64,000 bases of DNA from Aerococcus urinaehominis (GTDB lineage: Bacteria > Bacillota > Bacilli > Lactobacillales > Aerococcaceae): positions 1,594,387-1,658,386 of the forward strand of contig NZ_CP014163.1 of assembly GCF_001543245.1 (NCBI RefSeq). The letters run 5' to 3'. Shown piece by piece: positions 1-64,000 of this stretch. A model generated the notes under the pieces. That model worked only from the letters and a program-made list of their open reading frames with translations, was not told where the DNA came from and did not search any database. Made by a program: the position numbers and the translations under genes. The first letter of the stretch is position 1. Each line of letters opens with the position of its first letter.

Positions 1-40
1 GCAGGCTAACTTGCTTGCAAGCACCATTGATTAAATAAAG

Positions 41-70
41 AGGGCTAGGACAGCACTGTCCTAGCCCTTT
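41..70 (+). terminator. Rho-independent terminator of an upstream gene
   Basis: A perfect 13-bp inverted repeat (41-53 with 56-68) is followed by a short T run. It lies before azlC and would end a gene to the left of the window. Because A residues precede the stem, it may work in both directions. Confidence 0.75.
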
Positions 71-103
71 GAGCCAAATTTGAGTGATTAAGGAAGTGAA
101 GGC

Positions 104-814
104 ATGCAATTATTTTTATCGGGCTGTAAAAAGGCCTTGCCGGTAGCGATTGGCTACCTACCGATTGGGCTGGCTTGTGGCCTACTTTTATTCCAGGCTG
201 GATTTAGTTTGGGGCAGATTGCTTTAATGTCGATTTTGGTGCTTTCAGGCGCCTCCCAGTTTATGCTGGCCGGTCTGGTGAGCCAGGGTTTGGGCACCTG
301 GGAAATTATGCTAATCCTTCTGGCCCTCCACTTACGGTCAATTGTCCTGACTTCAACCCAGGCTGCTTATTACCAAGGTGTCAGCAATTGGCAGATGGCC
401 CTTTTAGGTTTTGCGGTAACTGATGAAAGCTTTGCCGTCAATATGACCCAACTGGAACTAGCCCATGAAAAGCCGGGCCAAACTTGGACCTATACCCAGG
501 CCCTGGCCGTCAACCTGACCAGTCAACTCGCCTGGCTTGTTGCCACTTGGCTAGGCGGTTTGACGGCCTTGTGGGGTGGCTTAACCCTACCGACCGACAT
601 CTTGAATTATGTGTTGACTGCGATGTTTATCGGCCTCTTGGTGATGCAGGTTAAAACCCGGGCCCAGGTGTCGCTCGTCGCCTTTACCAGTATTTTGGTG
701 GTGACTCTGATGGTTATTTTTGACCATAGTCTGGTGATAGTAGCCGCGGCGCTAGCATCTGCCTACCTGGCCTTTCATTATCTAGATAGAAGGAGGGGGG
801 TACGTCATGAATAA
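104..814 (+). CDS. azlC: AzlC family branched-chain amino acid permease, large subunit
   Basis: This is the large subunit of the two-part AzlCD exporter, which moves branched-chain amino acids or analogues out across the membrane. The 236-residue protein is almost wholly hydrophobic. Near its N-terminus it shows the AzlC signature region (PIGLACG at about residues 20-26, then SGASQF at about 48-53), and several membrane segments follow. The start is the first ATG after the upstream terminator. The gene overlaps the next one by 8 bp, so the two are translated together. The family assignment is firm. The substrate is inferred from B. subtilis AzlC and from two further branched-chain amino acid transport systems in this window (BrnQ and Liv). 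Confidence 0.9.
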   Translation: MQLFLSGCKKALPVAIGYLPIGLACGLLLFQAGFSLGQIALMSILVLSGASQFMLAGLVSQGLGTWEIMLILLALHLRSIVLTSTQAAYYQGVSNWQMALLGFAVTDESFAVNMTQLELAHEKPGQTWTYTQALAVNLTSQLAWLVATWLGGLTALWGGLTLPTDILNYVLTAMFIGLLVMQVKTRAQVSLVAFTSILVVTLMVIFDHSLVIVAAALASAYLAFHYLDRRRGVRHE

Positions 815-1127
815 GTGGTGGCTGATTATCATTTTAGGTAGTTTGACCAGTTTGATGCGGATTGTGCCGGCTCTCATGGTAAACCGTGGGCCACTCAATC
901 CCAGCCTGCGTCAATTTATGGCCTACATTCCCTTGACTATATTCACTTGTCTGGTGGCTACTGACCTCTTCTTCTGGCAAGGGGACTTAGCCTTAAACCC
1001 CTTGGTTAATCTCAAGCTAATCCCTGGTCTGGTGGCTGGGCTAGTGGCCTACTATCGTAAGGATATTATGGCTACTATGGTCGCTGGCACCCTAGCTTTT
1101 GCGGTTTGTTACTATCTGTTAGGTTGA
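807..1127 (+). CDS. azlD: AzlD family branched-chain amino acid transport small subunit
   Basis: A 106-residue membrane protein with about four hydrophobic segments, typical in length for AzlD (about 100-110 aa), and with the family-like start in which a basic/Trp-rich N-terminus is followed by a TM segment and the RIVPA motif. It starts inside the azlC stop region (ATG 807; azlC stop 812-814), with an AGGAGG-type ribosome site inside azlC. It is the partner subunit of AzlC. No separate promoter is seen. A hairpin array, and no clear terminator, follows the gene. Confidence 0.9.
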   Translation: MNKWWLIIILGSLTSLMRIVPALMVNRGPLNPSLRQFMAYIPLTIFTCLVATDLFFWQGDLALNPLVNLKLIPGLVAGLVAYYRKDIMATMVAGTLAFAVCYYLLG

Positions 1128-1148
1128 TGGCGCTCATGTATAAATAAT

Positions 1149-1467
1149 CAAGTAGCCTAACCGTGTGGCTTAAGCTACTTGAGCACCGATATGCAGCCCT
1201 TTCAGTGGTGATCTGGTGGCTGAAGTAGCTTATCAAGGGTACTTAGGCTAGTTCGCGATCGCTTCTTTACAGTTCAAGTAGCCTAACCGTGTGGCTTAAG
1301 CTACTTGAGCACCGATATGCAGCAAGTCCAGTAGCGACCCAGTGGCTGAAGTAGCTTATCAAGGGTACTTAGGCTAGTTCGCGATCTTTTCTCTGCAGTT
1401 CAAGTAGCCTAACCGCGTGGCTTTAGCTACTTGAGCACCGATATGCAGCAAGTCCAGTAGCGACCCA
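1149..1467. repeat. Hairpin array A, left part (126-bp tandem units)
   Basis: Tandem units begin at 1149, 1275 and 1401, exactly 126 bp apart. Each unit holds two imperfect hairpins of about 32 nt: one built on CAAGTAGCCTAA / TTWAGCTACTTG and one on GAAGTAGCTTA / TAGGCTAGTTC. The first unit is diverged and the others are nearly identical. The array fills the gap between the convergent azlCD and fni transcription units and is cut by an IS256-family element at 1468. It has no coding potential. Confidence 0.9.
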
Positions 1468-2792
1468 TGTCAAGTCCACAATCTTGTGTAAATTATAGAA
1501 TGTAATTGGTGGGTATAAATATTTAGACTATGTTATTAAAGAATTTATGAGGACATGTCTCCCAATATTCATGCAAATCAAGCAATACACTTCCTATAAG
1601 TCGCTCCGCAGCCTCTATATTAGGAAAGAGGCCGACAACTTTCTCTCTTCTTCTAATTTCTCGATTTAGCCTTTCTAGACTGTTAGTTGTTTTCAGTGAA
1701 ACGCGATAAGGTGTGGGTTCTAATAAGTATGGGATAGCATCTTCGAAGCCTTCCTCTAGCGTATTAACAGCTTTGTCATATTTCTCATTGCCACTAACGT
1801 ATTCTACAAATTCAAATTTTAACTCTCGCGCTCTTTGTTGACTATCAGCATTAAATATTCTCTTTAGAAGACTTCTCTCATGACTGCAATCCTTTTTTGG
1901 AAAATGAGCTAAAATATTACGTAGAAAATGAACCGTACACCGTTGCCAGGTAGTGCCTAAAAATTGATTACTAATCGCTGATTTTAGTCCCTTGTGGGCG
2001 TCAGATATAATTAATGTTGGTTTAGTTAGGCCTCTGGCCTTTAAATCAAGGAAGAAGTTCTTCCAGTTTTCTTCTGATTCATTATCAGCAATCATAAAGC
2101 CGATAATTTCGCGACGATTATCATCGTTAATACCCTGAGCAATATAAACACCTTTAGAGACAGAACGATGGTTTTCGCGAACTTTAATATACATGGCATC
2201 GACATAAACATATCGAAAATTCGTATGTGTTAGGGAACGCCCTTTAAATTCGAAAACAGCAGGGTCCAAGTTTTTATTTACTGAAGAGACAAATGATTTA
2301 GAAACACCTTCGCCACAGAGTGTTTCAACAACCTTCTTAATACGGCGTGTTGAGACCCCATTAATATACATTTCGGTTAAAACAGCCACAAAGGCCTTGT
2401 CCATACGTTGATATTTATCGAATAGCTTGGTATCAAATTCTCCTGATTGTGTCCGAGGGACATCCAGTTCAACAGTCCCTACCTTTGTTTTAAAGTTTCT
2501 TTTATAGGAGCCATTACGATAATCTTTCCGGTCATCTGTGCGCTCATAGCGCTTAGCATTAATAAATTCCTCACGCTCTGCTTGCATATAGGCATTAAAG
2601 ATGGTTACAGTTAGGGACTTCATCATCTGATCCATATCACTGTTTAGAACTGCCTCTGTAATTTCTTCTAAGTTTAGGGTAATATTTAGTTGAGCCATAA
2701 TAATCTTCCTTTCAATGTGTTTTAGCCAATTACATTGTAACCAAAAAAGATTATTATGGTTTTTCTTTTTACACAATTATATGGACTTAATC
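1468..2792 (-). mobile_element. IS256-family insertion sequence, copy 1
   Basis: A 1,325-bp element with imperfect terminal inverted repeats of about 25 bp (TGTCAAGTCCACAATCTTGTG at the transposase 3' end, pairing with GATTAAGTCCATATAATTGTG at its 5' end). It is flanked by an 8-bp target duplication, gcgaccca, at 1460-1467 and 2793-2800. Removing the element plus one duplication restores the 126-bp phase of array A exactly, which confirms the boundaries. Four such copies lie in the window, differing by single bases. Confidence 0.95.
1523..2698 (-). CDS. IS256-family transposase (copy 1)
   Basis: The 391-residue DDE transposase moves its own element. It has the IS256/MULE-type layout: an N-terminal region with the YRNGSY motif near residue 65, the first Asp in VDAMYIKV, the second in SDAHKGL, and the catalytic Glu in TTNSLERLNREIRRR near the C-terminus. 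The start is the MAQLN methionine, which has a GAAAGGAAG ribosome site. A longer frame runs 26 codons upstream, but its start has no ribosome site and would lie near the inverted repeat. This copy differs from the others by a Gln instead of Arg in the VPRT(Q/R)SGEF segment. It appears intact. Confidence 0.95.
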   Translation of the reverse strand: MAQLNITLNLEEITEAVLNSDMDQMMKSLTVTIFNAYMQAEREEFINAKRYERTDDRKDYRNGSYKRNFKTKVGTVELDVPRTQSGEFDTKLFDKYQRMDKAFVAVLTEMYINGVSTRRIKKVVETLCGEGVSKSFVSSVNKNLDPAVFEFKGRSLTHTNFRYVYVDAMYIKVRENHRSVSKGVYIAQGINDDNRREIIGFMIADNESEENWKNFFLDLKARGLTKPTLIISDAHKGLKSAISNQFLGTTWQRCTVHFLRNILAHFPKKDCSHERSLLKRIFNADSQQRARELKFEFVEYVSGNEKYDKAVNTLEEGFEDAIPYLLEPTPYRVSLKTTNSLERLNREIRRREKVVGLFPNIEAAERLIGSVLLDLHEYWETCPHKFFNNIV

Positions 2793-3290
2793 GCGACCCA
2801 GTGGCTGAAGTAGCTTATCAAGGGTACTTAGGCTAGTTCGCGATCTTTTCTCTGCAGTTCAAGTAGCCTAACCGCGTGGCTTTAGCTACTTGAGCACCGA
2901 TATGCAGCAAGTCCAGTAGCGACCCAGTGGCTGAAGTAGCTTATCAAGGGTACTTAGGCTAGTTCGCGATCTTTTCTCTGCAGTTCAAGTAGCCTAACCG
3001 CGTGGCTTTAGCTACTTGAGCACCGATATGCAGCAAGTCCAGTAGCGACCCAGTGGCTGAAGTAGCTTATCAAGGGTACTTAGGCTAGTTCGCGATCTTT
3101 TCTCTGCAGTTCAAGTAGCCTAACCGCGTGGCTTTAGCTACTTGAGCACCGATATGCAGCAAGTCCAGTAGCGACCCAGTGGCTGAAGTAGCTTATCAAG
3201 GGTACTTAGGCTAGTTCGCAATCTTTTCTCTGCAGTTCAAATAGCCTAAGTATATGAGTTAAGCTAGTTCACCAGCTAAAGCCAGTTAGT
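2793..3290. repeat. Hairpin array A, right part
   Basis: The 126-bp array continues after the IS. Units begin at 2860, 2986, 3112 and 3238, the last being diverged and truncated. Adjacent units are almost base-for-base identical, which indicates recent tandem duplication or gene conversion. Confidence 0.9.
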
Positions 3291-3320
3291 CCAGAAATGG
3301 GGCGGAGAATAAATTTAGCA

Positions 3321-3359
3321 AAGAAAAAAGACGAGGGGTAAAATCCTCGTCTTTTCTTT
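3321..3359 (-). terminator. Terminator of the mevalonate operon
   Basis: A GACGAGG/CCTCGTC stem is flanked by A and T runs. It is placed just after the fni stop on the minus strand and ends the mvk-mvaD-mvaK2-fni transcript. Confidence 0.85.
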
Positions 3360-3369
3360 ATGAAGTGGT

Positions 3370-4446
3370 TTATCTGCCAGCCTGGCTGCGATTAGCCAAC
3401 CTGTTAATATCTATGCCACGGGCTTGGGCCCACTGGGCAGGGTAGCCGGTGACCACTAGGTCGGTTTGACTAAGGCTGGCGATATCAGGGGCATTGACCA
3501 GGGCCATAATCAGGCGCAGTTGGTCTTGATAGTCCCGGACAGTTTGGATGCAGTCGGCCAGGGGCTGGTTGAGGACCTGGTGGAGGAAGAAGCCGGACAT
3601 GGCGGTAGCTTTGGCACCTAGGGCCAGGGCCTTGACCATGTCGAGCGGGTTTTTAATGCCACCTGAGGAGACGATATCAACTTGGCCGGTCGCCATCAAA
3701 TCCTGAGCCTCTAATAGGGATACCAGGGTAGACTGGCCCCAGTTGGCCAAGTAGGACATATCAAAGGTCTCGCTGCGACGGGCGTTTTCAATCAGGGCAA
3801 AGTTGGTTCCGCCTCGGCCTGACACATCGATGGCCTGGACGCCCAGGTCAGCTAGCGTTTCCATGGTTTCGCGGGCCATGCCAAAGCCAACTTCCTTAAC
3901 CAAAACTGGCACATCCAGGCCGGCCACAATTTCTTGGATATGGTCATAATAGGGCCGGAAGTCGCGGTCGCCCTCGGGCATGACTACTTCTTGGGGGGTG
4001 TTGAGGTGGATTTGCAGGGCATTGGCCTCTAGGATATCGACAGCCCGTTTGGCATTTTCCAAATTGTGGTTGGCGCCTAGGTTGGCCAGGACAAAGCCAT
4101 CTGGGTTAGCCTGGCGGATGACCTTAAAGGAGTCAGCCGTGCTAGGATCTTTAATGGCAATTGAGAGCGAACCGGCTGCCATGGCCAAGCCGGTTTCATG
4201 AGCCAGCTCGGCAAACATCCGATTAATCTGCTTGGTCCATTCTGAGCCCCCCGTCATGGCATTGATATAGAAGGGACTGGCTAGCTCATGACCTAAAAGC
4301 CGGGTGGAGATATCAATATCAGCCACATTGAGGCGGGGGATGGATTGGTGGACAAAGTCTAGGGCTGCAAAATCAGTGGGATTAGTTTGGTATTGGCTAT
4401 CAGCATGGCGGACGTGGTCATCTTTTCTTTGGCTTTGAATGGACAT
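3370..4446 (-). CDS. fni: Type 2 isopentenyl-diphosphate delta-isomerase (FMN-dependent)
   Basis: The enzyme interconverts isopentenyl and dimethylallyl diphosphate at the end of the mevalonate route, using FMN and NAD(P)H in the cytoplasm. The 358-residue length fits the family. Visible motifs are NAMTGGS (62-68), QIHLNTPQE (145-153, with the conserved His147), MPEGDRDF (156-163), VKEVGFG and the Gly-rich SGRGGTN for FMN phosphate binding. It is the last gene of the operon. Its ATG directly follows the mvaK2 stop with no spacing, and its ribosome site lies inside mvaK2. Confidence 0.95.
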   Translation of the reverse strand: MSIQSQRKDDHVRHADSQYQTNPTDFAALDFVHQSIPRLNVADIDISTRLLGHELASPFYINAMTGGSEWTKQINRMFAELAHETGLAMAAGSLSIAIKDPSTADSFKVIRQANPDGFVLANLGANHNLENAKRAVDILEANALQIHLNTPQEVVMPEGDRDFRPYYDHIQEIVAGLDVPVLVKEVGFGMARETMETLADLGVQAIDVSGRGGTNFALIENARRSETFDMSYLANWGQSTLVSLLEAQDLMATGQVDIVSSGGIKNPLDMVKALALGAKATAMSGFFLHQVLNQPLADCIQTVRDYQDQLRLIMALVNAPDIASLSQTDLVVTGYPAQWAQARGIDINRLANRSQAGR

Positions 4447-5571
4447 TTAATCTTCCTTTGCTTGGTAAAAATTATAGTCAAGGGTGGTCAAGCCCGCTTG
4501 TTGCCAGGCTTGCTTAACAGCCTGGTCAACCTGGGCAGACTGGCAGAGCAGGTAGGCACAGTCACCTGCTCCGGCACCAGAAATCTTGGCCTGGCCCGAA
4601 AAATCGTCAGCAATTTCTAAGGCTAGTTTTAAGCGGTCAGTCTCGTAGGCCTTGCCGATTTGCTTGGTGTAAAAGCTAATGGTCTCCCGGTTTTTGGCCA
4701 GGTAGTGGCAGACTTGGTCAAAGTCTTCGCCTTGCCAAGCTGCCTGTAAACTGTCAACCTGCTTGCGGGAATAATTTAGAAAGTTCTTGTGGATGGCGTC
4801 GCGGTTAAGCCGGTTGGCGTGGTTGATTTGGGTTTCAGTGGAGGCCTCTTCCTGGGTCCAAACCAGGCTCAACTGCCAATTGGCCGGCAGGGCTAATTGG
4901 TCAATGGTCAAGAGGGGCCAGTAGCTAGCCACCAAATCAGCAATTTCGGGGCCGGTGGTCATGGCCTGGTCAGCAAACCAAGCCCGGTCAAAGGACCGGT
5001 AGTAGACCACCCCAGTTCGGGCCGAAGCAGCCAGGTCGCCAAAGGACCCCTTGAGGCCCAGCTTGGTCTGGCTAATGACACCCAACTTGTAGAGGACCAA
5101 GGCCCGGTCAGCAAAGCTCAGTTCGCTGTCAACCCCGTACAATTGCAGGACAGCGTCCAAAACAGCCAGGGTAACCGCGCCGGATGAACCTAGCCCGTAC
5201 TTTTGACCGTCCGGGCTGTCTAATTGGCTTTTAATATCCAGGTTAAAGACTAAACGGTCAGCTGGCTCCAGGCCAGCCTTGGTTAGGCAGTAGCGGCTGG
5301 CCACTTCAATGGCCTGCCAAATTAAATCAAAGGATTCGGCATGGGGGCTGTTGGAGACAATATGGCCATCCGCATCCGCAAACCACATAAAGGGGTGGTC
5401 GGCTAAATTGGTGGTCAAAACGCCCAGCTCAGCCTGGCTTTTCTTGGCGGTTACGGCTAAAAAGGCATCGACCGCTGTGACCAGGGCGGGCTGGTGGTTG
5501 GCAACAACGGCATACTCACCAGCTAAATAGAGTTTGCCGGGCACCCGGCTAGTTACGGTTTGACTGGGCAT
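4447..5571 (-). CDS. mvaK2: Phosphomevalonate kinase
   Basis: This GHMP kinase phosphorylates 5-phosphomevalonate to 5-diphosphomevalonate with ATP. In the 374-residue protein the N-terminal PGKLYLAGEYAVV (11-23) is the family opening, KYGLGSSGAV (124-133) is the GHMP ATP-binding loop, and KISGAGAGDC near the C-terminus is the third GHMP motif. Its start overlaps the end of mvaD by 23 bp, which indicates translational coupling. The gene order mvk-mvaD-mvaK2-fni is the one common in streptococci and relatives. Confidence 0.93.
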   Translation of the reverse strand: MPSQTVTSRVPGKLYLAGEYAVVANHQPALVTAVDAFLAVTAKKSQAELGVLTTNLADHPFMWFADADGHIVSNSPHAESFDLIWQAIEVASRYCLTKAGLEPADRLVFNLDIKSQLDSPDGQKYGLGSSGAVTLAVLDAVLQLYGVDSELSFADRALVLYKLGVISQTKLGLKGSFGDLAASARTGVVYYRSFDRAWFADQAMTTGPEIADLVASYWPLLTIDQLALPANWQLSLVWTQEEASTETQINHANRLNRDAIHKNFLNYSRKQVDSLQAAWQGEDFDQVCHYLAKNRETISFYTKQIGKAYETDRLKLALEIADDFSGQAKISGAGAGDCAYLLCQSAQVDQAVKQAWQQAGLTTLDYNFYQAKED

Positions 5572-6571
5572 CTTGAATCTCCTTCCATTGGTCAGGGCTG
5601 AGGTAGCTGAGGCCAGGACCAGCCTGGCTGGTGATTATCTGGGCGTCTGGCATAAAGTCAGCTAGCAGTTGGGCTAGATCTTGCATTTGTGACTTGCGGC
5701 AGAGAATCTTGACATTGGGACCGGCGTCCATGGTGTAGTAGATCGACCAGCCCGCCTGCCGCCAGGTTTGGATCTGTTTGATCAAGGCCATGGTGGCCGG
5801 TTCAAAGTAAGAGAAGGGTGGGTCAGCTGCCAACATGGAGGCATGCATGCGCATGGCATTGGCCTCAGCCAGCCGGCCAATCTGGTCAAAGTCACGCTGG
5901 GCCAGGGCCCGGTGCATAGCTGCCAGGTCCTGGGCCACGATTTGCGGCCATAATTGGTAATAAGGTGAGGTCGCCATGGTCAGCTTCATGCCGGTTCGGG
6001 AAGAAATTTGTTTTTTATTGGTATTCAAGGCGACAATCACCATACCAATATCCCAGTCACCATCGTCCAGGGGCTTGGCAAAAGAGGTCTCACTAGAAAC
6101 CCCAGCCTGCCACTCGACAAAACCGCCAAAAACACTGCGGGTTGCCGATCCTGACCCCCGGCGGGCAAAGGTGGAAAGAACCTGGTCAGACATGTCTAGC
6201 TTTAAAGCCTGGCGGCAGGCACCAGCCAGGGCCGCAAAGGCGGAAGCCGAGGAGGCTAAGCCAGCAGCAGTGGGCACAAAGTTATAAGACTGGACGTAAG
6301 CGGGCCAGTCACACTGGGCTTCAGTGCGAAATAGGTCTAAAAAACGGGAAATTTTGTCAGTTTCAGCCTGGCCCTGGCCTTGACCATTGAGGTCAAAGCG
6401 GTCTTGGCCCAAATCCGGGTCGAAAGTGACCTTGGTTACGGTATAGAGGCCGTCTAGGGTTAGGGACAAGGAAGAGGTCATGGGTAGAAACAAGCTTTCA
6501 TCGCGTTTGCCCCAATACTTAATTAGGGCGATATTGGTATGGGCCTTACAGATGGCCGTATGGGCAGTCAT
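5549..6571 (-). CDS. mvaD: Diphosphomevalonate decarboxylase
   Basis: The enzyme makes isopentenyl diphosphate by ATP-dependent decarboxylation of diphosphomevalonate. The 340-residue protein carries ALIKYWGKRD (15-24), the family's diagnostic substrate-binding segment, and the GHMP loop TAAGLASSASAFAAL (101-115). An Asp in MDAGPN near residue 280 fits the catalytic base region. It lies 24 bp after mvk and overlaps mvaK2 downstream. Confidence 0.95.
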   Translation of the reverse strand: MTAHTAICKAHTNIALIKYWGKRDESLFLPMTSSLSLTLDGLYTVTKVTFDPDLGQDRFDLNGQGQGQAETDKISRFLDLFRTEAQCDWPAYVQSYNFVPTAAGLASSASAFAALAGACRQALKLDMSDQVLSTFARRGSGSATRSVFGGFVEWQAGVSSETSFAKPLDDGDWDIGMVIVALNTNKKQISSRTGMKLTMATSPYYQLWPQIVAQDLAAMHRALAQRDFDQIGRLAEANAMRMHASMLAADPPFSYFEPATMALIKQIQTWRQAGWSIYYTMDAGPNVKILCRKSQMQDLAQLLADFMPDAQIITSQAGPGLSYLSPDQWKEIQDAQSNRN

Positions 6572-6595
6572 AAGGACAAGCCTCCTTCTAGAAAA

Positions 6596-7558
6596 TTAAG
6601 CGGAAAAGGGGGTCAGCCAGCTGGCGACCGCTAGTTCTTGGTCTAAGAGGGCCTGGCTAACTTGTTGGGCCTGGGCCTCAGTTTGGCACAGGGCAATAAA
6701 GCAGCCACCCCGGCCGCCCCCGGTTAATTTGGCCCCACCCGCACCAGCCTGGCGGGCCAGTTGGATGCCATAGTCTAATTCTTGGCTGGATACTTGCAGG
6801 GCTTGCAGGTTGGCCTGGGCCTGGTTCATCAGGTCACACAGGTCCTGGTAGCGGCCAGTCGCCCCTTGGTCCAAACAGTCAATAAAGGCTTGGCTGGCCT
6901 GGGCTAGCCCCTGGATCAAGTCCTGGCTAGCCCGTTTCCGGTTGGGGTGGCGGGACTGGAGGCTTTTAGCGATGCCTGCCACCGCCTGCTTGGTGTTGCC
7001 GGGAATGCCGGTATCAGCCACCACCAACCAGTAGGGACTCTCAAAATGGAGGTCAGTCACCGGCTGGCCCTTGCGGTAAATCAGGGGTAGGTTATAGGCA
7101 GCCAAGCGGGCGTCCAAGCCGGAGGCCTGACCATGGGCGATGGCTTCGGCATAGTCGGCATAGGCGATCAGGTCCGCTAAGGATAAAGGCTGGTCAATAA
7201 AGGCATAAAAGGCCTTGATAACTGCTACCGCCACGGCCGCTGACGACCCCATACCGCGTTCAGCCGGAATCGATGAAGAGATGGTCAGGCAGATATGCCG
7301 GTTGGCCATGCCCAGGTCCTGGCGGATTTTGTTGACCAGGGCGCTGATATTATTCAGGTGGGGTGGGGTCACTTGCAGGGGGCCTTCATAGAGGGCTGAG
7401 CGGATGACCGACCGGCTGGGCATGGGGGTGATTTCAGCTGTCATCTCCACCGCCTGGAAGGGCAGGGCTAAAGCCGGGTGGCCGTAAACCACGCTGTGCT
7501 CGCCCATTAGGATAATTTTGCCATGGGCGCTTCCTATGCCCCGTGCCTGCTTCGTCAT
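6596..7558 (-). CDS. mvk: Mevalonate kinase
   Basis: The first gene of the operon makes the first committed step, mevalonate to 5-phosphomevalonate. The 320-residue GHMP kinase shows AHGKIILMGEHSVVYGHPAL at 11-30, the ATP loop ERGMGSSAAVAVA (100-112) and the C-terminal KLTGGGRGGC. The HMG-CoA synthase and reductase genes that feed the pathway are not in this window. The ATG is preceded by a good AAAGGAGTG ribosome site on the minus strand. Confidence 0.95.
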   Translation of the reverse strand: MTKQARGIGSAHGKIILMGEHSVVYGHPALALPFQAVEMTAEITPMPSRSVIRSALYEGPLQVTPPHLNNISALVNKIRQDLGMANRHICLTISSSIPAERGMGSSAAVAVAVIKAFYAFIDQPLSLADLIAYADYAEAIAHGQASGLDARLAAYNLPLIYRKGQPVTDLHFESPYWLVVADTGIPGNTKQAVAGIAKSLQSRHPNRKRASQDLIQGLAQASQAFIDCLDQGATGRYQDLCDLMNQAQANLQALQVSSQELDYGIQLARQAGAGGAKLTGGGRGGCFIALCQTEAQAQQVSQALLDQELAVASWLTPFSA

Positions 7559-7621
7559 ACCGTCACTCCTTTAAGTCTCTGGCTTAAACTGGCTTAAAAA
7601 CCAGAAAACCATATCACACTT

Positions 7622-7650
7622 ATTATACTGGAAGATGGTCAGTTTGCCAC
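7622..7650 (-). promoter_or_regulatory. Probable promoter of the mevalonate operon
   Basis: On the minus strand a perfect TATAAT (7622-7627) is preceded, 17 bp upstream, by GTGGCA (4 of 6 matches to TTGACA). It lies about 65 bp before mvk and is the only good candidate in the mvk-guaA divergent gap. Confidence 0.6.
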
Positions 7651-7775
7651 CCATAAAGTCCTAATTACCCTAAGTGGCTTGGGCCCGGTTGAGATTTGGG
7701 TCCGCCCCTAGTCAGCCTAGCTTTTTTTTGCTAAAATGCTTATATCTAATAGAAAAAGGAGATGGAGATAGCGTC

Positions 7776-9335
7776 ATGACCAAGCATGAAGAATTACAAG
7801 ATTTTGACCGCATTATCGTGCTCGACTATGGTAGCCAATACAACCAATTGATTACTCGTCGGATCCGGGAATTTGGGGTGTATTCGGAACTGATGTCACG
7901 CCATACCACGGCGGCAGAAATCCAGGCCATGCCTCATGTGAAGGGGGTTGTCCTCTCAGGTGGCCCGAGCTCAGTTTATGAGGAAGGTTCTTATGATGTG
8001 GATGAAAAGATTTACGAACTGGGTATCCCAGTTTTAGGTATCTGCTATGGCATGCAGTTAACCGCCAAAAAATTCGGTGGTCAAGTAGAAAAAGCGGCTA
8101 AGAAGGAATTTGGCCAACAAGAGATGAAAATTGACAAGCGGGATTCTAAAATCTTTGCCGGTCTTGAAGAGGTCGAAACCGTCCTCATGTCACACGGTGA
8201 CCATATCACTAAGGTGCCTGAAGGCTTTGAAGTCACAGCCAAGGGCCACAACAGCCCAGTAGCGGCCTTTGAAAACCCAGACAAGCAAATTTATGGCTTC
8301 CAGTTCCACCCAGAAGTGAAGGCTTCTATCCATGGTCATGACATGCTCCATAACTTTGTCTTCAACATTTGTGGCGCCCAGGCTGACTGGACCATGGCCA
8401 ACTTTATTGACCTGCAAATCCAACAAATCCGCGAAAAAGTCGGTAACGACAAGGTCCTACTTGGTCTATCAGGTGGGGTGGACTCGTCAGTGGTTGGGGG
8501 CCTCTTACAAAAAGCCATCGGCGACCAGTTAACTTGTATCTTCGTTGACCACGGCCTCTTGCGTAAAAACGAGGCCCAACAGGTAATGGATACCCTAGGT
8601 GACGGCTTTGGTCTAAACATTATCAAGGTTGATGCGGCCGACCGCTTCCTTGGTAAGCTAAAAGGCGTTGATGATCCTGAGCAAAAACGTAAGATTATCG
8701 GTAACGAATTTATCGAGGTCTTTGACGATGAAGCTGACAAACTTGACGGCATCAAGTGGCTAGCCCAAGGTACCCTCTACACCGATATTATCGAATCTGG
8801 TACCGATTCAGCCCAAACCATCAAGTCCCACCACAATGTGGGCGGCTTGCCAGAAGACATGCAGTTTGAATTAATCGAGCCCCTCGATACCCTCTTCAAG
8901 GATGAAGTGCGGGCTCTGGGAGAAGAGTTAGGTATGCCCCACCATATTGTCTGGCGGCAACCCTTCCCAGGACCAGGCCTAGCCATCCGCGTGATTGGTG
9001 AAGTGACTCCTGAGAAGTTACAAGTGGTACGCGAATCTGACTGGGTACTCCGTGATGAAATTGCCAAGGCCGGCCTAGAAGGCGATATCTGGCAATACTT
9101 TACCGTCCTACCAGGCTTCAAGTCAGTTGGGGTCATGGGTGACGTCCGGACCTATGACTACACCATCGGTATCCGCGCAGTTACTTCTGTTGACGGGATG
9201 ACTTCAGAATGGGCCCGGATCCCTTATGACGTCCTAGACGATATCTCCCGCCGGATTGTCAATGAAGTTGACGGCATCAACCGCGTGGTCTTGGATATCA
9301 CCTCTAAACCACCAGCAACCATTGAGTGGGAATAA
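7776..9335 (+). CDS. guaA: GMP synthase (glutamine-hydrolysing)
   Basis: The enzyme converts XMP to GMP using ATP and glutamine. The 519-residue protein has an N-terminal class I glutamine amidotransferase ([11 protein letters not shown] at 15-25, nucleophile Cys90 in GICYGMQ, His178 and Glu180 in FHPE). It is followed by the ATP-pyrophosphatase loop LSGGVDSS (231-238) and the GuaA dimerisation domain ending in KPPATIEWE. The chosen ATG has an AAAAGGAGATGG ribosome site. An in-frame ATG 34 codons earlier lacks one and would add an unrelated N-terminus. It is a stand-alone unit with its own terminator. No purine riboswitch is evident upstream. Confidence 0.97.
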
Positions 9336-9346
9336 CAAATAAAAGT

Positions 9347-9383
9347 CTCCAAACGCGATTGAATCAGCGTTTGGAGCTTTTTT
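9347..9383 (+). terminator. guaA terminator
   Basis: A 10-bp perfect stem (CTCCAAACGC with GCGTTTGGAG) is followed by six T residues, 11 bp after the guaA stop. Confidence 0.9.
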
Positions 9384-9414
9384 CTTGGTAAAAATTTTTG
9401 AATCTTGTTAGTAA

Positions 9415-9612
9415 AATAGGAATCGTCATTTCAATCCTGACGGACAGTTAGTATCTGGTAATCATATTCATATTTATCATAACGCTTATGATAAAAAAGA
9501 TGCTTTAGCTATTCCCATTGAAGCAGGAAATTTTCCTAACGTTGATACCTTAATTGATGCCTTTTATGCCTTTACAGGCTATGCTAATATACAAGAGAAA
9601 GCGGGTGATTAA
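9415..9612 (+). pseudogene. 3' fragment of an unidentified gene
   Basis: An open frame of about 65 codons follows a stop at 9412 and has no start codon or ribosome site at its beginning. The encoded text (HFNPDGQLVSGNHIHIYH then LAIPIEAGNFPNVDTLIDAF) looks like the end of a real protein with an HxHIY motif. It stops at TAA 9610-9612, directly before the next ATG. The fragment is cut off behind the guaA terminator, so its 5' part seems to have been deleted. I do not recognise the family with certainty; the pairing resembles small toxin-antitoxin-like gene pairs. Confidence 0.5.
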
Positions 9613-9867
9613 ATGGCCAAATCCCAACGATTAAAACAAGTCTACTTTGACTGGCTATTTGATGAGTTCCATTATGAAGATATTAGTAATCAAGTTGTAA
9701 AAATTGATACCCCCTTTGTTACTTATCAAGCAATTTTTGATGACATCACTAACCCAATTATCAATATGGCTAATATCGAATCGATCTTTTCAGAAAATAG
9801 TGCTACGAAAATCATCCCGCTCAGATTTTCGCAATTAGCTAATCAGCCCAATCTATTAGCGAACTAA
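9613..9867 (+). CDS. Hypothetical protein (84 aa), possibly truncated
   Basis: A small protein whose ATG abuts the stop of the preceding gene fragment, as in a coupled two-gene unit. Its N-terminus (KQVYFDWLFDEFHYEDIS, then IDTPFVTY) vaguely resembles the start of DUF1828-type proteins, but the second half does not continue as such a domain and the protein is short. It may be a shortened remnant. A terminator follows. No function is assigned. Confidence 0.45.
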   Translation: MAKSQRLKQVYFDWLFDEFHYEDISNQVVKIDTPFVTYQAIFDDITNPIINMANIESIFSENSATKIIPLRFSQLANQPNLLAN

Positions 9868-9890
9868 ACTTTAGATAACGACAAAGCGAA

Positions 9891-9920
9891 AGGCTTACTA
9901 GACATCGATCTAGTAGGTCT
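9891..9920 (+). terminator. Terminator
   Basis: AGGCTTACTAGA pairs with TCTAGTAGGTCT, followed by seven T residues, just after the small gene. Confidence 0.8.
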
Positions 9921-10279
9921 TTTTTTATTTATGCAAGAGTTAATAATCATCAACCTAAAGCTAGTAACTTGGCCCATCCCCATAGGGAGTTAGTTAGGCA
10001 ATCAAAATTAATGATCACCTATAATTGATGAAATCTAACATAAGGTGACAGCCAGAAACGATTGAAAATGATTTATTTTGTTAAATAATATAACTTAATT
10101 TCCCTTATCACCAGTGATAGCTAAGAGATACCAGTGATTTGGGGAGATATATTGACATGACCTAGTGAAAAAAGTTAATATGAGAACAAGCCAGTCGTAC
10201 TTACTTAAATATAGTAAATGTATTTTAAATAGAACAGACCAATGATTGGAAATTGAATTTTTACTTGGAGGTAATTTAT
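9921..10279 (+). promoter_or_regulatory. Leader and promoter of the amino-acid import/lyase operon
   Basis: This 359-bp stretch has no gene. TTGACA (10152-10157), a 17-bp spacer and TTAATA (10175-10180) form a good sigma-A promoter. The 5' leader of about 95 nt ends at the TTGGAGGT ribosome site of the binding-protein gene. Nothing else was recognised in the AT-rich part upstream. Confidence 0.6.
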
Positions 10280-11074
10280 ATGAAAAGATTATTTGGCCTT
10301 GTTTTAACGGTTGGATTATTTTTAGCAGGATGTGGGGCTAGTCAATCTGGTCAAGAAACTGGTGGTAGTACTAATCAGACGCTTCAAATTGGGGCGACCG
10401 GCCAATCATTTCCGAATTCATACTTAGAAGGTGACAAGTTAGTTGGCTACGATGTTGAGGTTGCTGAAAAAATTGCAGAAAATCTAGGTTACGAGGTTGA
10501 GTGGACCACAGCGTCATTTGATGGCCTGATGGGTCAGTTAGAAACCAAACGTCTAGACACCATTGCCAATAACTTTGCGGGTACACCTAAACGGGCAGAA
10601 GCATATGCTTTTTCAGATCCATACAACTATGCCTATACTGGCATCGGTGTTTTAGCTGATTCAAGTTACCAATCAATAGCTGATTTGGAAGGACAAACAA
10701 TTGGCGGTGTATTTGGTTCCAACAAGACTGAAGCCTTAAACAAATACATTGAAGATCACGGGGCTAACATCAATGTAAAAACCTATGAAAATCGCGAGGG
10801 AGCCGAATTAGATGTATCCCAAGGTCGAAACGCAGGTTTTGTTCAGGATGCCGCTAATATCGAAGCTAATATTGCTCAAAAGAAAGCGCCTTTCCGAGTG
10901 CTACTAGTAAAAGACATTCCTCATGATAATATCGTTTTCCCATTCGCAGATGATGAAGAGGGACGCGCACTCCGTGATCAGTTCAACCAAGAGTTAGAAA
11001 AACTACGCGCTGATGGCACCCTGAAAGCTCTATCCGAAAAATATTATGGTATTGATGTAACAGAAGAAAGGTAG
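10280..11074 (+). CDS. Polar amino acid ABC transporter substrate-binding lipoprotein
   Basis: The extracytoplasmic receptor of an ABC importer (family 3 solute-binding, glutamine/cystine type). The 264-residue precursor begins with a lipoprotein signal, with LFLAGC placing the lipid-modified Cys at residue 18. The mature part has the SBP_bac_3 pattern: LVGYDVEVAEKIAENLGYEVEW, then the DGLMGQLETKRLDTIANN segment and FSDPY. The start at 10280 is chosen for its GGAGGT site; nine more codons are open upstream. It leads a seven-gene operon in which the next gene starts 2 bp later. That context points to a substrate cleaved by the lyase encoded downstream rather than a common amino acid. Confidence 0.9.
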   Translation: MKRLFGLVLTVGLFLAGCGASQSGQETGGSTNQTLQIGATGQSFPNSYLEGDKLVGYDVEVAEKIAENLGYEVEWTTASFDGLMGQLETKRLDTIANNFAGTPKRAEAYAFSDPYNYAYTGIGVLADSSYQSIADLEGQTIGGVFGSNKTEALNKYIEDHGANINVKTYENREGAELDVSQGRNAGFVQDAANIEANIAQKKAPFRVLLVKDIPHDNIVFPFADDEEGRALRDQFNQELEKLRADGTLKALSEKYYGIDVTEER

Positions 11075-11076
11075 CC

Positions 11077-12393
11077 ATGGAAAAGCTCATTAAAGGCTTG
11101 TTAAATCAGGCACCTTGTCACCAAGAGGAAGTCAATCGGGCTGCCAAACGTGGTCTGATTGACTTTTTTGCCGCCTCGGCCTTGGCCAGGAATGACCAAA
11201 TGATTAAAAATTTATTAGCGAGTGAAAGTAAAAATAGTCCAGGACCCGCTCAAGCTATATTCCAAGGACAAGCTTTAAGCGGTCGCAGTGCTGCTTTAAT
11301 TCAAGGCTTTCAGGCCCACTATCGGGATATGGACGATGTTCATGGTGATTTAAGGGGGCATCCGAGTGCCGTCATCTTGCCTAGCCTGTTGACAGTATGC
11401 CAGCTGACCGATGTTAAAGATATTCCAGCACAAAGGCTATTGGATGCTTATGTGGTTGGCATTGAGCTGGCTGCCAGGTTAGGGGATTTGGCAAATCCAA
11501 CTTTATATGAATTAGGTTGGCATACGACTGCGACAATCGGTGGCCTAGCTAGCAGCCTTGCGATTGCTTATCTACTTTCCCTAGATAGTGCAACCTGTTT
11601 GCAGATGCTCTCAGTGGTCCTTAGCCAGGCAGGTGGCTTTCGCTTTCAATTTGGATCAGACATGAAAGCCATGCAGGCTGGTATGGCTGCCAGGCAGGCT
11701 GTTGATGCTTATTTATTAGTGTCAGCAGGTATACAAGGTCAAGTTTATATTTTTAAAGATTTTAAATCCTGGCTAGCAAACTTAGGTCTAGTTAATACTG
11801 TTGATCAACCAACCAGTGGCCAATGGAAAATTGTTGATCCGGGTCTTTGGTTCAAGGCCTATCCTTTCTGCTCTGCTGCCTATCGCACCGCAGATGCAGC
11901 CCTGACTTTAAGCGCAGACTATCAAATAGATATAGCAGATATAGAACGGGTAAGGTTGACTTTCCCCAAGGGCAGGGATGCAGCTCTAGTCTACCGGCAA
12001 CCTGAAAATGGCCACCAGGGTCAGTTTTCTCCTGAATACATTGTTTTGCTGGCTTTGGATAAACAGAGATTTGAAGCCGCAGACTTTGCTGCCACAAAGA
12101 CTCTTGCAGACTATGCACCCTATTTCTCCCTTTTTTCAAGGTCAGATAATGCGAGTACACCAACAGATATGTACGCTGAAATAGAGATAGCCACGATTGA
12201 CGGCCGTCACTACTATCAAAAAATAAAGCATCCTAAGGGGTCACCAGAAAATCCCCTGAGTGATAGCGACTTAATCTCTAAGTTAAAGGGTGCTCTTGGA
12301 AAAGAAAAAGCCCAACCGCTTCTTTCAGCGATTGAAACGATCGCAACAATGACACTTAATAATTTTATAGAAATAATTTACCAGGAAAGGTGA
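11077..12393 (+). CDS. MmgE/PrpD family protein
   Basis: A 438-residue member of the MmgE/PrpD fold. The family includes 2-methylcitrate dehydratase and the characterised iminodisuccinate epimerase of Agrobacterium. The all-helical N-terminal part shows the family segments (DMDDVHGDLRGHPSA near 86-100; GWHTTATIGGLASS near 145-158), followed by a smaller alpha/beta part with KAYPFCSAAYRT. Methylcitrate-cycle partners (prpB, prpC) are absent. It sits between an amino acid receptor and a C-N lyase, with 2-bp and 4-bp spacings. An epimerase acting on an aspartate-adduct substrate is therefore more likely than a dehydratase of propionate metabolism. That role is inference; the family call is firm. 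Confidence 0.85.
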   Translation: MEKLIKGLLNQAPCHQEEVNRAAKRGLIDFFAASALARNDQMIKNLLASESKNSPGPAQAIFQGQALSGRSAALIQGFQAHYRDMDDVHGDLRGHPSAVILPSLLTVCQLTDVKDIPAQRLLDAYVVGIELAARLGDLANPTLYELGWHTTATIGGLASSLAIAYLLSLDSATCLQMLSVVLSQAGGFRFQFGSDMKAMQAGMAARQAVDAYLLVSAGIQGQVYIFKDFKSWLANLGLVNTVDQPTSGQWKIVDPGLWFKAYPFCSAAYRTADAALTLSADYQIDIADIERVRLTFPKGRDAALVYRQPENGHQGQFSPEYIVLLALDKQRFEAADFAATKTLADYAPYFSLFSRSDNASTPTDMYAEIEIATIDGRHYYQKIKHPKGSPENPLSDSDLISKLKGALGKEKAQPLLSAIETIATMTLNNFIEIIYQER

Positions 12394-12397
12394 TTTT

Positions 12398-13759
12398 ATG
12401 GCTTCCCATGTGATTGATTTACTGACACTCCAAGGCAATTTTTCTACACCTGAAATGAGAGCCATCTGGACAGATGAGAATAGACTGCAGCAACAGTTGA
12501 AGGTCGAAGCTGCCTTAGCGCAAGCTGAGGCTAAGTTAGGTTTAATACCTGAGCAGGCAGCTGAAGCCATTGAAAAAGCTAGTCAAGCTGACTTGTACGA
12601 TATAGAGGAGATTGCTGCGGAATCTGCCCGTTTAAAGCATTCCATGATGGCAACGATTAATGCTCTCCAAGCGCAGACAGGCGATTATGGCGAATATGTT
12701 CACTATGGGGTAACGACCCAAGATGTGGTCGATACTGGCCATATGTTGCAGGTCAAAGCCTCCTATCAAATCATTAAAGCTGACTTGTTAAAGGCAATCG
12801 ACCATATTGCCCAATTTGCTGATGACAACCGTGATGCGGTGATGGCAGGTCGGACCCATGGTATGCATGCCTTACCAACCACCTTAGCCTTTAAGGCTGT
12901 GGTTTGGCTCGATGAGTTTATCCGCCATTATCAAAGGGCTCAAGAAATGGAGGGCCGTGTATTTGTCGGCAATATCAGTGGCGGGGTGGGCACTTATGCT
13001 TCTTTCGGCGACCTGGGTGCACAAGTAGAGACTGAAACGCTGGAAATTTTAGGCCTGGGGGTACCCAATATTTCTTGGCAGTCATCGCGGGATCGTTTCT
13101 CTGAATATGCCAACGTACTAGCCCTTATTTCAGCTAGTTTAGGAAAAATTGGTAATGAATTATATAACCTAATGCGGACTGATATTGGCGAGATTGAAGA
13201 AGGTTTTACTGATGGTAAAGTTGGCTCGTCAACGATGCCCCATAAACGTAACCCAGCTGCTATTGAGGGTTTAGTATCCTTAACACCGCCAATTCAAAAA
13301 GCAGCCGAATTAATTCATCACTCAATGATGACCGAACATGAGCGTGATGCCATGAGCTGGCGGCAAGAATGGGTCGCCTTGCCCGAAATAAACATCTATC
13401 TAGCAGCTCAATTAGCTAATTTCAACCAGATTTTACCTAATCTATTAGTCAGAAAAGACAAGATGACTGCCAACCTCAATAGCCAGCACGGCTTGATTGT
13501 TTCAGAGCGGGTCATGTTTGAAGTGGCTAAGGCCCTGGGTAAACAAACTGCCCATCATGTTGTTTATGAAAATGCGATGACCAGTTTTGAACAAGGTCGT
13601 GATTTCCTGGAGGTTTTAAGCAGGGATGGTCGCATTACTCAACACTTTGATAAAGCGGCGTTAGAAGATCTGTTAGATCCTGCAAACTACACCGGTTTGG
13701 CTGATCAGAAAGTAGACCAGGTCTTGGCCTATTATAAGGAGTTTAGAAAAGATGTCTAA
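12398..13759 (+). CDS. Fumarase/aspartase-superfamily lyase (adenylosuccinate lyase-like)
   Basis: A 453-residue enzyme of the superfamily whose members split C-N or C-O bonds and release fumarate. It carries the superfamily signature GSSTMPHKRNP (276-286), the His-containing AGRTHGMHALP near 148-158 and YGVTTQDVVDTGH near 103-115. Overall it resembles adenylosuccinate lyase and 3-carboxymuconate cycloisomerase-like proteins. No purine genes are next to it. It lies between an MmgE/PrpD gene and a GNAT gene (8-bp overlap), and a class II fumarase ends the operon. I infer a dedicated C-N lyase acting on an imported N-succinyl or iminodisuccinate-type compound. A plain purB role cannot be excluded from sequence. 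Confidence 0.8.
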   Translation: MASHVIDLLTLQGNFSTPEMRAIWTDENRLQQQLKVEAALAQAEAKLGLIPEQAAEAIEKASQADLYDIEEIAAESARLKHSMMATINALQAQTGDYGEYVHYGVTTQDVVDTGHMLQVKASYQIIKADLLKAIDHIAQFADDNRDAVMAGRTHGMHALPTTLAFKAVVWLDEFIRHYQRAQEMEGRVFVGNISGGVGTYASFGDLGAQVETETLEILGLGVPNISWQSSRDRFSEYANVLALISASLGKIGNELYNLMRTDIGEIEEGFTDGKVGSSTMPHKRNPAAIEGLVSLTPPIQKAAELIHHSMMTEHERDAMSWRQEWVALPEINIYLAAQLANFNQILPNLLVRKDKMTANLNSQHGLIVSERVMFEVAKALGKQTAHHVVYENAMTSFEQGRDFLEVLSRDGRITQHFDKAALEDLLDPANYTGLADQKVDQVLAYYKEFRKDV

Positions 13760-14258
13760 GGAATTCCGGCGCTTAAGCCTTGAAAATCATCAAGACTACT
13801 ACCAGCTCGTCCATGCCGCTTATAGCCAGATTGAAACGCCCGGTGTATCGTTTCAAGCGATTTCGGCTAGTCAAGAAGAAATGAGTGATTGGTTGGTAAA
13901 TGTACCGACCTACGGGATGTTTGTGGATCAGGTTCTGGTCGCCTGTGTTTCCCTACGATTGCCATGGGGACCACAGCCTGGTTATGATATCTACCCGCAT
14001 ATCGGTCGTTTAGCTACTCATCCAGCTTATGCGGGTCGTGGCTATGCCAGCCAAATCTACCATTGGTTGGAAGCAGAGATTGTGGTTAAACAGTTGGCCA
14101 GCCCATACCTTACCCTGGGTACAGCGGCTAATGATAGTCGCTTGGTTAAGATGTATGAAAAATGGGGATTCCAACCACAATTTGAAAAACAACTAGCCGG
14201 TAATACCCACCTTACTTTATTTTTCAAAAAAAGCTTATTAAAAAATGGAGGCGATTAA
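13752..14258 (+). CDS. GNAT family N-acetyltransferase
   Basis: A 168-residue protein with the Gcn5-related fold. The acetyl-CoA binding motif A appears as IGRLATHPAYAGRGYASQIYHWLE (about residues 83-106, with the R-G-x-G-x-A pattern), followed by motif B with NDSRLVKMYEKWGF. It starts inside the lyase gene (8-bp overlap). In this operon it may acetylate the amine or amino acid released by the lyase, but the substrate cannot be read from sequence. Confidence 0.8.
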   Translation: MSKEFRRLSLENHQDYYQLVHAAYSQIETPGVSFQAISASQEEMSDWLVNVPTYGMFVDQVLVACVSLRLPWGPQPGYDIYPHIGRLATHPAYAGRGYASQIYHWLEAEIVVKQLASPYLTLGTAANDSRLVKMYEKWGFQPQFEKQLAGNTHLTLFFKKSLLKNGGD

Positions 14259-14263
14259 ATTAT

Positions 14264-14929
14264 ATGGATGTAAACTACATGTTGGAAATTATTCCAAGTA
14301 TACTCAGCTACTTCCCAGTCACTTTACTATTAGGCATCGTCTGCTTTTTCTTTTCAGTTCTAATTGGCTTTTTAGTCGCCTTATTGAGATTAAGTCAAAA
14401 CAAGTTACTGAGTGGCTTGGCAGCGGTCTATATTTCTTTCTTTAGAGGGGTGCCGACCGTGGTGCAACTCTTTCTAATATACTTTGGTTTGCCGCAGATA
14501 TTTGCTGGTTTTGCCAATGTTAATGGTTTGACGGCAGCGATTATCGCTTTTTCAATTAAAGAATCTTCTTACTTGGCGGAAATCTTTAGAGCAGCCCTAA
14601 ATAGTGTCGATAAAGGCCAAGTCGAAGCTGGGCTATCAGTTGGCATGTCAGCTAGCAATATTTACCGGGAAATCATCTTGCCGCAAGCAGTTGTTAATGC
14701 TTTGCCAGGGGCTTGGAATGTATTTATTTCCCTCTTTAAAGAAACCTCAATTGTTTTCACCATAGGCATCGTAGAAATGTTTGCCCAAGCTCGACTACTG
14801 GCATCATCTTCTACCTTATTCTTTGAAACCTATCTGGTGGTTGGTTTAATCTATTGGGTCATTGTCATCTTCTTGTCCTGGTTACAGATTCGACTGGAAA
14901 ATACCTTGATGAAGCCGTATGTGCGTTAG
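14264..14929 (+). CDS. Polar amino acid ABC transporter permease
   Basis: A 221-residue inner-membrane permease of the HisM/GlnP family with about five TM segments. The cytoplasmic EAA loop that docks the ATPase is clear (EIFRAALNSVDKGQVEAGLS, then PQAVVNALPG). It starts 5 bp after the GNAT gene and is followed by the ATPase after 9 bp. As the only permease in the operon it probably forms a homodimer. Confidence 0.92.
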   Translation: MDVNYMLEIIPSILSYFPVTLLLGIVCFFFSVLIGFLVALLRLSQNKLLSGLAAVYISFFRGVPTVVQLFLIYFGLPQIFAGFANVNGLTAAIIAFSIKESSYLAEIFRAALNSVDKGQVEAGLSVGMSASNIYREIILPQAVVNALPGAWNVFISLFKETSIVFTIGIVEMFAQARLLASSSTLFFETYLVVGLIYWVIVIFLSWLQIRLENTLMKPYVR

Positions 14930-14938
14930 GAGGCTAAC

Positions 14939-15682
14939 ATGATTGATATTTCAATAAAAAATTTAAGCAAGCGATTTGGCGATAACCAAGTACTACAGGA
15001 TATCAATATTGATATTAACAAGGGGGATGTTGTGGCTATTATAGGCCCATCAGGTTCTGGCAAATCCACCTTATTACGGTGTTTGAACCTATTAGAAACC
15101 ATAGATAGCGGTAGTATCACCATTAATGACGTCAAGGTTGAAGCTGGTACTGTCTCCAAGGAAGAAGCAAGAAAATTGCGGCAACAATCCGCTATGGTTT
15201 TCCAGCAATACCATCTCTTTAAAAATAAGACAGCCCTGGAAAATGTGACCCTGGCGCCGATTAAAAATGGTCTATTAGATAAGGCAGCAGCGGAAAAACA
15301 GGGTTTAGCCCTACTGAAATCAGTCGGCCTATCTGACCAGCGTAACCAATATCCTGCTACCCTTTCTGGTGGCCAGCAACAACGGGTCAGTATTGCCCGG
15401 GCCTTGGCAGTTGATCCGGAGATTATCCTGCTAGATGAGCCGACCTCAGCTTTGGACCCGGAACTAGTCAATGAAGTTTTGACCACCATCGAGCGCTTAA
15501 CAGAGCTCAATAAAACAATTGTGATTGTGACCCATGAAATTAATTTCGCTAGGCGAATTGCTGACCGGGTCATTTTTATGGAAAAAGCCCAGATTGTAGA
15601 AGATGGGACGCCGGACCAAGTGCTTGGCCAACCAAGTCAACAGCGAACTAGAGAATTTTTAGCTGAAACCATTGTCGGTTAA
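14939..15682 (+). CDS. Polar amino acid ABC transporter ATP-binding protein
   Basis: A 247-residue GlnQ-type ATPase that drives the importer. Walker A is GPSGSGKST (about 36-44), the signature is LSGGQQQR, Walker B is ILLDEPTSALDPE and the switch His is in IVTHE. It belongs to the same operon as the receptor and permease, from which it is separated by the three metabolic genes. Confidence 0.95.
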   Translation: MIDISIKNLSKRFGDNQVLQDINIDINKGDVVAIIGPSGSGKSTLLRCLNLLETIDSGSITINDVKVEAGTVSKEEARKLRQQSAMVFQQYHLFKNKTALENVTLAPIKNGLLDKAAAEKQGLALLKSVGLSDQRNQYPATLSGGQQQRVSIARALAVDPEIILLDEPTSALDPELVNEVLTTIERLTELNKTIVIVTHEINFARRIADRVIFMEKAQIVEDGTPDQVLGQPSQQRTREFLAETIVG

Positions 15683-15725
15683 GCAGACAATTATTGTTTA
15701 TAGCCATTAGAAAAGGAGTTGTCAG

Positions 15726-17090
15726 ATGACTTACCGTACCGAATTTGACTCATTGGGGCCAGTTGAAATCCCAGCAGATAAGTTGTGGGGGGCGCAAACC
15801 CAACGCTCGTTAAATAATTTTCCGCAAAATGTTGAATTGATGCCTAAAGATCAGGTGAGGGCGGTGGTAGTTATCAAGAAGGCAGCTGCCCAGGTCAATT
15901 TAAAGCTAGGCAAACTAGATGAAAAGAGAAGTGTGTTAATTAGTCAGGCCTGTGATCAGGTTCTGGCTGGTGATTACGATGACCAGTTTCCTTTAACCGT
16001 TTGGCAAACGGGGTCAGGCACCCAAACCAATATGAATGTAAATGAGGTGATTGCCCATCTTGCCAATCAATTGGATTCAAATATAGCTGTCCACCCCAAT
16101 GACCATGTGAATATGAGCCAGAGCTCTAATGATGTCTTTCCTACAGCCATGCATATTGCCGTCATGGCCAAAGTAAAAAACCAGCTCTTACCAGTTATGG
16201 CAGACCTGGTAGAGACACTAAATGATTTAGCAGATACCTACCAGGATGTGGTCAAAACCGGTCGGACCCACCTGCAGGATGCGACCCCCATCAGCCTGGG
16301 TCAGGAAATCTCAGCTTGGGCCTATGCCGTTACCAGTCATCAACAACTTATCAGCCAGGCAAATGACCGCCTAGGAGGCATCCCCATTGGTGGGACGGCA
16401 GTTGGCACCGGACTAAATGCTCCAGCCGATTATGATACATTAATGAGTCAAGCTCTCACTGAATTGACCGGCTTAGACCTGTATCCCACTGATAATAAGT
16501 TTTACGGTTTAGCTAGTAAAGGATTCTTGGTTAGTCTGCATGCTAGCCTCAAGGATTTTGCCACTGATATTTATAAGATTGCTAATGACTTGCGCTTTCT
16601 CTCTTCTGGTCCAAGAACCGGTATTGGTGAAATTAGTCTACCGGCCAACGAACCTGGTTCGTCCATTATGCCAGGTAAGGTCAACCCCACCCAAATCGAA
16701 GCTATTACCATGATTTGTGGTCAAGTTTTGGGCAATGATGTCACGGTATCATTTGCTAATTCACAGGGACAAGCCCAGTTGAATGCTTATATGCCAGTCA
16801 TCATCTATAACCTAGTTCAGTCCATTGAATTACTAAGTCAAGGCTTAGCTGGGTTTAACCGTAATTGCTTACAGGGCATTCAAGCTAACCAGGAAAAAAT
16901 CAGTGAATACCTAGACCAGTCGTTAATGCTAGTGACCGCGCTCAGTCCTGAGATTGGTTATGACCAGGCAGCAGAGCTGGCCAAGTATGCCCATAAGAAT
17001 CAGCTATCCTTAAGGGCAGCTAATCAGGTATTGGGATACGTATCGGATGAGGTATTTGATAAGATCGTTGATCCGAGGAGAATGGTTTAA
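15726..17090 (+). CDS. fumC: Class II fumarate hydratase
   Basis: Converts fumarate to malate (and back) in the cytoplasm without an iron-sulfur cluster. The 454-residue protein has the superfamily signature GSSIMPGKVNP (311-321), the TGSGTQTNMNVNEV segment near 98-111, the HPNDHVN loop and TGRTHLQDA with the catalytic-region His. It ends the seven-gene operon, 43 bp after the ATPase, with an AAAGGAG ribosome site. Its place there fits the removal of fumarate made by the upstream lyase. A terminator follows at 17185. Confidence 0.93.
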   Translation: MTYRTEFDSLGPVEIPADKLWGAQTQRSLNNFPQNVELMPKDQVRAVVVIKKAAAQVNLKLGKLDEKRSVLISQACDQVLAGDYDDQFPLTVWQTGSGTQTNMNVNEVIAHLANQLDSNIAVHPNDHVNMSQSSNDVFPTAMHIAVMAKVKNQLLPVMADLVETLNDLADTYQDVVKTGRTHLQDATPISLGQEISAWAYAVTSHQQLISQANDRLGGIPIGGTAVGTGLNAPADYDTLMSQALTELTGLDLYPTDNKFYGLASKGFLVSLHASLKDFATDIYKIANDLRFLSSGPRTGIGEISLPANEPGSSIMPGKVNPTQIEAITMICGQVLGNDVTVSFANSQGQAQLNAYMPVIIYNLVQSIELLSQGLAGFNRNCLQGIQANQEKISEYLDQSLMLVTALSPEIGYDQAAELAKYAHKNQLSLRAANQVLGYVSDEVFDKIVDPRRMV

Positions 17091-17184
17091 TGGGGGGAAT
17101 GGTGGCGCTAGAAGCTGGTATTAGCCTCAGACGTAAAGGGGAGGGAGTTTTTGCGAAGATACAGTAAAAGGTCGATAATAAAAG

Positions 17185-17220
17185 AACTCAGACTACTTTA
17201 TTAGTGGTCTGAGTTTTGTT
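17185..17220 (+). terminator. Terminator of the import/lyase operon
   Basis: A 12-bp stem (AACTCAGACTAC with GTGGTCTGAGTT, one wobble) and a T-rich tail lie about 95 bp after fumC. GC content drops sharply beyond this point. Confidence 0.85.
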
Positions 17221-17318
17221 TATCTTTAATTAAATAGTTGTAGGAATTATATATCAAGTTTGAGGAATATTCTTTGATATAATAATATTATTGGATAGGA
17301 ATTCATGAAGGGAGTATT

Positions 17319-17537
17319 ATGGTTTTTGATTATAGTAAGCTATGGGTTATGTTGAAAAAACGAGGTATGACCCGAGAAGACTTAAGAATGCAAACAAAGA
17401 TGTCTTCAACAACAATGGCTAGAATGGGGAAAAATAAAACGGTTAGTTTAAGCGTACTGGGGAGAATTTGCGAGACTTTATCTTGTGATGTTGGGGATAT
17501 TATTCGTTATTCTAAAAATGACAATCCAAATTTTTAG
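17319..17537 (+). CDS. Small Cro/C1-type (YozG-like) HTH regulator
   Basis: A 72-residue protein that is essentially one helix-turn-helix domain: LKKRGMTREDLRMQTKMSST places the HTH at about 12-35, and LGRICETLSCDVGDII is the usual last helix of this family. Such regulators often sit at the edge of restriction-modification or defence islands. It lies at the left edge of the AT-rich island, and a decayed relative lies just before the methylase at 18633. The AAGGGAG ribosome site supports the start. Confidence 0.85.
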   Translation: MVFDYSKLWVMLKKRGMTREDLRMQTKMSSTTMARMGKNKTVSLSVLGRICETLSCDVGDIIRYSKNDNPNF

Positions 17538-18632
17538 ATAAATTAGATTAATCAATTTTTATATAAATTTTAGTTTAGCTAACTATTGTTAAGCGTTAGA
17601 AGTTAAAATGAATGCGATATTTGCATTAAAAAATAGGTGTTTTCTTATACATTTAAGTTAGTCTATTCAATTGCTGAGAAGAATATTTACATAAATACTG
17701 ATACTACATTACTGCATAAGATGCAATAAAGGAATTATGTAATCGAGTACGCATTTAAGCGTTATAATAATGACTTGTTGCTCGCCGATACCATAAATAA
17801 CAATATAGTGTTAAGTGATGATATGACTTTTTGGATGGCAGATAAGAAACTTTAATCTGTCTGAAAAAAGCATCGATAAAGATTTCCTATAAATTAAATT
17901 AATAAACCAGGGTTTTGTGTATGAGGGCTTGAGTTAAATATGCGTTGCAGAGTTACCTTATTATCTATAAAGGTAGTTATGACACTATTTGTGAATAAAT
18001 TTCTTAAGAAGACCGTAAGAAAGTAGTTAGTACATCTATAAGTACATGCTATATCTAGGTTGAAACTAGACGAAGCTACATAGCCAACCAAAAGCGAATG
18101 TGTTCAATTATATATCTAAAGAATGACACCCATCGTATTCGTTGTTATTAAATAAACTCGGATGCTGAATGCTAGCTTAAACGTTACTGTGAAATTGTAG
18201 ATGAAAAAGCAATCATCCATACAAATTTTCATCAAGTTTAGAATATTACGACTTAGGCCCCAAAAATAAAAAAAGGTTTAAACAGTTATTAGTAATAAAT
18301 TTTTAAAGATTCGATGGAGAACGGTAAGTTTTTAGATCAGTTAAACATAAGTGTATATAGCTCAGCAAGAAGATTGGCAGTTATGATATCCGTACATATT
18401 TGGCAGTAGAAAAATGGTATCGATGAACGGATTTATAAGGAAACACTAGAATAGCTCGAATATTGAACTAAAACATATAAATTGAAATATAAAATTGGCG
18501 GTGTGGTCTTTAGATCCCACTGTCTTCTTTGGTTAAAAAAAGTAGTAATACATCTGGTAAAATTGTAACAAGAAAGTTCATACTTGTGAAACAAGGGACT
18601 GTAATATTAAAGTTGCCTATAATTAATGTACT
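17538..18632. other. AT-rich degenerate region without intact genes
   Basis: About 1.1 kb of AT-rich sequence with stops in all frames. Short open stretches look like gene debris, for example a run of about 41 codons at about 17729-17854 reading YAFKRYNNDLLLADTINNN. I could not identify the source genes. It separates the intact HTH gene from a decayed relative and looks like remains of earlier insertions. Confidence 0.5.
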
Positions 18633-18811
18633 ATGGAAGATTTTTATAGGCAAAAAAGCGTAAGAAAAATTTAAGTGAGAAAGCTGGACTTGCACCTTCA
18701 ACCGTATCCTAAGTAGGAGAAGATGAATTTGTTTCAATGAACGTGCTATATCAAATCAGTTAAATTTTGGATGTTGATTTTGGGGATACATTGTCGATGA
18801 ATGTTACATAG
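18633..18811 (+). pseudogene. Relic of a Cro/C1-type HTH regulator
   Basis: Translation gives KRKKNLSEKAGLAPSTVS, a stop, then FVSMNVLYQIS, a stop, then ILDVDFGDTLS. These line up with the HTH, middle and last-helix segments of the intact regulator at 17319-17537. Two in-frame stops and a frame break near 18655 make it non-functional. It lies just before the methylase start, where a controller of the restriction-modification operon would be expected. Confidence 0.7.
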
Positions 18812-18822
18812 GAGGAAAATAA

Positions 18823-20678
18823 ATGATTGGAAATCAATTAAAGAAAAATAAAAATATTAATCCCAATAGTTATGAAATAAAAAAATTAAAAGAAGTGCTG
18901 CCCCAATTTTTTAATAATAAAGGAGAATTTTTAATAGATAAATTTAACCATTTTCTAAAATTAGAAGAGGTTGAGCTATCTAAAGAAGGCTATGAACTAG
19001 AGTTTTTAGGTAAGTCTTATGCTAAATACCTTAGCTCCTTAGAATCAGAGACATATATTTCTCCAGATATAGAGCATAATTCTAAAGAAGAGAACCGAAA
19101 AAGTAAAATGTATTTATATCGATCCCCCGTACAATACGGGCACTGATGGCTTTGTTTATCCTGATAACTTTAAGTTTAATTCGAAAGAACTCTCCGCAAA
19201 AATTGGAATTTCAGAAGAAGAGGCTAATAGAATAATTGATTTAGCTGGGAAAAGTACGCATTCTGCTTGGCTTACTTTTATGTACCCAAGACTATTGCTC
19301 GCTAGGGATTTATTAGAAAATGAAGGGATAATTTTTATTTCTATTGATGATAATGAACAAGCAAATTTAAGGTTAATATGTGATGAAATTTTTGGTGAGG
19401 AAAATTTTGTCGGTTGCTTTTCAAGAGCAACTGGTACAACTACGGGTCAAGACGCTAATAAAGTTGGAAGCTCTTTAGATTATTGCCTTGCTTATTCTAA
19501 AACAAATTTATTTGATTTGGGAGGAATACCATTAAGTGAACAGGATTCAAAAAGGTTTAATAAAATTGATGAAAAAGGAAGTTATTCTATTCTTCAATTA
19601 AGAAAAACTGGTAATGAGGATAGAAAAGAAGATCGGGAGACAATGTTTTTTCCAATAGAAGCTCCAGACGGAAGCGAAGTTTATCCGTTTGGTCCTGAAA
19701 ACTATTTAAGCAGATGGAGAATGTCCAATGATAGCTATTTAGAACTTGTCGAAAAGGAAATGATACACTGGGAATATAAAGAAAGACCTGAATTAATTGT
19801 TGATGGATATAAAAGATCTAATTGGACACCTTATGTGAAATACTACTTAGAGGGAAGAACTAAGCAAATATCAAATTTACTGATTGGAACTGAAGGAAAT
19901 AAAAAAGCCTCAATTCATTTAAAAAACTTATTTGGAGCTAAGGATGTCTTTACTAACCCCAAACCAATTGAATTTATTGAAATATTATTACAAATTTCAC
20001 AATCAGAAAACTCTATAGTACTTGATTTTTTCTCTGGATCCAGTACAACAGCTGAAGCAGTATTAAAACTAAATGCTGAAAAAAATAGTCATATAAAATA
20101 TATTATGGTTCAATTGCCAGAACAGATTGATGAGAATAAACCAGCTTATAAACTAGGTTATAAAACAATTGATGAAGTCGGGAGCGCTAGAATAGAAAAA
20201 GCAGCAAAAAAAAATTAAAGAAGAAACTAATGCGGATATAGATTATGGATATAAGCTCTACTTCTTAGAAACTCCAAGTGAAAAAACACTTTTAGAATTA
20301 GAAAACTTTGAACCAGACATTAAATTGATTACGGATGACATGATTTCTGTATTTGATAATGGGCATGCTAAAGGAAAACAAAACATACTGACAACTTGGC
20401 TCAATAAAGACGGTTATGGCCTGTCAAAAAATTCAAAACCCTATGAGCTAAAACAATATCTGGCAGATTTGATTGAAAAATCTGTTTATATAATCGATGA
20501 AGGTTTAGAAGATGAAGATGTAATGACTTTAATTAAACGGATTGAAAATGAAGAATTAGATATTACTAGAGTAGTTGTGTATGTTCACTCTGTTCGTTTT
20601 AGTGTTCTACAAGAGGTGAGAAAAAATCTCAAAGTTTTAAGAAACAACAAGAATGTGGCATTGATTGAGAGGTTTTAA
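18823..20678 (+). pseudogene. mod: Type III restriction-modification methylase (Mod), disrupted
   Basis: A type III N6-adenine (beta-class) DNA methyltransferase that would modify the site and supply recognition for Res. Three pieces in different frames can be read. The first is an N-terminal part (18823 to about 19095). A shift follows into the frame with KVKCIYIDPPYNTG (catalytic DPPY at about 19121-19132), where roughly 30 residues normally present before DPPY also seem to be missing. This frame runs to 20218, including FSGSSTTAEAV for AdoMet binding. The last break is at a run of nine A (20206-20214), after which the C-terminus continues to 20678. Removing one A restores the frame. The N-terminal lesion makes loss of function likely. 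Confidence 0.85.
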
Positions 20679-20680
20679 TA

Positions 20681-23645
20681 ATGAGCATAGAACTATCAAT
20701 TCTACCTCACCAAAATGATTTTCTAAAAGCGCTGCGAAAAGCCTATGAAGATATTCGGGTTATACCAGGTGAAGATATCCATCAAAATCCTGTGATCGAT
20801 TTATCGGACAATAAAATTAGGGAGAATATCAATGATTTATGGAATGGTTATGAAGATTTACAAGCAATTCCGAAATTATGGCGTACAAGAGATGATGAGG
20901 ACTATCTAGGTATTGATATTCGCATGGAAACAGGTACTGGTAAAACGTACTGCTATACTAGAATGATGTATGAACTTAATGAAATGTATGGATTTAATAA
21001 GTTTATTCTCTTAGTGCCTTCAACACCAATTAAAGAAGGATGCAAGAGTTTTCTTCAAGCAGACTATAGTAAAAGGCATTTCGCTGATTTGTATCCAAAT
21101 AAAGCTCTAGATTTGTCCATATTAGAACCTCAAAAAAAAGCTAAAGGCAGGAAAATGTCCCGACAGCTATCTCTGAATTTGCAAGAGGAACAAGTTTAGA
21201 GAAAAATCGATTTTCTGTTTTATTAATGACCTCTGGTATGCTTTTGTCTAATGCAACTATGGCAAAGGATGATTATGATCAAACTATTTTAGGTAACTTC
21301 ACCCAACCATACGAAACTTTAAGAGCGACTAAACCTATCGTCATTATCGATGAACCTCATCGATTTAAAAAAGAGAATCAAGCTTACAAAAGGATATTAG
21401 AAGAAATTAAGCCTCAATGTATTATTCGTTTTGGGGCGACTTTCCCTGATAAAAAAGGATCTAAAGATAAAGATTATAACAATTTAATTTTCAACCTTGG
21501 CTCAAGTCAAGCCTTTAATCAGAATTTAGTAAAAGGTGTGGAGACCTTTATGATTGACGCTGAAAAGGAAAATGAAACTAAGTTAAAACTTATGGATTTT
21601 AAGAGAAATCCTAAAGTTTGTACTTTTAGAGATGAAGAAACAAAGAAATTTCAAGAACTATCAAAAGGTGACAATCTTTCTGTTTTTGGTGAGGAGTTTT
21701 CAGGCATTAATATTGAAGAGATAGGGCCAACATCTGATGAATCGATTAAAAGTGGTGTAACTTTATCCAATGGCCAGATCTTAGCAAAAAGCGACATAGT
21801 TTATGGGGGGGTTTATACAGAGACTTATCAAGAACTTATGTTAAGGCAGTCTATTATTAACCATCTTGAGACCGAAAAAGAAAATTTCTTACGAGGTAAT
21901 AAGATAAAAACCTTAAGTTTGTATTTTATTGATTCTGTTAGGTCTTATCGAGATGAAGAAGGTGGGCCTGGCCATTTAAGAATCAAATTTGAAAACATGC
22001 TATCAGAAGCTCTTAACAGAGAAATCCATTCAATAGGAAATACAAAAGACCAGAGGTTGCAAGAATATAAGTCTTACCTTGAATCTTCTTTAGCAGATAT
22101 TTCAAAAACCAATGGAGGATATTTTAGTGAGGATAATTCTACTTCAGAGGAGGATATTCAAAACGAAGTCGATAAAATTCTAAGAGATAAAGAGTTTTTG
22201 TTGGATTTTCATGATGCAAAAGACAATTGGAATACTATGCGTTTTATTTTTTCAAAATGGACATTGAAAGAAGGCTGGGATAACCCTAATGTATTTCAAA
22301 TTGTTAAGCTAAGGTCATCTGGCTCAGAAATTAGCAAACTACAAGAAGTTGGACGAGGACTTAGACTTCCAGTAGATGAGAAGGGAAGAAGAATTGCAGA
22401 TGAGCAGTTTTATCTTAGGTATCTCATTGACTATTCTGAAAAAGGTTTCGCAAGCAAATTACTTGGAGAAATTCAAGCGGATACACCTGGACGAAGCATG
22501 AATATCAAAAAATCGCTTGCTAAAATTGCCAAGATTAGAAATAAGTCAGAGAATGAAATCTTTGGCGAGATGCTTATGAAGCAATACATTGATTTTGAGG
22601 GAAACATTCAACCTGAAAAAATCGATGATCTATATGCAGACTATCCTGAAGCATTAGCCGAGCTTAAGCCCAATAAGGTTCTTGACGGTAATAAGAAAAA
22701 AACTTTGTGAAGGTTAGAAAAGATAAGTTTGATGATATTAGCGACCTGTGGATAACGATTAATAAAAAATATTATTTAAAATTTGAAGACATACCTGATG
22801 AAGAAATAAGTGAAGCTCTTTATGATGTATTGAATGCTGATATCTATAGAGATATGACTATAGATGTCAGAGCAAGAAGAACGGAGTCTTCAGAGGGTGA
22901 GATTATATTACGTGAACGTGTAGCAAACTATTTCTTCGGAGATGACAAAATAACATATGGTAATTTTCTTAAAGAAATTAATAGACAGACGGGTATTCCT
23001 ATAAACATAGTTCATAAGACGTTGTGTAAATTTAATGATGAACAAGGCGAAATTGATAATCGCTTATTTACAAGTACTGGCATTGCTTTAGCTGTAAGAA
23101 AATTCAACAAATGGCTTGATGAAAAATTATTGAAGAAGTTTTCATATAAACCATTAGATGTTGATGCGAAAGAAACAAGCTTGACAGATTACAATGGAGA
23201 TGTTGTAAATCACATATCTCAAGGAGTTTTAGGTATTCATCGTGATGATACTATAGATGTACCAGAACGCTTTATCTATGATAGCTTAATTTATGATAGT
23301 CCTAAAGAGCGGCAGACTCTTTTATCAAGCGATATTGAGGAAGTAGTTGTGTTTGGAAAAATTCCTAGAAAGTCAATTCAAATACCTTTGTTTATGGGGG
23401 GGACGACAAGCCCAGATTTCATGTACGTGATAAATTCTGAGGATGGCAAATATGAAATTAATTTTATTGTTGAAACCAAAGATATGGATGATGATAAAGG
23501 ATTAAGACGTGGGGAAGAATACAGGATTAAATCGGCGGAGAGATTCTTTGAGACATTAAAGCAAGAAGGTGTGAATGTCGTGTTTGAGAAACAGCTTAAA
23601 AATGACGATATTGTAGCTATGATTAAGGAAATTTCAAAATTATAG
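20681..23645 (+). pseudogene. res: Type III restriction endonuclease subunit (Res), frameshifted
   Basis: The ATP-dependent restriction subunit that works with Mod: a superfamily 2 helicase with a C-terminal nuclease. Walker A is METGTGKTYC near residue 87, motif II is IIDEPHR, a later helicase motif is QEVGRGLRLPVD, and the C-terminal nuclease is suggested by SPDFMY followed by FIVETKD. The full length, about 988 codons, is normal, but two single-base shifts break it: one between 21145 and 21156 (an AAAA run) and one at a run of seven A at 22696-22702. It begins 2 bp after mod. Either the gene is decayed, or one or both shifts are homopolymer sequencing errors. Confidence 0.85.
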
Positions 23646-23679
23646 ATTATGTAAGAAATGGCAGAAAGGAGGAAAGGTG

Positions 23680-24708
23680 ATGAGCTATTCAGACTACTAC
23701 ATGAACTTGCCATTGGATTTAGCTGGAAGTAGAACTAAAAATAGATTTAGAGTGGAATTACTGTGGGGAATAAGTAAATTAATTGATGCACACGAGAAAG
23801 ATGGTGATTATACACTCATATTTGATTTTAAATGTGATATAGAACTTCATTATGAAGATGGAGTTGAGTTTTATCAGGTAAAGACTATGAGTAGAGGAAA
23901 TTATAACCTTAAAAAGCTTACAAACCGTACGGGAAATTCCAATTCTATCTTAGGAAAATTGTATGCTTTATATACACCTAGTGAAAAAGTAAAGTTAGCA
24001 GTAGTCTGCAATAAATATCTTAAAGTCGGTAAAAATGAGGATTTGAGGTCCGAGGTATGCTTAGGAGAGCTTAATAAAGAATCTTTGAAGTTGATCAAGC
24101 AAAAGTTGATAGAAGAATTAGATATCAAAGATGTTAGTCTGGAGAACACCTTCTACATATGTGATGGAACGGACTTGAATAAACCGCACCATGCGTTATT
24201 AGGAAAATTAGTAGAATCATTCGAAAAAATTAAACATGAAGAACCTAACAATCCAAATGCTTTATACAGACTTGTTTCCGAAACCGCTCAGCAGAAAGCT
24301 TGTTACGAGGAGAATATTACAACTTATGAGGATGTAAAAAAATTAAAAGGAATATCCAGAGCTGAGTTTGATAAAATGCTTGAATCCCATAGAAAAAAAT
24401 CATTAACAGGTATCGAGCTAACAAGGAAATACATTAGCGGCTTGCCTGTCAATGAAAGAAGACGCTATAATATGGCTCTTACTGACTTGTTAAATAATGA
24501 ACATAGTCATGATTTAAGAAACTTAGAAGTATCGATTTTTGATTATATATTAAGTAATGAAGACTTGATAATCGATGAGGATTCACTAATTAGTAATTTG
24601 AGTGCAGAATTTGACAAAGAATTTACTGTAGAGTATTCCCAAGAATTTAAGCATATAGTCTATCTCAAAATATTTTATATATATGTTGAAGGAGGTGACG
24701 TCTATTGA
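23680..24708 (+). CDS. DUF4297-like (Cap4/LmuA-type) putative nuclease
   Basis: A 342-residue protein. The N-terminal 100 residues match the pattern of DUF4297/Cap4 nucleases: a helix with NRFRVELLWGISKL, then IELHYEDGVEFYQVKT, whose D, E and Q-x-K residues fit a PD-(D/E)xK core. The C-terminal part (about 180-342) is helical and may be the middle or adaptor region that contacts an ATPase. The start is the ATG at 23680 with an AAAGGAGG site; a GTG codon precedes it. It overlaps the SMC-like ATPase gene by 4 bp. The pair recalls Lamassu (LmuA/LmuB) or ABC-3C conflict systems, in which the nuclease is released on phage sensing. The biological role is inference. Confidence 0.7.
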   Translation: MSYSDYYMNLPLDLAGSRTKNRFRVELLWGISKLIDAHEKDGDYTLIFDFKCDIELHYEDGVEFYQVKTMSRGNYNLKKLTNRTGNSNSILGKLYALYTPSEKVKLAVVCNKYLKVGKNEDLRSEVCLGELNKESLKLIKQKLIEELDIKDVSLENTFYICDGTDLNKPHHALLGKLVESFEKIKHEEPNNPNALYRLVSETAQQKACYEENITTYEDVKKLKGISRAEFDKMLESHRKKSLTGIELTRKYISGLPVNERRRYNMALTDLLNNEHSHDLRNLEVSIFDYILSNEDLIIDEDSLISNLSAEFDKEFTVEYSQEFKHIVYLKIFYIYVEGGDVY

Positions 24709-26396
24709 ACGTGATATTCGAGAAAATATTCATATTTGATATTCTAACAGAAGAGGCTTTTGTAACTAGTTTTGATAAAGGTGTAAATATTATCACCTCA
24801 AGCAGCGTTGATGGTACAGATAGAGGAAAATCTGTTTTATTAAGAAGCTTATATCATGTGCTTGGTGCAGATTCTCACTTTGATAAAAAATGGAAAAATC
24901 AAAACAAGGTATATTTGTTAGAATTTTTAGTTGAAAAAAGGAAGTATTATATTTATCGACATCAAAAGCTCTTTAAAGCTTTTGATAAAGATATAAATAT
25001 AATTTTTCAAACATTTTCAAGAACAGAACTAGCAGATTTTTTGGGAGATATTTGGTCATTTAAAATATTTTTGCCAAACAGGGATACAAAAATGCTGGAA
25101 CTTGCTCCCCCCGCATATACCTATGTAATGAATTTTATAGATCAAGATTTTTATGATGGGACCAAATTTAATTCATTTAGAAACTTGGGTCAATATAGGA
25201 ATTTTAAACCAGACGTGATTTATTCTCACCTTGGAGTATATAATAAGCAATATTTTGAACGGATAAAAAACAAACAAAACTTGCTTGAAGAAATAGCGCA
25301 ATCAGAATCTGAATATTCTAAAGTTAATGAGATGAAAATAAAGATATCAGGATTAATAGGGAATATTATAGTACCTGAAAATATAGAGGAGTTAGAAAAT
25401 GAACTATGTATAAAATCCAAGGAATATAATACGCTACTTGATTCTATGAATGAAATTAGATACAAATTGACAAACTTTAGAAATGAAAAATATGAACTAG
25501 AAGTAGCCATTAGTCAAATAGAGAAATACAGAGAAACTAAAGAGCAAGAAATAAATAGTATTTTTATGAATAGTACGTGTCCAGAATGTCATACAGTCTT
25601 AAGTAATACGATTGATTTAAGGAGCAAACGCTATAATTCAATTGAAGATTCGATATATATTAAAGATAGTATATTTATAGCAATGAAAAAAGTGGAACAA
25701 AATATTATTCAATTGGAAAATCAATATCGTTATCTGTCAAATAAAATGCAGTCATATAAAAATAATATTAACTCAACAAAGGATGAAATTGATAATTATG
25801 CAAGCTATAAGGGATTAAATGATTTATATAATAGCTTAAATAGAGATATGTATACTGAATATCACAATCAATTGAAGTTGAAAGATAAAGTGGAAGATAT
25901 TGATGAGGAGTTAAAAACAGTAGGTGAAGAGAAATCCGATATTAATAAAAAATATCATGCATTGATTAATGAAATGGTATTAAAATTTGGGCTAAACGAG
26001 TTAGAAGATAGTCAATATAAATCTATTCATAGAGTGTTCTGTGCTAGCGGAAGCAATAAGCCAATATCAACTGTCATCTGGTATTTTTCTTTAAATAATC
26101 TAAAAAAAGGTATTAACGCGAACTCAGTATTTTTACCTATGGTATTAGATAGTCCTAAGAATGCTGAGATGGACGAGGATAAGGAGCAAGCTTTAATAAA
26201 ATATATTTTAGAAGGAGCATCTAATTATGCTCAATTGATTTTTTCTTCTATAGGATTTAAACAAGGTGATTTTCATTTTTATGGTAATTTAAAAATCATT
26301 GAGTTGAATAATGATAAGTATCAGTTATTAGATAAAAAGAGCTATATGGAACACCAACCGTTATTGGAATGGGTTTTGAACGCGCAATTAATATAA
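24705..26396 (+). CDS. SMC/Rad50-like ATPase with zinc-hook motif
   Basis: A 563-residue ABC-type ATPase. An unusual P-loop, VDGTDRGKSVLLRSL, lies near residue 40. Coiled-coil regions at about 195-280 and 310-420 flank a CPEC motif (C292, C295) that resembles the Rad50 zinc hook. The C-terminal head has CASGSNKPIS in the place of the ABC signature and LPMVLDSP in the place of Walker B. The LDSP form is seen in DUF3732/ABC-3C-type ATPases. It starts at TTG, overlapping the nuclease stop, with a strong GGAGGTG site. It is the sensor or motor partner of the preceding nuclease. No third (LmuC-like) gene follows. Confidence 0.75.
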   Translation: MNVIFEKIFIFDILTEEAFVTSFDKGVNIITSSSVDGTDRGKSVLLRSLYHVLGADSHFDKKWKNQNKVYLLEFLVEKRKYYIYRHQKLFKAFDKDINIIFQTFSRTELADFLGDIWSFKIFLPNRDTKMLELAPPAYTYVMNFIDQDFYDGTKFNSFRNLGQYRNFKPDVIYSHLGVYNKQYFERIKNKQNLLEEIAQSESEYSKVNEMKIKISGLIGNIIVPENIEELENELCIKSKEYNTLLDSMNEIRYKLTNFRNEKYELEVAISQIEKYRETKEQEINSIFMNSTCPECHTVLSNTIDLRSKRYNSIEDSIYIKDSIFIAMKKVEQNIIQLENQYRYLSNKMQSYKNNINSTKDEIDNYASYKGLNDLYNSLNRDMYTEYHNQLKLKDKVEDIDEELKTVGEEKSDINKKYHALINEMVLKFGLNELEDSQYKSIHRVFCASGSNKPISTVIWYFSLNNLKKGINANSVFLPMVLDSPKNAEMDEDKEQALIKYILEGASNYAQLIFSSIGFKQGDFHFYGNLKIIELNNDKYQLLDKKSYMEHQPLLEWVLNAQLI

Positions 26397-26815
26397 AAAT
26401 GAAATTTTAATTTAACCAAATATTGTATCTGTTTGTTGATAAATTTGATTTTAATTTTTAATCTCCTTTTTAAAAATAAATTTATCTTATTTTAATTAGG
26501 AGATTAAATAATTTTGAATATCTTTTAGCTTTAACTTTATTGTTAGATAAGGTCACTGGGAAAAAATTTATAGCAATTTTTTTGTTTTATAATTTAAGTT
26601 GAAATATGTTCTCTAAAATATTTTCGAACAATTTGGTTTAAGGGTTTGAAATTAAGATTTGTTTTGCTTGCTTCAAATAATTTAATTATTTATGCTTGAT
26701 TTTACTAAATTAAATGGAAACTAATTAGAAGATTATTTATAAATTATTTCCAATTCAACCCATAAAATTTATCTGCTTTGGAATATTCTAAAGAGGAATA
26801 GCGTAAATTTTTAGA
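26397..26815. other. AT-rich intergenic stretch
   Basis: About 420 bp of very AT-rich sequence with no open frame of note. AATCTCCT (near 26460) and AGGAGATT (near 26500) could pair across a loop of more than 20 nt as a weak terminator for the ATPase gene. Nothing else was recognised. Base composition returns to the GC level of the host near 26820. Confidence 0.4.
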
Positions 26816-26819
26816 CTAC

Positions 26820-27115
26820 TTTTTAATGCCTCCGTTGCATCCTTATTAGCTGTCATCTGGGCTGGGACATGGCGCCTAATGTAGCTAGACCGGTGGAGGT
26901 AATCAGTAAGGCTAGGCTGTGCCAGGGTTTAGTTTGGCTATGGCAACCAGTCCAGTTGGGTGTTCGATAATCAGGCTAATAGGCAGGGTGGCAGCGTAGG
27001 CTACACCGAGACCAATGAGATCGGATAGGATACCTAAAATAAGGGTTTCAGAGTCGAAGCCCCGGATGAGGTTCCCTTGCTGATACATAGAGTCATGAGT
27101 AGACCGAGTTCCTTA
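26820..27115 (-). pseudogene. Relic of an FtsX-like ABC permease C-terminus
   Basis: This stretch aligns base by base, with many changes, to the last 300 bp of the intact ABC exporter gene at 34059-36395. Both read, on the plus strand, GCATCCTTATT, then GGCAGCRTAGGC, then CTAAAATMAGGGTTTC(A/C)GAGTCGAAG. The relic contains indels and stops and has no rest of the gene. It is a broken paralogue or the remains of a duplication, at the right border of the AT-rich island. Confidence 0.8.
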
Positions 27116-27169
27116 ATTCGGGCTTGAAATGCTGTTCAAAAATCATAGCAAACTACACTTACACCCAAA

Positions 27170-27198
27170 AACCCCGTTTGAATTTCTCAAGCGGGGTT
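27170..27198 (-). terminator. Terminator after the Fic relic
   Basis: AACCCCG...CGGGGTT with an extended stem and, on the minus strand, a T run. It would end the transcript of the broken Fic gene. Confidence 0.75.
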
Positions 27199-27210
27199 AA
27201 ATCATTTATG

Positions 27211-27602
27211 CTAATCAATCACTATACCTAACGAGGCTAATTTTTCACTATATGTTACTTGTGAGATTTTTATGACGGCTGTTAAGTCATCAGTCTGGCC
27301 AGACCTATAGGTATCAAGGGTTTCTTTGTAGTCAATTTGTTGGTCATTTTGAATGACAAAGGGCAGGTGTTATTTCTAAGGCATTCTTTATACATGATTA
27401 AGCGACCAACTCTGCCGTTTCCGTCGGCAAATGGATGAATATTTTCAAAATTTACGTGAAAGGCGATGATATCTGTTAAGCTGTTACCTTTCTTATATTC
27501 ATAAGAAAATAATAAAGTCTCCATGTCTTCTTCAGTTCGCTCGGCATGGGAGGTCTGGACAATACCGACTTGATTATTCCAGACCTTATATTTACCTGAC
27601 TC
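27211..27602 (-). pseudogene. Fic-domain protein, truncated and frameshifted
   Basis: Fic proteins transfer AMP (or related groups) to target proteins. The canonical active-site motif HPFADGNGRVGR is intact in the middle. Upstream, KYKVWNNQVGIVQTSH can be read before the region that follows, but the gene is cut off at about 27602, where a different gene fragment begins. After CLRNNTCP the frame must shift by one to continue as FVIQNDQQIDY and on to a stop at 27211-27213. Both lesions mean no full protein is made. Confidence 0.8.
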
Positions 27603-27610
27603 CCAGTGAT

Positions 27611-27796
27611 ATGTATGACCCTGAGGCCATGCAGCTATGCCTGGACTTAATTGGTCCGGAACGGGTGCTCTGGTCTATGGACTATCCCTATGTCAAACGC
27701 CAGGACAGTCGCGACTTTTTAGCTAGCATGCATCTTTCTGACCAAGACCTGGCAATGATTAGCCAGGCTAATGCTGAGCGGCTTTTTAAAGTCTAG
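27611..27796 (+). pseudogene. C-terminal fragment of an amidohydrolase
   Basis: The 61-codon open stretch (IGPERVLWSMDYPY, then ISQANAERLFKV) is the typical end of amidohydrolase-2 (ACMSD/PTE-like) family proteins, with the metal-binding Asp in SMDYP. The rest of the gene is missing, cut at the junction with the Fic relic. It is therefore a remnant rather than a small gene. Confidence 0.7.
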
Positions 27797-27798
27797 GG

Positions 27799-27932
27799 CC
27801 AGCCCTCACATCCTATCTAGTCGGGTTCCAAGAAGCTGAACTGAAGTCCTTTCATAAAATCCGACACAATATCTGCGATATTGGTCGTTTTTATTCCAAG
27901 GATTCAGTTCTTAACGCCAGCCCTCACATCCT
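27799..27932 (-). repeat. Type E cruciform-like intergenic element (single copy, reversed)
   Basis: The reverse complement of the units found at 38711-39066. A long imperfect hairpin is built on GAACTGAA...TTCAGTTC with an inner AATATC...GATATT stem, bordered by the CCCTCACATCC / GTCGGGTT end motifs. It contains no reading frame. Confidence 0.85.
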
Positions 27933-27948
27933 CTTGCAAGCCTTTTTA

Positions 27949-27977
27949 TTGCAAACACGCCCCAAGACTTCTATACT
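27949..27977 (+). promoter_or_regulatory. Promoter of the siderophore-binding-like gene
   Basis: TTGCAA (27949-27954), a 17-bp spacer and TATACT (27972-27977), directly after the type E element and 28 bp before the start codon. Confidence 0.7.
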
Positions 27978-28004
27978 AGACGATAGAATAGGGAGGTTGA
28001 TCAA

Positions 28005-28850
28005 ATGACAGAATTTAAGAGTTTTTATGATGCAACATCTACCATCCAAATTGACGAACCGGTTGAGCGTGTGGTGGTCACTGGTTATCCTGATTATGAT
28101 AGCCTGGTTGCCCTAGGTTTAGCTGACAAGATTGTGGCAGCGCCTAAGAGCCACCAACCCAAGTATCTCGGTCAAATCAGTGCTGATATTGCCGATATTG
28201 GTAACTTGCATGATCCTGATTTAGAGGTGATTAAGGCGGCTAAACCAGACCTCATTATCTTGTCAGAACGGGCGCGTAAGCACAGTCAGGAACTTAGCCA
28301 AATTGCGCCAGTGTTCCATTATGAGACGACCAATGAGCATTATTGGCAACACTTCCGCGACATTAACCTGGAGTTGGCTAAGATTTTCGACAAGGAAGAC
28401 CAGGCCCAGGCCTTGATTGCGGCGTTGGACCAAGCTGCCAACCAGGTTCAGGCCTATAATGCGGACCATAGTGACCAGAAAACCTTGACCCTAATGTTGA
28501 GTGAGGGTGACTACCGTGATTTTTCAGGTCATTCGCGTTTTGCCTTTATCTACCAATACCTCAATTTCCAAACGGCTGACAATACGGAAATCACGGCGGC
28601 ACATGGTCGCCAGGTGACGGGGGCGGAAATTGATGATATGAATCCTGACCGTATTTTTGTGATTGACCGGACGGCTGCCATTTCTGCCGCTGATGATGAG
28701 GACTTATTGGCTAGCCCAGCCCTCAAGGAAACCAAGGCCAGCCAGGCAGGGGCGGTTTACGAATTGAGTCCCGATCTCTGGTACTTATCTGGTGGCGGAC
28801 TTGAGTCAACTAAACAACAGATTGCCGAAATCCAAAAGGCCCTGCACTAA
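28005..28850 (+). CDS. Siderophore/iron ABC-type binding protein without signal peptide
   Basis: The 281-residue protein has the TroA/FepB-type binding fold: VERVVVTGYPDYDSLVALGL near the start, then IKAAKPDLIILS, the long linking helix and LWYLSGGGL at the end, as in FatB/YclQ-like ferric-siderophore receptors. Unlike those, it starts directly at the mature domain, with no hydrophobic signal or lipobox. The ATG has a good GGGAGG site and its own promoter, so this start is real. No permease or ATPase is nearby. It may be a receptor gene that lost its export signal by rearrangement, or a cytoplasmic binding protein. Confidence 0.75.
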   Translation: MTEFKSFYDATSTIQIDEPVERVVVTGYPDYDSLVALGLADKIVAAPKSHQPKYLGQISADIADIGNLHDPDLEVIKAAKPDLIILSERARKHSQELSQIAPVFHYETTNEHYWQHFRDINLELAKIFDKEDQAQALIAALDQAANQVQAYNADHSDQKTLTLMLSEGDYRDFSGHSRFAFIYQYLNFQTADNTEITAAHGRQVTGAEIDDMNPDRIFVIDRTAAISAADDEDLLASPALKETKASQAGAVYELSPDLWYLSGGGLESTKQQIAEIQKALH

Positions 28851-29008
28851 TCAGCTTAAGCTGATAGAGGAGCTGGCGGATTTTGGTTCTATACTTTTTG
28901 GTGTTGGTGAGTAAAAACTCACTGACACCTTTTTTTATTTGGAATCACAAAAAGCCAGTGAATTCTTTATAATTAAGTTGTCAGACAAAACTACAAAGGA
29001 GAATTCAC

Positions 29009-30361
29009 ATGGCTCAAAATGATTGTATCAAAAACCTATTAAGTATTACAGACGAAAATATTAAATTAGAGGACAAGGTAACGATTAAAAAGATTAAACA
29101 AGTGACTCATAAAGTAATCTACGGCACACTAACTTATCAACCAGACAGCTGTCCAAATTGCCTCCATAAGGAGGCTGACCAAGCTAGTATTATTAAGCAT
29201 GGTTATAAACTATCGCGCATTTTAATAGGTGAATTCAACACACAACCAATCTCTTTAGTATTAAAAAAACAGCGATTTTTCTGTAAAAATTGCCAAATTA
29301 CGTTTACAGCCTCTTCTAATCTAGTTGCTAAAAATTGCTTTATTAGTCGCCAAATCAAGTGTTTAGCGATACAAGAATTATCAGAGTCGCAAAGTATGTC
29401 CTTAATCGCTAAAAAACTTAATATTTCAAATTCTACGGTTATTCGTCTGCTTGAATCGACTGCTAAACAATTCAAACAAAGTTACCGGCAACTACCTAGG
29501 CATTTATCTATTGATGAGTTTAAATCTGTTAAAAATGTCTCAGGCGCTATGTCTTGCATCCTAGTGGATGCAGCTAATCATCGTTTATTTGATATATTAG
29601 AAGATCGGACGCAAGCTTATTTAAGAGATTATTTTATGCGTTTCCCTCTGGAAAAGAGAAAGCTAGTTGAAACGATTACCATGGATATGTACTCACCTTA
29701 TTATGATTTTTTACAACAAATCTTTCCAAATGCGAAAATTATTATTGACCGATTCCATATTGTTCAACTACTGAATCAGACTTTGAATAGCCAACGGATT
29801 CTTGTGATGAATCAACAACCTAAGCAATCAACACACTATCGGAAATTGAAACAGTTATGGAAGCTGATTTTAAAGAACCAAGAAGCACTGAATAGTGTTA
29901 ATTACCGCACACATCGCTTATTTGATGGCCTTATAACAGAAGCAGGTATAGTTGAATTTATGCTTAATATCGACAGTAAATTTAGAAAAGTCTATGATGT
30001 CGTCAATGAGCTCAAATATCACCTTAAAACAGGGAATATCAATGCTTTCCTACATACAATTAGTCGCAATAAGAGCCAACGGCTCCCGAAGAAATTGAGA
30101 AAAACGATGAATACTCTGCTCAAATACTTACCTGCTATTATCAATAGCTTTCGTTATACACTTTCCAATGGGCCAATTGAGGGTATGAATAATAAAATTA
30201 AGAATATTAAGCGTTCCGGATTTGGTTACCGCAATTTTTATCATTTAAGGGCAAGGGCTTTTCTTTCCTTTAAATCATATGAGGTAAAGAGGGAAAATAA
30301 ACCTACCATAAATAGAAAGATTGAAAAGCTAGATACAGAATCTAGGGCCCTATGTGCCTAA
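29009..30361 (+). CDS. ISL3-family transposase
   Basis: A 450-residue transposase. The N-terminal zinc-binding part has SCPNCLH (48-54) and FFCKNC near 92-97. An HTH follows (SLIAKKLNISNSTVIRLLE), then the DDE domain with SIDEFK, TMDMYSPY, IIDRFHIVQ and the catalytic-Glu region GPIEGMNNKIKNIKRSGFGYRN. Full length and apparently intact. The ATG has an AAAGGAG site 126 bp inside the left end. Confidence 0.95.
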   Translation: MAQNDCIKNLLSITDENIKLEDKVTIKKIKQVTHKVIYGTLTYQPDSCPNCLHKEADQASIIKHGYKLSRILIGEFNTQPISLVLKKQRFFCKNCQITFTASSNLVAKNCFISRQIKCLAIQELSESQSMSLIAKKLNISNSTVIRLLESTAKQFKQSYRQLPRHLSIDEFKSVKNVSGAMSCILVDAANHRLFDILEDRTQAYLRDYFMRFPLEKRKLVETITMDMYSPYYDFLQQIFPNAKIIIDRFHIVQLLNQTLNSQRILVMNQQPKQSTHYRKLKQLWKLILKNQEALNSVNYRTHRLFDGLITEAGIVEFMLNIDSKFRKVYDVVNELKYHLKTGNINAFLHTISRNKSQRLPKKLRKTMNTLLKYLPAIINSFRYTLSNGPIEGMNNKIKNIKRSGFGYRNFYHLRARAFLSFKSYEVKRENKPTINRKIEKLDTESRALCA

Positions 30362-30607
30362 GTTAAAAGATATTTTTTACTAGAGGCGGAAGAGAATGGG
30401 CATCTGTTAGCCATGTTAAGCACGCCAAAGAAATACAAGCTGTGACAATCCTAGAGCCGTAGGAGCAAAGCGACGTACGGATATAGCGATTGACTACAGC
30501 TTGTTTGAGGCTGGCGAGGTGAGAGACCTTGGCTCGAACCGGTGCTATGGCTGTTGAACAGATGACCAATTCTCTGGAGACTCTAGCCTATGGCTAGAAA
30601 AAATAAA

Positions 30608-30635
30608 AAAGACCGAAGTCAAAACTTCGATCTTT
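30608..30635 (+). terminator. Hairpin at the right end of the ISL3 element
   Basis: AAAGACCGAAG pairs with CTTCGATCTTT (one wobble). It lies about 30 bp inside the right inverted repeat and probably ends the transposase transcript or blocks read-through. Confidence 0.6.
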
Positions 30636-30690
30636 AATGTCACCAACACTATTTGACAAAGAGCCCGGATTTTAAGTGATTAAATGACAT

Positions 30691-30738
30691 AAAGAGCTGA
30701 AGCATGTGTTCTGAGGACAGTGCTTTGGCTCTTTTTTT
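30691..30738 (+). terminator. Terminator displaced from the siderophore-binding-like gene
   Basis: AAAGAGCTGAAGCA pairs with TGCTTTGGCTCTTT (12 of 14) before a run of T. Without the ISL3 element it would lie about 60 bp after the stop of the gene ending at 28850. Confidence 0.75.
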
Positions 30739-30958
30739 GTGGTTTTTTGTGGGGAGGTCCTGATTCCTGGTTAACCTCAGTAGGCTAGAGGGTTTGGCCT
30801 GCTTGCCTCGGTCCGCCTAGAGCTAGTTAATAAGGGGCCAGTAATCGTTTGGACTAATCACCTGAGTTCGCAAACCGGTTAAGCAATTCTGCCCGCAATC
30901 CGGTATGATAAAACTATCATATAAACTGATATTTATTGACAAGAAAGAAGGGTGGTTG

Positions 30959-31612
30959 ATGAGTTTAGAAATGATTGCCAGGGCCTTGCCCCTTTATATC
31001 GAGGCTTTCGCCAATACCCTGTTGCTGGGGGCTACTGGGGTGGTGCTGAGCCTGGTCCTGGGCTTTCTAGCCAGCCTGGCGGTCTACTTCAAGCTGCCGG
31101 TTGTTAGTCCCTTGCTCAGGGCTTATGTGGAAGTAGCCCGCAATACGCCATTATTAATCCAACTGTTTTTTCTCTATTATGGCCTGCCCAAGCTGGGTTT
31201 GACCATGGAGAAGGAGACGGTGGCGATTGTCGGTTTGACCTTTCTAGGGACGGCTTATATGCTGGAGGCTTTTCGATCAGCCTATGAGGCGGTGCCCAAG
31301 AGCCAGGTTGAATCTGGCCGGGCCTTGGCCCTCAGTCCCTGGCAGCTGGCCCGCTATGTGATTTTTCCCCAGGCCCTACCAGTCAGCCTCTCATCATTAG
31401 GGGCCAATGCGATTTTTCTCTTGAAGGAGACCTCGGTTTTATCTGGGATTGCCATTATGGATTTGACCAACCAAACTCGAAATTTAATTGGTCTCTATTA
31501 CCGGACGGGGGAATACCTCCTGCTTTTGGTAGGCTTTTATATCCTCTTGATTTTACCGGTCATTATTATCTTAAACTTGCTGGAGAGGAGGCTGGCTCGT
31601 GTCCGGATATGA
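30959..31612 (+). CDS. Polar amino acid ABC transporter permease 1
   Basis: A 217-residue HisM-family permease with about five TM segments and the EAA loop EAFRSAYEAVPKSQVESGRA, followed by PQALPVSL. The start chosen is the ATG at 30959 with a GGGTGG-type site; 18 further codons are open upstream but lack a site and look like leader. It is the first gene of a four-gene importer operon (permease, permease, ATPase, receptor) and overlaps the second permease by 14 bp. Confidence 0.92.
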   Translation: MSLEMIARALPLYIEAFANTLLLGATGVVLSLVLGFLASLAVYFKLPVVSPLLRAYVEVARNTPLLIQLFFLYYGLPKLGLTMEKETVAIVGLTFLGTAYMLEAFRSAYEAVPKSQVESGRALALSPWQLARYVIFPQALPVSLSSLGANAIFLLKETSVLSGIAIMDLTNQTRNLIGLYYRTGEYLLLLVGFYILLILPVIIILNLLERRLARVRI

Positions 31613-32279
31613 AGTTATTTTTGCGGGTCAGAACCTGGCCCGAATCTTTGCTGGTTTGGTGACAGCTGGGCAAATTTCCCTCTTGTCCCTGATTTTAGGC
31701 TTGCCTCTAGGAATTATCCTGGGTATTTTACGGACCCTGGGTAGGCAGTGGGTGGAAGTAATTCTTAAGCTCTATCTGGAGATGGTGAGGATTCTGCCCC
31801 TCTTGGTCTTACTCTATGTCTTCTACTATAGTCTGCCCCAGGTTAGTTCGGCCACTTGGTCCAATTTTACGGTTTCGGTTTTGGTCTTTGTGATTTGGGT
31901 ATCTGCTGAAGTGTCAGACCTGGTCCAGGCTGCGATCCGGGCTATTCCTAAAAGCCAACTGGATAGTGCCCGGGCCCTGGCCTTGTCACCGGGGCAAATT
32001 TACCGCTATGTCATCCTGCCCCAGTGCCTGCGCAGCCTGATTGCCCCCTGTGTCAACCTGATTACTCGGGTCTTTAAGTCGACCTCTATCTTGTTGATGA
32101 TTGGGGTGGATGAGATCATCCGCATCGGCACCCAGATTATTGAAAATTATACCTATACCGTACCGACGGCTTCCTTTTGGGTCTATGGCTTTATCTTTTG
32201 CCTGTGTTTTGCGATTTGTTTCCCCATTAGCCAGCTGTCCAAGTACCTGGAAAAACGTTTAGGAAAGGAGCTTTCTTGA
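31599..32279 (+). CDS. Polar amino acid ABC transporter permease 2
   Basis: A 226-residue permease of the same family, with the EAA loop AAIRAIPKSQLDSARALALS and PQCLRSLI. It begins at GTG within the end of the first permease and ends in a TGATG overlap with the ATPase. It pairs with permease 1 as the heterodimeric channel, unlike the importer at 10280-15682, which has a single permease. Confidence 0.92.
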   Translation: MSGYEVIFAGQNLARIFAGLVTAGQISLLSLILGLPLGIILGILRTLGRQWVEVILKLYLEMVRILPLLVLLYVFYYSLPQVSSATWSNFTVSVLVFVIWVSAEVSDLVQAAIRAIPKSQLDSARALALSPGQIYRYVILPQCLRSLIAPCVNLITRVFKSTSILLMIGVDEIIRIGTQIIENYTYTVPTASFWVYGFIFCLCFAICFPISQLSKYLEKRLGKELS

Positions 32280-33040
32280 TGACCGAAAATTTAATGCAAA
32301 TCCGCGGTGTCCATAAAAGCTTTGGCGACAAGGAAATCCTCCGCGGGATTGACCTGGATATCCCACTAGGCCAGGTGACCACGATTATTGGGCCCTCTGG
32401 TTCGGGCAAGTCGACCCTCCTGCGTTGCCTCAATGGTTTGGAAAAGATTGACCAAGGCAGTCTGGTCTTTAAGGGCCAGGAAATAGGGGCCAGGGAAGCA
32501 GACTGGCAGAACCTGCGCCAGGAGATTGGCATGGTTTTTCAGTCCTATGACCTCTTTCCTAATCTGTCGATTCTAGACAATTGCTGCCTGGCGCCCATTA
32601 AGGTTTTAGGTCAGGCTCCTGACCAAGCTCAGGACACGGCCCGCCAACTTTTGGCCCAGGTGGGTCTGGCTGGCTATGAAGACCGCAAGCCGAGTGCCTT
32701 GTCAGGGGGACAAAAGCAAAGGGTGGCTATTGTTCGCTGCTTGTGCATGGCGCCTAGCCTAATTCTCTTAGACGAGATTACGGCTTCCTTGGATCCTGAG
32801 ATTGTCAATGAGGTCTTGCTGGTGATATTAGACCTGGCCAAGCAGGACAAGACCATGGTCATTGTGACCCATGAGATGTCTTTTGCCCGCCGTGTCAGTG
32901 ACCAAATTGTCTTCCTCGACCAGGGCCAGGTGGTGGAGGTCAGCCCGGTTGCAGCCTTCTTTGACCGGCCCCAAAGCCAACGGGCCCAGGATTTCCTGGC
33001 CAGTTTGAATTTTGATAATTTTTTAGCAGCCAATGCTTAA
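32279..33040 (+). CDS. Polar amino acid ABC transporter ATP-binding protein
   Basis: A 253-residue GlnQ-type ATPase with GPSGSGKST (Walker A), LSGGQKQR (signature) and ILLDEITASLDPE (Walker B). An Ile replaces the usual Pro after DE, a known variant. The ATG at 32279 shares its A with the stop codon of permease 2; an in-frame TTG lies one codon earlier. Confidence 0.94.
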   Translation: MTENLMQIRGVHKSFGDKEILRGIDLDIPLGQVTTIIGPSGSGKSTLLRCLNGLEKIDQGSLVFKGQEIGAREADWQNLRQEIGMVFQSYDLFPNLSILDNCCLAPIKVLGQAPDQAQDTARQLLAQVGLAGYEDRKPSALSGGQKQRVAIVRCLCMAPSLILLDEITASLDPEIVNEVLLVILDLAKQDKTMVIVTHEMSFARRVSDQIVFLDQGQVVEVSPVAAFFDRPQSQRAQDFLASLNFDNFLAANA

Positions 33041-33061
33041 TATTTGAAAGGAATGAATATA

Positions 33062-33937
33062 ATGAAAAATATCAAGAAATATCTTTCCCTAGCCCTAATT
33101 TTTGCCCTCAGCCTAGTCTTGGTGGCCTGCGGGGCTGGTGGTAGCGACTCGTCAGCTAGTGGCGACCAAGCCAATTCTGGCACAGACAATAGCCTCCAAG
33201 CGGTTAAGGACCGCGATGTCCTACGGGTAGCGGTTTGGGGCGACCTCAAGCCTTATTCTTGGGTGGATGAAAATGGTAACTACCAAGGTTATGCTGTCCA
33301 ACTATCTCGCAAGATGGCCCAAGACCTCTTGGGGGACCCAGACAAGGTGGAATTTGTGACCGTGAACGCTGAAGAGCGGGTAGAATCGCTTAATGCTGAC
33401 CGGGTAGACGTGGTCATGGCCACCTTTACCAAGACACCTGAACGTGAAGAGGTAGTTGACTTCGCCGACCCTTATATGAAGGTGGCCATCGGTCTGGCCT
33501 CACCTAAGGACGCCCCGATTAGCTCAGCCGACCAGCTGGCTGGTAAGAAGATTATCCTCAACAAGGGTACCACTGCTGAGGTCCTCTTTACTGAGGAATA
33601 TCCTGATGCGGAATTGGAAAAATATGAGTCTAAGCACCAACAATTCCAAGCCTTGGCGGATGGCCGTGGCGATGGTTTGGTTGATGACAACTCCTATCTT
33701 TTCCCTTGGGTAAAAGAGAACCCAGACTTCGTAGTATCTATTAAGGAATTAGGTCCGGTGCAAACCAACAACCCAGCGGTTAAAAAGGGCAATACCAGCC
33801 TCTTAAACTGGATCAATGAAACTTATGCCCAATACAGCAAAGATGGCGTGTTTAAAGACTTGTATGACCAAGAGCTAGCCCCATTCTTTGGTGAAGGCGT
33901 CACTGAGCAGGATATCCTTTTAGATGAGCAACTCTAA
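33062..33937 (+). CDS. Amino acid ABC transporter substrate-binding lipoprotein
   Basis: A 291-residue family 3 binding protein. The lipoprotein signal ends in LVLVAC (Cys at about residue 23) and is followed by a Gly/Ser-rich linker, then the domain (DVLRVAVWGDLKPYSWVD, YQGYAVQLSRKMA, VDVVMATFTKTPER, VDFADPY). It is the receptor of the preceding permeases and ATPase. The start at ATG 33062 is chosen for its spacing from GAAAGGA; an ATG 9 bp earlier is possible. Ligand unknown. Confidence 0.92.
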   Translation: MKNIKKYLSLALIFALSLVLVACGAGGSDSSASGDQANSGTDNSLQAVKDRDVLRVAVWGDLKPYSWVDENGNYQGYAVQLSRKMAQDLLGDPDKVEFVTVNAEERVESLNADRVDVVMATFTKTPEREEVVDFADPYMKVAIGLASPKDAPISSADQLAGKKIILNKGTTAEVLFTEEYPDAELEKYESKHQQFQALADGRGDGLVDDNSYLFPWVKENPDFVVSIKELGPVQTNNPAVKKGNTSLLNWINETYAQYSKDGVFKDLYDQELAPFFGEGVTEQDILLDEQL

Positions 33938-33989
33938 GCTTTTAGCTAAGCATGCTGTGGGCCTAAAGAGGTTTAGTCAAATACCATAA

Positions 33990-34041
33990 AATAAAACAGT
34001 CCCTGGCAAACTGGATGACAGTTGGCGGGGACTGTTTTATT
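33990..34041. terminator. Bidirectional terminator between convergent operons
   Basis: AATAAAACAGTCCC pairs with GGGACTGTTTTATT, with A and T runs on both sides. It serves the importer operon (plus) and the ABC exporter gene (minus). Confidence 0.85.
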
Positions 34042-34058
34042 GTGCTGGATTTTATTTC

Positions 34059-36395
34059 CTAGTCTGCCCTTAAGGCCTCAGCCGCATCCTTATTGGCGGC
34101 CATGCGGGCGGGGATGTGGCCACCTAATACTGTGAGGACGGTGGCAGTAATTAGCAGGGCCAGGGCATGCCAAGGGTTGAGCTTGGCCACGCCAACTAGG
34201 CCGGTTAGGTTTTCAATCACCAAGTTAATTGGAACGGTGGCAGCATAGGCCACGCCGATCCCGATCAGGCCGGACAGGACCCCTAAAATCAGGGTTTCCG
34301 AGTCGAAGACCCGGGTGATGTCCTTCTTGCGGGCACCTAGGGCCTTGAGGACACCGATTTCCTTGGTCCGTTCTAGAACAGAGGTGTAGGTGATGATGGC
34401 GATCATAATCATGGAGGTGACTAGGGAGATGCCAGCGAAGGCGACCAGGACGTAGGTGATGGCATCCATGAGGCCACCGGTTAGTTCGGTCATGGTGCCG
34501 GCCAAGTCGGTATAGAGGATTTGGTCGGCCTCATCCTTGCCTTCATTATATTGGTCCAGGTAGGCGAGGACCTGGTCCTTGCTTTCAAAGTTACTTGGAT
34601 AAACCATAATTGAGGTAGGTTGACCTGCAGCCCCTAAGCTGGTGAGGATTTGTGATTTTTGGTCGCCAGTCAGTTTTTGACCAGTCAGGATATTGCGGTC
34701 ACTGTCTTGTTGGGCTTGGACAATTTCAGAGTCCTGGTTAATGTCAATGACCTGGCGGGTCAAGTCGTTAGCGTAGGCGATACCGGGGCTCAAGATGGCC
34801 ATGGTGGCGTCGGGCTTGGCCCGGACCACGCCGGTGATGGTCAGGTCCTGGTTACCGTCCGCTTGGTAGACCGCCTGGGTGTTTGCTTTGGGCACGAATT
34901 GGCCGGATGGGACTTTTTCAAAGTAGTTGTCGTTGGCGATCCAGCGGACTTTGGTGCCGATAATTTGATCCATGTCCAGATTTTGGCCGTCTTTAATATC
35001 AAAGCCTAGGTTTTTCAAGGCATTGAGGTTAGTCTGATTGTGGTCATCGACGACTAGGACCAGGTCAGTGGCCTGGGTTGGTAATTGGCCGGCCAAGAGG
35101 TCGTAGTTGCTGGCTAGGAAGTTTTGGTCGCCATTGCCGACGTAATCAGGGAAGGTCGAACTGCCCAGGCCAGCATTGGCGGCGTAGAATTGTTCTACTT
35201 GGCCAGTGGCTGAATCCTGGTCAAAGTTGGAGAGGGTCACTGGCTGGATATCACCAGCAATTTCCCGCATCAGCTGCAAGTTAGTGGCCGTGTTGAAATT
35301 GATATAGGGGGCCAGGGCCGGGTCAATCTTTTTGACATAGTCGACAAAGTCCTGGTTGATATCATTTTCGTGCTGGGCGGCCTGGGCCCGGTCAGCGACG
35401 GCCGTGACCTGGTTAGTGTCCGGGTAGTCGGGCAGGTCGGCTTGGTCGCGGTCGATATTGGAAGGGTCCGAGGCCACTTGGGAGATGGTGATGGGGAACT
35501 GAGCCGTGGTTTCGGCCTGGGTGTCCTCAATTTCTTGTTGGAAACCGTTGGACAGGGACAGGACCACAGCAATGGAAATAATCCCAATACTGGAGGCAAA
35601 GGCGGTCAGGAAGGTCCGCCCTTTTTTGGCTTTAATATTATTGAAGGATAGTTTCAGGGCGGTCCAGTATGACATCTTGGTCCGCTTTAGTTGGAGGGTG
35701 TTGGCCTGGTCTTCATCCTGGTAGGGGTTGGAGTCGGCCATAATTTCCCCGTCCTTGAAGTGGACAATCCGGTTGGCGTAATTTTCGGCCAGGTCTTGGT
35801 CGTGGGTGACCATAATGACTAGTTTTTCCTGGGCCACTTCTTGGATGAGCTGCATGATTTGTTGGCCGGTTTTTGAGTCCAGGGCCCCAGTTGGTTCGTC
35901 ACAGAGCAGGATGTCGGGGTCATTGGCCAGGGCCCGGGCGATAGCTACCCGCTGCATTTGACCACCAGACAACTGGCTGGGTTGCTTGTGGACCTGGTTA
36001 GCCAGGCCGACCCGGTCCAGGGCGTCCAAGGCCTTTTGGCGTTTGGTCTCATTGTCAAGTCCGGATAGGGTCATCCCCAGTTCGACATTGTTCAGGATGG
36101 TTAGGTGGCTGATCAGATTGTAGGACTGGAAGATAAAGCCAATGGTGTTGTTGCGGTAGGCATCCCAGTCCTGGTCCTGGAAGTCTTTGGTCGATTGGCC
36201 ATTAATGACCATATCGCCTTGGTCGTAGGTGTCCAGGCCGCCTACCACATTGAGCAGGGTGGTTTTACCGGAACCCGAGGGCCCCAAAATCGCGACAAAT
36301 TCCTGGGGCCGGAAATTAATCGACACCCCATCCAGGGCGTGGGTGGTGGTGTCGCCTACCTGGTAGGTCTTGCGCAGGTTTTTTAAAGTTAACAT
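34059..36395 (-). CDS. MacB-like ABC transporter, ATPase fused to FtsX-type permease
   Basis: A 778-residue fusion. Residues 1 to about 225 are the ATPase (GPSGSGKTT at 38-46, LSGGQMQR near 142, LLCDEPTGALD). A TM segment follows near 260-285, then a large extracellular region (about 285-640) and three C-terminal TM segments with the FtsX signature (RTKEIGVLKALGARKKDI). This type (MacB/LolCDE superfamily) moves substrates such as antimicrobial peptides or lipoproteins by mechanotransmission rather than through a channel. No two-component system or peptide gene is adjacent, so the substrate is unknown. A decayed copy of its last 300 bp lies at 26820-27115. Confidence 0.9.
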   Translation of the reverse strand: MLTLKNLRKTYQVGDTTTHALDGVSINFRPQEFVAILGPSGSGKTTLLNVVGGLDTYDQGDMVINGQSTKDFQDQDWDAYRNNTIGFIFQSYNLISHLTILNNVELGMTLSGLDNETKRQKALDALDRVGLANQVHKQPSQLSGGQMQRVAIARALANDPDILLCDEPTGALDSKTGQQIMQLIQEVAQEKLVIMVTHDQDLAENYANRIVHFKDGEIMADSNPYQDEDQANTLQLKRTKMSYWTALKLSFNNIKAKKGRTFLTAFASSIGIISIAVVLSLSNGFQQEIEDTQAETTAQFPITISQVASDPSNIDRDQADLPDYPDTNQVTAVADRAQAAQHENDINQDFVDYVKKIDPALAPYINFNTATNLQLMREIAGDIQPVTLSNFDQDSATGQVEQFYAANAGLGSSTFPDYVGNGDQNFLASNYDLLAGQLPTQATDLVLVVDDHNQTNLNALKNLGFDIKDGQNLDMDQIIGTKVRWIANDNYFEKVPSGQFVPKANTQAVYQADGNQDLTITGVVRAKPDATMAILSPGIAYANDLTRQVIDINQDSEIVQAQQDSDRNILTGQKLTGDQKSQILTSLGAAGQPTSIMVYPSNFESKDQVLAYLDQYNEGKDEADQILYTDLAGTMTELTGGLMDAITYVLVAFAGISLVTSMIMIAIITYTSVLERTKEIGVLKALGARKKDITRVFDSETLILGVLSGLIGIGVAYAATVPINLVIENLTGLVGVAKLNPWHALALLITATVLTVLGGHIPARMAANKDAAEALRAD

Positions 36396-36594
36396 GCAAA
36401 CATTCCTTTCTCTTACTCCTATATCTTAGGCAAAGAACTTGTAAAAAAGAAGTAATTAAGCTTGACCATTTACTTAAGATTTTCTTAGGCCAGTATTTAT
36501 CTGGCCCGCTAGAGTTGGGGCTTGGCGGTTGGGGCAAGTCTTGTTAGAATAGGGATAAGAACTGGGATATTATCCCAAAGAATGGAGTAGTGGC

Positions 36595-37722
36595 ATGAAG
36601 GACAAGCACGATGATGAGTTATACCAGGATTTTCTTGACTTTATTAGTCAGATGGCTGAGGAATTTACCGATGAAGAAGCGGCAGCTGAGGCCTATGTCA
36701 AGAACTATATGGATATTGACTATAATCACCTGGTCAAGTCAAGCGATGTCCATGCGATTTTAGAGGCGGTCCAATTAACGGATGACCCAAGCCAGCGCCA
36801 GGGGCTCTTGGACCGGGTGGCCCAGCTGGAGCCGGGAAATTTAACTGGCCAGATCTTGCGTTATCTGACCGGCCTAACCCCGCCGGATGACCTGGACGAG
36901 ATGATGGCGCTTGAAAAGGCCTACCGAAAGCGCTACCACCAGCAACTGGCTAGCCAGAATTTGGATTCCACCATTAACTGGCCTTATTGCCAGTTTGTGA
37001 CGATTTTGATTGAACTCTTAATTGACCAGCTTCTCTTTAAACGGGCTGAAAACTTGGCCAACCGGGTTTTAGACATCCTGCCTGAGGATGATTTGGGCAT
37101 GCGCTTTCGTTTGATGACGATTTATGCCTTGACTGACCAGCCCAAACGGGCCCAGCATGTCTACCAGCAATTCGGGGGTGAAGCCGATGACCAGATGATG
37201 CTGGCCATGGTGGCGCCGGCCATTCTTGGTGATGAATTGGCCTATGCCCAGACTTTAATTAAGCGGCTCTGGCTGAAGAACTCAGCCGTGACCTTCTTCT
37301 TCCAGTCGGCACTAGGCTTTGAGGAGATCAACTTGGAGACCCTGCCCCTGGATGACAAGGGCCGGATGGCTGTTGACCATGGGCGCTTGGCCTTCTGCTT
37401 GTCTATTATGAGCCCGCTTTATGAGCGCAGTAGTTACCTCTACCGCCAGGTCCGCGACATCTTGGTCGACCTGGATCCCCAGGCCTTTACTTGGCGGCGG
37501 GACTTCTTCCGTGAGACGGCGGCCCGCCACGACCAGATTTTTGATCCCATATTTGAAGGGATTTCCGGCAACAAGGCCCGGATTCTGGTTGACGCTGGCC
37601 TGGGGTCTAAGGAGGATTTTGCTGACGTCACCCGGGACCAAGTCCTGGCCCTTGACGGTATCGGCCCTAAAACCCTGGACCAACTGGCTAGCAATGGGGT
37701 TATTTTCAAGGACCAAGACTAG
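36595..37722 (+). CDS. TPR-like protein with C-terminal helix-hairpin-helix
   Basis: A 375-residue soluble protein. An acidic N-terminus (DFISQMAEEFTDEEAAAEAYV) is followed by helical repeats of TPR type (about 60-330), for example AENLANRVLDILPEDDLGM and PKRAQHVYQQFGG. The last 35 residues (VTRDQVLALDGIGPKTLDQLASNG) form a helix-hairpin-helix, a nucleic-acid or protein contact motif also found in DNA repair proteins. I do not recognise a named family. It is a single-gene unit, divergent from the ABC exporter. Confidence 0.7.
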   Translation: MKDKHDDELYQDFLDFISQMAEEFTDEEAAAEAYVKNYMDIDYNHLVKSSDVHAILEAVQLTDDPSQRQGLLDRVAQLEPGNLTGQILRYLTGLTPPDDLDEMMALEKAYRKRYHQQLASQNLDSTINWPYCQFVTILIELLIDQLLFKRAENLANRVLDILPEDDLGMRFRLMTIYALTDQPKRAQHVYQQFGGEADDQMMLAMVAPAILGDELAYAQTLIKRLWLKNSAVTFFFQSALGFEEINLETLPLDDKGRMAVDHGRLAFCLSIMSPLYERSSYLYRQVRDILVDLDPQAFTWRRDFFRETAARHDQIFDPIFEGISGNKARILVDAGLGSKEDFADVTRDQVLALDGIGPKTLDQLASNGVIFKDQD

Positions 37723-37902
37723 CCGAGAGGTCTGGTGGTGGGCTGGGGTCATTGATAGTTTTTAGGTTTCGAGGGCTTGGGGGGCTGATTGTTTTGGCTT
37801 TTGGGCTGGCTGGATTATAATCAAGGTTTTGACCGGGGCTGCTTGGATTTGGCTGTGTTACAATGAAACAAGTAATGAAAACAGACCTTTAAGGAGGACT
37901 TT

Positions 37903-38697
37903 ATGTCAGAAAAAAATTATCCCAATCTCTTTATTCGCTGCCTAGTGATGGTGGGTTATATCCTGCTGATTAATATTACCAATGGCCTGCCCATGATGAC
38001 CTTGGCCCTGCCTAATGGCTGGGGGCTGGTGGTTGGTCTAGTGAGCCTGGTGGTTAGTTTTGCTATGATTTACTGGTTATTTTGCCAATACCGCAAGTGG
38101 GTGGTGGGCCAGCCCGGCTCTGACCAGCTTGCGCCGGACCAGCCACTTGGCGACCGCCAAGACCTGGCCGCTCAGCCGGCGGGTTCAGCAGCTGATAAAA
38201 ATCAGGGCCGCTTAGCTGCTATCAAGGGCCTGGGCCAACCTAATGGCAAGCTGGTTGTGATCTACTTCCTAATTATGCGGGTGGTGGTGGCGGTCCTATC
38301 TTGGCTGATCCTCTACCTGAATGGCGATCAAACGACGGCTAACGACCAGGCCATTATTGATGCCTTTAGCCAGGGGTCAACGGTCGGCATCCTGGTGGCG
38401 TTAGTGGTTATGTGCCTGGTGGCGCCCCTGGCTGAGGAGCTGATTTTCCGCGGTTTGATGACCCACTATCTCTTCAAGGGTAAACAGACCCATTTGACGG
38501 CCATCGTGGCCAGTCTGCTTTTCTCTAGCGTCCACCTATCAACCAACTTCCTCTCCTTCTTCCTTTATTTTGCCATGGGCTATATCATGCACCGGGCCTA
38601 CTTCCAGCGTATGAAGCTGGTTGATGCCATGGCAGTCCATGCCTTAAATAATTTCTTCGCCACCCTGGGCGTTTTCTACCTGATTTACTTTGGGTAA
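37903..38697 (+). CDS. CPBP family intramembrane glutamic endopeptidase
   Basis: A 264-residue membrane protein of the CAAX protease and bacteriocin-processing (Abi) family. The catalytic motif is EELIFRG (E178, E179, R183), followed by FSSVHL with the first His and HALNN with the second, all within C-terminal TM helices. A hydrophilic loop rich in Asp, Gln and Gly (about 70-105) splits the N-terminal membrane part. In Lactobacillales such proteins often give self-immunity to bacteriocins or process membrane peptides. No bacteriocin gene is seen nearby. An AAGGAGGA site supports the ATG. Confidence 0.88.
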   Translation: MSEKNYPNLFIRCLVMVGYILLINITNGLPMMTLALPNGWGLVVGLVSLVVSFAMIYWLFCQYRKWVVGQPGSDQLAPDQPLGDRQDLAAQPAGSAADKNQGRLAAIKGLGQPNGKLVVIYFLIMRVVVAVLSWLILYLNGDQTTANDQAIIDAFSQGSTVGILVALVVMCLVAPLAEELIFRGLMTHYLFKGKQTHLTAIVASLLFSSVHLSTNFLSFFLYFAMGYIMHRAYFQRMKLVDAMAVHALNNFFATLGVFYLIYFG

Positions 38698-38710
38698 GTT
38701 TAGTTGAATA

Positions 38711-39066
38711 GGGTGTGAGGGCTGGCGTTTAGAACTGAATCCTTGGAATATAAGACGACCAATATCACAGATATTGTGTCGGATTTTATGAAAGGACTTC
38801 AGTTCTGCCAGACCGAACCCGACTAAAGGGTGTGAGCTTTGGCGCTCAGGAATGAATCACTGGAAGGAATGAGGCCAATAGCTGCAAGCTATTGAGACTA
38901 ATTTCTGAAGTGACGTCATGCCTGCCAAGTCGAACCCGACTAAACAGGGTGCGAGCGTTGGCGCTTAGACCAGGATCCTTGGAACCCCAGGCTAGTAATA
39001 TCGCAGATATTGTGTCGGATTTTATGAAAGGACTTCAGTTCTGCCAGACCGAACCCGACTAAAGGG
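38711..39066 (+). repeat. Type E cruciform-like elements, three tandem units
   Basis: Units begin with GGGTG(T/C)G(A/G)G at 38711, 38828 and 38947 (a partial at 39064), 117-119 bp apart. Each ends in GTCGAACCCGACTAAA or a variant. Unit 1 folds as a long hairpin (GAACTGAA with TTCAGTTC, GACGACCAATATC with GATATTGTGTCG). The right halves of units 1 and 3 are identical for more than 60 bp while their left halves differ, a sign of gene conversion. Confidence 0.88.
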
Positions 39067-39127
39067 TGTGGGGGCTGCTTTTTCAAAGCCGACTAGTGGC
39101 CCTGCTGACAAGTACATATGAACTAGA

Positions 39128-39170
39128 AACCGCCTAGCGCTAATTCTTAAGTGAGCTAGGCGGTTTTTTT
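39128..39170 (+). terminator. Terminator after the type E elements
   Basis: AACCGCCTAGC pairs perfectly with GCTAGGCGGTT (11 bp), followed by a long T run. The CPBP protease transcript would therefore include the type E elements in its 3' region. Confidence 0.88.
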
Positions 39171-39211
39171 TATGCTGCTGGTTTCAGGGATGAGTATTTT
39201 TGGCTGGTAGA

Positions 39212-39642
39212 ATTCACTACTCTAACTAGGCGATAAGGGGTAGAGAATTGTCTACAAGGTGTGGCGCTGCCTTATTTGTTAAAATTCACTACCCTAATTG
39301 GGTGATGAGGGGCAGAGAAATTGTTTATAGTGTGTGGCCTGCCTTATTTGTTAGAATTTACTACTCTAATTAGGCGAGAAGGGGTAGAGAAATTGTCTAT
39401 GAGGAGTAGCATTGCCTTGGTCGGTCAAAATCATTACCCTAACTAGGCGAAAAGGTGTAGAGAAATTGTCTTTAGAGCTGGGAATTTCCCAGCTGATGAA
39501 ATTCACTACCCTAACTGGGTGATAAGGGGTAGAGAAACTGTTTATAGTATGTGTCCTGCCTTATTTGTTAGAATTCACTACCCTAATTAGGTGATAAAGG
39601 GCAGAGAAATTGGCTATAGGGTGTGACGTTGCCTTGGTCGGT
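39212..39642. repeat. Hairpin array B, left part (72-bp units)
   Basis: Units start with (A/G)ATTCACTACYCTAA at 39212, 39284, 39356 and so on, 72 bp apart. Each has a hairpin of CTACCCTAA against (A)AGGGGTAG followed by AGAAATTGTCT and a variable spacer. The array lies between the convergent CPBP gene and brnQ and is split by IS copy 2. Confidence 0.88.
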
Positions 39643-40967
39643 GATTAAGTCCATATAATTGTGTAAAAAGAAAAACCATAATAATCTTTTTTGGTTACAA
39701 TGTAATTGGCTAAAACACATTGAAAGGAAGATTATTATGGCTCAACTAAATATTACCCTAAACTTAGAAGAAATTACAGAGGCAGTTCTAAACAGTGATA
39801 TGGATCAGATGATGAAGTCCCTAACTGTAACCATCTTTAATGCCTATATGCAAGCAGAGCGTGAGGAATTTATTAATGCTAAGCGCTATGAGCGCACAGA
39901 TGACCGGAAAGATTATCGTAATGGCTCCTATAAAAGAAACTTTAAAACAAAGGTAGGGACTGTTGAACTGGATGTCCCTCGGACACGATCAGGAGAATTT
40001 GATACCAAGCTATTCGATAAATATCAACGTATGGACAAGGCCTTTGTGGCTGTTTTAACCGAAATGTATATTAATGGGGTCTCAACACGCCGTATTAAGA
40101 AGGTTGTTGAAACACTCTGTGGCGAAGGTGTTTCTAAATCATTTGTCTCTTCAGTAAATAAAAACTTGGACCCTGCTGTTTTCGAATTTAAAGGGCGTTC
40201 CCTAACACATACGAATTTTCGATATGTTTATGTCGATGCCATGTATATTAAAGTTCGCGAAAACCATCGTTCTGTCTTTAAAGGTGTTTATATTGCTCAG
40301 GGTATTAACGATGATAATCGTCGCGAAATTATCGGCTTTATGATTGCTGATAATGAATCAGAAGAAAACTGGAAGAACTTCTTCCTTGATTTAAAGGCCA
40401 GAGGCCTAACTAAACCAACATTAATTATATCTGACGCCCACAAGGGACTAAAATCAGCGATTAGTAATCAATTTTTAGGCACTACCTGGCAACGGTGTAC
40501 GGTTCATTTTCTACGTAATATTTTAGCTCATTTTCCAAAAAAGGATTGCAGTCATGAGAGAAGTCTTCTAAAGAGAATATTTAATGCTGATAGTCAACAA
40601 AGAGCGCGAGAGTTAAAATTTGAATTTGTAGAATACGTTAGTGGCAATGAGAAATATGACAAAGCTGTTAATACGCTAGAGGAAGGCTTCGAAGATGCTA
40701 TCCCATACTTATTAGAACCCACACCTTATCGCGTTTCACTGAAAACAACTAACAGTCTAGAAAGGCTAAATCGAGAAATTAGAAGAAGAGAGAAAGTTGT
40801 CGGCCTCTTTCCTAATATAGAGGCTGCGGAGCGACTTATAGGAAGTGTATTGCTTGATTTGCATGAATATTGGGAGACATGTCCTCATAAATTCTTTAAT
40901 AACATAGTCTAAATATTTATACCCACCAATTACATTCTATAATTTACACAAGATTGTGGACTTGACA
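39643..40967 (+). mobile_element. IS256-family insertion sequence, copy 2
   Basis: The same 1,325-bp element as copy 1, in plus orientation, inside array B. The 8-bp target duplication tggtcggt is at 39635-39642 and 40968-40975. Confidence 0.95.
39737..40912 (+). CDS. IS256-family transposase (copy 2)
   Basis: 391 residues, identical to the other copies except for one change: HRSVFKGV here where the others have HRSVSKGV, from a single T for C. This lies shortly after the first catalytic Asp segment (VDAMYIKV). Catalytic residues and length are intact, so it may be active. Confidence 0.95.
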   Translation: MAQLNITLNLEEITEAVLNSDMDQMMKSLTVTIFNAYMQAEREEFINAKRYERTDDRKDYRNGSYKRNFKTKVGTVELDVPRTRSGEFDTKLFDKYQRMDKAFVAVLTEMYINGVSTRRIKKVVETLCGEGVSKSFVSSVNKNLDPAVFEFKGRSLTHTNFRYVYVDAMYIKVRENHRSVFKGVYIAQGINDDNRREIIGFMIADNESEENWKNFFLDLKARGLTKPTLIISDAHKGLKSAISNQFLGTTWQRCTVHFLRNILAHFPKKDCSHERSLLKRIFNADSQQRARELKFEFVEYVSGNEKYDKAVNTLEEGFEDAIPYLLEPTPYRVSLKTTNSLERLNREIRRREKVVGLFPNIEAAERLIGSVLLDLHEYWETCPHKFFNNIV

Positions 40968-41090
40968 TGGTCGGTCAAAATTACTCCCCTAACTAAGCGA
41001 AAAGAGCTAGTGAAGCTAGCTTTAGCGGCACTGATTTTCTAACTATCCTAAATCACTCCTCTAACTAGGCGCGTTCGTGTAGTGAATATC
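40968..41090. repeat. Hairpin array B, right part
   Basis: Two diverged units (TTACTCCCCTAACTAAGCG and TCACTCCTCTAACTAGGCG openings) continue array B after the IS and fade out before the brnQ terminator. Confidence 0.75.
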
Positions 41091-41140
41091 GTTTCACCAC
41101 CAAGCGCTGTGTGCCAGCCTTGAATTAGCCTTTAAAATAA

Positions 41141-41182
41141 AACAGCCCCGTCCCTGATGCTTTCATCAAGGGCGGGGCTGTT
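41141..41182 (-). terminator. brnQ terminator
   Basis: AACAGCCCCG(T)CCCTGATG pairs with CATCAAGGGCGGGGCTGTT. On the minus strand a T-rich tail follows. Confidence 0.88.
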
Positions 41183-41198
41183 AGTTTATTTAACTGGA

Positions 41199-42542
41199 TT
41201 AAGCTCGCTGGCGGTTGTTGAGCCAGAGACCTACTAGGATACCGATTAGGGCTGGGAGGATCCAGCCAAAGCCGACGCCATAGAGGGGCAGGTAGCTGGT
41301 GGCCCAAGCTTGGACGGCTGTACCTAGGCCGGACTCAGATAAGACGGCTGGGGCGGTCCGGATAAAATCGACCAGGGCTGGCACCAGGGTAAAGGCGGTG
41401 GCTGCTTGGTAGACGCGCGGTCCTTGCCAACGATAAGGCAGGAGGGCGACCACAATCAGGACGATGGCCAGCGGGTAGAGCAGCATGAGGACAGGTAGGG
41501 ATAATTGAATGATAGCGGTTAGACCGATGTTGGCGACGCCAAATCCGACCAGGCTGGCGATGATGGCCCAGGCCCGTTGGCTGATAAGGTTAGGGAACAT
41601 GCCGGCAAAGGTTTCGGATAGGGCCACAATTAGGCCGATAGCGGTCTTGAGACAGGCCACAAACATCAGGAGGGCCAAGAGGACTTGACCGGCCTGGCCA
41701 AAGTAGTGTTGGGTGATTTGTGACAGGGCAATACCGCCGTTTTCAGCTAGGGGCAGGTAGTTGCGTGACTGCCAGCCTAAGAGGGCCAATGCCAGGTAGA
41801 TAATTGACATCAACAAGATAGCTAGGAAGCCAGATTTGACCACTTCAACGGCGACCAGGCGGCCTTCTTTGACGCCAAAATCCTGGATGGCCTTAATCAC
41901 GATAATTCCGAAGGCCAAACCTGCCAGGGAGTCCATGGTGTTGTAACCTTCTAAGAGCCCGGTTGTCAAGGCTTGGCCGGCAAAATTACCAGTCGCCATT
42001 TGGCTGGTGTCCAAACCGGCTGGATCGAGCCAGGCGCGGATGACAATGACCAGTAAGAGGGCCAGGAAAATCGGGGTCAGGTACTTACCTACCCATTCGA
42101 TAATCCGCGATGGGCGCAGGGCCAAAAAAAGGGCCAGGGCAAAGAATATTAAGGAATAGCTAAAGAGACCCAGGCCTTGCTGGTTGGCCGGGACGAAGCT
42201 GGTCAGGCCAACTTCATAGGAGACGGTGGCCAAACGGGGAATGGCAAAGAAGGGGCCGATGGTTAGGTACAAGGCAATGGTAAAGAAGTAGCCAAAGGGT
42301 TTAGATACCCGGCTGGCCAGGGTCATGACCGAATCTGACCCGGAAATCCCCATGGCGGCAATGGCCAAGAGGGGCAGGCCGACAGCTGTCAGGTTAAAGC
42401 CCAGACTGGCGATCAGGGTCTGGTTGGCAGCGGCTTGACCGAGGAAAATGGGAAAGATAATATTACCGGCACCAAAAAAGAGGCCGAACAACATGAGTGC
42501 GGTGACCAGTCGCTGGCTGCGACTGAGGGATTGTTTTTTCAT
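41199..42542 (-). CDS. brnQ: Branched-chain amino acid:cation symporter BrnQ (LIVCS family)
   Basis: A 447-residue, 12-TM secondary transporter that takes up leucine, isoleucine and valine with Na+ or H+. The N-terminal LFFGAGNIIFPIFLGQAA (about 17-34) is the family hallmark. Conserved stretches KAIQDFGVKEGR and LKTAIGLIVALSETF follow. The ATG has a strong AGGAGGAG site. It is transcribed away from the Liv importer operon with a 309-bp shared regulatory gap, and the two systems take the same amino acids with different energetics. Confidence 0.94.
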   Translation of the reverse strand: MKKQSLSRSQRLVTALMLFGLFFGAGNIIFPIFLGQAAANQTLIASLGFNLTAVGLPLLAIAAMGISGSDSVMTLASRVSKPFGYFFTIALYLTIGPFFAIPRLATVSYEVGLTSFVPANQQGLGLFSYSLIFFALALFLALRPSRIIEWVGKYLTPIFLALLLVIVIRAWLDPAGLDTSQMATGNFAGQALTTGLLEGYNTMDSLAGLAFGIIVIKAIQDFGVKEGRLVAVEVVKSGFLAILLMSIIYLALALLGWQSRNYLPLAENGGIALSQITQHYFGQAGQVLLALLMFVACLKTAIGLIVALSETFAGMFPNLISQRAWAIIASLVGFGVANIGLTAIIQLSLPVLMLLYPLAIVLIVVALLPYRWQGPRVYQAATAFTLVPALVDFIRTAPAVLSESGLGTAVQAWATSYLPLYGVGFGWILPALIGILVGLWLNNRQRA

Positions 42543-42571
42543 AATGTAACTCCTCCTAATTATAAAGTTAA

Positions 42572-42600
42572 ATTATACCATCATTGGTCAATTGTATGAA
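42572..42600 (-). promoter_or_regulatory. Probable brnQ promoter
   Basis: On the minus strand TATAAT (42572-42577) has TTCATA (4 of 6) at 17 bp upstream, about 30 bp before the start codon. Confidence 0.6.
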
Positions 42601-42763
42601 TTGTTAGTTATTAAGAAACAATTAAAAAAAGTTTAAGAGTGGCTGGATATTTTTCACAAGCCACCGGTCGATAAAAGTTTTTATTTGCTATATTTAGCCA
42701 ACAAACTTCACAAAGTCCGTGATAACAGTCTTTTTAAATTTTATAACAATTCTAATCTGTCAA

Positions 42764-42778
42764 AATTGACAGAAAATT
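42764..42778 (+). promoter_or_regulatory. CodY-like box upstream of the liv operon
   Basis: AATTGACAGAAAATT matches the CodY consensus AATTTTCWGAAAATT at 13 of 15 positions. It lies just upstream of the liv promoter. CodY senses isoleucine/leucine/valine and GTP in Firmicutes and commonly represses branched-chain amino acid uptake, so the place and target agree. Confidence 0.65.
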
Positions 42779-42789
42779 CGAAAATTGAC

Positions 42790-42817
42790 TTGCATTATTC
42801 TTAAGAATGCGTAAAAT
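42790..42817 (+). promoter_or_regulatory. Probable liv operon promoter with internal palindrome
   Basis: TTGCAT (42790-42795), a 16-bp spacer and TAAAAT (42812-42817). The spacer holds the perfect palindrome ATTCTTAAGAAT, a possible operator. An overlapping TTGACT at 42785 would give a 21-bp spacer, which is too long. Confidence 0.55.
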
Positions 42818-42851
42818 AATCTTTAACAAATTATTTGGGGAGGAAAAAACA

Positions 42852-43997
42852 ATGAAGAAGAAATCTTTGTTTGGCTTGGCAGCTTCTGCCATGCTTCTAT
42901 TGGCCGCTTGTGGCGGCGGTGGCGGAAATTCTGCCGGCAATGCGAGTGGGGACGCGGATACTGCTAAATTCGGTTTAGTGACGATTTTATCTGGTAACGC
43001 GGCGGCTTATGGTACTTCTATTAAAGAGGGTGCTGAGTTAGCCGTTGAAGAAATTAACCAAAAGGGTGACGGTCAAGTTGAACTGATTGTCGAAGATGAC
43101 AAGGGTGACAAGAATGAGACCATCAACGCCGTCAACAAGCTGATCCACTCTGACAATGTCTTAGCCATTGAAGGGCCAACTTTATCAGGTCAAATGTTTG
43201 CGGCTGGCCCAATTGGCCAAGAAGCGGGCGTGACCATGCTGGGAACCTCAACCACAGCTGAAGGTATCACTGATATCGGTGACTACATCTTCCGTAACTC
43301 CATTCCTGAGTCAACGGCAGTTGCTGAAGCCGTTCGCCAGTCACACGATGAATTAGGCTACAAGACAGCTGCCGTCCTTTATTCACAAAACAACGACATG
43401 ATGGTATCTGTTAACAATACCCTGCAAGATACCTTTAATGAAGTTGGGGTAGAAGTGGTAACCACCGAAACCTTTGCGGATGGCGATACAGACTTCTCAG
43501 CCCAATTAACTAACATCAAGGCGAAAAATCCAGACGTAATTGCGGTGGCTTCGCTTTACCAAGAGGGGGCTCTCATCGTTAAGAAGGCCCGGGAAATGGG
43601 GCTAAACCAACCAATCGTTGGCTCTAACGGCTTTAACTCACCTGAGTTTATCGAACAAGCTGGAGCAGCGGCTGACGGTTCTATTGTTGGGACACCTTGG
43701 TTCCCAGACCGCGATTCTGACAAGGTCCGTGACTTCAACGCTAACTACGAAGCTAAGTACGGCAAGAAGCCTGACCAATTTGCGGCCCAATCTTATGACG
43801 CCATCTACCTGCTTTACCAAGCTTGGTTAGATTCAGGCAAGACCCAAGACCGGGCAGCCTTCCGCGACGCCTTAGCCAACATCGATACCATTGAAGGGGT
43901 AACCGGTGACTTCAAGTTCACTGAAAAAGGTGACCCAGAAATGGCCGTACAAGTCTTGAAGATTGAAGATGGCCAATTTACAGAATTAAGTGAATAA
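42852..43997 (+). CDS. livJ: Branched-chain amino acid ABC transporter substrate-binding lipoprotein
   Basis: A 381-residue receptor of the Leu/Ile/Val-binding (Peripla_BP_6) type. The lipoprotein signal ends at LLLAAC (Cys20) and a Gly-rich linker follows. The fold is seen in FGLVTILSGNAAAYGTSIKEGAELAVEEIN, then the IEGPTLSGQM and IVGSNGFNSPEF segments. The start at 42852 has a GGGGAGG site; 15 open codons upstream are ignored. It leads the livJHMGF operon. After its stop a gap of about 115 bp precedes livH, with no clear terminator. Confidence 0.93.
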   Translation: MKKKSLFGLAASAMLLLAACGGGGGNSAGNASGDADTAKFGLVTILSGNAAAYGTSIKEGAELAVEEINQKGDGQVELIVEDDKGDKNETINAVNKLIHSDNVLAIEGPTLSGQMFAAGPIGQEAGVTMLGTSTTAEGITDIGDYIFRNSIPESTAVAEAVRQSHDELGYKTAAVLYSQNNDMMVSVNNTLQDTFNEVGVEVVTTETFADGDTDFSAQLTNIKAKNPDVIAVASLYQEGALIVKKAREMGLNQPIVGSNGFNSPEFIEQAGAAADGSIVGTPWFPDRDSDKVRDFNANYEAKYGKKPDQFAAQSYDAIYLLYQAWLDSGKTQDRAAFRDALANIDTIEGVTGDFKFTEKGDPEMAVQVLKIEDGQFTELSE

Positions 43998-44111
43998 CAT
44001 AAACGGGCAGGAATAAGATAAATTGTTCCTGCTCTGTTTATTTATCTAATGCGCGTTCATTTAATCACAAACAAAAAATTTCATTTACTATCCATGCAAA
44101 GGAGGAAACAT

Positions 44112-44993
44112 ATGTTTATCCAACAATTGGTTAATGGCCTGACACTCGGGTCAACTTACGCCATTTTCGCTATTGGTTACACCCTGATTCTGGGGGTTTT
44201 GGGCATTATCAATATGGCCCATGGGGAAATCTTCATGTTCGGTGCCTATACGGCCCTCATCCTAGTTTCCCGCTACCAAGTTAATATTTTCCTGGCTCTT
44301 TTAGTGGCTATGGTGGTCGGGGCAATCCTTGGCTTCCTGCTAGAATTCCTAGCCTTCCGTCCGCTTAGACGGGCTAATGTGTCGCATTTGGCGCCGCTGA
44401 TTTCAACTATCGGGATTTCCTTGATTTTAGAAAACCTGGCCTTGAATCTGTTTGGCCCGCAAACCCATGCCTTCCCTAAGGTGTTAGATGACTATGCCTT
44501 CTCAATTGGGGATGTTAATGTCTCTAAGGTCCAAGTGGTCTCATTCCTAACAGCTATTATTTTAATGGTGATTATTTCTTATGTGATCAACAAGACCAAG
44601 GTTGGTAAAGGCATCCGGGCCACTTCGGAAAATCCGGAAACGGCTGAGTTACTAGGCATCAACACCTCACGGACCATTACCATGACCGTTATGCTGGCTT
44701 CGGCCTTGGGTGCGGCTTCAGGTGTCTTGATGGGGCTAACCTATGATGCCATTTCACCAACCATGGGGGGCCAAATGTCCTTCAAGGGACTGGCGGTTGT
44801 TATCCTGGGTGGTCTGGGTAATATCAACGGGGCCGTAATTGGCGGTTTCATTTTAGGGATTGCTGAGGTCTTCACCGTGGCTTACGGGGCCTCTGCTTGG
44901 CGCGATGCCATTGCCTTTATCCTAATTATTATCCTCTTGTTCTTCCGTCCCCAAGGTCTCTTTGGCGGCATCAAGAAAGGCGGTCGACCTTAA
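44112..44993 (+). CDS. livH: Branched-chain amino acid ABC transporter permease LivH
   Basis: A 293-residue permease of the LivH type. FIQQLVNGLTLGSTYAIFAIGYTLILGVLGIINMAHGE at the N-terminus is characteristic, as is GKGIRATSENPETAELLGIN (the EAA-like loop) and KGLAVVILGGLGNINGAVIGG near the end. The ATG at 44112 has a perfect AGGAGG. Its stop overlaps the livM start (TAATG). Confidence 0.94.
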   Translation: MFIQQLVNGLTLGSTYAIFAIGYTLILGVLGIINMAHGEIFMFGAYTALILVSRYQVNIFLALLVAMVVGAILGFLLEFLAFRPLRRANVSHLAPLISTIGISLILENLALNLFGPQTHAFPKVLDDYAFSIGDVNVSKVQVVSFLTAIILMVIISYVINKTKVGKGIRATSENPETAELLGINTSRTITMTVMLASALGAASGVLMGLTYDAISPTMGGQMSFKGLAVVILGGLGNINGAVIGGFILGIAEVFTVAYGASAWRDAIAFILIIILLFFRPQGLFGGIKKGGRP

Positions 44994-45967
44994 TGAGCTT
45001 TTTGAATCCATATTATCTACAAGTTGCCATGTTCGCCTTGATTAATGCGATCGCGGCTATTTCAGTTTTTATTGTTCTCCAGTCGGGCCAGGTGTCTTTG
45101 GGTTCGGCCGGTTTTATGTCGATTGGGGCCTACACCTCAGCGATTTTGACTATGAATTACAATGTGCCCATGTTCCTATCCATTTTGATTGGGGCCATTG
45201 TGGCGGCGGTTGTTTCCCTGATTATCGGGGTGCCAACCACTAAACTATCCGGTCTTTATTTGACCATTGCCACCATTGGCTTCTCTGAAGTGGTCCGGGT
45301 CCTCTTTTTAAACCTGGAAATCACCAACGGGGCCCTGGGGCTATCAGGCATTCCGTCCCTGGGTCAAGAAGTGACCAACCTATTGGCCGGTTGGGGGCTG
45401 TTAAATACTGGCATCCAGTACAACCAACTGCAATCACTGGTTCAAATTGTCATTGTGGCCTTGATTATGGCCGTGATTGTCTACTTGTGGCTAAACTTAG
45501 AGCAATCTAAAATCGGCCGGGCCTTCCTGGCGGTTAAGGCGGACAACCATGCCGCTGAGTTGGCCGGGATCAATGTGGCCAAGTACAAGTTGACCTCCTT
45601 TGTCCTATCAGCCTTTGTGGCTGGGGTAGCGGGTGCCCTCTTTGCTCACGCCACTAACTTTATCAACCCGGGCGACTTTGACTTCAGCCTGTCAGTGGAC
45701 AACCTCTTGTGCGTGGTCTTCGGTGGTTCGGACGTGATTTGGGGACCAATCCTGGGGTCAATTGTGCTGACAGCCTTGCCAGAAATGCTGCGCTTTATGG
45801 CCGAATGGCGGGATATGATTTACGGTATCCTGCTGGTCTTGCTCTTGATTTTCCGGACGGACGGGATTATTACCGTGGATATGGTGCGGCGGTTGCGGGC
45901 CAAACGCCAGGCTGGTAAAACCCCTGACTATGTGACAGCTAATCAAAAAGATAAGGAGGGTGCCTAA
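44993..45967 (+). CDS. livM: Branched-chain amino acid ABC transporter permease LivM
   Basis: A 324-residue permease partnering LivH. The typical GQVSLGSAGFMSIGAYTSA, the loop IGRAFLAVKADNHAAELAGIN and the C-terminal VFGGSDVIWGPILGSIVL are visible. The start is the ATG that overlaps the livH stop; the open frame upstream runs through livH and is not coding. It overlaps livG by one base. Confidence 0.94.
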   Translation: MSFLNPYYLQVAMFALINAIAAISVFIVLQSGQVSLGSAGFMSIGAYTSAILTMNYNVPMFLSILIGAIVAAVVSLIIGVPTTKLSGLYLTIATIGFSEVVRVLFLNLEITNGALGLSGIPSLGQEVTNLLAGWGLLNTGIQYNQLQSLVQIVIVALIMAVIVYLWLNLEQSKIGRAFLAVKADNHAAELAGINVAKYKLTSFVLSAFVAGVAGALFAHATNFINPGDFDFSLSVDNLLCVVFGGSDVIWGPILGSIVLTALPEMLRFMAEWRDMIYGILLVLLLIFRTDGIITVDMVRRLRAKRQAGKTPDYVTANQKDKEGA

Positions 45968-46719
45968 TGTTACTGACACTTGAACATGTTGCCAAGGAAT
46001 TTGGTGGGGTGGTGGCCTTAAAGGACGTCTCCTTTGCCGTCAAGGACCAAGAAATCTTTGGCATTATCGGGCCAAATGGGGCCGGCAAGACCACCCTCTT
46101 TAATATGATTACCGGCGTTTTCCCAGTCACCCGCGGCGAGATGACCATGGCTGGCCAGGATATCAACGGCCTCAAGTCCCATGAAATCGTTAAGCGCGGC
46201 ATCAGCCGGACCTTCCAAAATATTCGCTTGTTTGACCAGATGACTGCCATTGAAAACGTGGTAGTGGGCATGCATAGCGAGTTGGATGCCAACTTTATGA
46301 CCTCGATCTTTAAGACCAAGGCCCAGCGCCAGGAAGAGGCGGCGGCCTTTGCCAAGGCTTATCAGTTGCTTGAAATGGTGGGCTTGGAGACTTTCGCGGA
46401 AGACCTGGCCGGGTCCCTGCCGTATGGGGCCCAACGCCGGCTTGAAATCGCCCGGGCCATGGCGGCTGATCCGAAGCTCTTATTATTGGATGAGCCGGCA
46501 GCCGGGATGAACGACTCGGAAACGGCCGACCTGATGGCCTTGATTCGTAAAATCAACGATATGGGCGTGACTATCATCGTGATCGAGCACGATATGAACC
46601 TAATGATGGAAATTTGTGACCGGATTGTGGCCATTAATTTCGGGGTCAAGATCGCGGACGGCACGCCAGCTGAAATTCAAAATGACCAGGCTGTTATCGA
46701 TGCCTACTTAGGCGAATAG
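45967..46719 (+). CDS. livG: Branched-chain amino acid ABC transporter ATP-binding protein LivG
   Basis: A 250-residue ATPase: GPNGAGKTTLFNMITG (Walker A), a long insertion typical of LivG (RTFQNIRLFDQMTAIENV), SLPYGAQRRLEIARAMA (signature variant) and LLLDEPAAGMND (Walker B). It energises the LivHM channel together with LivF. Its TAATG overlap with livM indicates coupled translation. Confidence 0.95.
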   Translation: MLLTLEHVAKEFGGVVALKDVSFAVKDQEIFGIIGPNGAGKTTLFNMITGVFPVTRGEMTMAGQDINGLKSHEIVKRGISRTFQNIRLFDQMTAIENVVVGMHSELDANFMTSIFKTKAQRQEEAAAFAKAYQLLEMVGLETFAEDLAGSLPYGAQRRLEIARAMAADPKLLLLDEPAAGMNDSETADLMALIRKINDMGVTIIVIEHDMNLMMEICDRIVAINFGVKIADGTPAEIQNDQAVIDAYLGE

Positions 46720-46729
46720 GAGGGCTTTT

Positions 46730-47431
46730 ATGTTAAAAATAGACCAGGTACAAGCGGGCTATGGCAATATCATAGCCTTAAAAGAAATTTCCCTAGCGGT
46801 TGAAGCCGGTCAGATTGTTTCCCTGATTGGGGCCAATGGGGCAGGTAAGTCAACCCTGATGAAGACCATCATGCAGGTGATTAAACCTAAGTCTGGCCAG
46901 GTCACCTTTATGGACCAATCCTTGACCAGCCTGCCGACTTATAAAGTCGTGGACGCCGGCATTGCCTTGGTGCCAGAGGGCCGGCAAATCCTGGAATCCA
47001 TGACCGTATTGGAAAACCTCGAAATGGGGGCCTTCCAGCGGACTGACGATGAAATTGACCAGGATATTGAAAAGATTTTTAGCCAGTTCCCAATTTTAAA
47101 AGAACGGCAAAAACAATTGGGCGGGACCCTGTCTGGTGGCCAGCAGCAGATGCTAGCCATTGGCCGGGCCCTGATGTCGCGGCCGCAGCTGCTCTTGTTG
47201 GATGAGCCATCCATGGGGCTAGCGCCCTTGGTGGTTAAAGAAATTTTTGAGGTCATCCAGCAGATCAACCAGGGCGGCATGACCGTCCTCTTGGTTGAGC
47301 AAAATGCTTCTAAGGCCCTGGAAATTGCCGACTACGCTTATGTGATGGAAACCGGCAAGATTGTTTTAGAAGGGGCCGGCCCTGACTTGGCCGCCGACCC
47401 GCGGGTTAAGGCTGCTTATCTGGGCGGCTAG
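46730..47431 (+). CDS. livF: Branched-chain amino acid ABC transporter ATP-binding protein LivF
   Basis: A 233-residue ATPase: GANGAGKSTLMKTI (Walker A), LVPEGRQILESMTVLENL (LivF hallmark), LSGGQQQMLAIGRALM (signature) and LLLDEPSMGLAP (Walker B). It is the last gene of the operon, 10 bp after livG with an AGGAGG site, and is followed by a terminator. Confidence 0.95.
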   Translation: MLKIDQVQAGYGNIIALKEISLAVEAGQIVSLIGANGAGKSTLMKTIMQVIKPKSGQVTFMDQSLTSLPTYKVVDAGIALVPEGRQILESMTVLENLEMGAFQRTDDEIDQDIEKIFSQFPILKERQKQLGGTLSGGQQQMLAIGRALMSRPQLLLLDEPSMGLAPLVVKEIFEVIQQINQGGMTVLLVEQNASKALEIADYAYVMETGKIVLEGAGPDLAADPRVKAAYLGG

Positions 47432-47453
47432 CTTATAATTTTACTTTTGTGAG

Positions 47454-47480
47454 GGCTGGGGCCGGGTCCCCAGCCTTTTT
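47454..47480 (+). terminator. liv operon terminator
   Basis: GGCTGGGG pairs with CCCCAGCC around a short loop, followed by TTTTT. Confidence 0.9.
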
Positions 47481-47549
47481 ATTGTGGTCTTTGTCGGCTG
47501 GCGGCTTTGCTTGTCGGCTTTGGCTGGCTTTTGCTGGGCTGGCTGGCCT

Positions 47550-48706
47550 ATTTGAGGCGGCGGACTTCGGTTTAGCTTAGGCGGAGCTTGGCGTGCGGTT
47601 TAGTTTAGGGGAGCTCGGTGTGCGTGTTTGGTGGGCGGCTCAGCCTAGGGGGCCATAGCGCAGGGTTCAACTTAGGGAGCCTTGGCGCTTAACTAGCCTA
47701 AGTGCGCTAGCTAAGCTATTTGGGGTTCGGGTTTCTTGGTTAGCTGTAGCGGCTGTGGCCCTGAACTAGCTTAAGTGTGTTAGTTAAGCTACTTGGGGTG
47801 GCGGATTTTCCGCTTATTGGCGCGGCTGCGGCGCTGAACTAGCTTAAGTGCGTTAGTTAAGCTACTTGAGGTTCGAGTTTTCTGGTTAGCTGTAGCGGAT
47901 GTGGCGCTGAACTAGCTTAAGTGTGTTAGTTAAGCTACTTGGGGTGGCGGATTTTCCGCTTATTGACGCGGCTGCGGCGCTTAACTAGCCTAAGTGCGCT
48001 AGCTAAGCTATTTGGGGTTCGGGTTTCTTGGTTAGCTGTAGCGGCTGTGGCCCTGAACTAGCTTAAGTGTGTTAGTTAAGCTACTTGGGGTGGCGGATTT
48101 TCCGCTTATTGACGCGGCTGCGGCGCTGAACTAGCTTAAGTGCGTTAGTTAAGCTACTTGAGGTTCGAGTTTTCTGGTTAGCTGTAGCGGATGTGGCGCT
48201 GAACTAGCTTAAGTGTGTTAGTTAAGCTACTTGGGGTGGCGGATTTTCCGCTTATTGACGCGGCTGCGGCGCTGAACTAGCTTAAGTGCGCTAGTTAAGC
48301 TATTTGGGGTTCGGGTTTTCTGGTTAGCTGTAGCGGCTGTGGCCCTGAACTATCTTAAGTGTGTTAGTTAAGCTACTTGGGGTGGCGGATTTTCCGCTTA
48401 TTGACGCGGCTGCGGCGCTGAACTAGCTTAAGTGCGTTAGTTAAGCTACTTGAGGTTCGAGTTTTCTGGTTAGCTGTAGCGGATGTGGCGCTGAACTAGC
48501 TTAAGTGTGTTAGTTAAGCTACTTGGGGTGGCGGATTTTCCGCTTATTGACGCGGCTGCGGCGCTGAAGTAGCCTAAGTGCTTTAGTTAAGCTATTTGAG
48601 GCGGTGTATTTTCCGCTTATTGGCTCGACTACGGCGCTGAACTAGCTTAAGTGTGTTAGTTAAGCTACTTGAGGTGGCGGATTTTCCGCTTATTGACGCG
48701 GCTGCG
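47550..48706. repeat. Hairpin array C, left part (73-bp units, 146-bp super-period)
   Basis: From about 47687, units carry the hairpin ACTAGCTTAAGTG...TTAGTTAAGCTACTT every 73 bp (starts at 47761, 47834, 47907, 47980, 48053 and so on). Two spacer types alternate (GGGGTGGCGGATTTTCCGC and the one with TTTCTGGTTAGCTGTAGCGG), giving a 146-bp super-period. From 47550 to 47686 degenerate, shorter forms lead in. The core stem resembles that of array A. There is no gene in this stretch. Confidence 0.9.
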
Positions 48707-50031
48707 TGTCAAGTCCACAATCTTGTGTAAATTATAGAATGTAATTGGTGGGTATAAATATTTAGACTATGTTATTAAAGAATTTATGAGGACATGTCTC
48801 CCAATATTCATGCAAATCAAGCAATACACTTCCTATAAGTCGCTCCGCAGCCTCTATATTAGGAAAGAGGCCGACAACTTTCTCTCTTCTTCTAATTTCT
48901 CGATTTAGCCTTTCTAGACTGTTAGTTGTTTTCAGTGAAACGCGATAAGGTGTGGGTTCTAATAAGTATGGGATAGCATCTTCGAAGCCTTCCTCTAGCG
49001 TATTAACAGCTTTGTCATATTTCTCATTGCCACTAACGTATTCTACAAATTCAAATTTTAACTCTCGCGCTCTTTGTTGACTATCAGCATTAAATATTCT
49101 CTTTAGAAGACTTCTCTCATGACTGCAATCCTTTTTTGGAAAATGAGCTAAAATATTACGTAGAAAATGAACCGTACACCGTTGCCAGGTAGTGCCTAAA
49201 AATTGATTACTAATCGCTGATTTTAGTCCCTTGTGGGCGTCAGATATAATTAATGTTGGTTTAGTTAGGCCTCTGGCCTTTAAATCAAGGAAGAAGTTCT
49301 TCCAGTTTTCTTCTGATTCATTATCAGCAATCATAAAGCCGATAATTTCGCGACGATTATCATCGTTAATACCCTGAGCAATATAAACACCTTTAGAGAC
49401 AGAACGATGGTTTTCGCGAACTTTAATATACATGGCATCGACATAAACATATCGAAAATTCGTATGTGTTAGGGAACGCCCTTTAAATTCGAAAACAGCA
49501 GGGTCCAAGTTTTTATTTACTGAAGAGACAAATGATTTAGAAACACCTTCGCCACAGAGTGTTTCAACAACCTTCTTAATACGGCGTGTTGAGACCCCAT
49601 TAATATACATTTCGGTTAAAACAGCCACAAAGGCCTTGTCCATACGTTGATATTTATCGAATAGCTTGGTATCAAATTCTCCTGATCGTGTCCGAGGGAC
49701 ATCCAGTTCAACAGTCCCTACCTTTGTTTTAAAGTTTCTTTTATAGGAGCCATTACGATAATCTTTCCGGTCATCTGTGCGCTCATAGCGCTTAGCATTA
49801 ATAAATTCCTCACGCTCTGCTTGCATATAGGCATTAAAGATGGTTACAGTTAGGGACTTCATCATCTGATCCATATCACTGTTTAGAACTGCCTCTGTAA
49901 TTTCTTCTAAGTTTAGGGTAATATTTAGTTGAGCCATAATAATCTTCCTTTCAATGTGTTTTAGCCAATTACATTGTAACCAAAAAAGATTATTATGGTT
50001 TTTCTTTTTACACAATTATATGGACTTAATC
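48707..50031 (-). mobile_element. IS256-family insertion sequence, copy 3
   Basis: The same 1,325-bp element, minus orientation, inside array C. The duplication ggctgcg is 7 bp (48700-48706 and 50032-50038), or 8 bp if the C at 50031 is counted as target. Removing it restores the 73-bp phase exactly (48637 to the next unit at 50042). Confidence 0.95.
48762..49937 (-). CDS. IS256-family transposase (copy 3)
   Basis: 391 residues, identical in sequence to copy 4, with Arg in VPRTRSGEF and Ser in HRSVSKGV. Copies 3 and 4 therefore carry the form from which copies 1 and 2 each differ by one residue. Intact. Confidence 0.95.
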   Translation of the reverse strand: MAQLNITLNLEEITEAVLNSDMDQMMKSLTVTIFNAYMQAEREEFINAKRYERTDDRKDYRNGSYKRNFKTKVGTVELDVPRTRSGEFDTKLFDKYQRMDKAFVAVLTEMYINGVSTRRIKKVVETLCGEGVSKSFVSSVNKNLDPAVFEFKGRSLTHTNFRYVYVDAMYIKVRENHRSVSKGVYIAQGINDDNRREIIGFMIADNESEENWKNFFLDLKARGLTKPTLIISDAHKGLKSAISNQFLGTTWQRCTVHFLRNILAHFPKKDCSHERSLLKRIFNADSQQRARELKFEFVEYVSGNEKYDKAVNTLEEGFEDAIPYLLEPTPYRVSLKTTNSLERLNREIRRREKVVGLFPNIEAAERLIGSVLLDLHEYWETCPHKFFNNIV

Positions 50032-50215
50032 GGCTGCGGCGCTGAACTAGCTTAAGTGTGTTAGTTAAGCTACTTGGGGTTCGAGTTTTCTGGTTAACTG
50101 TAGCGGATGTGGCCCTGAACTAGCCTAAGTGCGTTAGTTAAGCTATTTGAGGCGGTGGATTTTGGTCAGAATTTGCTAGAGGCTGGCCTGAACTAGCTTA
50201 ATTGGCTTAGTTTGG
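50032..50215. repeat. Hairpin array C, right part
   Basis: Two further 73-bp units (hairpins near 50046 and 50119) and a diverged last one (AACTAGCTTAATTGGCTTAG near 50193) follow the IS. The region to 50379 holds the likely promoter and the AAAGGAGGTG ribosome site of the next gene. Confidence 0.85.
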
Positions 50216-50379
50216 CTACTTGCGGCCAAGGATCTTGGTTGATCAGGCAGACTGGCAGGGGCCGGGCTTGTCAAGCCTAATATTTGACAAAAGTTAACAG
50301 AAGATTTACACAACCTTTACAGGATATTTGTAATGGCGTGCTATGATTATCGTAATTAGCAAAGGAGGTGAGGCTGGAC

Positions 50380-51270
50380 ATGCGATTTGCCATTGTAACT
50401 GAGGACCAACCCGGTTCTAGTCATTTTCACGAGGTTTTTGCGCCGATTTTTACGAGTATTTTGTTTTTTGATCAATTAAAGGCGGTTGATGTCGTCTTTC
50501 AGCTGGGGAATTCGACCCGGCATGGCCAGCCCCATCTTGACCAGAACAATTCTTACTTTAATGAGCTGGTGCGCTTAGACCAGGCGGGTATTGACTTTGT
50601 CCCGCTGGTGGGGCCTAAGGATTATGACCGAGATTTTAGCCCGCAAATGCCGGGGCGGCAACTGGCGGCCTTTAACCGCTTGTATGAATCCCGCAACCAG
50701 CAGCTGGCTCAAATTCGCTACCAGGCTGATTCGATCGCCAACGTGGCCTACTTCGCGGACAAGCTGATTTTCCTGGTTTTGGATTATTGTCCTGACGACC
50801 AAGTGCGGGCCTGGGCGCGGCAGCTTTTATGGGACCACCAGGACCAGGCGGCGGTGGTCATGACCCACGACTACCGGGGGCCGGATGGGCCACAAGCGGG
50901 CGCTACTGATTTAGACCGCTTCGTCCAGGCAAATAGCCGAGCCCTTTGGCAAGAGCTAATCAGTCCTAGCCCCAATGTGCGCTTGGTTTTGGCTGGACAC
51001 CGTGGTCAGGCCAGCATCTACAAGCAGGTTGACTTGGGCCAGGCCAATAATTTGGTCACCCAGGTCTTTTGCAACTGGCAGTCTGAAAATTTTGCCGGGG
51101 AGGGGCGTTATGGCCTGGTCGATATTGAGGACGATCTTGTTACCATCAAGGTTTGTAATCCAGTCGGTCAAACCATCGAGGGCCTGGCTTCCTTTTCCAT
51201 TCGCGAGAGTCAAGTTATGGCCGACCCCTTTATCAAGACGGCCCGCTACCTGGACTTGGCTAGGGACTAG
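50380..51270 (+). CDS. Divergent metallophosphoesterase-like protein
   Basis: A 296-residue protein with the outline of the calcineurin-like phosphoesterase fold: VVFQLGNSTRHGQPH near residue 45, then VMTHDYRGPDG near 164 and VRLVLAGHRGQ near 206. The second metal-ligand His motifs (THD, AGH) are kept, but the usual GD of the first motif is replaced by GN and the N-terminal DxH is absent. It could be a diverged enzyme or an inactive relative. The ATG at 50380 follows AAAGGAGG with suitable spacing; a GTG four codons upstream is less likely. No operon partner. Confidence 0.6.
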   Translation: MRFAIVTEDQPGSSHFHEVFAPIFTSILFFDQLKAVDVVFQLGNSTRHGQPHLDQNNSYFNELVRLDQAGIDFVPLVGPKDYDRDFSPQMPGRQLAAFNRLYESRNQQLAQIRYQADSIANVAYFADKLIFLVLDYCPDDQVRAWARQLLWDHQDQAAVVMTHDYRGPDGPQAGATDLDRFVQANSRALWQELISPSPNVRLVLAGHRGQASIYKQVDLGQANNLVTQVFCNWQSENFAGEGRYGLVDIEDDLVTIKVCNPVGQTIEGLASFSIRESQVMADPFIKTARYLDLARD

Positions 51271-51396
51271 GGGTCTGACGACTAGCAGCCAGCTAAAGGT
51301 CGAGGTAGCTAATTTTTCCTCGGCTCGTCAGCTGGCTATTTATTTTAGCCGGGTTTTTTGGTAGTATATAAGCATTAGTGACGAGGAGGAAAATAA

Positions 51397-51750
51397 ATGT
51401 CAGATATGCCTAATTGCCCGAATTGTGAGTCAGACTTGACCTACCACGATGGCCAAAATTTTGTCTGCCCCATGTGTGGTCATGAATGGGCAGAAGCTGA
51501 GGAGGCCGCCAGTGAAGACGCGGTTGACCAAGCGCCGGTGGTTAGAGATGCCAACGGTAATGTATTACAAGATGGGGACACCGTGATTGTCATCAAGGAC
51601 CTCAAATTATCCGCCAGCCAAACCATTAAGCAAGGCACTAAAGTGACCGGCATTCGTTTGGTGGAAGAACCGGTTAACGGCCACGATATCGACTGCCGCA
51701 TTAAAGGCATCGGCGCCGTCATGCTCAAGTCAGAATTCGTTAAGAAATAA
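51397..51750 (+). CDS. yjdM: YjdM/PhnA-type zinc-ribbon protein
   Basis: A 117-residue protein of the widespread YjdM (PhnA) family. Two CxxC pairs (CPNCESDL at 8-15 and CPMCGHEW at 28-35) form the N-terminal zinc ribbon. The C-terminal SH3-like part has VRDANGNVLQDGDTVIVIKDLK and the family ending ...VMLKSEFVKK. The function is not established despite the old link to phosphonates. A GAGGAGGA site precedes the ATG. Confidence 0.92.
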   Translation: MSDMPNCPNCESDLTYHDGQNFVCPMCGHEWAEAEEAASEDAVDQAPVVRDANGNVLQDGDTVIVIKDLKLSASQTIKQGTKVTGIRLVEEPVNGHDIDCRIKGIGAVMLKSEFVKK

Positions 51751-52200
51751 CAGGGTGCGAGAAAAGTCGTTTAGGGCTGAATCGTTGGAGCAAAATCTGA
51801 ATGATATCTGAAAGATATCATCGGATTTTGTGAAACGACGCGAAGCTAGTGCGTTAGCCGCATGTCAGCCCTGACTTTTCGAACCCGACTAAAACAGGGT
51901 GTGACGACCGGCGCATTGAACTGGTGCACTGGCGTAAACTAGGAGCATTATTTGCAGGATAATTTGTCTCAGTTTGCGAAGTGACAGCCAGTTCAGCTGG
52001 ACGGAGCCCGACTAAACCAGGGTGTGAGAAAAAGCGCTTTGAACTGATTTGCTGGAGCATAAAGCGATTCATATCGCAGATATGATATCGATTTATGTGA
52101 AGCAACATCAGTTCAGCTTGTTTGCTATAGCCGTAGCATTTTTTAATGCGTATGGATATAGTATGCTTGCTCAAACCCAACTAACAGGGTGCGAGCTTCG
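51751..52200 (+). repeat. Type E cruciform-like elements, three units plus a partial
   Basis: Units open with CAGGGTG(T/C)GAG at 51751, 51895, 52018 and 52187 and close with GAACCCGACTAAA or variants. Inner palindromes differ between units (GATATCTGAAAGATATC in the first; CATATCGCAGATATG in the third), but the layout is conserved, so the structure rather than the sequence is kept. The array directly follows the yjdM stop codon. Confidence 0.85.
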
Positions 52201-52249
52201 GTGTTAACCACCAAAGCTAGTTGAACTAAAAGTAGAAAATCTTAAGAAG

Positions 52250-52275
52250 GCTGTGACCAAGGTCACAGCTCTTTC
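52250..52275 (+). terminator. Perfect hairpin, possible weak terminator
   Basis: GCTGTGACC and GGTCACAGC form a 9-bp perfect stem with a 2-nt spacer, followed by TCTTTC rather than a clean T run. It may end read-through from yjdM and the type E elements. Confidence 0.45.
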
Positions 52276-52322
52276 ACTTTAAGCAAGTCAAGTTAAGCAA
52301 ATAAGGAAAGGAGGCTGCCACC

Positions 52323-52958
52323 ATGAAAAGACGCGTTGAGAATATTACTTTGATTGTGATTGCTTTGGTCCTGGTGGCTGCCTTCTTTGTCAGCCGGCCG
52401 GATAATATCTTTAACCGGGACTGGGAGCAACTTTTGTCTGGGCAAGGTCCCTTGACCGGCCAGGAAATTGAGAAGCGGCTAGGTCCGCCCGACCAACGCC
52501 GCCAGTATGATGGCCGCGATTATTGGCATTATGACAATGAGATTGGCCTGGTCTTTAGTCGTGACCGCCAGGGCCAGCTCCGCCTGCAACAGGTGATTGA
52601 CTACCACCATAAATCGCGCCAATACAGCGACCAGGATATTTATAACCGCCTGTATTTTGCCAACCAGCTGGTGGCAAACCAGGCCGACCAGCCCGGTCAA
52701 GACCAGGTTTTCTTGCAGGCGCTAGAGGAGGGGGTCAATCGGTCGATTATTAGCTTCCCCAATGGCACCAGTGGTCATGGTCAAACCACTAATATTTTGG
52801 AATCGCCTCATTTGAAGCTGATGGTTAACAGCCGCCAGGCCCAGCTGTTGGACAAGCGGACCAAGGTGGTTTACCTGCTCCGCCCCGACTATGTTGACAG
52901 CGGGGGCGAGATTTTCTCCTACCAAGACCTGCACAAGCGCCTGACTGGATTAAACTAG
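52323..52958 (+). CDS. Membrane-anchored hypothetical protein
   Basis: A 211-residue protein with a basic N-terminus and one TM helix (about 8-24). An exposed domain follows, whose first part (GQEIEKRLGPPDQRRQYDGRDYWHY) resembles the small BamE/SmpA-like or DUF4309-type fold in outline. The rest is polar with no motif I recognise. An AAAGGAGG site supports the ATG. It is a single gene with a strong terminator. Confidence 0.65.
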   Translation: MKRRVENITLIVIALVLVAAFFVSRPDNIFNRDWEQLLSGQGPLTGQEIEKRLGPPDQRRQYDGRDYWHYDNEIGLVFSRDRQGQLRLQQVIDYHHKSRQYSDQDIYNRLYFANQLVANQADQPGQDQVFLQALEEGVNRSIISFPNGTSGHGQTTNILESPHLKLMVNSRQAQLLDKRTKVVYLLRPDYVDSGGEIFSYQDLHKRLTGLN

Positions 52959-52998
52959 TTGGACTGATTAGCAGGCCAGGTATAAATAATATGATGAC

Positions 52999-53027
52999 AA
53001 GACCGCTTGCCTGCGGTCTTTTTTTTG
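52999..53027 (+). terminator. Terminator
   Basis: AAGACCGC pairs with GCGGTCTT, followed by seven T, about 40 bp after the preceding gene. Confidence 0.9.
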
Positions 53028-53084
53028 TGGGAAATTTTATCTTTTTGGCCGGCGCCTTAAAGCTATCGGCATGGCATTAAGTCC

Positions 53085-53958
53085 ACCTCGGCGCCAGTCT
53101 CAGTTAATTTTGCCTTTAGTGGACTTTGAAGGCGGGGGTTGAGCTGGTCTGTCTGCCATTCTCGGCTAATTTTTGTTTTAGCGGACTTTGGAGGTGAGGT
53201 TTGAGCTGGTCTGCCGTCCATTCTCATCTAACTTTTCTTTTAGCGTATTTTGAAAACAAGGTTTGAGTTAAGTCAATCGCCAATCTTAGCTAATTCTGCC
53301 TTTAGCAGACTTTGAAGGTGGGGGTTGAACTGGTCTGTCTGCCATTCTCGGCTAATTTTTGTTTTAGCTGACTTTGAAGGCGGAGATTGAACTAGTCTGT
53401 TGTTCATTCTTATCTAACTTTTGTTTTAGCTGACTTTGAAGGCGGAGATTGAACTAGTCTGTTGCTCATTCTTATCTAACTTTTGTTTTAGCTGACTTTG
53501 GAGGCGGGTGTTGAGCTGGTTAGTTGCTCATTCTTATCTAACTTTTCTTTTAGCTGACTTTGCAGGCGGAGATTGAACTAGTCTGTTGCTCATTCTCATC
53601 TAACTTTTCTTTTAGCGGATTTTGAAAACAAGGTTTGAGTTAAGTCAATCGCCAATCTTAGCTAATTCTGCTTTTAGCAGACTTTGAAGGCGGAGGTTTA
53701 GCAGATCTGTTGCTCATTCTTAGCTAATTTATGTTTTAGATGACTTTGAAGGCGGGTGTTGAGCTGGTCTGCTGTCCATTCTCATCTAACTTTTGTTTTA
53801 GCGGACATTGGAGGTAGGATTCGAGTTAAGTCAATCGCCAATCTTAGCTAATTCTGCTTTTAGCAGACTTTGAAGGCGGAGGTTTAGCAGATCTGTTGCT
53901 CATTCTTAGCTAATTTATGTTTTAGATGACTTTGAAGGCAGGATTCGAGCTAAGGCGA
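53085..53958. repeat. Hairpin array D, left part (62-bp units)
   Basis: Units of 62 bp, with the GCGGACTTTGRAGGCGG segment at 53121, 53183, 53245 and onward, about 14 in all. Each holds a small hairpin of the form (A/T)AGCTAA...TTTTAGC(G/A/T)GA, followed by GACTTTGAAGGCGG and a spacer with CATTCT. Blocks of several units are repeated nearly exactly, for example near 53640-53740 and 53830-53930. No gene lies here. IS copy 4 ends the run. Confidence 0.88.
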
Positions 53959-55283
53959 GATTAAGTCCATATAATTGTGTAAAAAGAAAAACCATAATAA
54001 TCTTTTTTGGTTACAATGTAATTGGCTAAAACACATTGAAAGGAAGATTATTATGGCTCAACTAAATATTACCCTAAACTTAGAAGAAATTACAGAGGCA
54101 GTTCTAAACAGTGATATGGATCAGATGATGAAGTCCCTAACTGTAACCATCTTTAATGCCTATATGCAAGCAGAGCGTGAGGAATTTATTAATGCTAAGC
54201 GCTATGAGCGCACAGATGACCGGAAAGATTATCGTAATGGCTCCTATAAAAGAAACTTTAAAACAAAGGTAGGGACTGTTGAACTGGATGTCCCTCGGAC
54301 ACGATCAGGAGAATTTGATACCAAGCTATTCGATAAATATCAACGTATGGACAAGGCCTTTGTGGCTGTTTTAACCGAAATGTATATTAATGGGGTCTCA
54401 ACACGCCGTATTAAGAAGGTTGTTGAAACACTCTGTGGCGAAGGTGTTTCTAAATCATTTGTCTCTTCAGTAAATAAAAACTTGGACCCTGCTGTTTTCG
54501 AATTTAAAGGGCGTTCCCTAACACATACGAATTTTCGATATGTTTATGTCGATGCCATGTATATTAAAGTTCGCGAAAACCATCGTTCTGTCTCTAAAGG
54601 TGTTTATATTGCTCAGGGTATTAACGATGATAATCGTCGCGAAATTATCGGCTTTATGATTGCTGATAATGAATCAGAAGAAAACTGGAAGAACTTCTTC
54701 CTTGATTTAAAGGCCAGAGGCCTAACTAAACCAACATTAATTATATCTGACGCCCACAAGGGACTAAAATCAGCGATTAGTAATCAATTTTTAGGCACTA
54801 CCTGGCAACGGTGTACGGTTCATTTTCTACGTAATATTTTAGCTCATTTTCCAAAAAAGGATTGCAGTCATGAGAGAAGTCTTCTAAAGAGAATATTTAA
54901 TGCTGATAGTCAACAAAGAGCGCGAGAGTTAAAATTTGAATTTGTAGAATACGTTAGTGGCAATGAGAAATATGACAAAGCTGTTAATACGCTAGAGGAA
55001 GGCTTCGAAGATGCTATCCCATACTTATTAGAACCCACACCTTATCGCGTTTCACTGAAAACAACTAACAGTCTAGAAAGGCTAAATCGAGAAATTAGAA
55101 GAAGAGAGAAAGTTGTCGGCCTCTTTCCTAATATAGAGGCTGCGGAGCGACTTATAGGAAGTGTATTGCTTGATTTGCATGAATATTGGGAGACATGTCC
55201 TCATAAATTCTTTAATAACATAGTCTAAATATTTATACCCACCAATTACATTCTATAATTTACACAAGATTGTGGACTTGACA
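53959..55283 (+). mobile_element. IS256-family insertion sequence, copy 4
   Basis: The same 1,325-bp element in plus orientation inside array D. The perfect 8-bp duplication taaggcga is at 53951-53958 and 55284-55291. Confidence 0.95.
54053..55228 (+). CDS. IS256-family transposase (copy 4)
   Basis: 391 residues, identical to copy 3 and intact. Start at the MAQLN methionine with the GAAAGGAAG site, as in the other copies. Confidence 0.95.
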   Translation: MAQLNITLNLEEITEAVLNSDMDQMMKSLTVTIFNAYMQAEREEFINAKRYERTDDRKDYRNGSYKRNFKTKVGTVELDVPRTRSGEFDTKLFDKYQRMDKAFVAVLTEMYINGVSTRRIKKVVETLCGEGVSKSFVSSVNKNLDPAVFEFKGRSLTHTNFRYVYVDAMYIKVRENHRSVSKGVYIAQGINDDNRREIIGFMIADNESEENWKNFFLDLKARGLTKPTLIISDAHKGLKSAISNQFLGTTWQRCTVHFLRNILAHFPKKDCSHERSLLKRIFNADSQQRARELKFEFVEYVSGNEKYDKAVNTLEEGFEDAIPYLLEPTPYRVSLKTTNSLERLNREIRRREKVVGLFPNIEAAERLIGSVLLDLHEYWETCPHKFFNNIV

Positions 55284-55345
55284 TAAGGCGAGCCCCAATC
55301 CCATCTAACTTTCCTTTTAGCCGACTTTGCAGGCGGGATTCACAC
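55284..55345. repeat. Hairpin array D, right part
   Basis: One diverged unit (CCCATCTAACTTTCCTTTTAGCCGACTTTGCAGGCGGG) remains after the IS and borders the promoter of the zinc-binding lipoprotein gene. Confidence 0.75.
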
Positions 55346-55379
55346 AGCGAATGCCCAGCTAATTTGAATTTCAATAAAC

Positions 55380-55430
55380 TTGACAAAAAGCTGTAGTCGT
55401 TTTATGATTAATCGGAACTATTTCGATTTA
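55380..55430 (+). promoter_or_regulatory. Promoter and possible metal-regulator operator
   Basis: TTGACA (55380-55385), a 17-bp spacer and TATGAT (55403-55408) form a strong promoter. Overlapping the start point, TTAATCG and CGATTTA form an interrupted inverted repeat (55408-55430). This could bind a zinc regulator (AdcR or Zur class); the match to a known consensus is weak. Confidence 0.6.
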
Positions 55431-55443
55431 TCAGGAGGTAAGT

Positions 55444-56367
55444 ATGAAAAAAATTACTAAAATACTATTAGCACTGGCCAGCTTGGCCCTTGTTTTAGCT
55501 GGTTGCGGGTCCAAGGGCGGCGACCAAAAAGCTGAGGGCCAGGGCATGCAGATTGTCACCAGTTTTTACCCGGTCTACCAGATCACCAAGGCGGTGGCGG
55601 GAGACTTGAATACGGTTCAGATGATCCAGTCAAGCCAGGGCATCCACGACTTTGAGCCGTCTGCCAGCGACATGGCGGCCATTGAGGACAGCGATGTCTT
55701 TGTCTACCATTCCCGGACCCTAGAGGGCTGGGCCAAGAATATCGGTCAAGACGGCAAGCCAACCACTATTGAAGCTTCAGAAGGGGTGGAGTTGAAAAAA
55801 GTTGCCGGACTGGAGGATATGCAGGTCAGCCAGGGGATGGACGAGAAATCCCTTTATGATCCTCATTCCTGGTTAGACCCTGTTTTGGCTGGTCAAGAGG
55901 CTCTCTACATCGCCGACCGCCTGTCAGAGATTGACCCGGACAACAAGGAAACCTACCAGGCTAATGCCCAAGCCTTTAAAGACCGGGCTGACAAGCTGGT
56001 GGCTGACTACCAAGACAAGTTTGCTAGTCTGGACAACAAGACCTTCGTCACCCAGCACACGGCCTTTGCTTACTTAGCTGACCGCTTTGGCCTCAAGCAA
56101 TTGGGTATTGCCGGGGTGGAGTCTAACACTGAGCCAACTGCCCAGCAGCTGACTGAAATCCAGGACTTTGTTAAAGCCAACAATGTTAAGACCATTTTTG
56201 TCGAACCAAACACCAGCCAAAAAATCGCCCAGGTGGTGGCTGAGGCGACTGGGGCCAAGATTGAGACTCTTGACCCGCTGGAAGCCGACCCCAAAACGGA
56301 TGATAGCTTCCTTGACCTGATGGAGAAAAACTTAGAAACCTTGTACCAAGCCTTGAAAAATAACTAA
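55444..56367 (+). CDS. Zinc/manganese ABC-type binding lipoprotein (ZnuA/AdcA-like)
   Basis: A 307-residue cluster A-I metal receptor. The lipoprotein signal ends in LVLAGC (Cys21). Likely metal ligands are the His in SQGIHDFEPS, the His in DPHSWLDP, the His in TQHTAFAYLADRF and the acidic residue in the EPNTS...LDPLEAD region. The His-rich loop usual in zinc-specific ZnuA is absent (the segment before DPHSW is Met/Gln/Ser). A His/Asp-rich lipoprotein gene follows 17 bp later. No permease or ATPase is adjacent, so they must be elsewhere, as in streptococcal adcAII arrangements. Confidence 0.88.
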   Translation: MKKITKILLALASLALVLAGCGSKGGDQKAEGQGMQIVTSFYPVYQITKAVAGDLNTVQMIQSSQGIHDFEPSASDMAAIEDSDVFVYHSRTLEGWAKNIGQDGKPTTIEASEGVELKKVAGLEDMQVSQGMDEKSLYDPHSWLDPVLAGQEALYIADRLSEIDPDNKETYQANAQAFKDRADKLVADYQDKFASLDNKTFVTQHTAFAYLADRFGLKQLGIAGVESNTEPTAQQLTEIQDFVKANNVKTIFVEPNTSQKIAQVVAEATGAKIETLDPLEADPKTDDSFLDLMEKNLETLYQALKNN

Positions 56368-56384
56368 TATAGGAGGAAGTTGCC

Positions 56385-56855
56385 TTGACAAGCAAAAAAA
56401 TATTACTAGCCAGCCTGGCCCTAGTTAGCCTCGCAGCCTGCCAGCCTAACCAGGATGACCAGACAGATGAAAAGGATAATGAAGTGGCCTATGTCCAGTC
56501 TGACCAGGCAAAGGATGAGTATGAGCACGACCATGATCACGACCACGATCATGACCACGACCATGACCACGACGAAGCCCATGGCCAAGAAGTGGTGGTC
56601 AAAATCCTGGCCGACTCCTATGTATCGGCCCACGGTGATCACTTCCATACTTATTCCGGTAAGGTGCCGGCCGATGCCTTGATCAGTAAAGACCTCTTGG
56701 TGGCTGATTACAGCGATGATCAAGTGGTGAGTGACTTGGACGGCGGCCATGTGGTTAAGCAGGGGGAAGAGTATTTGGTCTACTTGGATAAAGGTCAGGA
56801 GGCTGACCAGGTCCGTGATCTGGCGGCCGAGACCAGTGACCAGGCCGAGAAATAA
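56385..56855 (+). CDS. His-rich lipoprotein with single histidine-triad (Pht-like) domain
   Basis: A 156-residue lipoprotein starting at TTG with an AGGAGG site. The signal ends in SLAAC (Cys19). Residues 48-63 are eight His-Asp pairs. A single histidine-triad motif HGDHFH (83-88, HxxHxH) is followed by TYSGKVPADALIS, which matches the start of each repeat in pneumococcal Pht proteins. Those proteins bind zinc at the surface and pass it to AdcAII; here one repeat suffices. The gene shares the transcript of the preceding metal receptor, and a strong terminator follows. The role as zinc scavenger or chaperone is inference from family and context. Confidence 0.85.
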   Translation: MTSKKILLASLALVSLAACQPNQDDQTDEKDNEVAYVQSDQAKDEYEHDHDHDHDHDHDHDHDEAHGQEVVVKILADSYVSAHGDHFHTYSGKVPADALISKDLLVADYSDDQVVSDLDGGHVVKQGEEYLVYLDKGQEADQVRDLAAETSDQAEK

Positions 56856-56871
56856 GCTCATATTTGATAAG

Positions 56872-56917
56872 ACAAAAAACTACCAGCTCAGTTGATGACT
56901 GCCTGGTAGTTTTTTGT
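56872..56917 (+). terminator. Terminator of the zinc lipoprotein operon
   Basis: ACAAAAAACTACCAG pairs with CTGGTAGTTTTTTGT, leaving a T run at the 3' side. Confidence 0.9.
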
Positions 56918-56987
56918 TTGGCCTGGATTGGGGGTTGGTTTCGCGCGGGTTCAAGGAAGGCTGCTGAGAGGAGGAGGACTGGGTGGG

Positions 56988-57253
56988 TTCACTACACTAA
57001 GTTAGGGGGAAGGAGTAGAGAATGGGGATTTTCGGCTGGAAGATCATTGGCTTAGCCAAATTCACTACCCTAATTTGGCAAGCAAGAGTAGAGAATCTCG
57101 ATTTCTTGTTGGTAGCTTCATAAGCAAGTGCGAATCACTACCCTAAATTGGCGAGAAGGAGTTGAGAATCTCGATTTTGTTGGCAGATTTAAAAGCAAGC
57201 TCGATTCACTGCACTAAATTGGCGAGAAGGAGTAGAGAATTAGTATTTTCTGT
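56988..57253. repeat. Second copy of a type B hairpin array
   Basis: Four units opening with TTCACTACMCTAA or close variants at 56988, 57061, 57134 and 57205 (71-73 bp apart), each with the GAG(T/A)AGAGAAT closing arm. They are clearly related to array B at 39212-39642, yet this array stops abruptly at the IS-end remnant at 57254. Confidence 0.85.
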
Positions 57254-57316
57254 TGTCAAGTCCACAATCTTGTGTAAATTACATTCTATAATTTACACAA
57301 GATTGTGGACTTGACA
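57254..57316. mobile_element. Palindromic remnant made of two IS256-family right ends
   Basis: The 63-bp sequence is a near-perfect palindrome. Its right 37 bp (57280-57316) equal the transposase-distal end of the four IS copies, and its left part (57254 to about 57283) is the same end in reverse. No transposase and no target duplication remain. It forms a long hairpin and marks the join between a type B and a reversed type D array. Confidence 0.9.
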
Positions 57317-57440
57317 GTGTCTTACCTTCAAAGTCAGCTATAATTAGAATTAACCAAGAATGAGCTGGGCGACCGGACCGACTCCTGCTTTCAAAGTCCG
57401 CTAAAAAGAAAATTAGCAGAGAATGAGCTGAAGATTGCAC
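57317..57440 (-). repeat. Type D hairpin units in reverse orientation
   Basis: The reverse complement reads CATTCTCTGCTAATTTTC, then TAGCGGACTTTGAAAGC, matching array D units at 53085-53958. Two units are present. From about 57440 to 57520 nothing was recognised. Confidence 0.8.
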
Positions 57441-57523
57441 GATCCGCGCGCCATGCCTTGACCAATCATGCGCGATCACCTGATACCTAATTCCGATAAC
57501 TACAAAATGTTCAGAATATTCCC

Positions 57524-57552
57524 TTGACAAGCTGCAAACAAAGTTTTATAGT
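57524..57552 (+). promoter_or_regulatory. Promoter of the aromatic amino acid operon
   Basis: Perfect TTGACA (57524-57529), a 17-bp spacer and TATAGT (57547-57552). The predicted start near 57559 gives a leader of about 340 nt before aroC. Confidence 0.8.
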
Positions 57553-57581
57553 AATCCTAACAAATTCACGAGGAGGCTATC

Positions 57582-57641
57582 ATGCTAGTCAATTGTTCGC
57601 TATCAATCCAATCAGCTTATTACTTTAGCTTTTTTAGATAG
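57582..57641 (+). CDS. Leader peptide of the aro-phe operon
   Basis: A 19-codon frame preceded by the strong site GAGGAGG at normal spacing, beginning about 23 nt after the predicted transcription start. The product is MLVNCSLSIQSAYYFSFFR, with Tyr-Tyr-Phe-Ser-Phe-Phe just before the end. The genes downstream make chorismate and phenylalanine. This is the layout of peptides that sense charged tRNA in attenuation (compare pheL of enteric bacteria). The codons TTT AGC T can pair with 57700-57707, so a ribosome stalled on them would change the RNA fold. No homologue is known to me. Confidence 0.75.
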   Translation: MLVNCSLSIQSAYYFSFFR

Positions 57642-57839
57642 TGTTTGCAGCTAGATTTAGGTGCAAACACGGCCAAACAACCGGTTTGTATCTATATAGA
57701 GCTAAAGCAATTGATGGTGGCCACCGCCAGAGCCTATGTAGATCGATATAGATCATCTAATGGGCGTCCGGCGCGAGCTTTTTTAGCAGGATATGCACAA
57801 GCTAAGACCTACATTAGATGACCTAGTGTAGGTCTTTTT
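57641..57839 (+). promoter_or_regulatory. Attenuator with competing hairpins and terminator
   Basis: After the leader peptide a 9-bp hairpin (57641-57649 with 57662-57670) is followed by several mutually exclusive pairings. They are leader codons 57623-57630 with 57700-57707; 57690-57697 with 57746-57753; a local hairpin AGATCGAT...ATCATCT at 57740-57758; and 57753-57762 (TCATCTAATG) with 57812-57821. The last invades the terminator at 57804-57839, a 14-bp stem with one wobble and five T. A GGTGGCCACCGCC stretch at 57716-57728 partly recalls the T-box core, but no stem I features are clear. Confidence 0.65.
57804..57839 (+). terminator. Attenuator terminator before aroC
   Basis: AAGACCTACATTAG pairs with CTAGTGTAGGTCTT around a 5-nt loop, followed by TTTTT. 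It lies 60 bp before the aroC start, so it must be bypassed for expression of the operon. Confidence 0.85.
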
Positions 57840-57899
57840 GCGTTCCAACCCATCGTGAATCTGATCCAACTGCTTGTTTAATTAGAAAAGGAGTCTTAT

Positions 57900-59105
57900 A
57901 TGCTACGTTTTATTACTGCCGGTGAGTCCCATGGCCCGGCCTTGACCACGATTATTGAAGGCCTGCCTGCCAACATGCCCCTGGATATTGATGCCATTAA
58001 TGCCAACCTGGCCCGCCGCCAGCAGGGTTACGGTCGGGGGAACCGGATGAAGATTGAAACCGACCAGATTACGGTTACTTCTGGTCTCCGCCACGGTCTG
58101 ACTTTGGGCTCACCGCTGACTTTAACCCTGGAGAACAAGGACTACAGGAACTGGGCCAAGGTCATGGATCCAGCCCCGGTTGCGGACAAGGTCAAGCAGC
58201 AACGAACTGTCCACCATCCGCGTCCTGGCCACGCTGATTTAGTCGGCGGTCTTAAATACGGCTTTAAGGACCTCCGTAATGTGCTGGAGCGGTCATCCGC
58301 CCGGGAGACGACCATGCGGGTGGCCCTGGGTTCAGTGATGGAACAGCTGCTCCAGCATCTAGACATCGACGTGATTGGTTATGTGGCAGCCCTGGGCGGT
58401 ATCCATGGTGAGGTCAACCCAGCTGACTACCAGCCCGACCAGTTGCGCGACATCATCGACCAGTCAGAAGTCAAGATGATCGACCCGGACAAGGCCCAAG
58501 CAATTAAAGACCGGATCGACCAGGCCAAGCGTGATGGCGATACCCTAGGCGGGATTGTTGAAGTCCGGGCCTACAATGTGCCGGCCGGCCTGGGCTCCTA
58601 TGTCCAGTGGGACCGCAAGCTGGATGGTCGTCTGGCTCAAGCCATGGTGTCGATCAATGCCTTCAAGGGGGTGGAATTCGGCGATGGCTTTAAGGTGGCT
58701 GACCGGCCGGGGTCGCAAGTGATGGATGAGATTGCCTATGCGGCTGACCGCGGCTTCTACCACAAGTCCGACCACCTGGGCGGGATTGAGGGCGGCATGT
58801 CCAACGGCGATACCATTATTGTCCGCGGGGTGAAAAAGCCAATCCCGACCCTCTACAAGCCGCTGGATTCCGTCAATATTTATTCTAAAGAAGTCTACCA
58901 GGCCAATATCGAGCGGTCTGACACCACGGCGGTGCCAGCTGCGACCATTATTGCCCAAACCGTGGTGGCCACCGAATTGGCCCAGGCTGTCCTGGAAAAA
59001 TTCCCCCATGATAACTTCAATGACCTCAAGGCCGCAGTCGCCGACTACCGGGCCGACCTCAAGGATCCAGCCATCTGGCAATCGGCAGACCAAGCAGGCA
59101 AATAG
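57900..59105 (+). CDS. aroC: Chorismate synthase
   Basis: Converts 5-enolpyruvylshikimate 3-phosphate to chorismate using reduced FMN, the last step of the shikimate pathway. The 401-residue protein begins MLRFITAGESHG with the first signature. GYGRGNRMKIE (about 42-52), the HHPRPGHADLVGGLKYGF region and RSSARETTMRVA for FMN and substrate phosphate binding follow. It is the first structural gene after the attenuator, with an AAAAGGAG site, and aroA follows 18 bp later. Confidence 0.96.
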   Translation: MLRFITAGESHGPALTTIIEGLPANMPLDIDAINANLARRQQGYGRGNRMKIETDQITVTSGLRHGLTLGSPLTLTLENKDYRNWAKVMDPAPVADKVKQQRTVHHPRPGHADLVGGLKYGFKDLRNVLERSSARETTMRVALGSVMEQLLQHLDIDVIGYVAALGGIHGEVNPADYQPDQLRDIIDQSEVKMIDPDKAQAIKDRIDQAKRDGDTLGGIVEVRAYNVPAGLGSYVQWDRKLDGRLAQAMVSINAFKGVEFGDGFKVADRPGSQVMDEIAYAADRGFYHKSDHLGGIEGGMSNGDTIIVRGVKKPIPTLYKPLDSVNIYSKEVYQANIERSDTTAVPAATIIAQTVVATELAQAVLEKFPHDNFNDLKAAVADYRADLKDPAIWQSADQAGK

Positions 59106-59123
59106 CTTTAGGAGGGACCACGG

Positions 59124-60407
59124 ATGAAACAATTATTAACCAATTCGACGGGCCTGACCGGGACCATCCAAGTGCCCGGCGACAAGTCCATATCCCACCG
59201 GGCGGTCATGTTTGGCGCCCTGGCCCAGGGTGAGACGCGGGTGACCGGCTTCCTCAAGGCCGACGACTGCCTGTCCACCATCAGTATTTTCCGCCAGCTA
59301 GGTGTCGATATCCAGGTGACTGACGACCTGGTGACCATTAAAGGCCGGGGCCTGGCTGGCTTGACTGCCCCGACTGGCCCCCTTGATTGCGGCAACTCCG
59401 GCACCACCATGCGGCTCATGTCCGGAATTTTAGCCGGGGCTGACTTTGACAGCCAGCTGGTGGGGGACGCCTCCCTGTCCAAGCGGCCCATGACCCGGGT
59501 GCCTAAACCCTTGTCCCTCATGGGGGGTGTGGTGCAAGGTCAGGGCGACAAGAACCTGCCGCCTTTAAAGATTACTGGTGGCCAAGACCTCACCGCCATC
59601 CACTATGACATGCCCGTGGCTTCAGCCCAGGTCAAGTCAGCCATCCTGCTGGCCGGCCTCCAAGCTGAGGGCGAGACGGTCCTAGTGGAAAAAGAACGGT
59701 CGCGCGACCACACCGAACGCATGCTGGCCCAGTTTGGCGTCGACCTAGACGTTGACGGCAAGATCATTAAAATTAAGGGCGGCCAGTCCTTGACGGCGAC
59801 CGACATCGCCGTGCCGGGTGATATTTCGTCAGCCGCCTTCTTTATCGCTGCGGCCTTGATCATTCCGGGCTCAGACTTGACCCTGACCAATGTTGGCACC
59901 AACCCGACCCGGGCCGGCATCCTAGCAGTGGCCCAGGCCATGGGCGGCCAGGTGGACATTGACTACCTGGATGAGGATCACCTGCGCGCCGACATCCGCG
60001 TCCGGGCCAGCCAGCTCCAGGGCATTGAAATCGCCGGCGACATCATCCCAACCCTGATCGACGAGCTACCGATTATCGCCCTCATGGCCAGCCAGGCCCA
60101 GGGACAGACTGTTATCCGCAACGCCGAAGAGCTCCGCGTCAAAGAAACCGACCGGATTGAAGCCGTCGTGACCGAACTCAGTAAATTAGGCGTCGATATT
60201 ACAGGGACGCCGGACGGCATGATTATTGAAGGCCCTTGCCAGCTTAAGGCAGCCGACCTGGACTCCTACCACGACCACCGCATCGGTATGATGGCCCAGA
60301 TCGCCGCCCTCTTGGTCAAGTCAGGGGAGGTTAACCTGGCCGAGGCCGACTGCGTATCGATTTCCTATCCCGACTTTTATCGGGAAGTTGAGCGGCTGAA
60401 CGACTAA
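59124..60407 (+). CDS. aroA: 3-phosphoshikimate 1-carboxyvinyltransferase (EPSP synthase)
   Basis: Joins shikimate 3-phosphate with phosphoenolpyruvate. The 427-residue protein shows PGDKSISHRAVMFGALA (18-34), LDCGNSGTTMRLMSG (phosphoenolpyruvate site, near 90-104), the DASLSKRPMTRV segment and ELRVKETDRI near 342-351, all conserved. It lies between aroC and aroK, as usual in Lactobacillales. The 209 bp before aroK hold hairpins. Confidence 0.96.
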   Translation: MKQLLTNSTGLTGTIQVPGDKSISHRAVMFGALAQGETRVTGFLKADDCLSTISIFRQLGVDIQVTDDLVTIKGRGLAGLTAPTGPLDCGNSGTTMRLMSGILAGADFDSQLVGDASLSKRPMTRVPKPLSLMGGVVQGQGDKNLPPLKITGGQDLTAIHYDMPVASAQVKSAILLAGLQAEGETVLVEKERSRDHTERMLAQFGVDLDVDGKIIKIKGGQSLTATDIAVPGDISSAAFFIAAALIIPGSDLTLTNVGTNPTRAGILAVAQAMGGQVDIDYLDEDHLRADIRVRASQLQGIEIAGDIIPTLIDELPIIALMASQAQGQTVIRNAEELRVKETDRIEAVVTELSKLGVDITGTPDGMIIEGPCQLKAADLDSYHDHRIGMMAQIAALLVKSGEVNLAEADCVSISYPDFYREVERLND

Positions 60408-60616
60408 AGGACTAGGGGGCGCATTTAACCAGCGGTCTTAGGAGCGGGTAAAGTGCCTTAATGGTTGAGTTAAGGAAGATTAGCCCCCTCTAACTCCTAA
60501 CCTGCTGCGAAATACCCTAATGGTTCTGTTAAGTCAGTGACCAAGCTAGCTCTATCCACTAGGATGGGAAACCATTGAAACAAGCCCAAACGCATGATTA
60601 GAAAGAAGGAAAGTCC
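60408..60616 (+). repeat. Hairpin-bearing spacer inside the aro operon
   Basis: The gap between aroA and aroK holds AGGGGGC (60414-60420) complementary to GCCCCCT (60483-60489), enclosing the small hairpin CCTTAA...TTAAGG (60456-60475). A second TAATGGTTCTGTTAAG copy lies near 60520-60540. The TTAA-based stem recalls the arrays elsewhere in the window. No T run follows, so it is not a standard terminator and may affect mRNA stability or processing. Confidence 0.55.
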
Positions 60617-61135
60617 ATGTCTATTTATCTCATCGGCTTCATGGGGGCTGGCAAGACCACGGTCGGCCGCATCCTGGCTGACCGGCTCAACCAGCCTTTT
60701 GTTGACCTGGATGATTATATTGCCGACCAGGCCGGCCTCAGTGTCCCGGAAATTTTTGAACAATTTGGTGAAGGCCACTTCCGCCAACTAGAACTTCAGG
60801 CCATTCAAGCTAGCCTGGACCAGCCGGGGGTGATTGCGACGGGGGGCGGCTGTGTGGAGACGCCGGCGGTTTGCCAGCTACTCAGTCAGGCCGACCGGGT
60901 TTATTATCTCCAGGCTGACTTTGATGCCCTCTACCAGCGCATTCAACAGGATACTGAAACCATCCGCCCCTTGGCCCAACCTGGTCAGGAGGCGGCGACC
61001 AAGGCCCGCTACCTGGCCCGGCAAGCGCGCTACCAAGAAGCGGGCGGCCAAACCATCAATACTGACCTGATGACACCCGACCAGGTGGCCGAGTGGATTA
61101 TCAATGATTTAGAAAGAAGGGACCACCATGGCTGA
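60617..61135 (+). CDS. aroK: Shikimate kinase
   Basis: Phosphorylates shikimate with ATP. The 172-residue P-loop protein has GFMGAGKTTVGRILADRL (6-23, Walker A), the shikimate-binding VDLDDYI and GGGCVE, and RPL in the lid region. An AAGAAGGAAAG site precedes the ATG. It overlaps the following transporter gene by 8 bp. Confidence 0.94.
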   Translation: MSIYLIGFMGAGKTTVGRILADRLNQPFVDLDDYIADQAGLSVPEIFEQFGEGHFRQLELQAIQASLDQPGVIATGGGCVETPAVCQLLSQADRVYYLQADFDALYQRIQQDTETIRPLAQPGQEAATKARYLARQARYQEAGGQTINTDLMTPDQVAEWIINDLERRDHHG

Positions 61136-62441
61136 TATGCCGATGACTGCCCAAGTGGCAACAGATGAAGCGATTAAAATGACTAGTAAACGTTATGCCC
61201 CAACCGCCCTGGGCATCTATATGAACTACCTGATCCACGGTATGGGCGTGATTATGATTTCCCAACACCAAGAGGTCCTCATGGCCCAGTGGGGGACTGA
61301 CCTGATGGGGATTTCCTCAGTGATTTCCATGCTGGGGATTGGCCGCCTGATTGCCATTGTGGCGTCCGGTCCCTTGTCGGACAAGTTCGGCCGCCGTCCA
61401 TTTATCAAGCTGGGCATGGCCATCTACCTGATTTTCTTCCTAGGCATCCTTTTGACCACCAATATCCATGTCGCCATGGCCTGTGCAGTGGTGGCGGGGC
61501 TGGCCAACTCCTGCCTGGATTCGGGTTCCTATCCGGCCCTGATGGAGGCCTTCCCCTTGCGTGCTGGTACGGCTAATGTGTTGATCAAAGCCTTTGTCCA
61601 AATTGGCCAATTTATTTTGCCCTTTATGATTTCATTATTAGTGGCCCTGGACATGTGGTTTGGCTGGACCTTTATCCTGGTCATGCTGGCCCTGGTGGTC
61701 AACATGGTTTACCTGTCCCGCCAGCCCTTCCCGGATGAGGACATGAAGGCCCTTGCCCAGGCCCAAAAAGCCCAGCAGGCCGACAGTGACCTAGCCAATC
61801 CTGACGCGGACGACGAGGTGGCGATTAAAGTCATCAACCCCATCAAGCACAAGGCCCAACCCAAAATGTGGTTGGAGGGGACGGCCTTTATCCTCTATGG
61901 TTTCGTCTCCCAAGCGACCTTCTATGTGGTCTCCCAGTACATCAATACTTATGGTCAGGCCACGGCCGGTCTGTCCACCAGTCAAGCCAACCAGCTCCTG
62001 TCCTACTACTCAATTGGGTCTGTCCTCTGTGTGGCGGTTTCCGCCTGGCTAGCCAGCCGGGTCCGGACGGTCAACCTGGTCTTGGTCTACACCTTTGCTT
62101 CAGCCATCGCCATTTTCCTGATGTGGCAGTGGCCAACGCCAACCATCCTGAGAATCGGCAGCTTCCTAGTTGGCTTCTTCGCTGCGGGCGGTGTCATGCA
62201 GCTGGGTCTGACGGTTATGGGCCAAATGCTACCGGTCGGTAAGGGAGCCATTACCTCAGTCTTCTATACCTTTGGCTCAATTGCTTCCTTTACCATGCCC
62301 ATGATCGCTGGCTACCTGGCCCAGCACCATGTGGCCTGGATCATGGCCCTGAATTTTTGGATTGCCGTGCTGGGCTTTGTCCTGGCCCTGATTATCTTTA
62401 TTCGTTACTACCAAATTATCGACACCGACCGGGCTAACTAG
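61128..62441 (+). CDS. MFS transporter in the aromatic amino acid operon
   Basis: A 437-residue major facilitator with 12 predicted TM segments and a hydrophilic central loop (about 205-245, rich in Asp, Gln and Lys). The MFS loop motif is seen as SGPLSDKFGRRPFIKLG (about 84-100). It starts within aroK (ATG 61128 before the stop at 61133-61135) and precedes pheA, so it is regulated with Phe synthesis. It could take up shikimate, quinate or an aromatic amino acid, or export one. The substrate is not readable from sequence. Confidence 0.85.
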   Translation: MADMPMTAQVATDEAIKMTSKRYAPTALGIYMNYLIHGMGVIMISQHQEVLMAQWGTDLMGISSVISMLGIGRLIAIVASGPLSDKFGRRPFIKLGMAIYLIFFLGILLTTNIHVAMACAVVAGLANSCLDSGSYPALMEAFPLRAGTANVLIKAFVQIGQFILPFMISLLVALDMWFGWTFILVMLALVVNMVYLSRQPFPDEDMKALAQAQKAQQADSDLANPDADDEVAIKVINPIKHKAQPKMWLEGTAFILYGFVSQATFYVVSQYINTYGQATAGLSTSQANQLLSYYSIGSVLCVAVSAWLASRVRTVNLVLVYTFASAIAIFLMWQWPTPTILRIGSFLVGFFAAGGVMQLGLTVMGQMLPVGKGAITSVFYTFGSIASFTMPMIAGYLAQHHVAWIMALNFWIAVLGFVLALIIFIRYYQIIDTDRAN

Positions 62442-62491
62442 AACCGGTTGGCGGCTGATAAAGTTAGCCTGTATTTAGAGAGGATTCCCCC

Positions 62492-63385
62492 ATGAAAATT
62501 GCTTACCAAGGCATTCCCGGCTCTTACAGCCATGCCAGCCTCATTGACTATTTGAAAATCAACCAGATTCCCCAAAAGCAGGTCGACATGGTCACCTACA
62601 CCGATTTTGCCGTCATGGTGGCTGACCTGGTTCAAGGCCACGTGGACCGGGCCGTTATGCCGGTGGAAAATTCGACCACTGGCCTGATCACCCGGACCCT
62701 GGACCACTTCCGCTACCAGCCGGTCTGCGCCATCCAGGAGCTCTACCAGCCGGTCCAGCACACCCTGTGGGGCCTGCCCGGCGCCCAAATCGCTGACTTA
62801 GAAGTGGTCTACTCCCACCCGGAAGCCCTGTCCCAGTGCCAGTCCTTCTTCGCCGCCTATCCCCATATCAAGGCTGAAGAATACCACGATACGGCCGGGG
62901 CAGCCCGCTTTGTCAGCCAATCTGGTAACCCTAAATATGGGGCCCTGTCCTCAGCTACGGCTGGCGCCCTCTACGGCTTAACCAGCCTCCAAGATAAGAT
63001 CCAGTCGGAAACCACCAATATGACCCGGTTCTTTGTCATGGAAAGGCTGGCCGTGCCCAAAGCCGGGCTAGGGGCCGTCCTCAACCGCTGGCGGCGGGAG
63101 CGCGTCCAAGCCAGCCGGCTCATGCTTTACGTGGAAACCCGCCACGAGCCCGGCGCCTTGGCCAAGCTATTAGATGTTTTCCAGCTCTTCGACTGTAACC
63201 TCAACGGCCTGGACGCCCGGCCGATTAAAGACAAGCCCTTCAACTATGGCTTCTTTATCGAAGTGGATACGGCTGGCCTGGCCCTGGACCGGCAAGTCTT
63301 CTGGCAGACCCTGGAGTATGCCGCGGCCTATGTCCAACTCATCGGCTGCTACCAGGCCCAAGAAGTCTTGGTTGATTACCTGTAA
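62492..63385 (+). CDS. pheA: Prephenate dehydratase
   Basis: Converts prephenate to phenylpyruvate, the branch step to phenylalanine. The 297-residue protein has the catalytic domain (GIPGSYSHAS at about 7-16, MPVENSTTGLI near 55-65, the essential TRF in NMTRFFVM near 170). A C-terminal ACT domain (about 205-297) follows, with PGALAKLLDVFQLFDCNL and DARP in place of the usual ESRP for phenylalanine feedback. No chorismate mutase domain is fused. It is the last recognisable gene of the operon. Confidence 0.94.
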   Translation: MKIAYQGIPGSYSHASLIDYLKINQIPQKQVDMVTYTDFAVMVADLVQGHVDRAVMPVENSTTGLITRTLDHFRYQPVCAIQELYQPVQHTLWGLPGAQIADLEVVYSHPEALSQCQSFFAAYPHIKAEEYHDTAGAARFVSQSGNPKYGALSSATAGALYGLTSLQDKIQSETTNMTRFFVMERLAVPKAGLGAVLNRWRRERVQASRLMLYVETRHEPGALAKLLDVFQLFDCNLNGLDARPIKDKPFNYGFFIEVDTAGLALDRQVFWQTLEYAAAYVQLIGCYQAQEVLVDYL

Positions 63386-63666
63386 TTTAAAAAGATTAGG
63401 TTTACATCATTTAATTTATTCGTTCGATATTCTTTCGAAAAATTGTATAATCTCCAGGGGTAATAGGTTAGAAGCTTGATTTAACAAGCTTTATCTTAAA
63501 TTTTATTCGTGCGTTAATCTTTTCAAGAACTCTTTTCTTATTAATAGATGTTAGGGAATTAGTGTAAAATAATAGAGAAACATAGAAGTACTCAACAATT
63601 ATTTCTCGTTGTTATCAGTGTACGGACTCAATGGATTGATACGATAAATGCAAGTGGAGGGAAAAT
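63386..63666. other. Intergenic region after pheA
   Basis: AT-rich, no gene. AAGCTTG (63472-63478) and CAAGCTT (63485-63491) form a 7-bp hairpin with a T-rich tail, the only terminator candidate for the operon. TAAAAT near 63564 could be the -10 of the next gene. The base composition change suggests that another transferred segment begins here. Confidence 0.45.
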
Positions 63667-64000
63667 TTGAAAGAAAAAGACTTACTAAATTTAGTAGAGG
63701 GAAAAGGGATTGAATTAAAAAAAGCTGAAGGGGGGTTACCAAAATCATTATGGGAGACCTATTCAGCTTTTGCTAATACAGATGGTGGAATAATTTATTT
63801 AGGAATTGATGAGAAAGAGCACAAGGTAACAGGATTAAAAAATCCAGATAAAATTAGGGAAGATTTGTTTAATACAGCGAATAATCCCCATAAAGTTAGT
63901 TATAATTTATTGACTAACGATAATGTAGATGTTATTTATACTAACTCAGACAAAGCAGTCCTAAAAATAGTTATACCTGAGGCCCCGTATCAGCAAAAAC
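63667..64000 (+). CDS. AlbA_2 (Schlafen-like) domain protein, 5' part
   Basis: Partial at the window end. A TTG start after a GTGGAGGG site gives a protein with the AlbA_2 putative DNA-binding domain typical of RecG-like helicase-family regulators: [31 protein letters not shown] (about 11-41), [15 protein letters not shown] and [12 protein letters not shown]. At least 111 codons are open. Such proteins are often accessory or defence-associated, and the AT-rich composition fits a second mobile region. The rest of the gene is not visible. Confidence 0.8.

Follow-up and report, generated by a model that had tools for sequence, protein, structure and literature searches.

The window analysed is a stretch of 64,000 nucleotides of Aerococcus urinaehominis DNA. 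It contains five genes in the order aroC-aroA-aroK-MFS-pheA, preceded by a leader region with a promoter, a short reading frame, a series of RNA segments and a terminator (Table 1). Just 5' of the leader, at 55444-56855, a zinc/manganese-type substrate-binding lipoprotein is followed by a histidine-rich protein of the pneumococcal-histidine-triad kind. Two frames of 417 residues lie about 4 kb apart in opposite orientation (48762-50015 on the minus strand and 53975-55228 on the plus strand); their translations look identical and are transposase-like by eye.

Table 1. Leader features and genes of the aroC locus, numbered from the first letter of the window
Feature	Position	Strand	Basis or remark
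Sigma-A-type promoter, TTGACA-17-TATAGT	57524..57552	+	consensus match only, 11 of 12 positions
Shine-Dalgarno AGGAGG of leader frame	57571..57576	+	sequence
Leader peptide frame, MLVNCSLSIQSAYYFSFFR then stop, 19 aa	57582..57641	+	Tyr/Phe tail kept in relatives
Control codons TAT TAC TTT AGC TTT TTT (Y Y F S F F)	57618..57635	+	Ile/Leu/Val or Trp codons instead where downstream genes differ
Segment 1 (B), TGTTTGCA	57642..57649	+	1:2 covariation
Segment 2 (B'), TGCAAACA	57662..57669	+	partner of segment 1 or segment 3
Segment 3 (C), GTTTGTATCTATAT	57684..57697	+	partner of B', leader-frame AGATA, or segment 4
Segment D, AGCTAAAG	57700..57707	+	complement of control codons CTTTAGCT; z -18.1
Second hairpin (segments 4 and 5, E:F), -18.5 kcal/mol	57726..57772	+	hides 57753-57762
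Segment 5 (F), TCATCTAATG, antiterminator strand	57753..57762	+	F:G z -19.5
Segment 6 (G), CATTAGATGA, within terminator, pairs with segment 5	57812..57821	+	
Intrinsic terminator, 14-pair stem and T-run	57804..57839 (stem 57804-57836)	+	
aroC, chorismate synthase	57900..59105	+	TIGR00033, 404 bits, cut-off 212
aroA, 3-phosphoshikimate 1-carboxyvinyltransferase	59124..60407	+	TIGR01356, 425 bits, cut-off 287
Shikimate kinase (aroK-like)	60617..61135	+	under curated cut-offs, best E 1.4e-32
MFS transporter, aromatic acid/H+ symporter-like	61128..62441	+	weak, E 2e-15, under cut-off
pheA, prephenate dehydratase	62492..63385	+	NF008865, 170 bits, under cut-off 219

The leader frame begins ATG CTA and closes with TAT TAC TTT AGC TTT TTT AGA TAG, so that YYFSFFR-stop is the end of the 19-residue peptide. 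The initial annotation had described this frame with its AGGAGG and its Tyr-Tyr-Phe-Ser-Phe-Phe-Arg end, competing pairings, and a terminator some 60 bp before aroC; all are present in the sequence, and the distance to the aroC start is 63 bp. The promoter that it called perfect is indeed there, but is near-perfect. Three pairings were already recognized: control codons 57623-57640 with 57689-57707, 57690-57697 (ATCTATAT) with 57746-57753 (ATATAGAT), and the antiterminator of 10 pairs between segments 5 and 6. Two more, absent from that account, are central here, namely segment 1 with segment 2, which gives the first hairpin (57642-57669), and 57658-57668 with 57684-57694 (11 pairs, 2 of them G-U; positions by eye). 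The pairings of the relay proposed earlier were thus retained and segments 1 and 2 added, but the codon pairing had been assigned to the state without a stall. With translation finished, the ribosome at the stop codon would sit on the control codons themselves, so segment 3 is then probably held by 57658-57668, and the codon pairing fits untranslated RNA.

The region 57560-57845 folds at -99.3 kcal/mol, compared with -69.2 +/- 4.4 for 200 dinucleotide shuffles (z -6.8), and none of the 200 shuffles was as low. An Rfam scan of the aroC leader at the gathering threshold gave zero matches. At a relaxed threshold the sole notable match was RF02863 sRNA_2410 (42.6 bits, E 1e-5). Two sub-threshold matches over the leader core, COG2827 RNA (57631-57708, minus strand, E 0.18) and rspL sRNA (57625-57700, plus strand, E 8.5), either lie at the level of chance or hint that pieces of the leader element are filed under other Rfam sRNA families.

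Distribution of the leader element and its codons

Related elements were sought with BLASTN, with an exact core pattern and with three covariance models. R1 models the core together with codon columns from Tyr/Phe and Ile elements, R2 begins downstream of the codons and is blind to them, and R3 is a Trp model that includes one Trp codon. Since R1 and R3 contain codon columns, the codons of their matches, though not the genes, are partly given by the search. With the A. urinaehominis genome itself counted for BLASTN, R1 and R2, the leader matched 28 of 60 genomes in BLASTN, R1 matched 48 of 76 genomes of the family and 112 of 198 of the order, and R2 matched 50 of 76 and 240 of 395 Lactobacillales genomes. 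In a sample of the class, R1 matched 13 of 151 genomes, 11 of them Lactobacillales; in a sample of the phylum, whose number of order members is not listed, it matched A. urinaehominis alone (1 of 199) and none of the 198 other genomes. The exact core pattern occurs in 105 stretches; the 80 of them listed include named records from many Streptococcus (S. suis and S. pneumoniae among these), as well as from Ruoffia, Fundicoccus, Eremococcus, Hutsoniella, Globicatella, Vagococcus and an Aerococcus. The S. pneumoniae copy encodes MNKRQAVTMNQNFYFSYFR followed by a stop codon, and by eye lies 5' of a substrate-binding protein gene. Two elements come from outside the order Lactobacillales and are possibly transfers: L092 (genome G256; YYFSYFR) precedes a protein grouped with TrpX-like ones, and L098 (G367; FYYYFGFFR) precedes an aminotransferase.

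With 120 further places fetched, a set of 194 elements, 190 of them unique, was compiled; left out were a model match in G367 that seemed false on inspection (L091), a larger copy of the L002 region (L003) and a second spurious regular-expression match in L124. Of the 190, 183 have both a terminator-like and a second hairpin, a raw count with no shuffled control. Frames were picked by Shine-Dalgarno sequence and start codon, and under this rule a frame ends at the core in 189 of 190 elements, L208 having none; a strong Shine-Dalgarno sequence does not stand at every chosen start. In 31 of the 190 (L159, L164, L171 and L187 among them) the stop codon comes 9 nt further on, within the 5' strand of the first hairpin. 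These late-stop leaders encode ...FRxCL-stop, and a ribosome at their stop codon would sit differently.

Downstream genes were sorted into groups of similar proteins, and an NCBIfam scan covered one representative of each. Ile/Leu/Val tails stand before branched-chain genes in 20 of 20 cases (LivJ-type binding protein 10, ilvE 5, ilvA 3, ilvB 2). Tyr/Phe tails stand before aromatic-side genes in 163 of 165, a class that is in part an assignment of this analysis because several NCBIfam matches fell under the curated cut-off and the scan gave none for the anion transporter or for the TrpY-like permease. The class comprises TrpX-like binding proteins (115), aroE (29), a family-3 binding protein (7), pheA (4), an anion-type transporter (3), DAHP synthase (2), an aminotransferase (2), aroC, and TrpY-like and TrpZ-like genes. 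Fisher's test on the resulting two-by-two table, whose elements are not phylogenetically independent, gave p 7e-25; it omits L208, L024, L125 and two elements without a downstream gene. For biosynthetic genes alone the match is 10 of 10 for Ile/Leu/Val and 36 of 36 for Tyr/Phe (p 2.5e-10). The two mismatches, L007 and L127, arose because the rule chose an alternative ATG frame; their other frames read FFGFFR and YFYSFYR. Element L125 has a branched-chain-type tail, IINRIYIR, before an OppA-like oligopeptide binding protein.

Across 110 elements, Tyr and Phe make up 79% of residues -6 to -1 versus 3.4% in the rest of the leader, and Trp occupies 0 of the 660 control positions; L204 (QYWFSYFR) lies outside that set. 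Tyr and Phe interchange at five positions, while within the Tyr/Phe class Ser is kept in 140 of 166 tails and Arg in 159 of 166. In these elements one shared RNA scaffold carries leader codons that match the downstream gene.

A further class has Trp codons. When 20 places matched by the codon-blind model R2 were fetched, 10 proved to be Tyr/Phe elements and 10, all weak matches, Trp elements, with tails such as RWQGWHR, RWQNWHR, NWQSWHR and RWQSH directly before the stop codon. The Trp model R3 matched 212 of 390 order genomes; its weaker matches may include cross-matches to Tyr/Phe elements. Inspection covered 49 Trp elements from 46 of the 212 R3-matched genomes (the 10 codon-blind R2 matches and 39 from R3), with L398 (RWQSQ-stop) and the near-copies L405 and L408 left out. 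Trp is in frame in 49 of 49; the automatic count was 43, and the remaining six read ...RWQSH-stop. TrpX-kind binding proteins stand behind 47 of the 49 by eye, L402 precedes trpB (612 bits, cut-off 392), and L370 precedes a protein of neither kind.

A tree was built from 82 binding proteins, 45 of the 74 non-redundant ones behind Tyr/Phe leaders and 37 behind Trp leaders. With the exception of the L370 protein, a long-branch row, the Trp-leader proteins (36 of 37) group together as a single clade (support 100/100) that lies within the Tyr/Phe-leader family. The NCBIfam TrpX profile (cut-off 390) scored 467 and 351 bits for two Trp-leader proteins and 297 bits for the Tyr/Phe-leader protein of A. 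urinaehominis. These scores fit different substrates for the two groups and are no proof of them.

The genome of A. urinaehominis itself has two further copies. L002 encodes ...NNKYYFSFFR-stop and precedes a TrpX-like protein. L412 (G000:C1:71288-71380, E 3.4e-5) belongs to the Trp class; its frame reads SWRWPHR, runs on to VVVDM-stop and precedes another TrpX-like protein. At five same-genus aroC loci (protein identity 65%) the element was absent by Rfam and by R1, and two further genomes have a distant aroC only (32%). The aroC copy of the leader is, by this comparison, a lineage-specific and local arrangement.

Pairings and the predicted switch

The pairings were assessed by comparing duplex energies of each element's own segments with those of partners swapped between elements, using 134 non-redundant members of the 183 elements with both hairpins. 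The antiterminator F:G gave z -19.5 (own partner better than the median partner in 122 of 134), codons with D z -18.1 (120 of 134) and B:B' z -14.1 (104 of 134). B':C gave z -7.7, yet the own partner beat the median in only 54 of 134; A:C, the pairing of the leader-frame AGATA with segment 3, gave z -5.4 (28 of 134) and C:E z -4.8 (75 of 134). The controls E:G, C:G and F:G' gave +0.9, 0.0 and -1.5. A further intended control, E:G', came out at z -3.3, which may be due to the likeness of E to G. Since E:F and G:G' had been selected as hairpins, they are uninformative in this test. For C:E within the Trp class z was -1.9, and 74 of 2000 permutations did equally well; the hairpin picker used there was crude and found a T-run behind the hairpin in 22 of 48.

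Column-wise covariation was counted in 38 diverse elements of the 134. For 1:2 (B:B'), 97.6% of cells are paired, both sides change at 7 of 8 pairs, and all 500 shuffles are beaten on every measure. For 2:3 (B':C), 93.1% of cells are paired. Both sides change at 4 of its 11 pairs, a figure reached by 12 of 500 shuffles, but its number of pair types is equalled in 294 of the 500. The case for 2:3 and for C:E is accordingly weak. AGATA:TATCT is almost invariant, hence uninformative. By eye, the Ser codon pair AGC:GCT is swapped to GGC:GCC, AAC:GTT and others in several elements (L007, L013, L053, L207, L098, L126, L205, L039 and L132; L209, L150 and L151 are misfits). Ser becomes Gly, Ala, Asn or Tyr along with its partner in D, and the Tyr/Phe codons stay Tyr or Phe. 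The frame, the codon-gene match, the terminator and the conserved pairings, several of them covarying, can be read from a comparison of the sequences.

A relay can be drawn from these pairings. The leader would be translated by a ribosome trailing RNA polymerase. A ribosome that stalls on the Tyr/Phe codons would allow segment 1 to pair with segment 2, so that segment 3, left without a partner, could take up 57746-57753 and thereby open the second hairpin. Segment 5 could then pair with segment 6, no terminator would form, and aroC-pheA would be transcribed. A ribosome that reaches the stop codon should cover segment 1, given the standard footprint; segment 2 would pair with segment 3, the second hairpin would stay closed and the terminator would form. 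In untranslated RNA, a third state, 57689-57707 would be taken up by the codons and AGATA, and the terminator would again be left. On the same scaffold, ilv/liv genes have Ile/Leu/Val codons in front of them, and trpX-type genes and trpB have Trp codons. Stalling, its dependence on charged tRNA and its effect on transcription are the steps that we infer.

The relay was modelled with equilibrium folding ensembles from which the RNA under and before the ribosome was removed. In the first test the transcript ended 2 nt past the 5' arm of the terminator, in the second at the tip of the terminator loop. Over the 134 elements, the first test gave mean pairs of 6.1 (1:2), 5.3 (2:3), 3.7 (C:E), 4.7 (E:F) and 6.5 (F:G) for a ribosome stalled on the codons versus 0.0, 10.7, 0.3, 8.4 and 3.6 for one at the stop. 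From stop to stalled, F:G went up in 74 elements, down in 11 and stayed the same in 49; in the loop-tip test the numbers were 73, 10 and 51. A switch of structure between stalled and finished ribosome is thus predicted for most elements. The aroC leader had no switch in the first test (F:G 0.7 versus 0.2), and in the loop-tip test F:G was 7.5 stalled, 2.9 at the stop and 0.0 untranslated; L002 kept F:G in every state of the latter. Once the transcript includes the complete terminator, the equilibrium ensembles retain it whatever the ribosome's position, so the decision must fall during transcription.

Alternative explanations and known systems

The aroC leader is very probably a ribosome-mediated transcription attenuator responsive to charged tRNA-Tyr and tRNA-Phe, and it belongs to a modular family of the Lactobacillales. 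The best reading is therefore still that of the initial annotation, a Tyr/Phe leader-peptide attenuator before aro-pheA, amended to one member of a codon-swappable family. The conservation expected in relatives is seen for Tyr/Phe codons, pairings and terminator at many other aromatic loci, though not at the same-genus aroC loci. Loss of the frame with the terminator kept, which had been put forward as evidence against attenuation, does not describe those loci: the sole terminator-like hairpin spotted 5' of their aroC genes seems, by eye, to belong with the preceding gene. The T-box was the rival named at the outset. T-boxes control many amino acid genes of Lactobacillales, his genes for example (PMC9413887, consulted in part), but a T-box with a Tyr or Phe specifier is almost certainly not what lies before aroC, as neither the gathering threshold nor a limit of E 10 brought up a T-box in the leader, and 20 relatives scanned at gathering had none either. 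It is also unlikely that the family is real but its member at aroC is degenerate, or constitutive, after a move to this operon; the lineage-specific position and the missing switch in one of two folding tests would suit this, but promoter, frame, codons, terminator and the antiterminator are intact and the loop-tip test predicts switching.

A trans-acting small RNA with an incidental frame would agree with the way Rfam files the Enterococcus relatives. RF02863 matches the aroC leader below its gathering score of 61 and matches 4 of 20 relatives above it, and according to the part of PMC5593968 consulted, sRNA_2410 gives two transcripts on Northern blots of E. faecium, with a listed size of 195 nt. 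This is nevertheless highly improbable: the elements sit on the same strand 5' of matching amino acid genes, their codons follow the gene, the RF02863 consensus begins inside the leader frame, and a terminated leader would itself give a discrete short RNA. RF02863 is the same RNA as the leader element, matching L012, L018, L022 and L027 over its full length above gathering, and its consensus includes both the outer stem and the first hairpin; it differs in being filed as an sRNA gene, and its gathering score misses the aroC leader and 16 of the 20 relatives. The E. faecium transcripts, as far as that source describes them, are in keeping with a terminated leader. Little credence is given to an arrest peptide, in which nascent YYFSFFR would sense a free small molecule in the ribosome tunnel and not a codon-specific tRNA shortage. 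The strongly conserved Ser and Arg of the tail could be read that way, but Tyr and Phe replace each other, the tail turns to Ile/Leu/Val or Trp with the gene, the upstream part of the peptide is variable, and the Ser and Arg codons lie in RNA pairs, several Ser swaps accompanying a change in the partner strand. A ligand-binding aptamer was set aside because the same core serves three amino acid groups, and purely translational control in view of the terminator-like hairpin in nearly all elements.

More generally, attenuation by this element is likely to be codon-programmable. One homologous scaffold, present in more than half of the sampled Lactobacillales genomes and in several copies in some, would have changed its codons in evolution to suit Tyr/Phe, Ile/Leu/Val or Trp and been transferred from operon to operon, as a ribosome-reading counterpart of the T-box. 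If this is true, leader codons reveal the substrates of uncharacterised transporters, and many TrpX-profile-like proteins would be importers of Tyr/Phe rather than Trp. For streptococci, aerococci and their relatives and, judging from the RF02863 match, for enterococci, the shared scaffold would mean a further layer of regulation; with its copy in S. pneumoniae, much-studied organisms would be affected. At least one Rfam sRNA family would be explained as a terminated leader, and attenuators that change specificity while the RNA pairing is kept would offer a natural experiment.

Control of amino acid operons in Gram-positive bacteria is commonly ascribed to T-boxes, CodY, TRAP and the like. No re-codable scaffold shared across Lactobacillales was described in the open literature searched, nor were the leader peptide strings found there; subscription journals were mostly uncovered and priority is not established. 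The leu-ilv operon of Lactococcus lactis reportedly has a predicted branched-chain leader peptide (Godon 1992), which is like the present leaders in kind and order and may or may not use the scaffold. Panina et al. (2003), said to treat aromatic regulons in low-GC Gram-positives, and Slager et al. (2018), reportedly a pneumococcal annotation, may each hold part of a description of the family.

Ribosome-mediated attenuation is the mechanism of the E. coli trp, pheA and his operons. The present leaders share with these the control codons for the product amino acid, the relay of exclusive hairpins and the intrinsic terminator. They differ in having six consecutive pairings versus three (in the Tyr/Phe and branched-chain classes), in re-coding one conserved scaffold for different amino acids, and in their occurrence in Lactobacillales. 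The sections consulted of PMC3616900, PMC8632094 and PMC6296669 hold nothing on the leader family. In Staphylococcus aureus, ilvD has a leader peptide attenuator with Ile and Leu codons (PMC5794164), and the consulted part of that report cites predictions for branched-chain genes of Lactococcus and Streptococcus. This is likewise Gram-positive leader-peptide attenuation; it comes from another order, a single operon is described there, and the likeness drawn here, from part of the report, is one of description. Leader attenuators of his genes are reported from bacilli, Peptostreptococcaceae and Erysipelotrichales (PMC2965389, PMC9413887, each consulted in part). As described there, they resemble the present family in using codon-run leader peptides in place of T-boxes, and differ from it in reading His only, the his genes of Lactobacillales being reported with T-boxes (PMC9413887).
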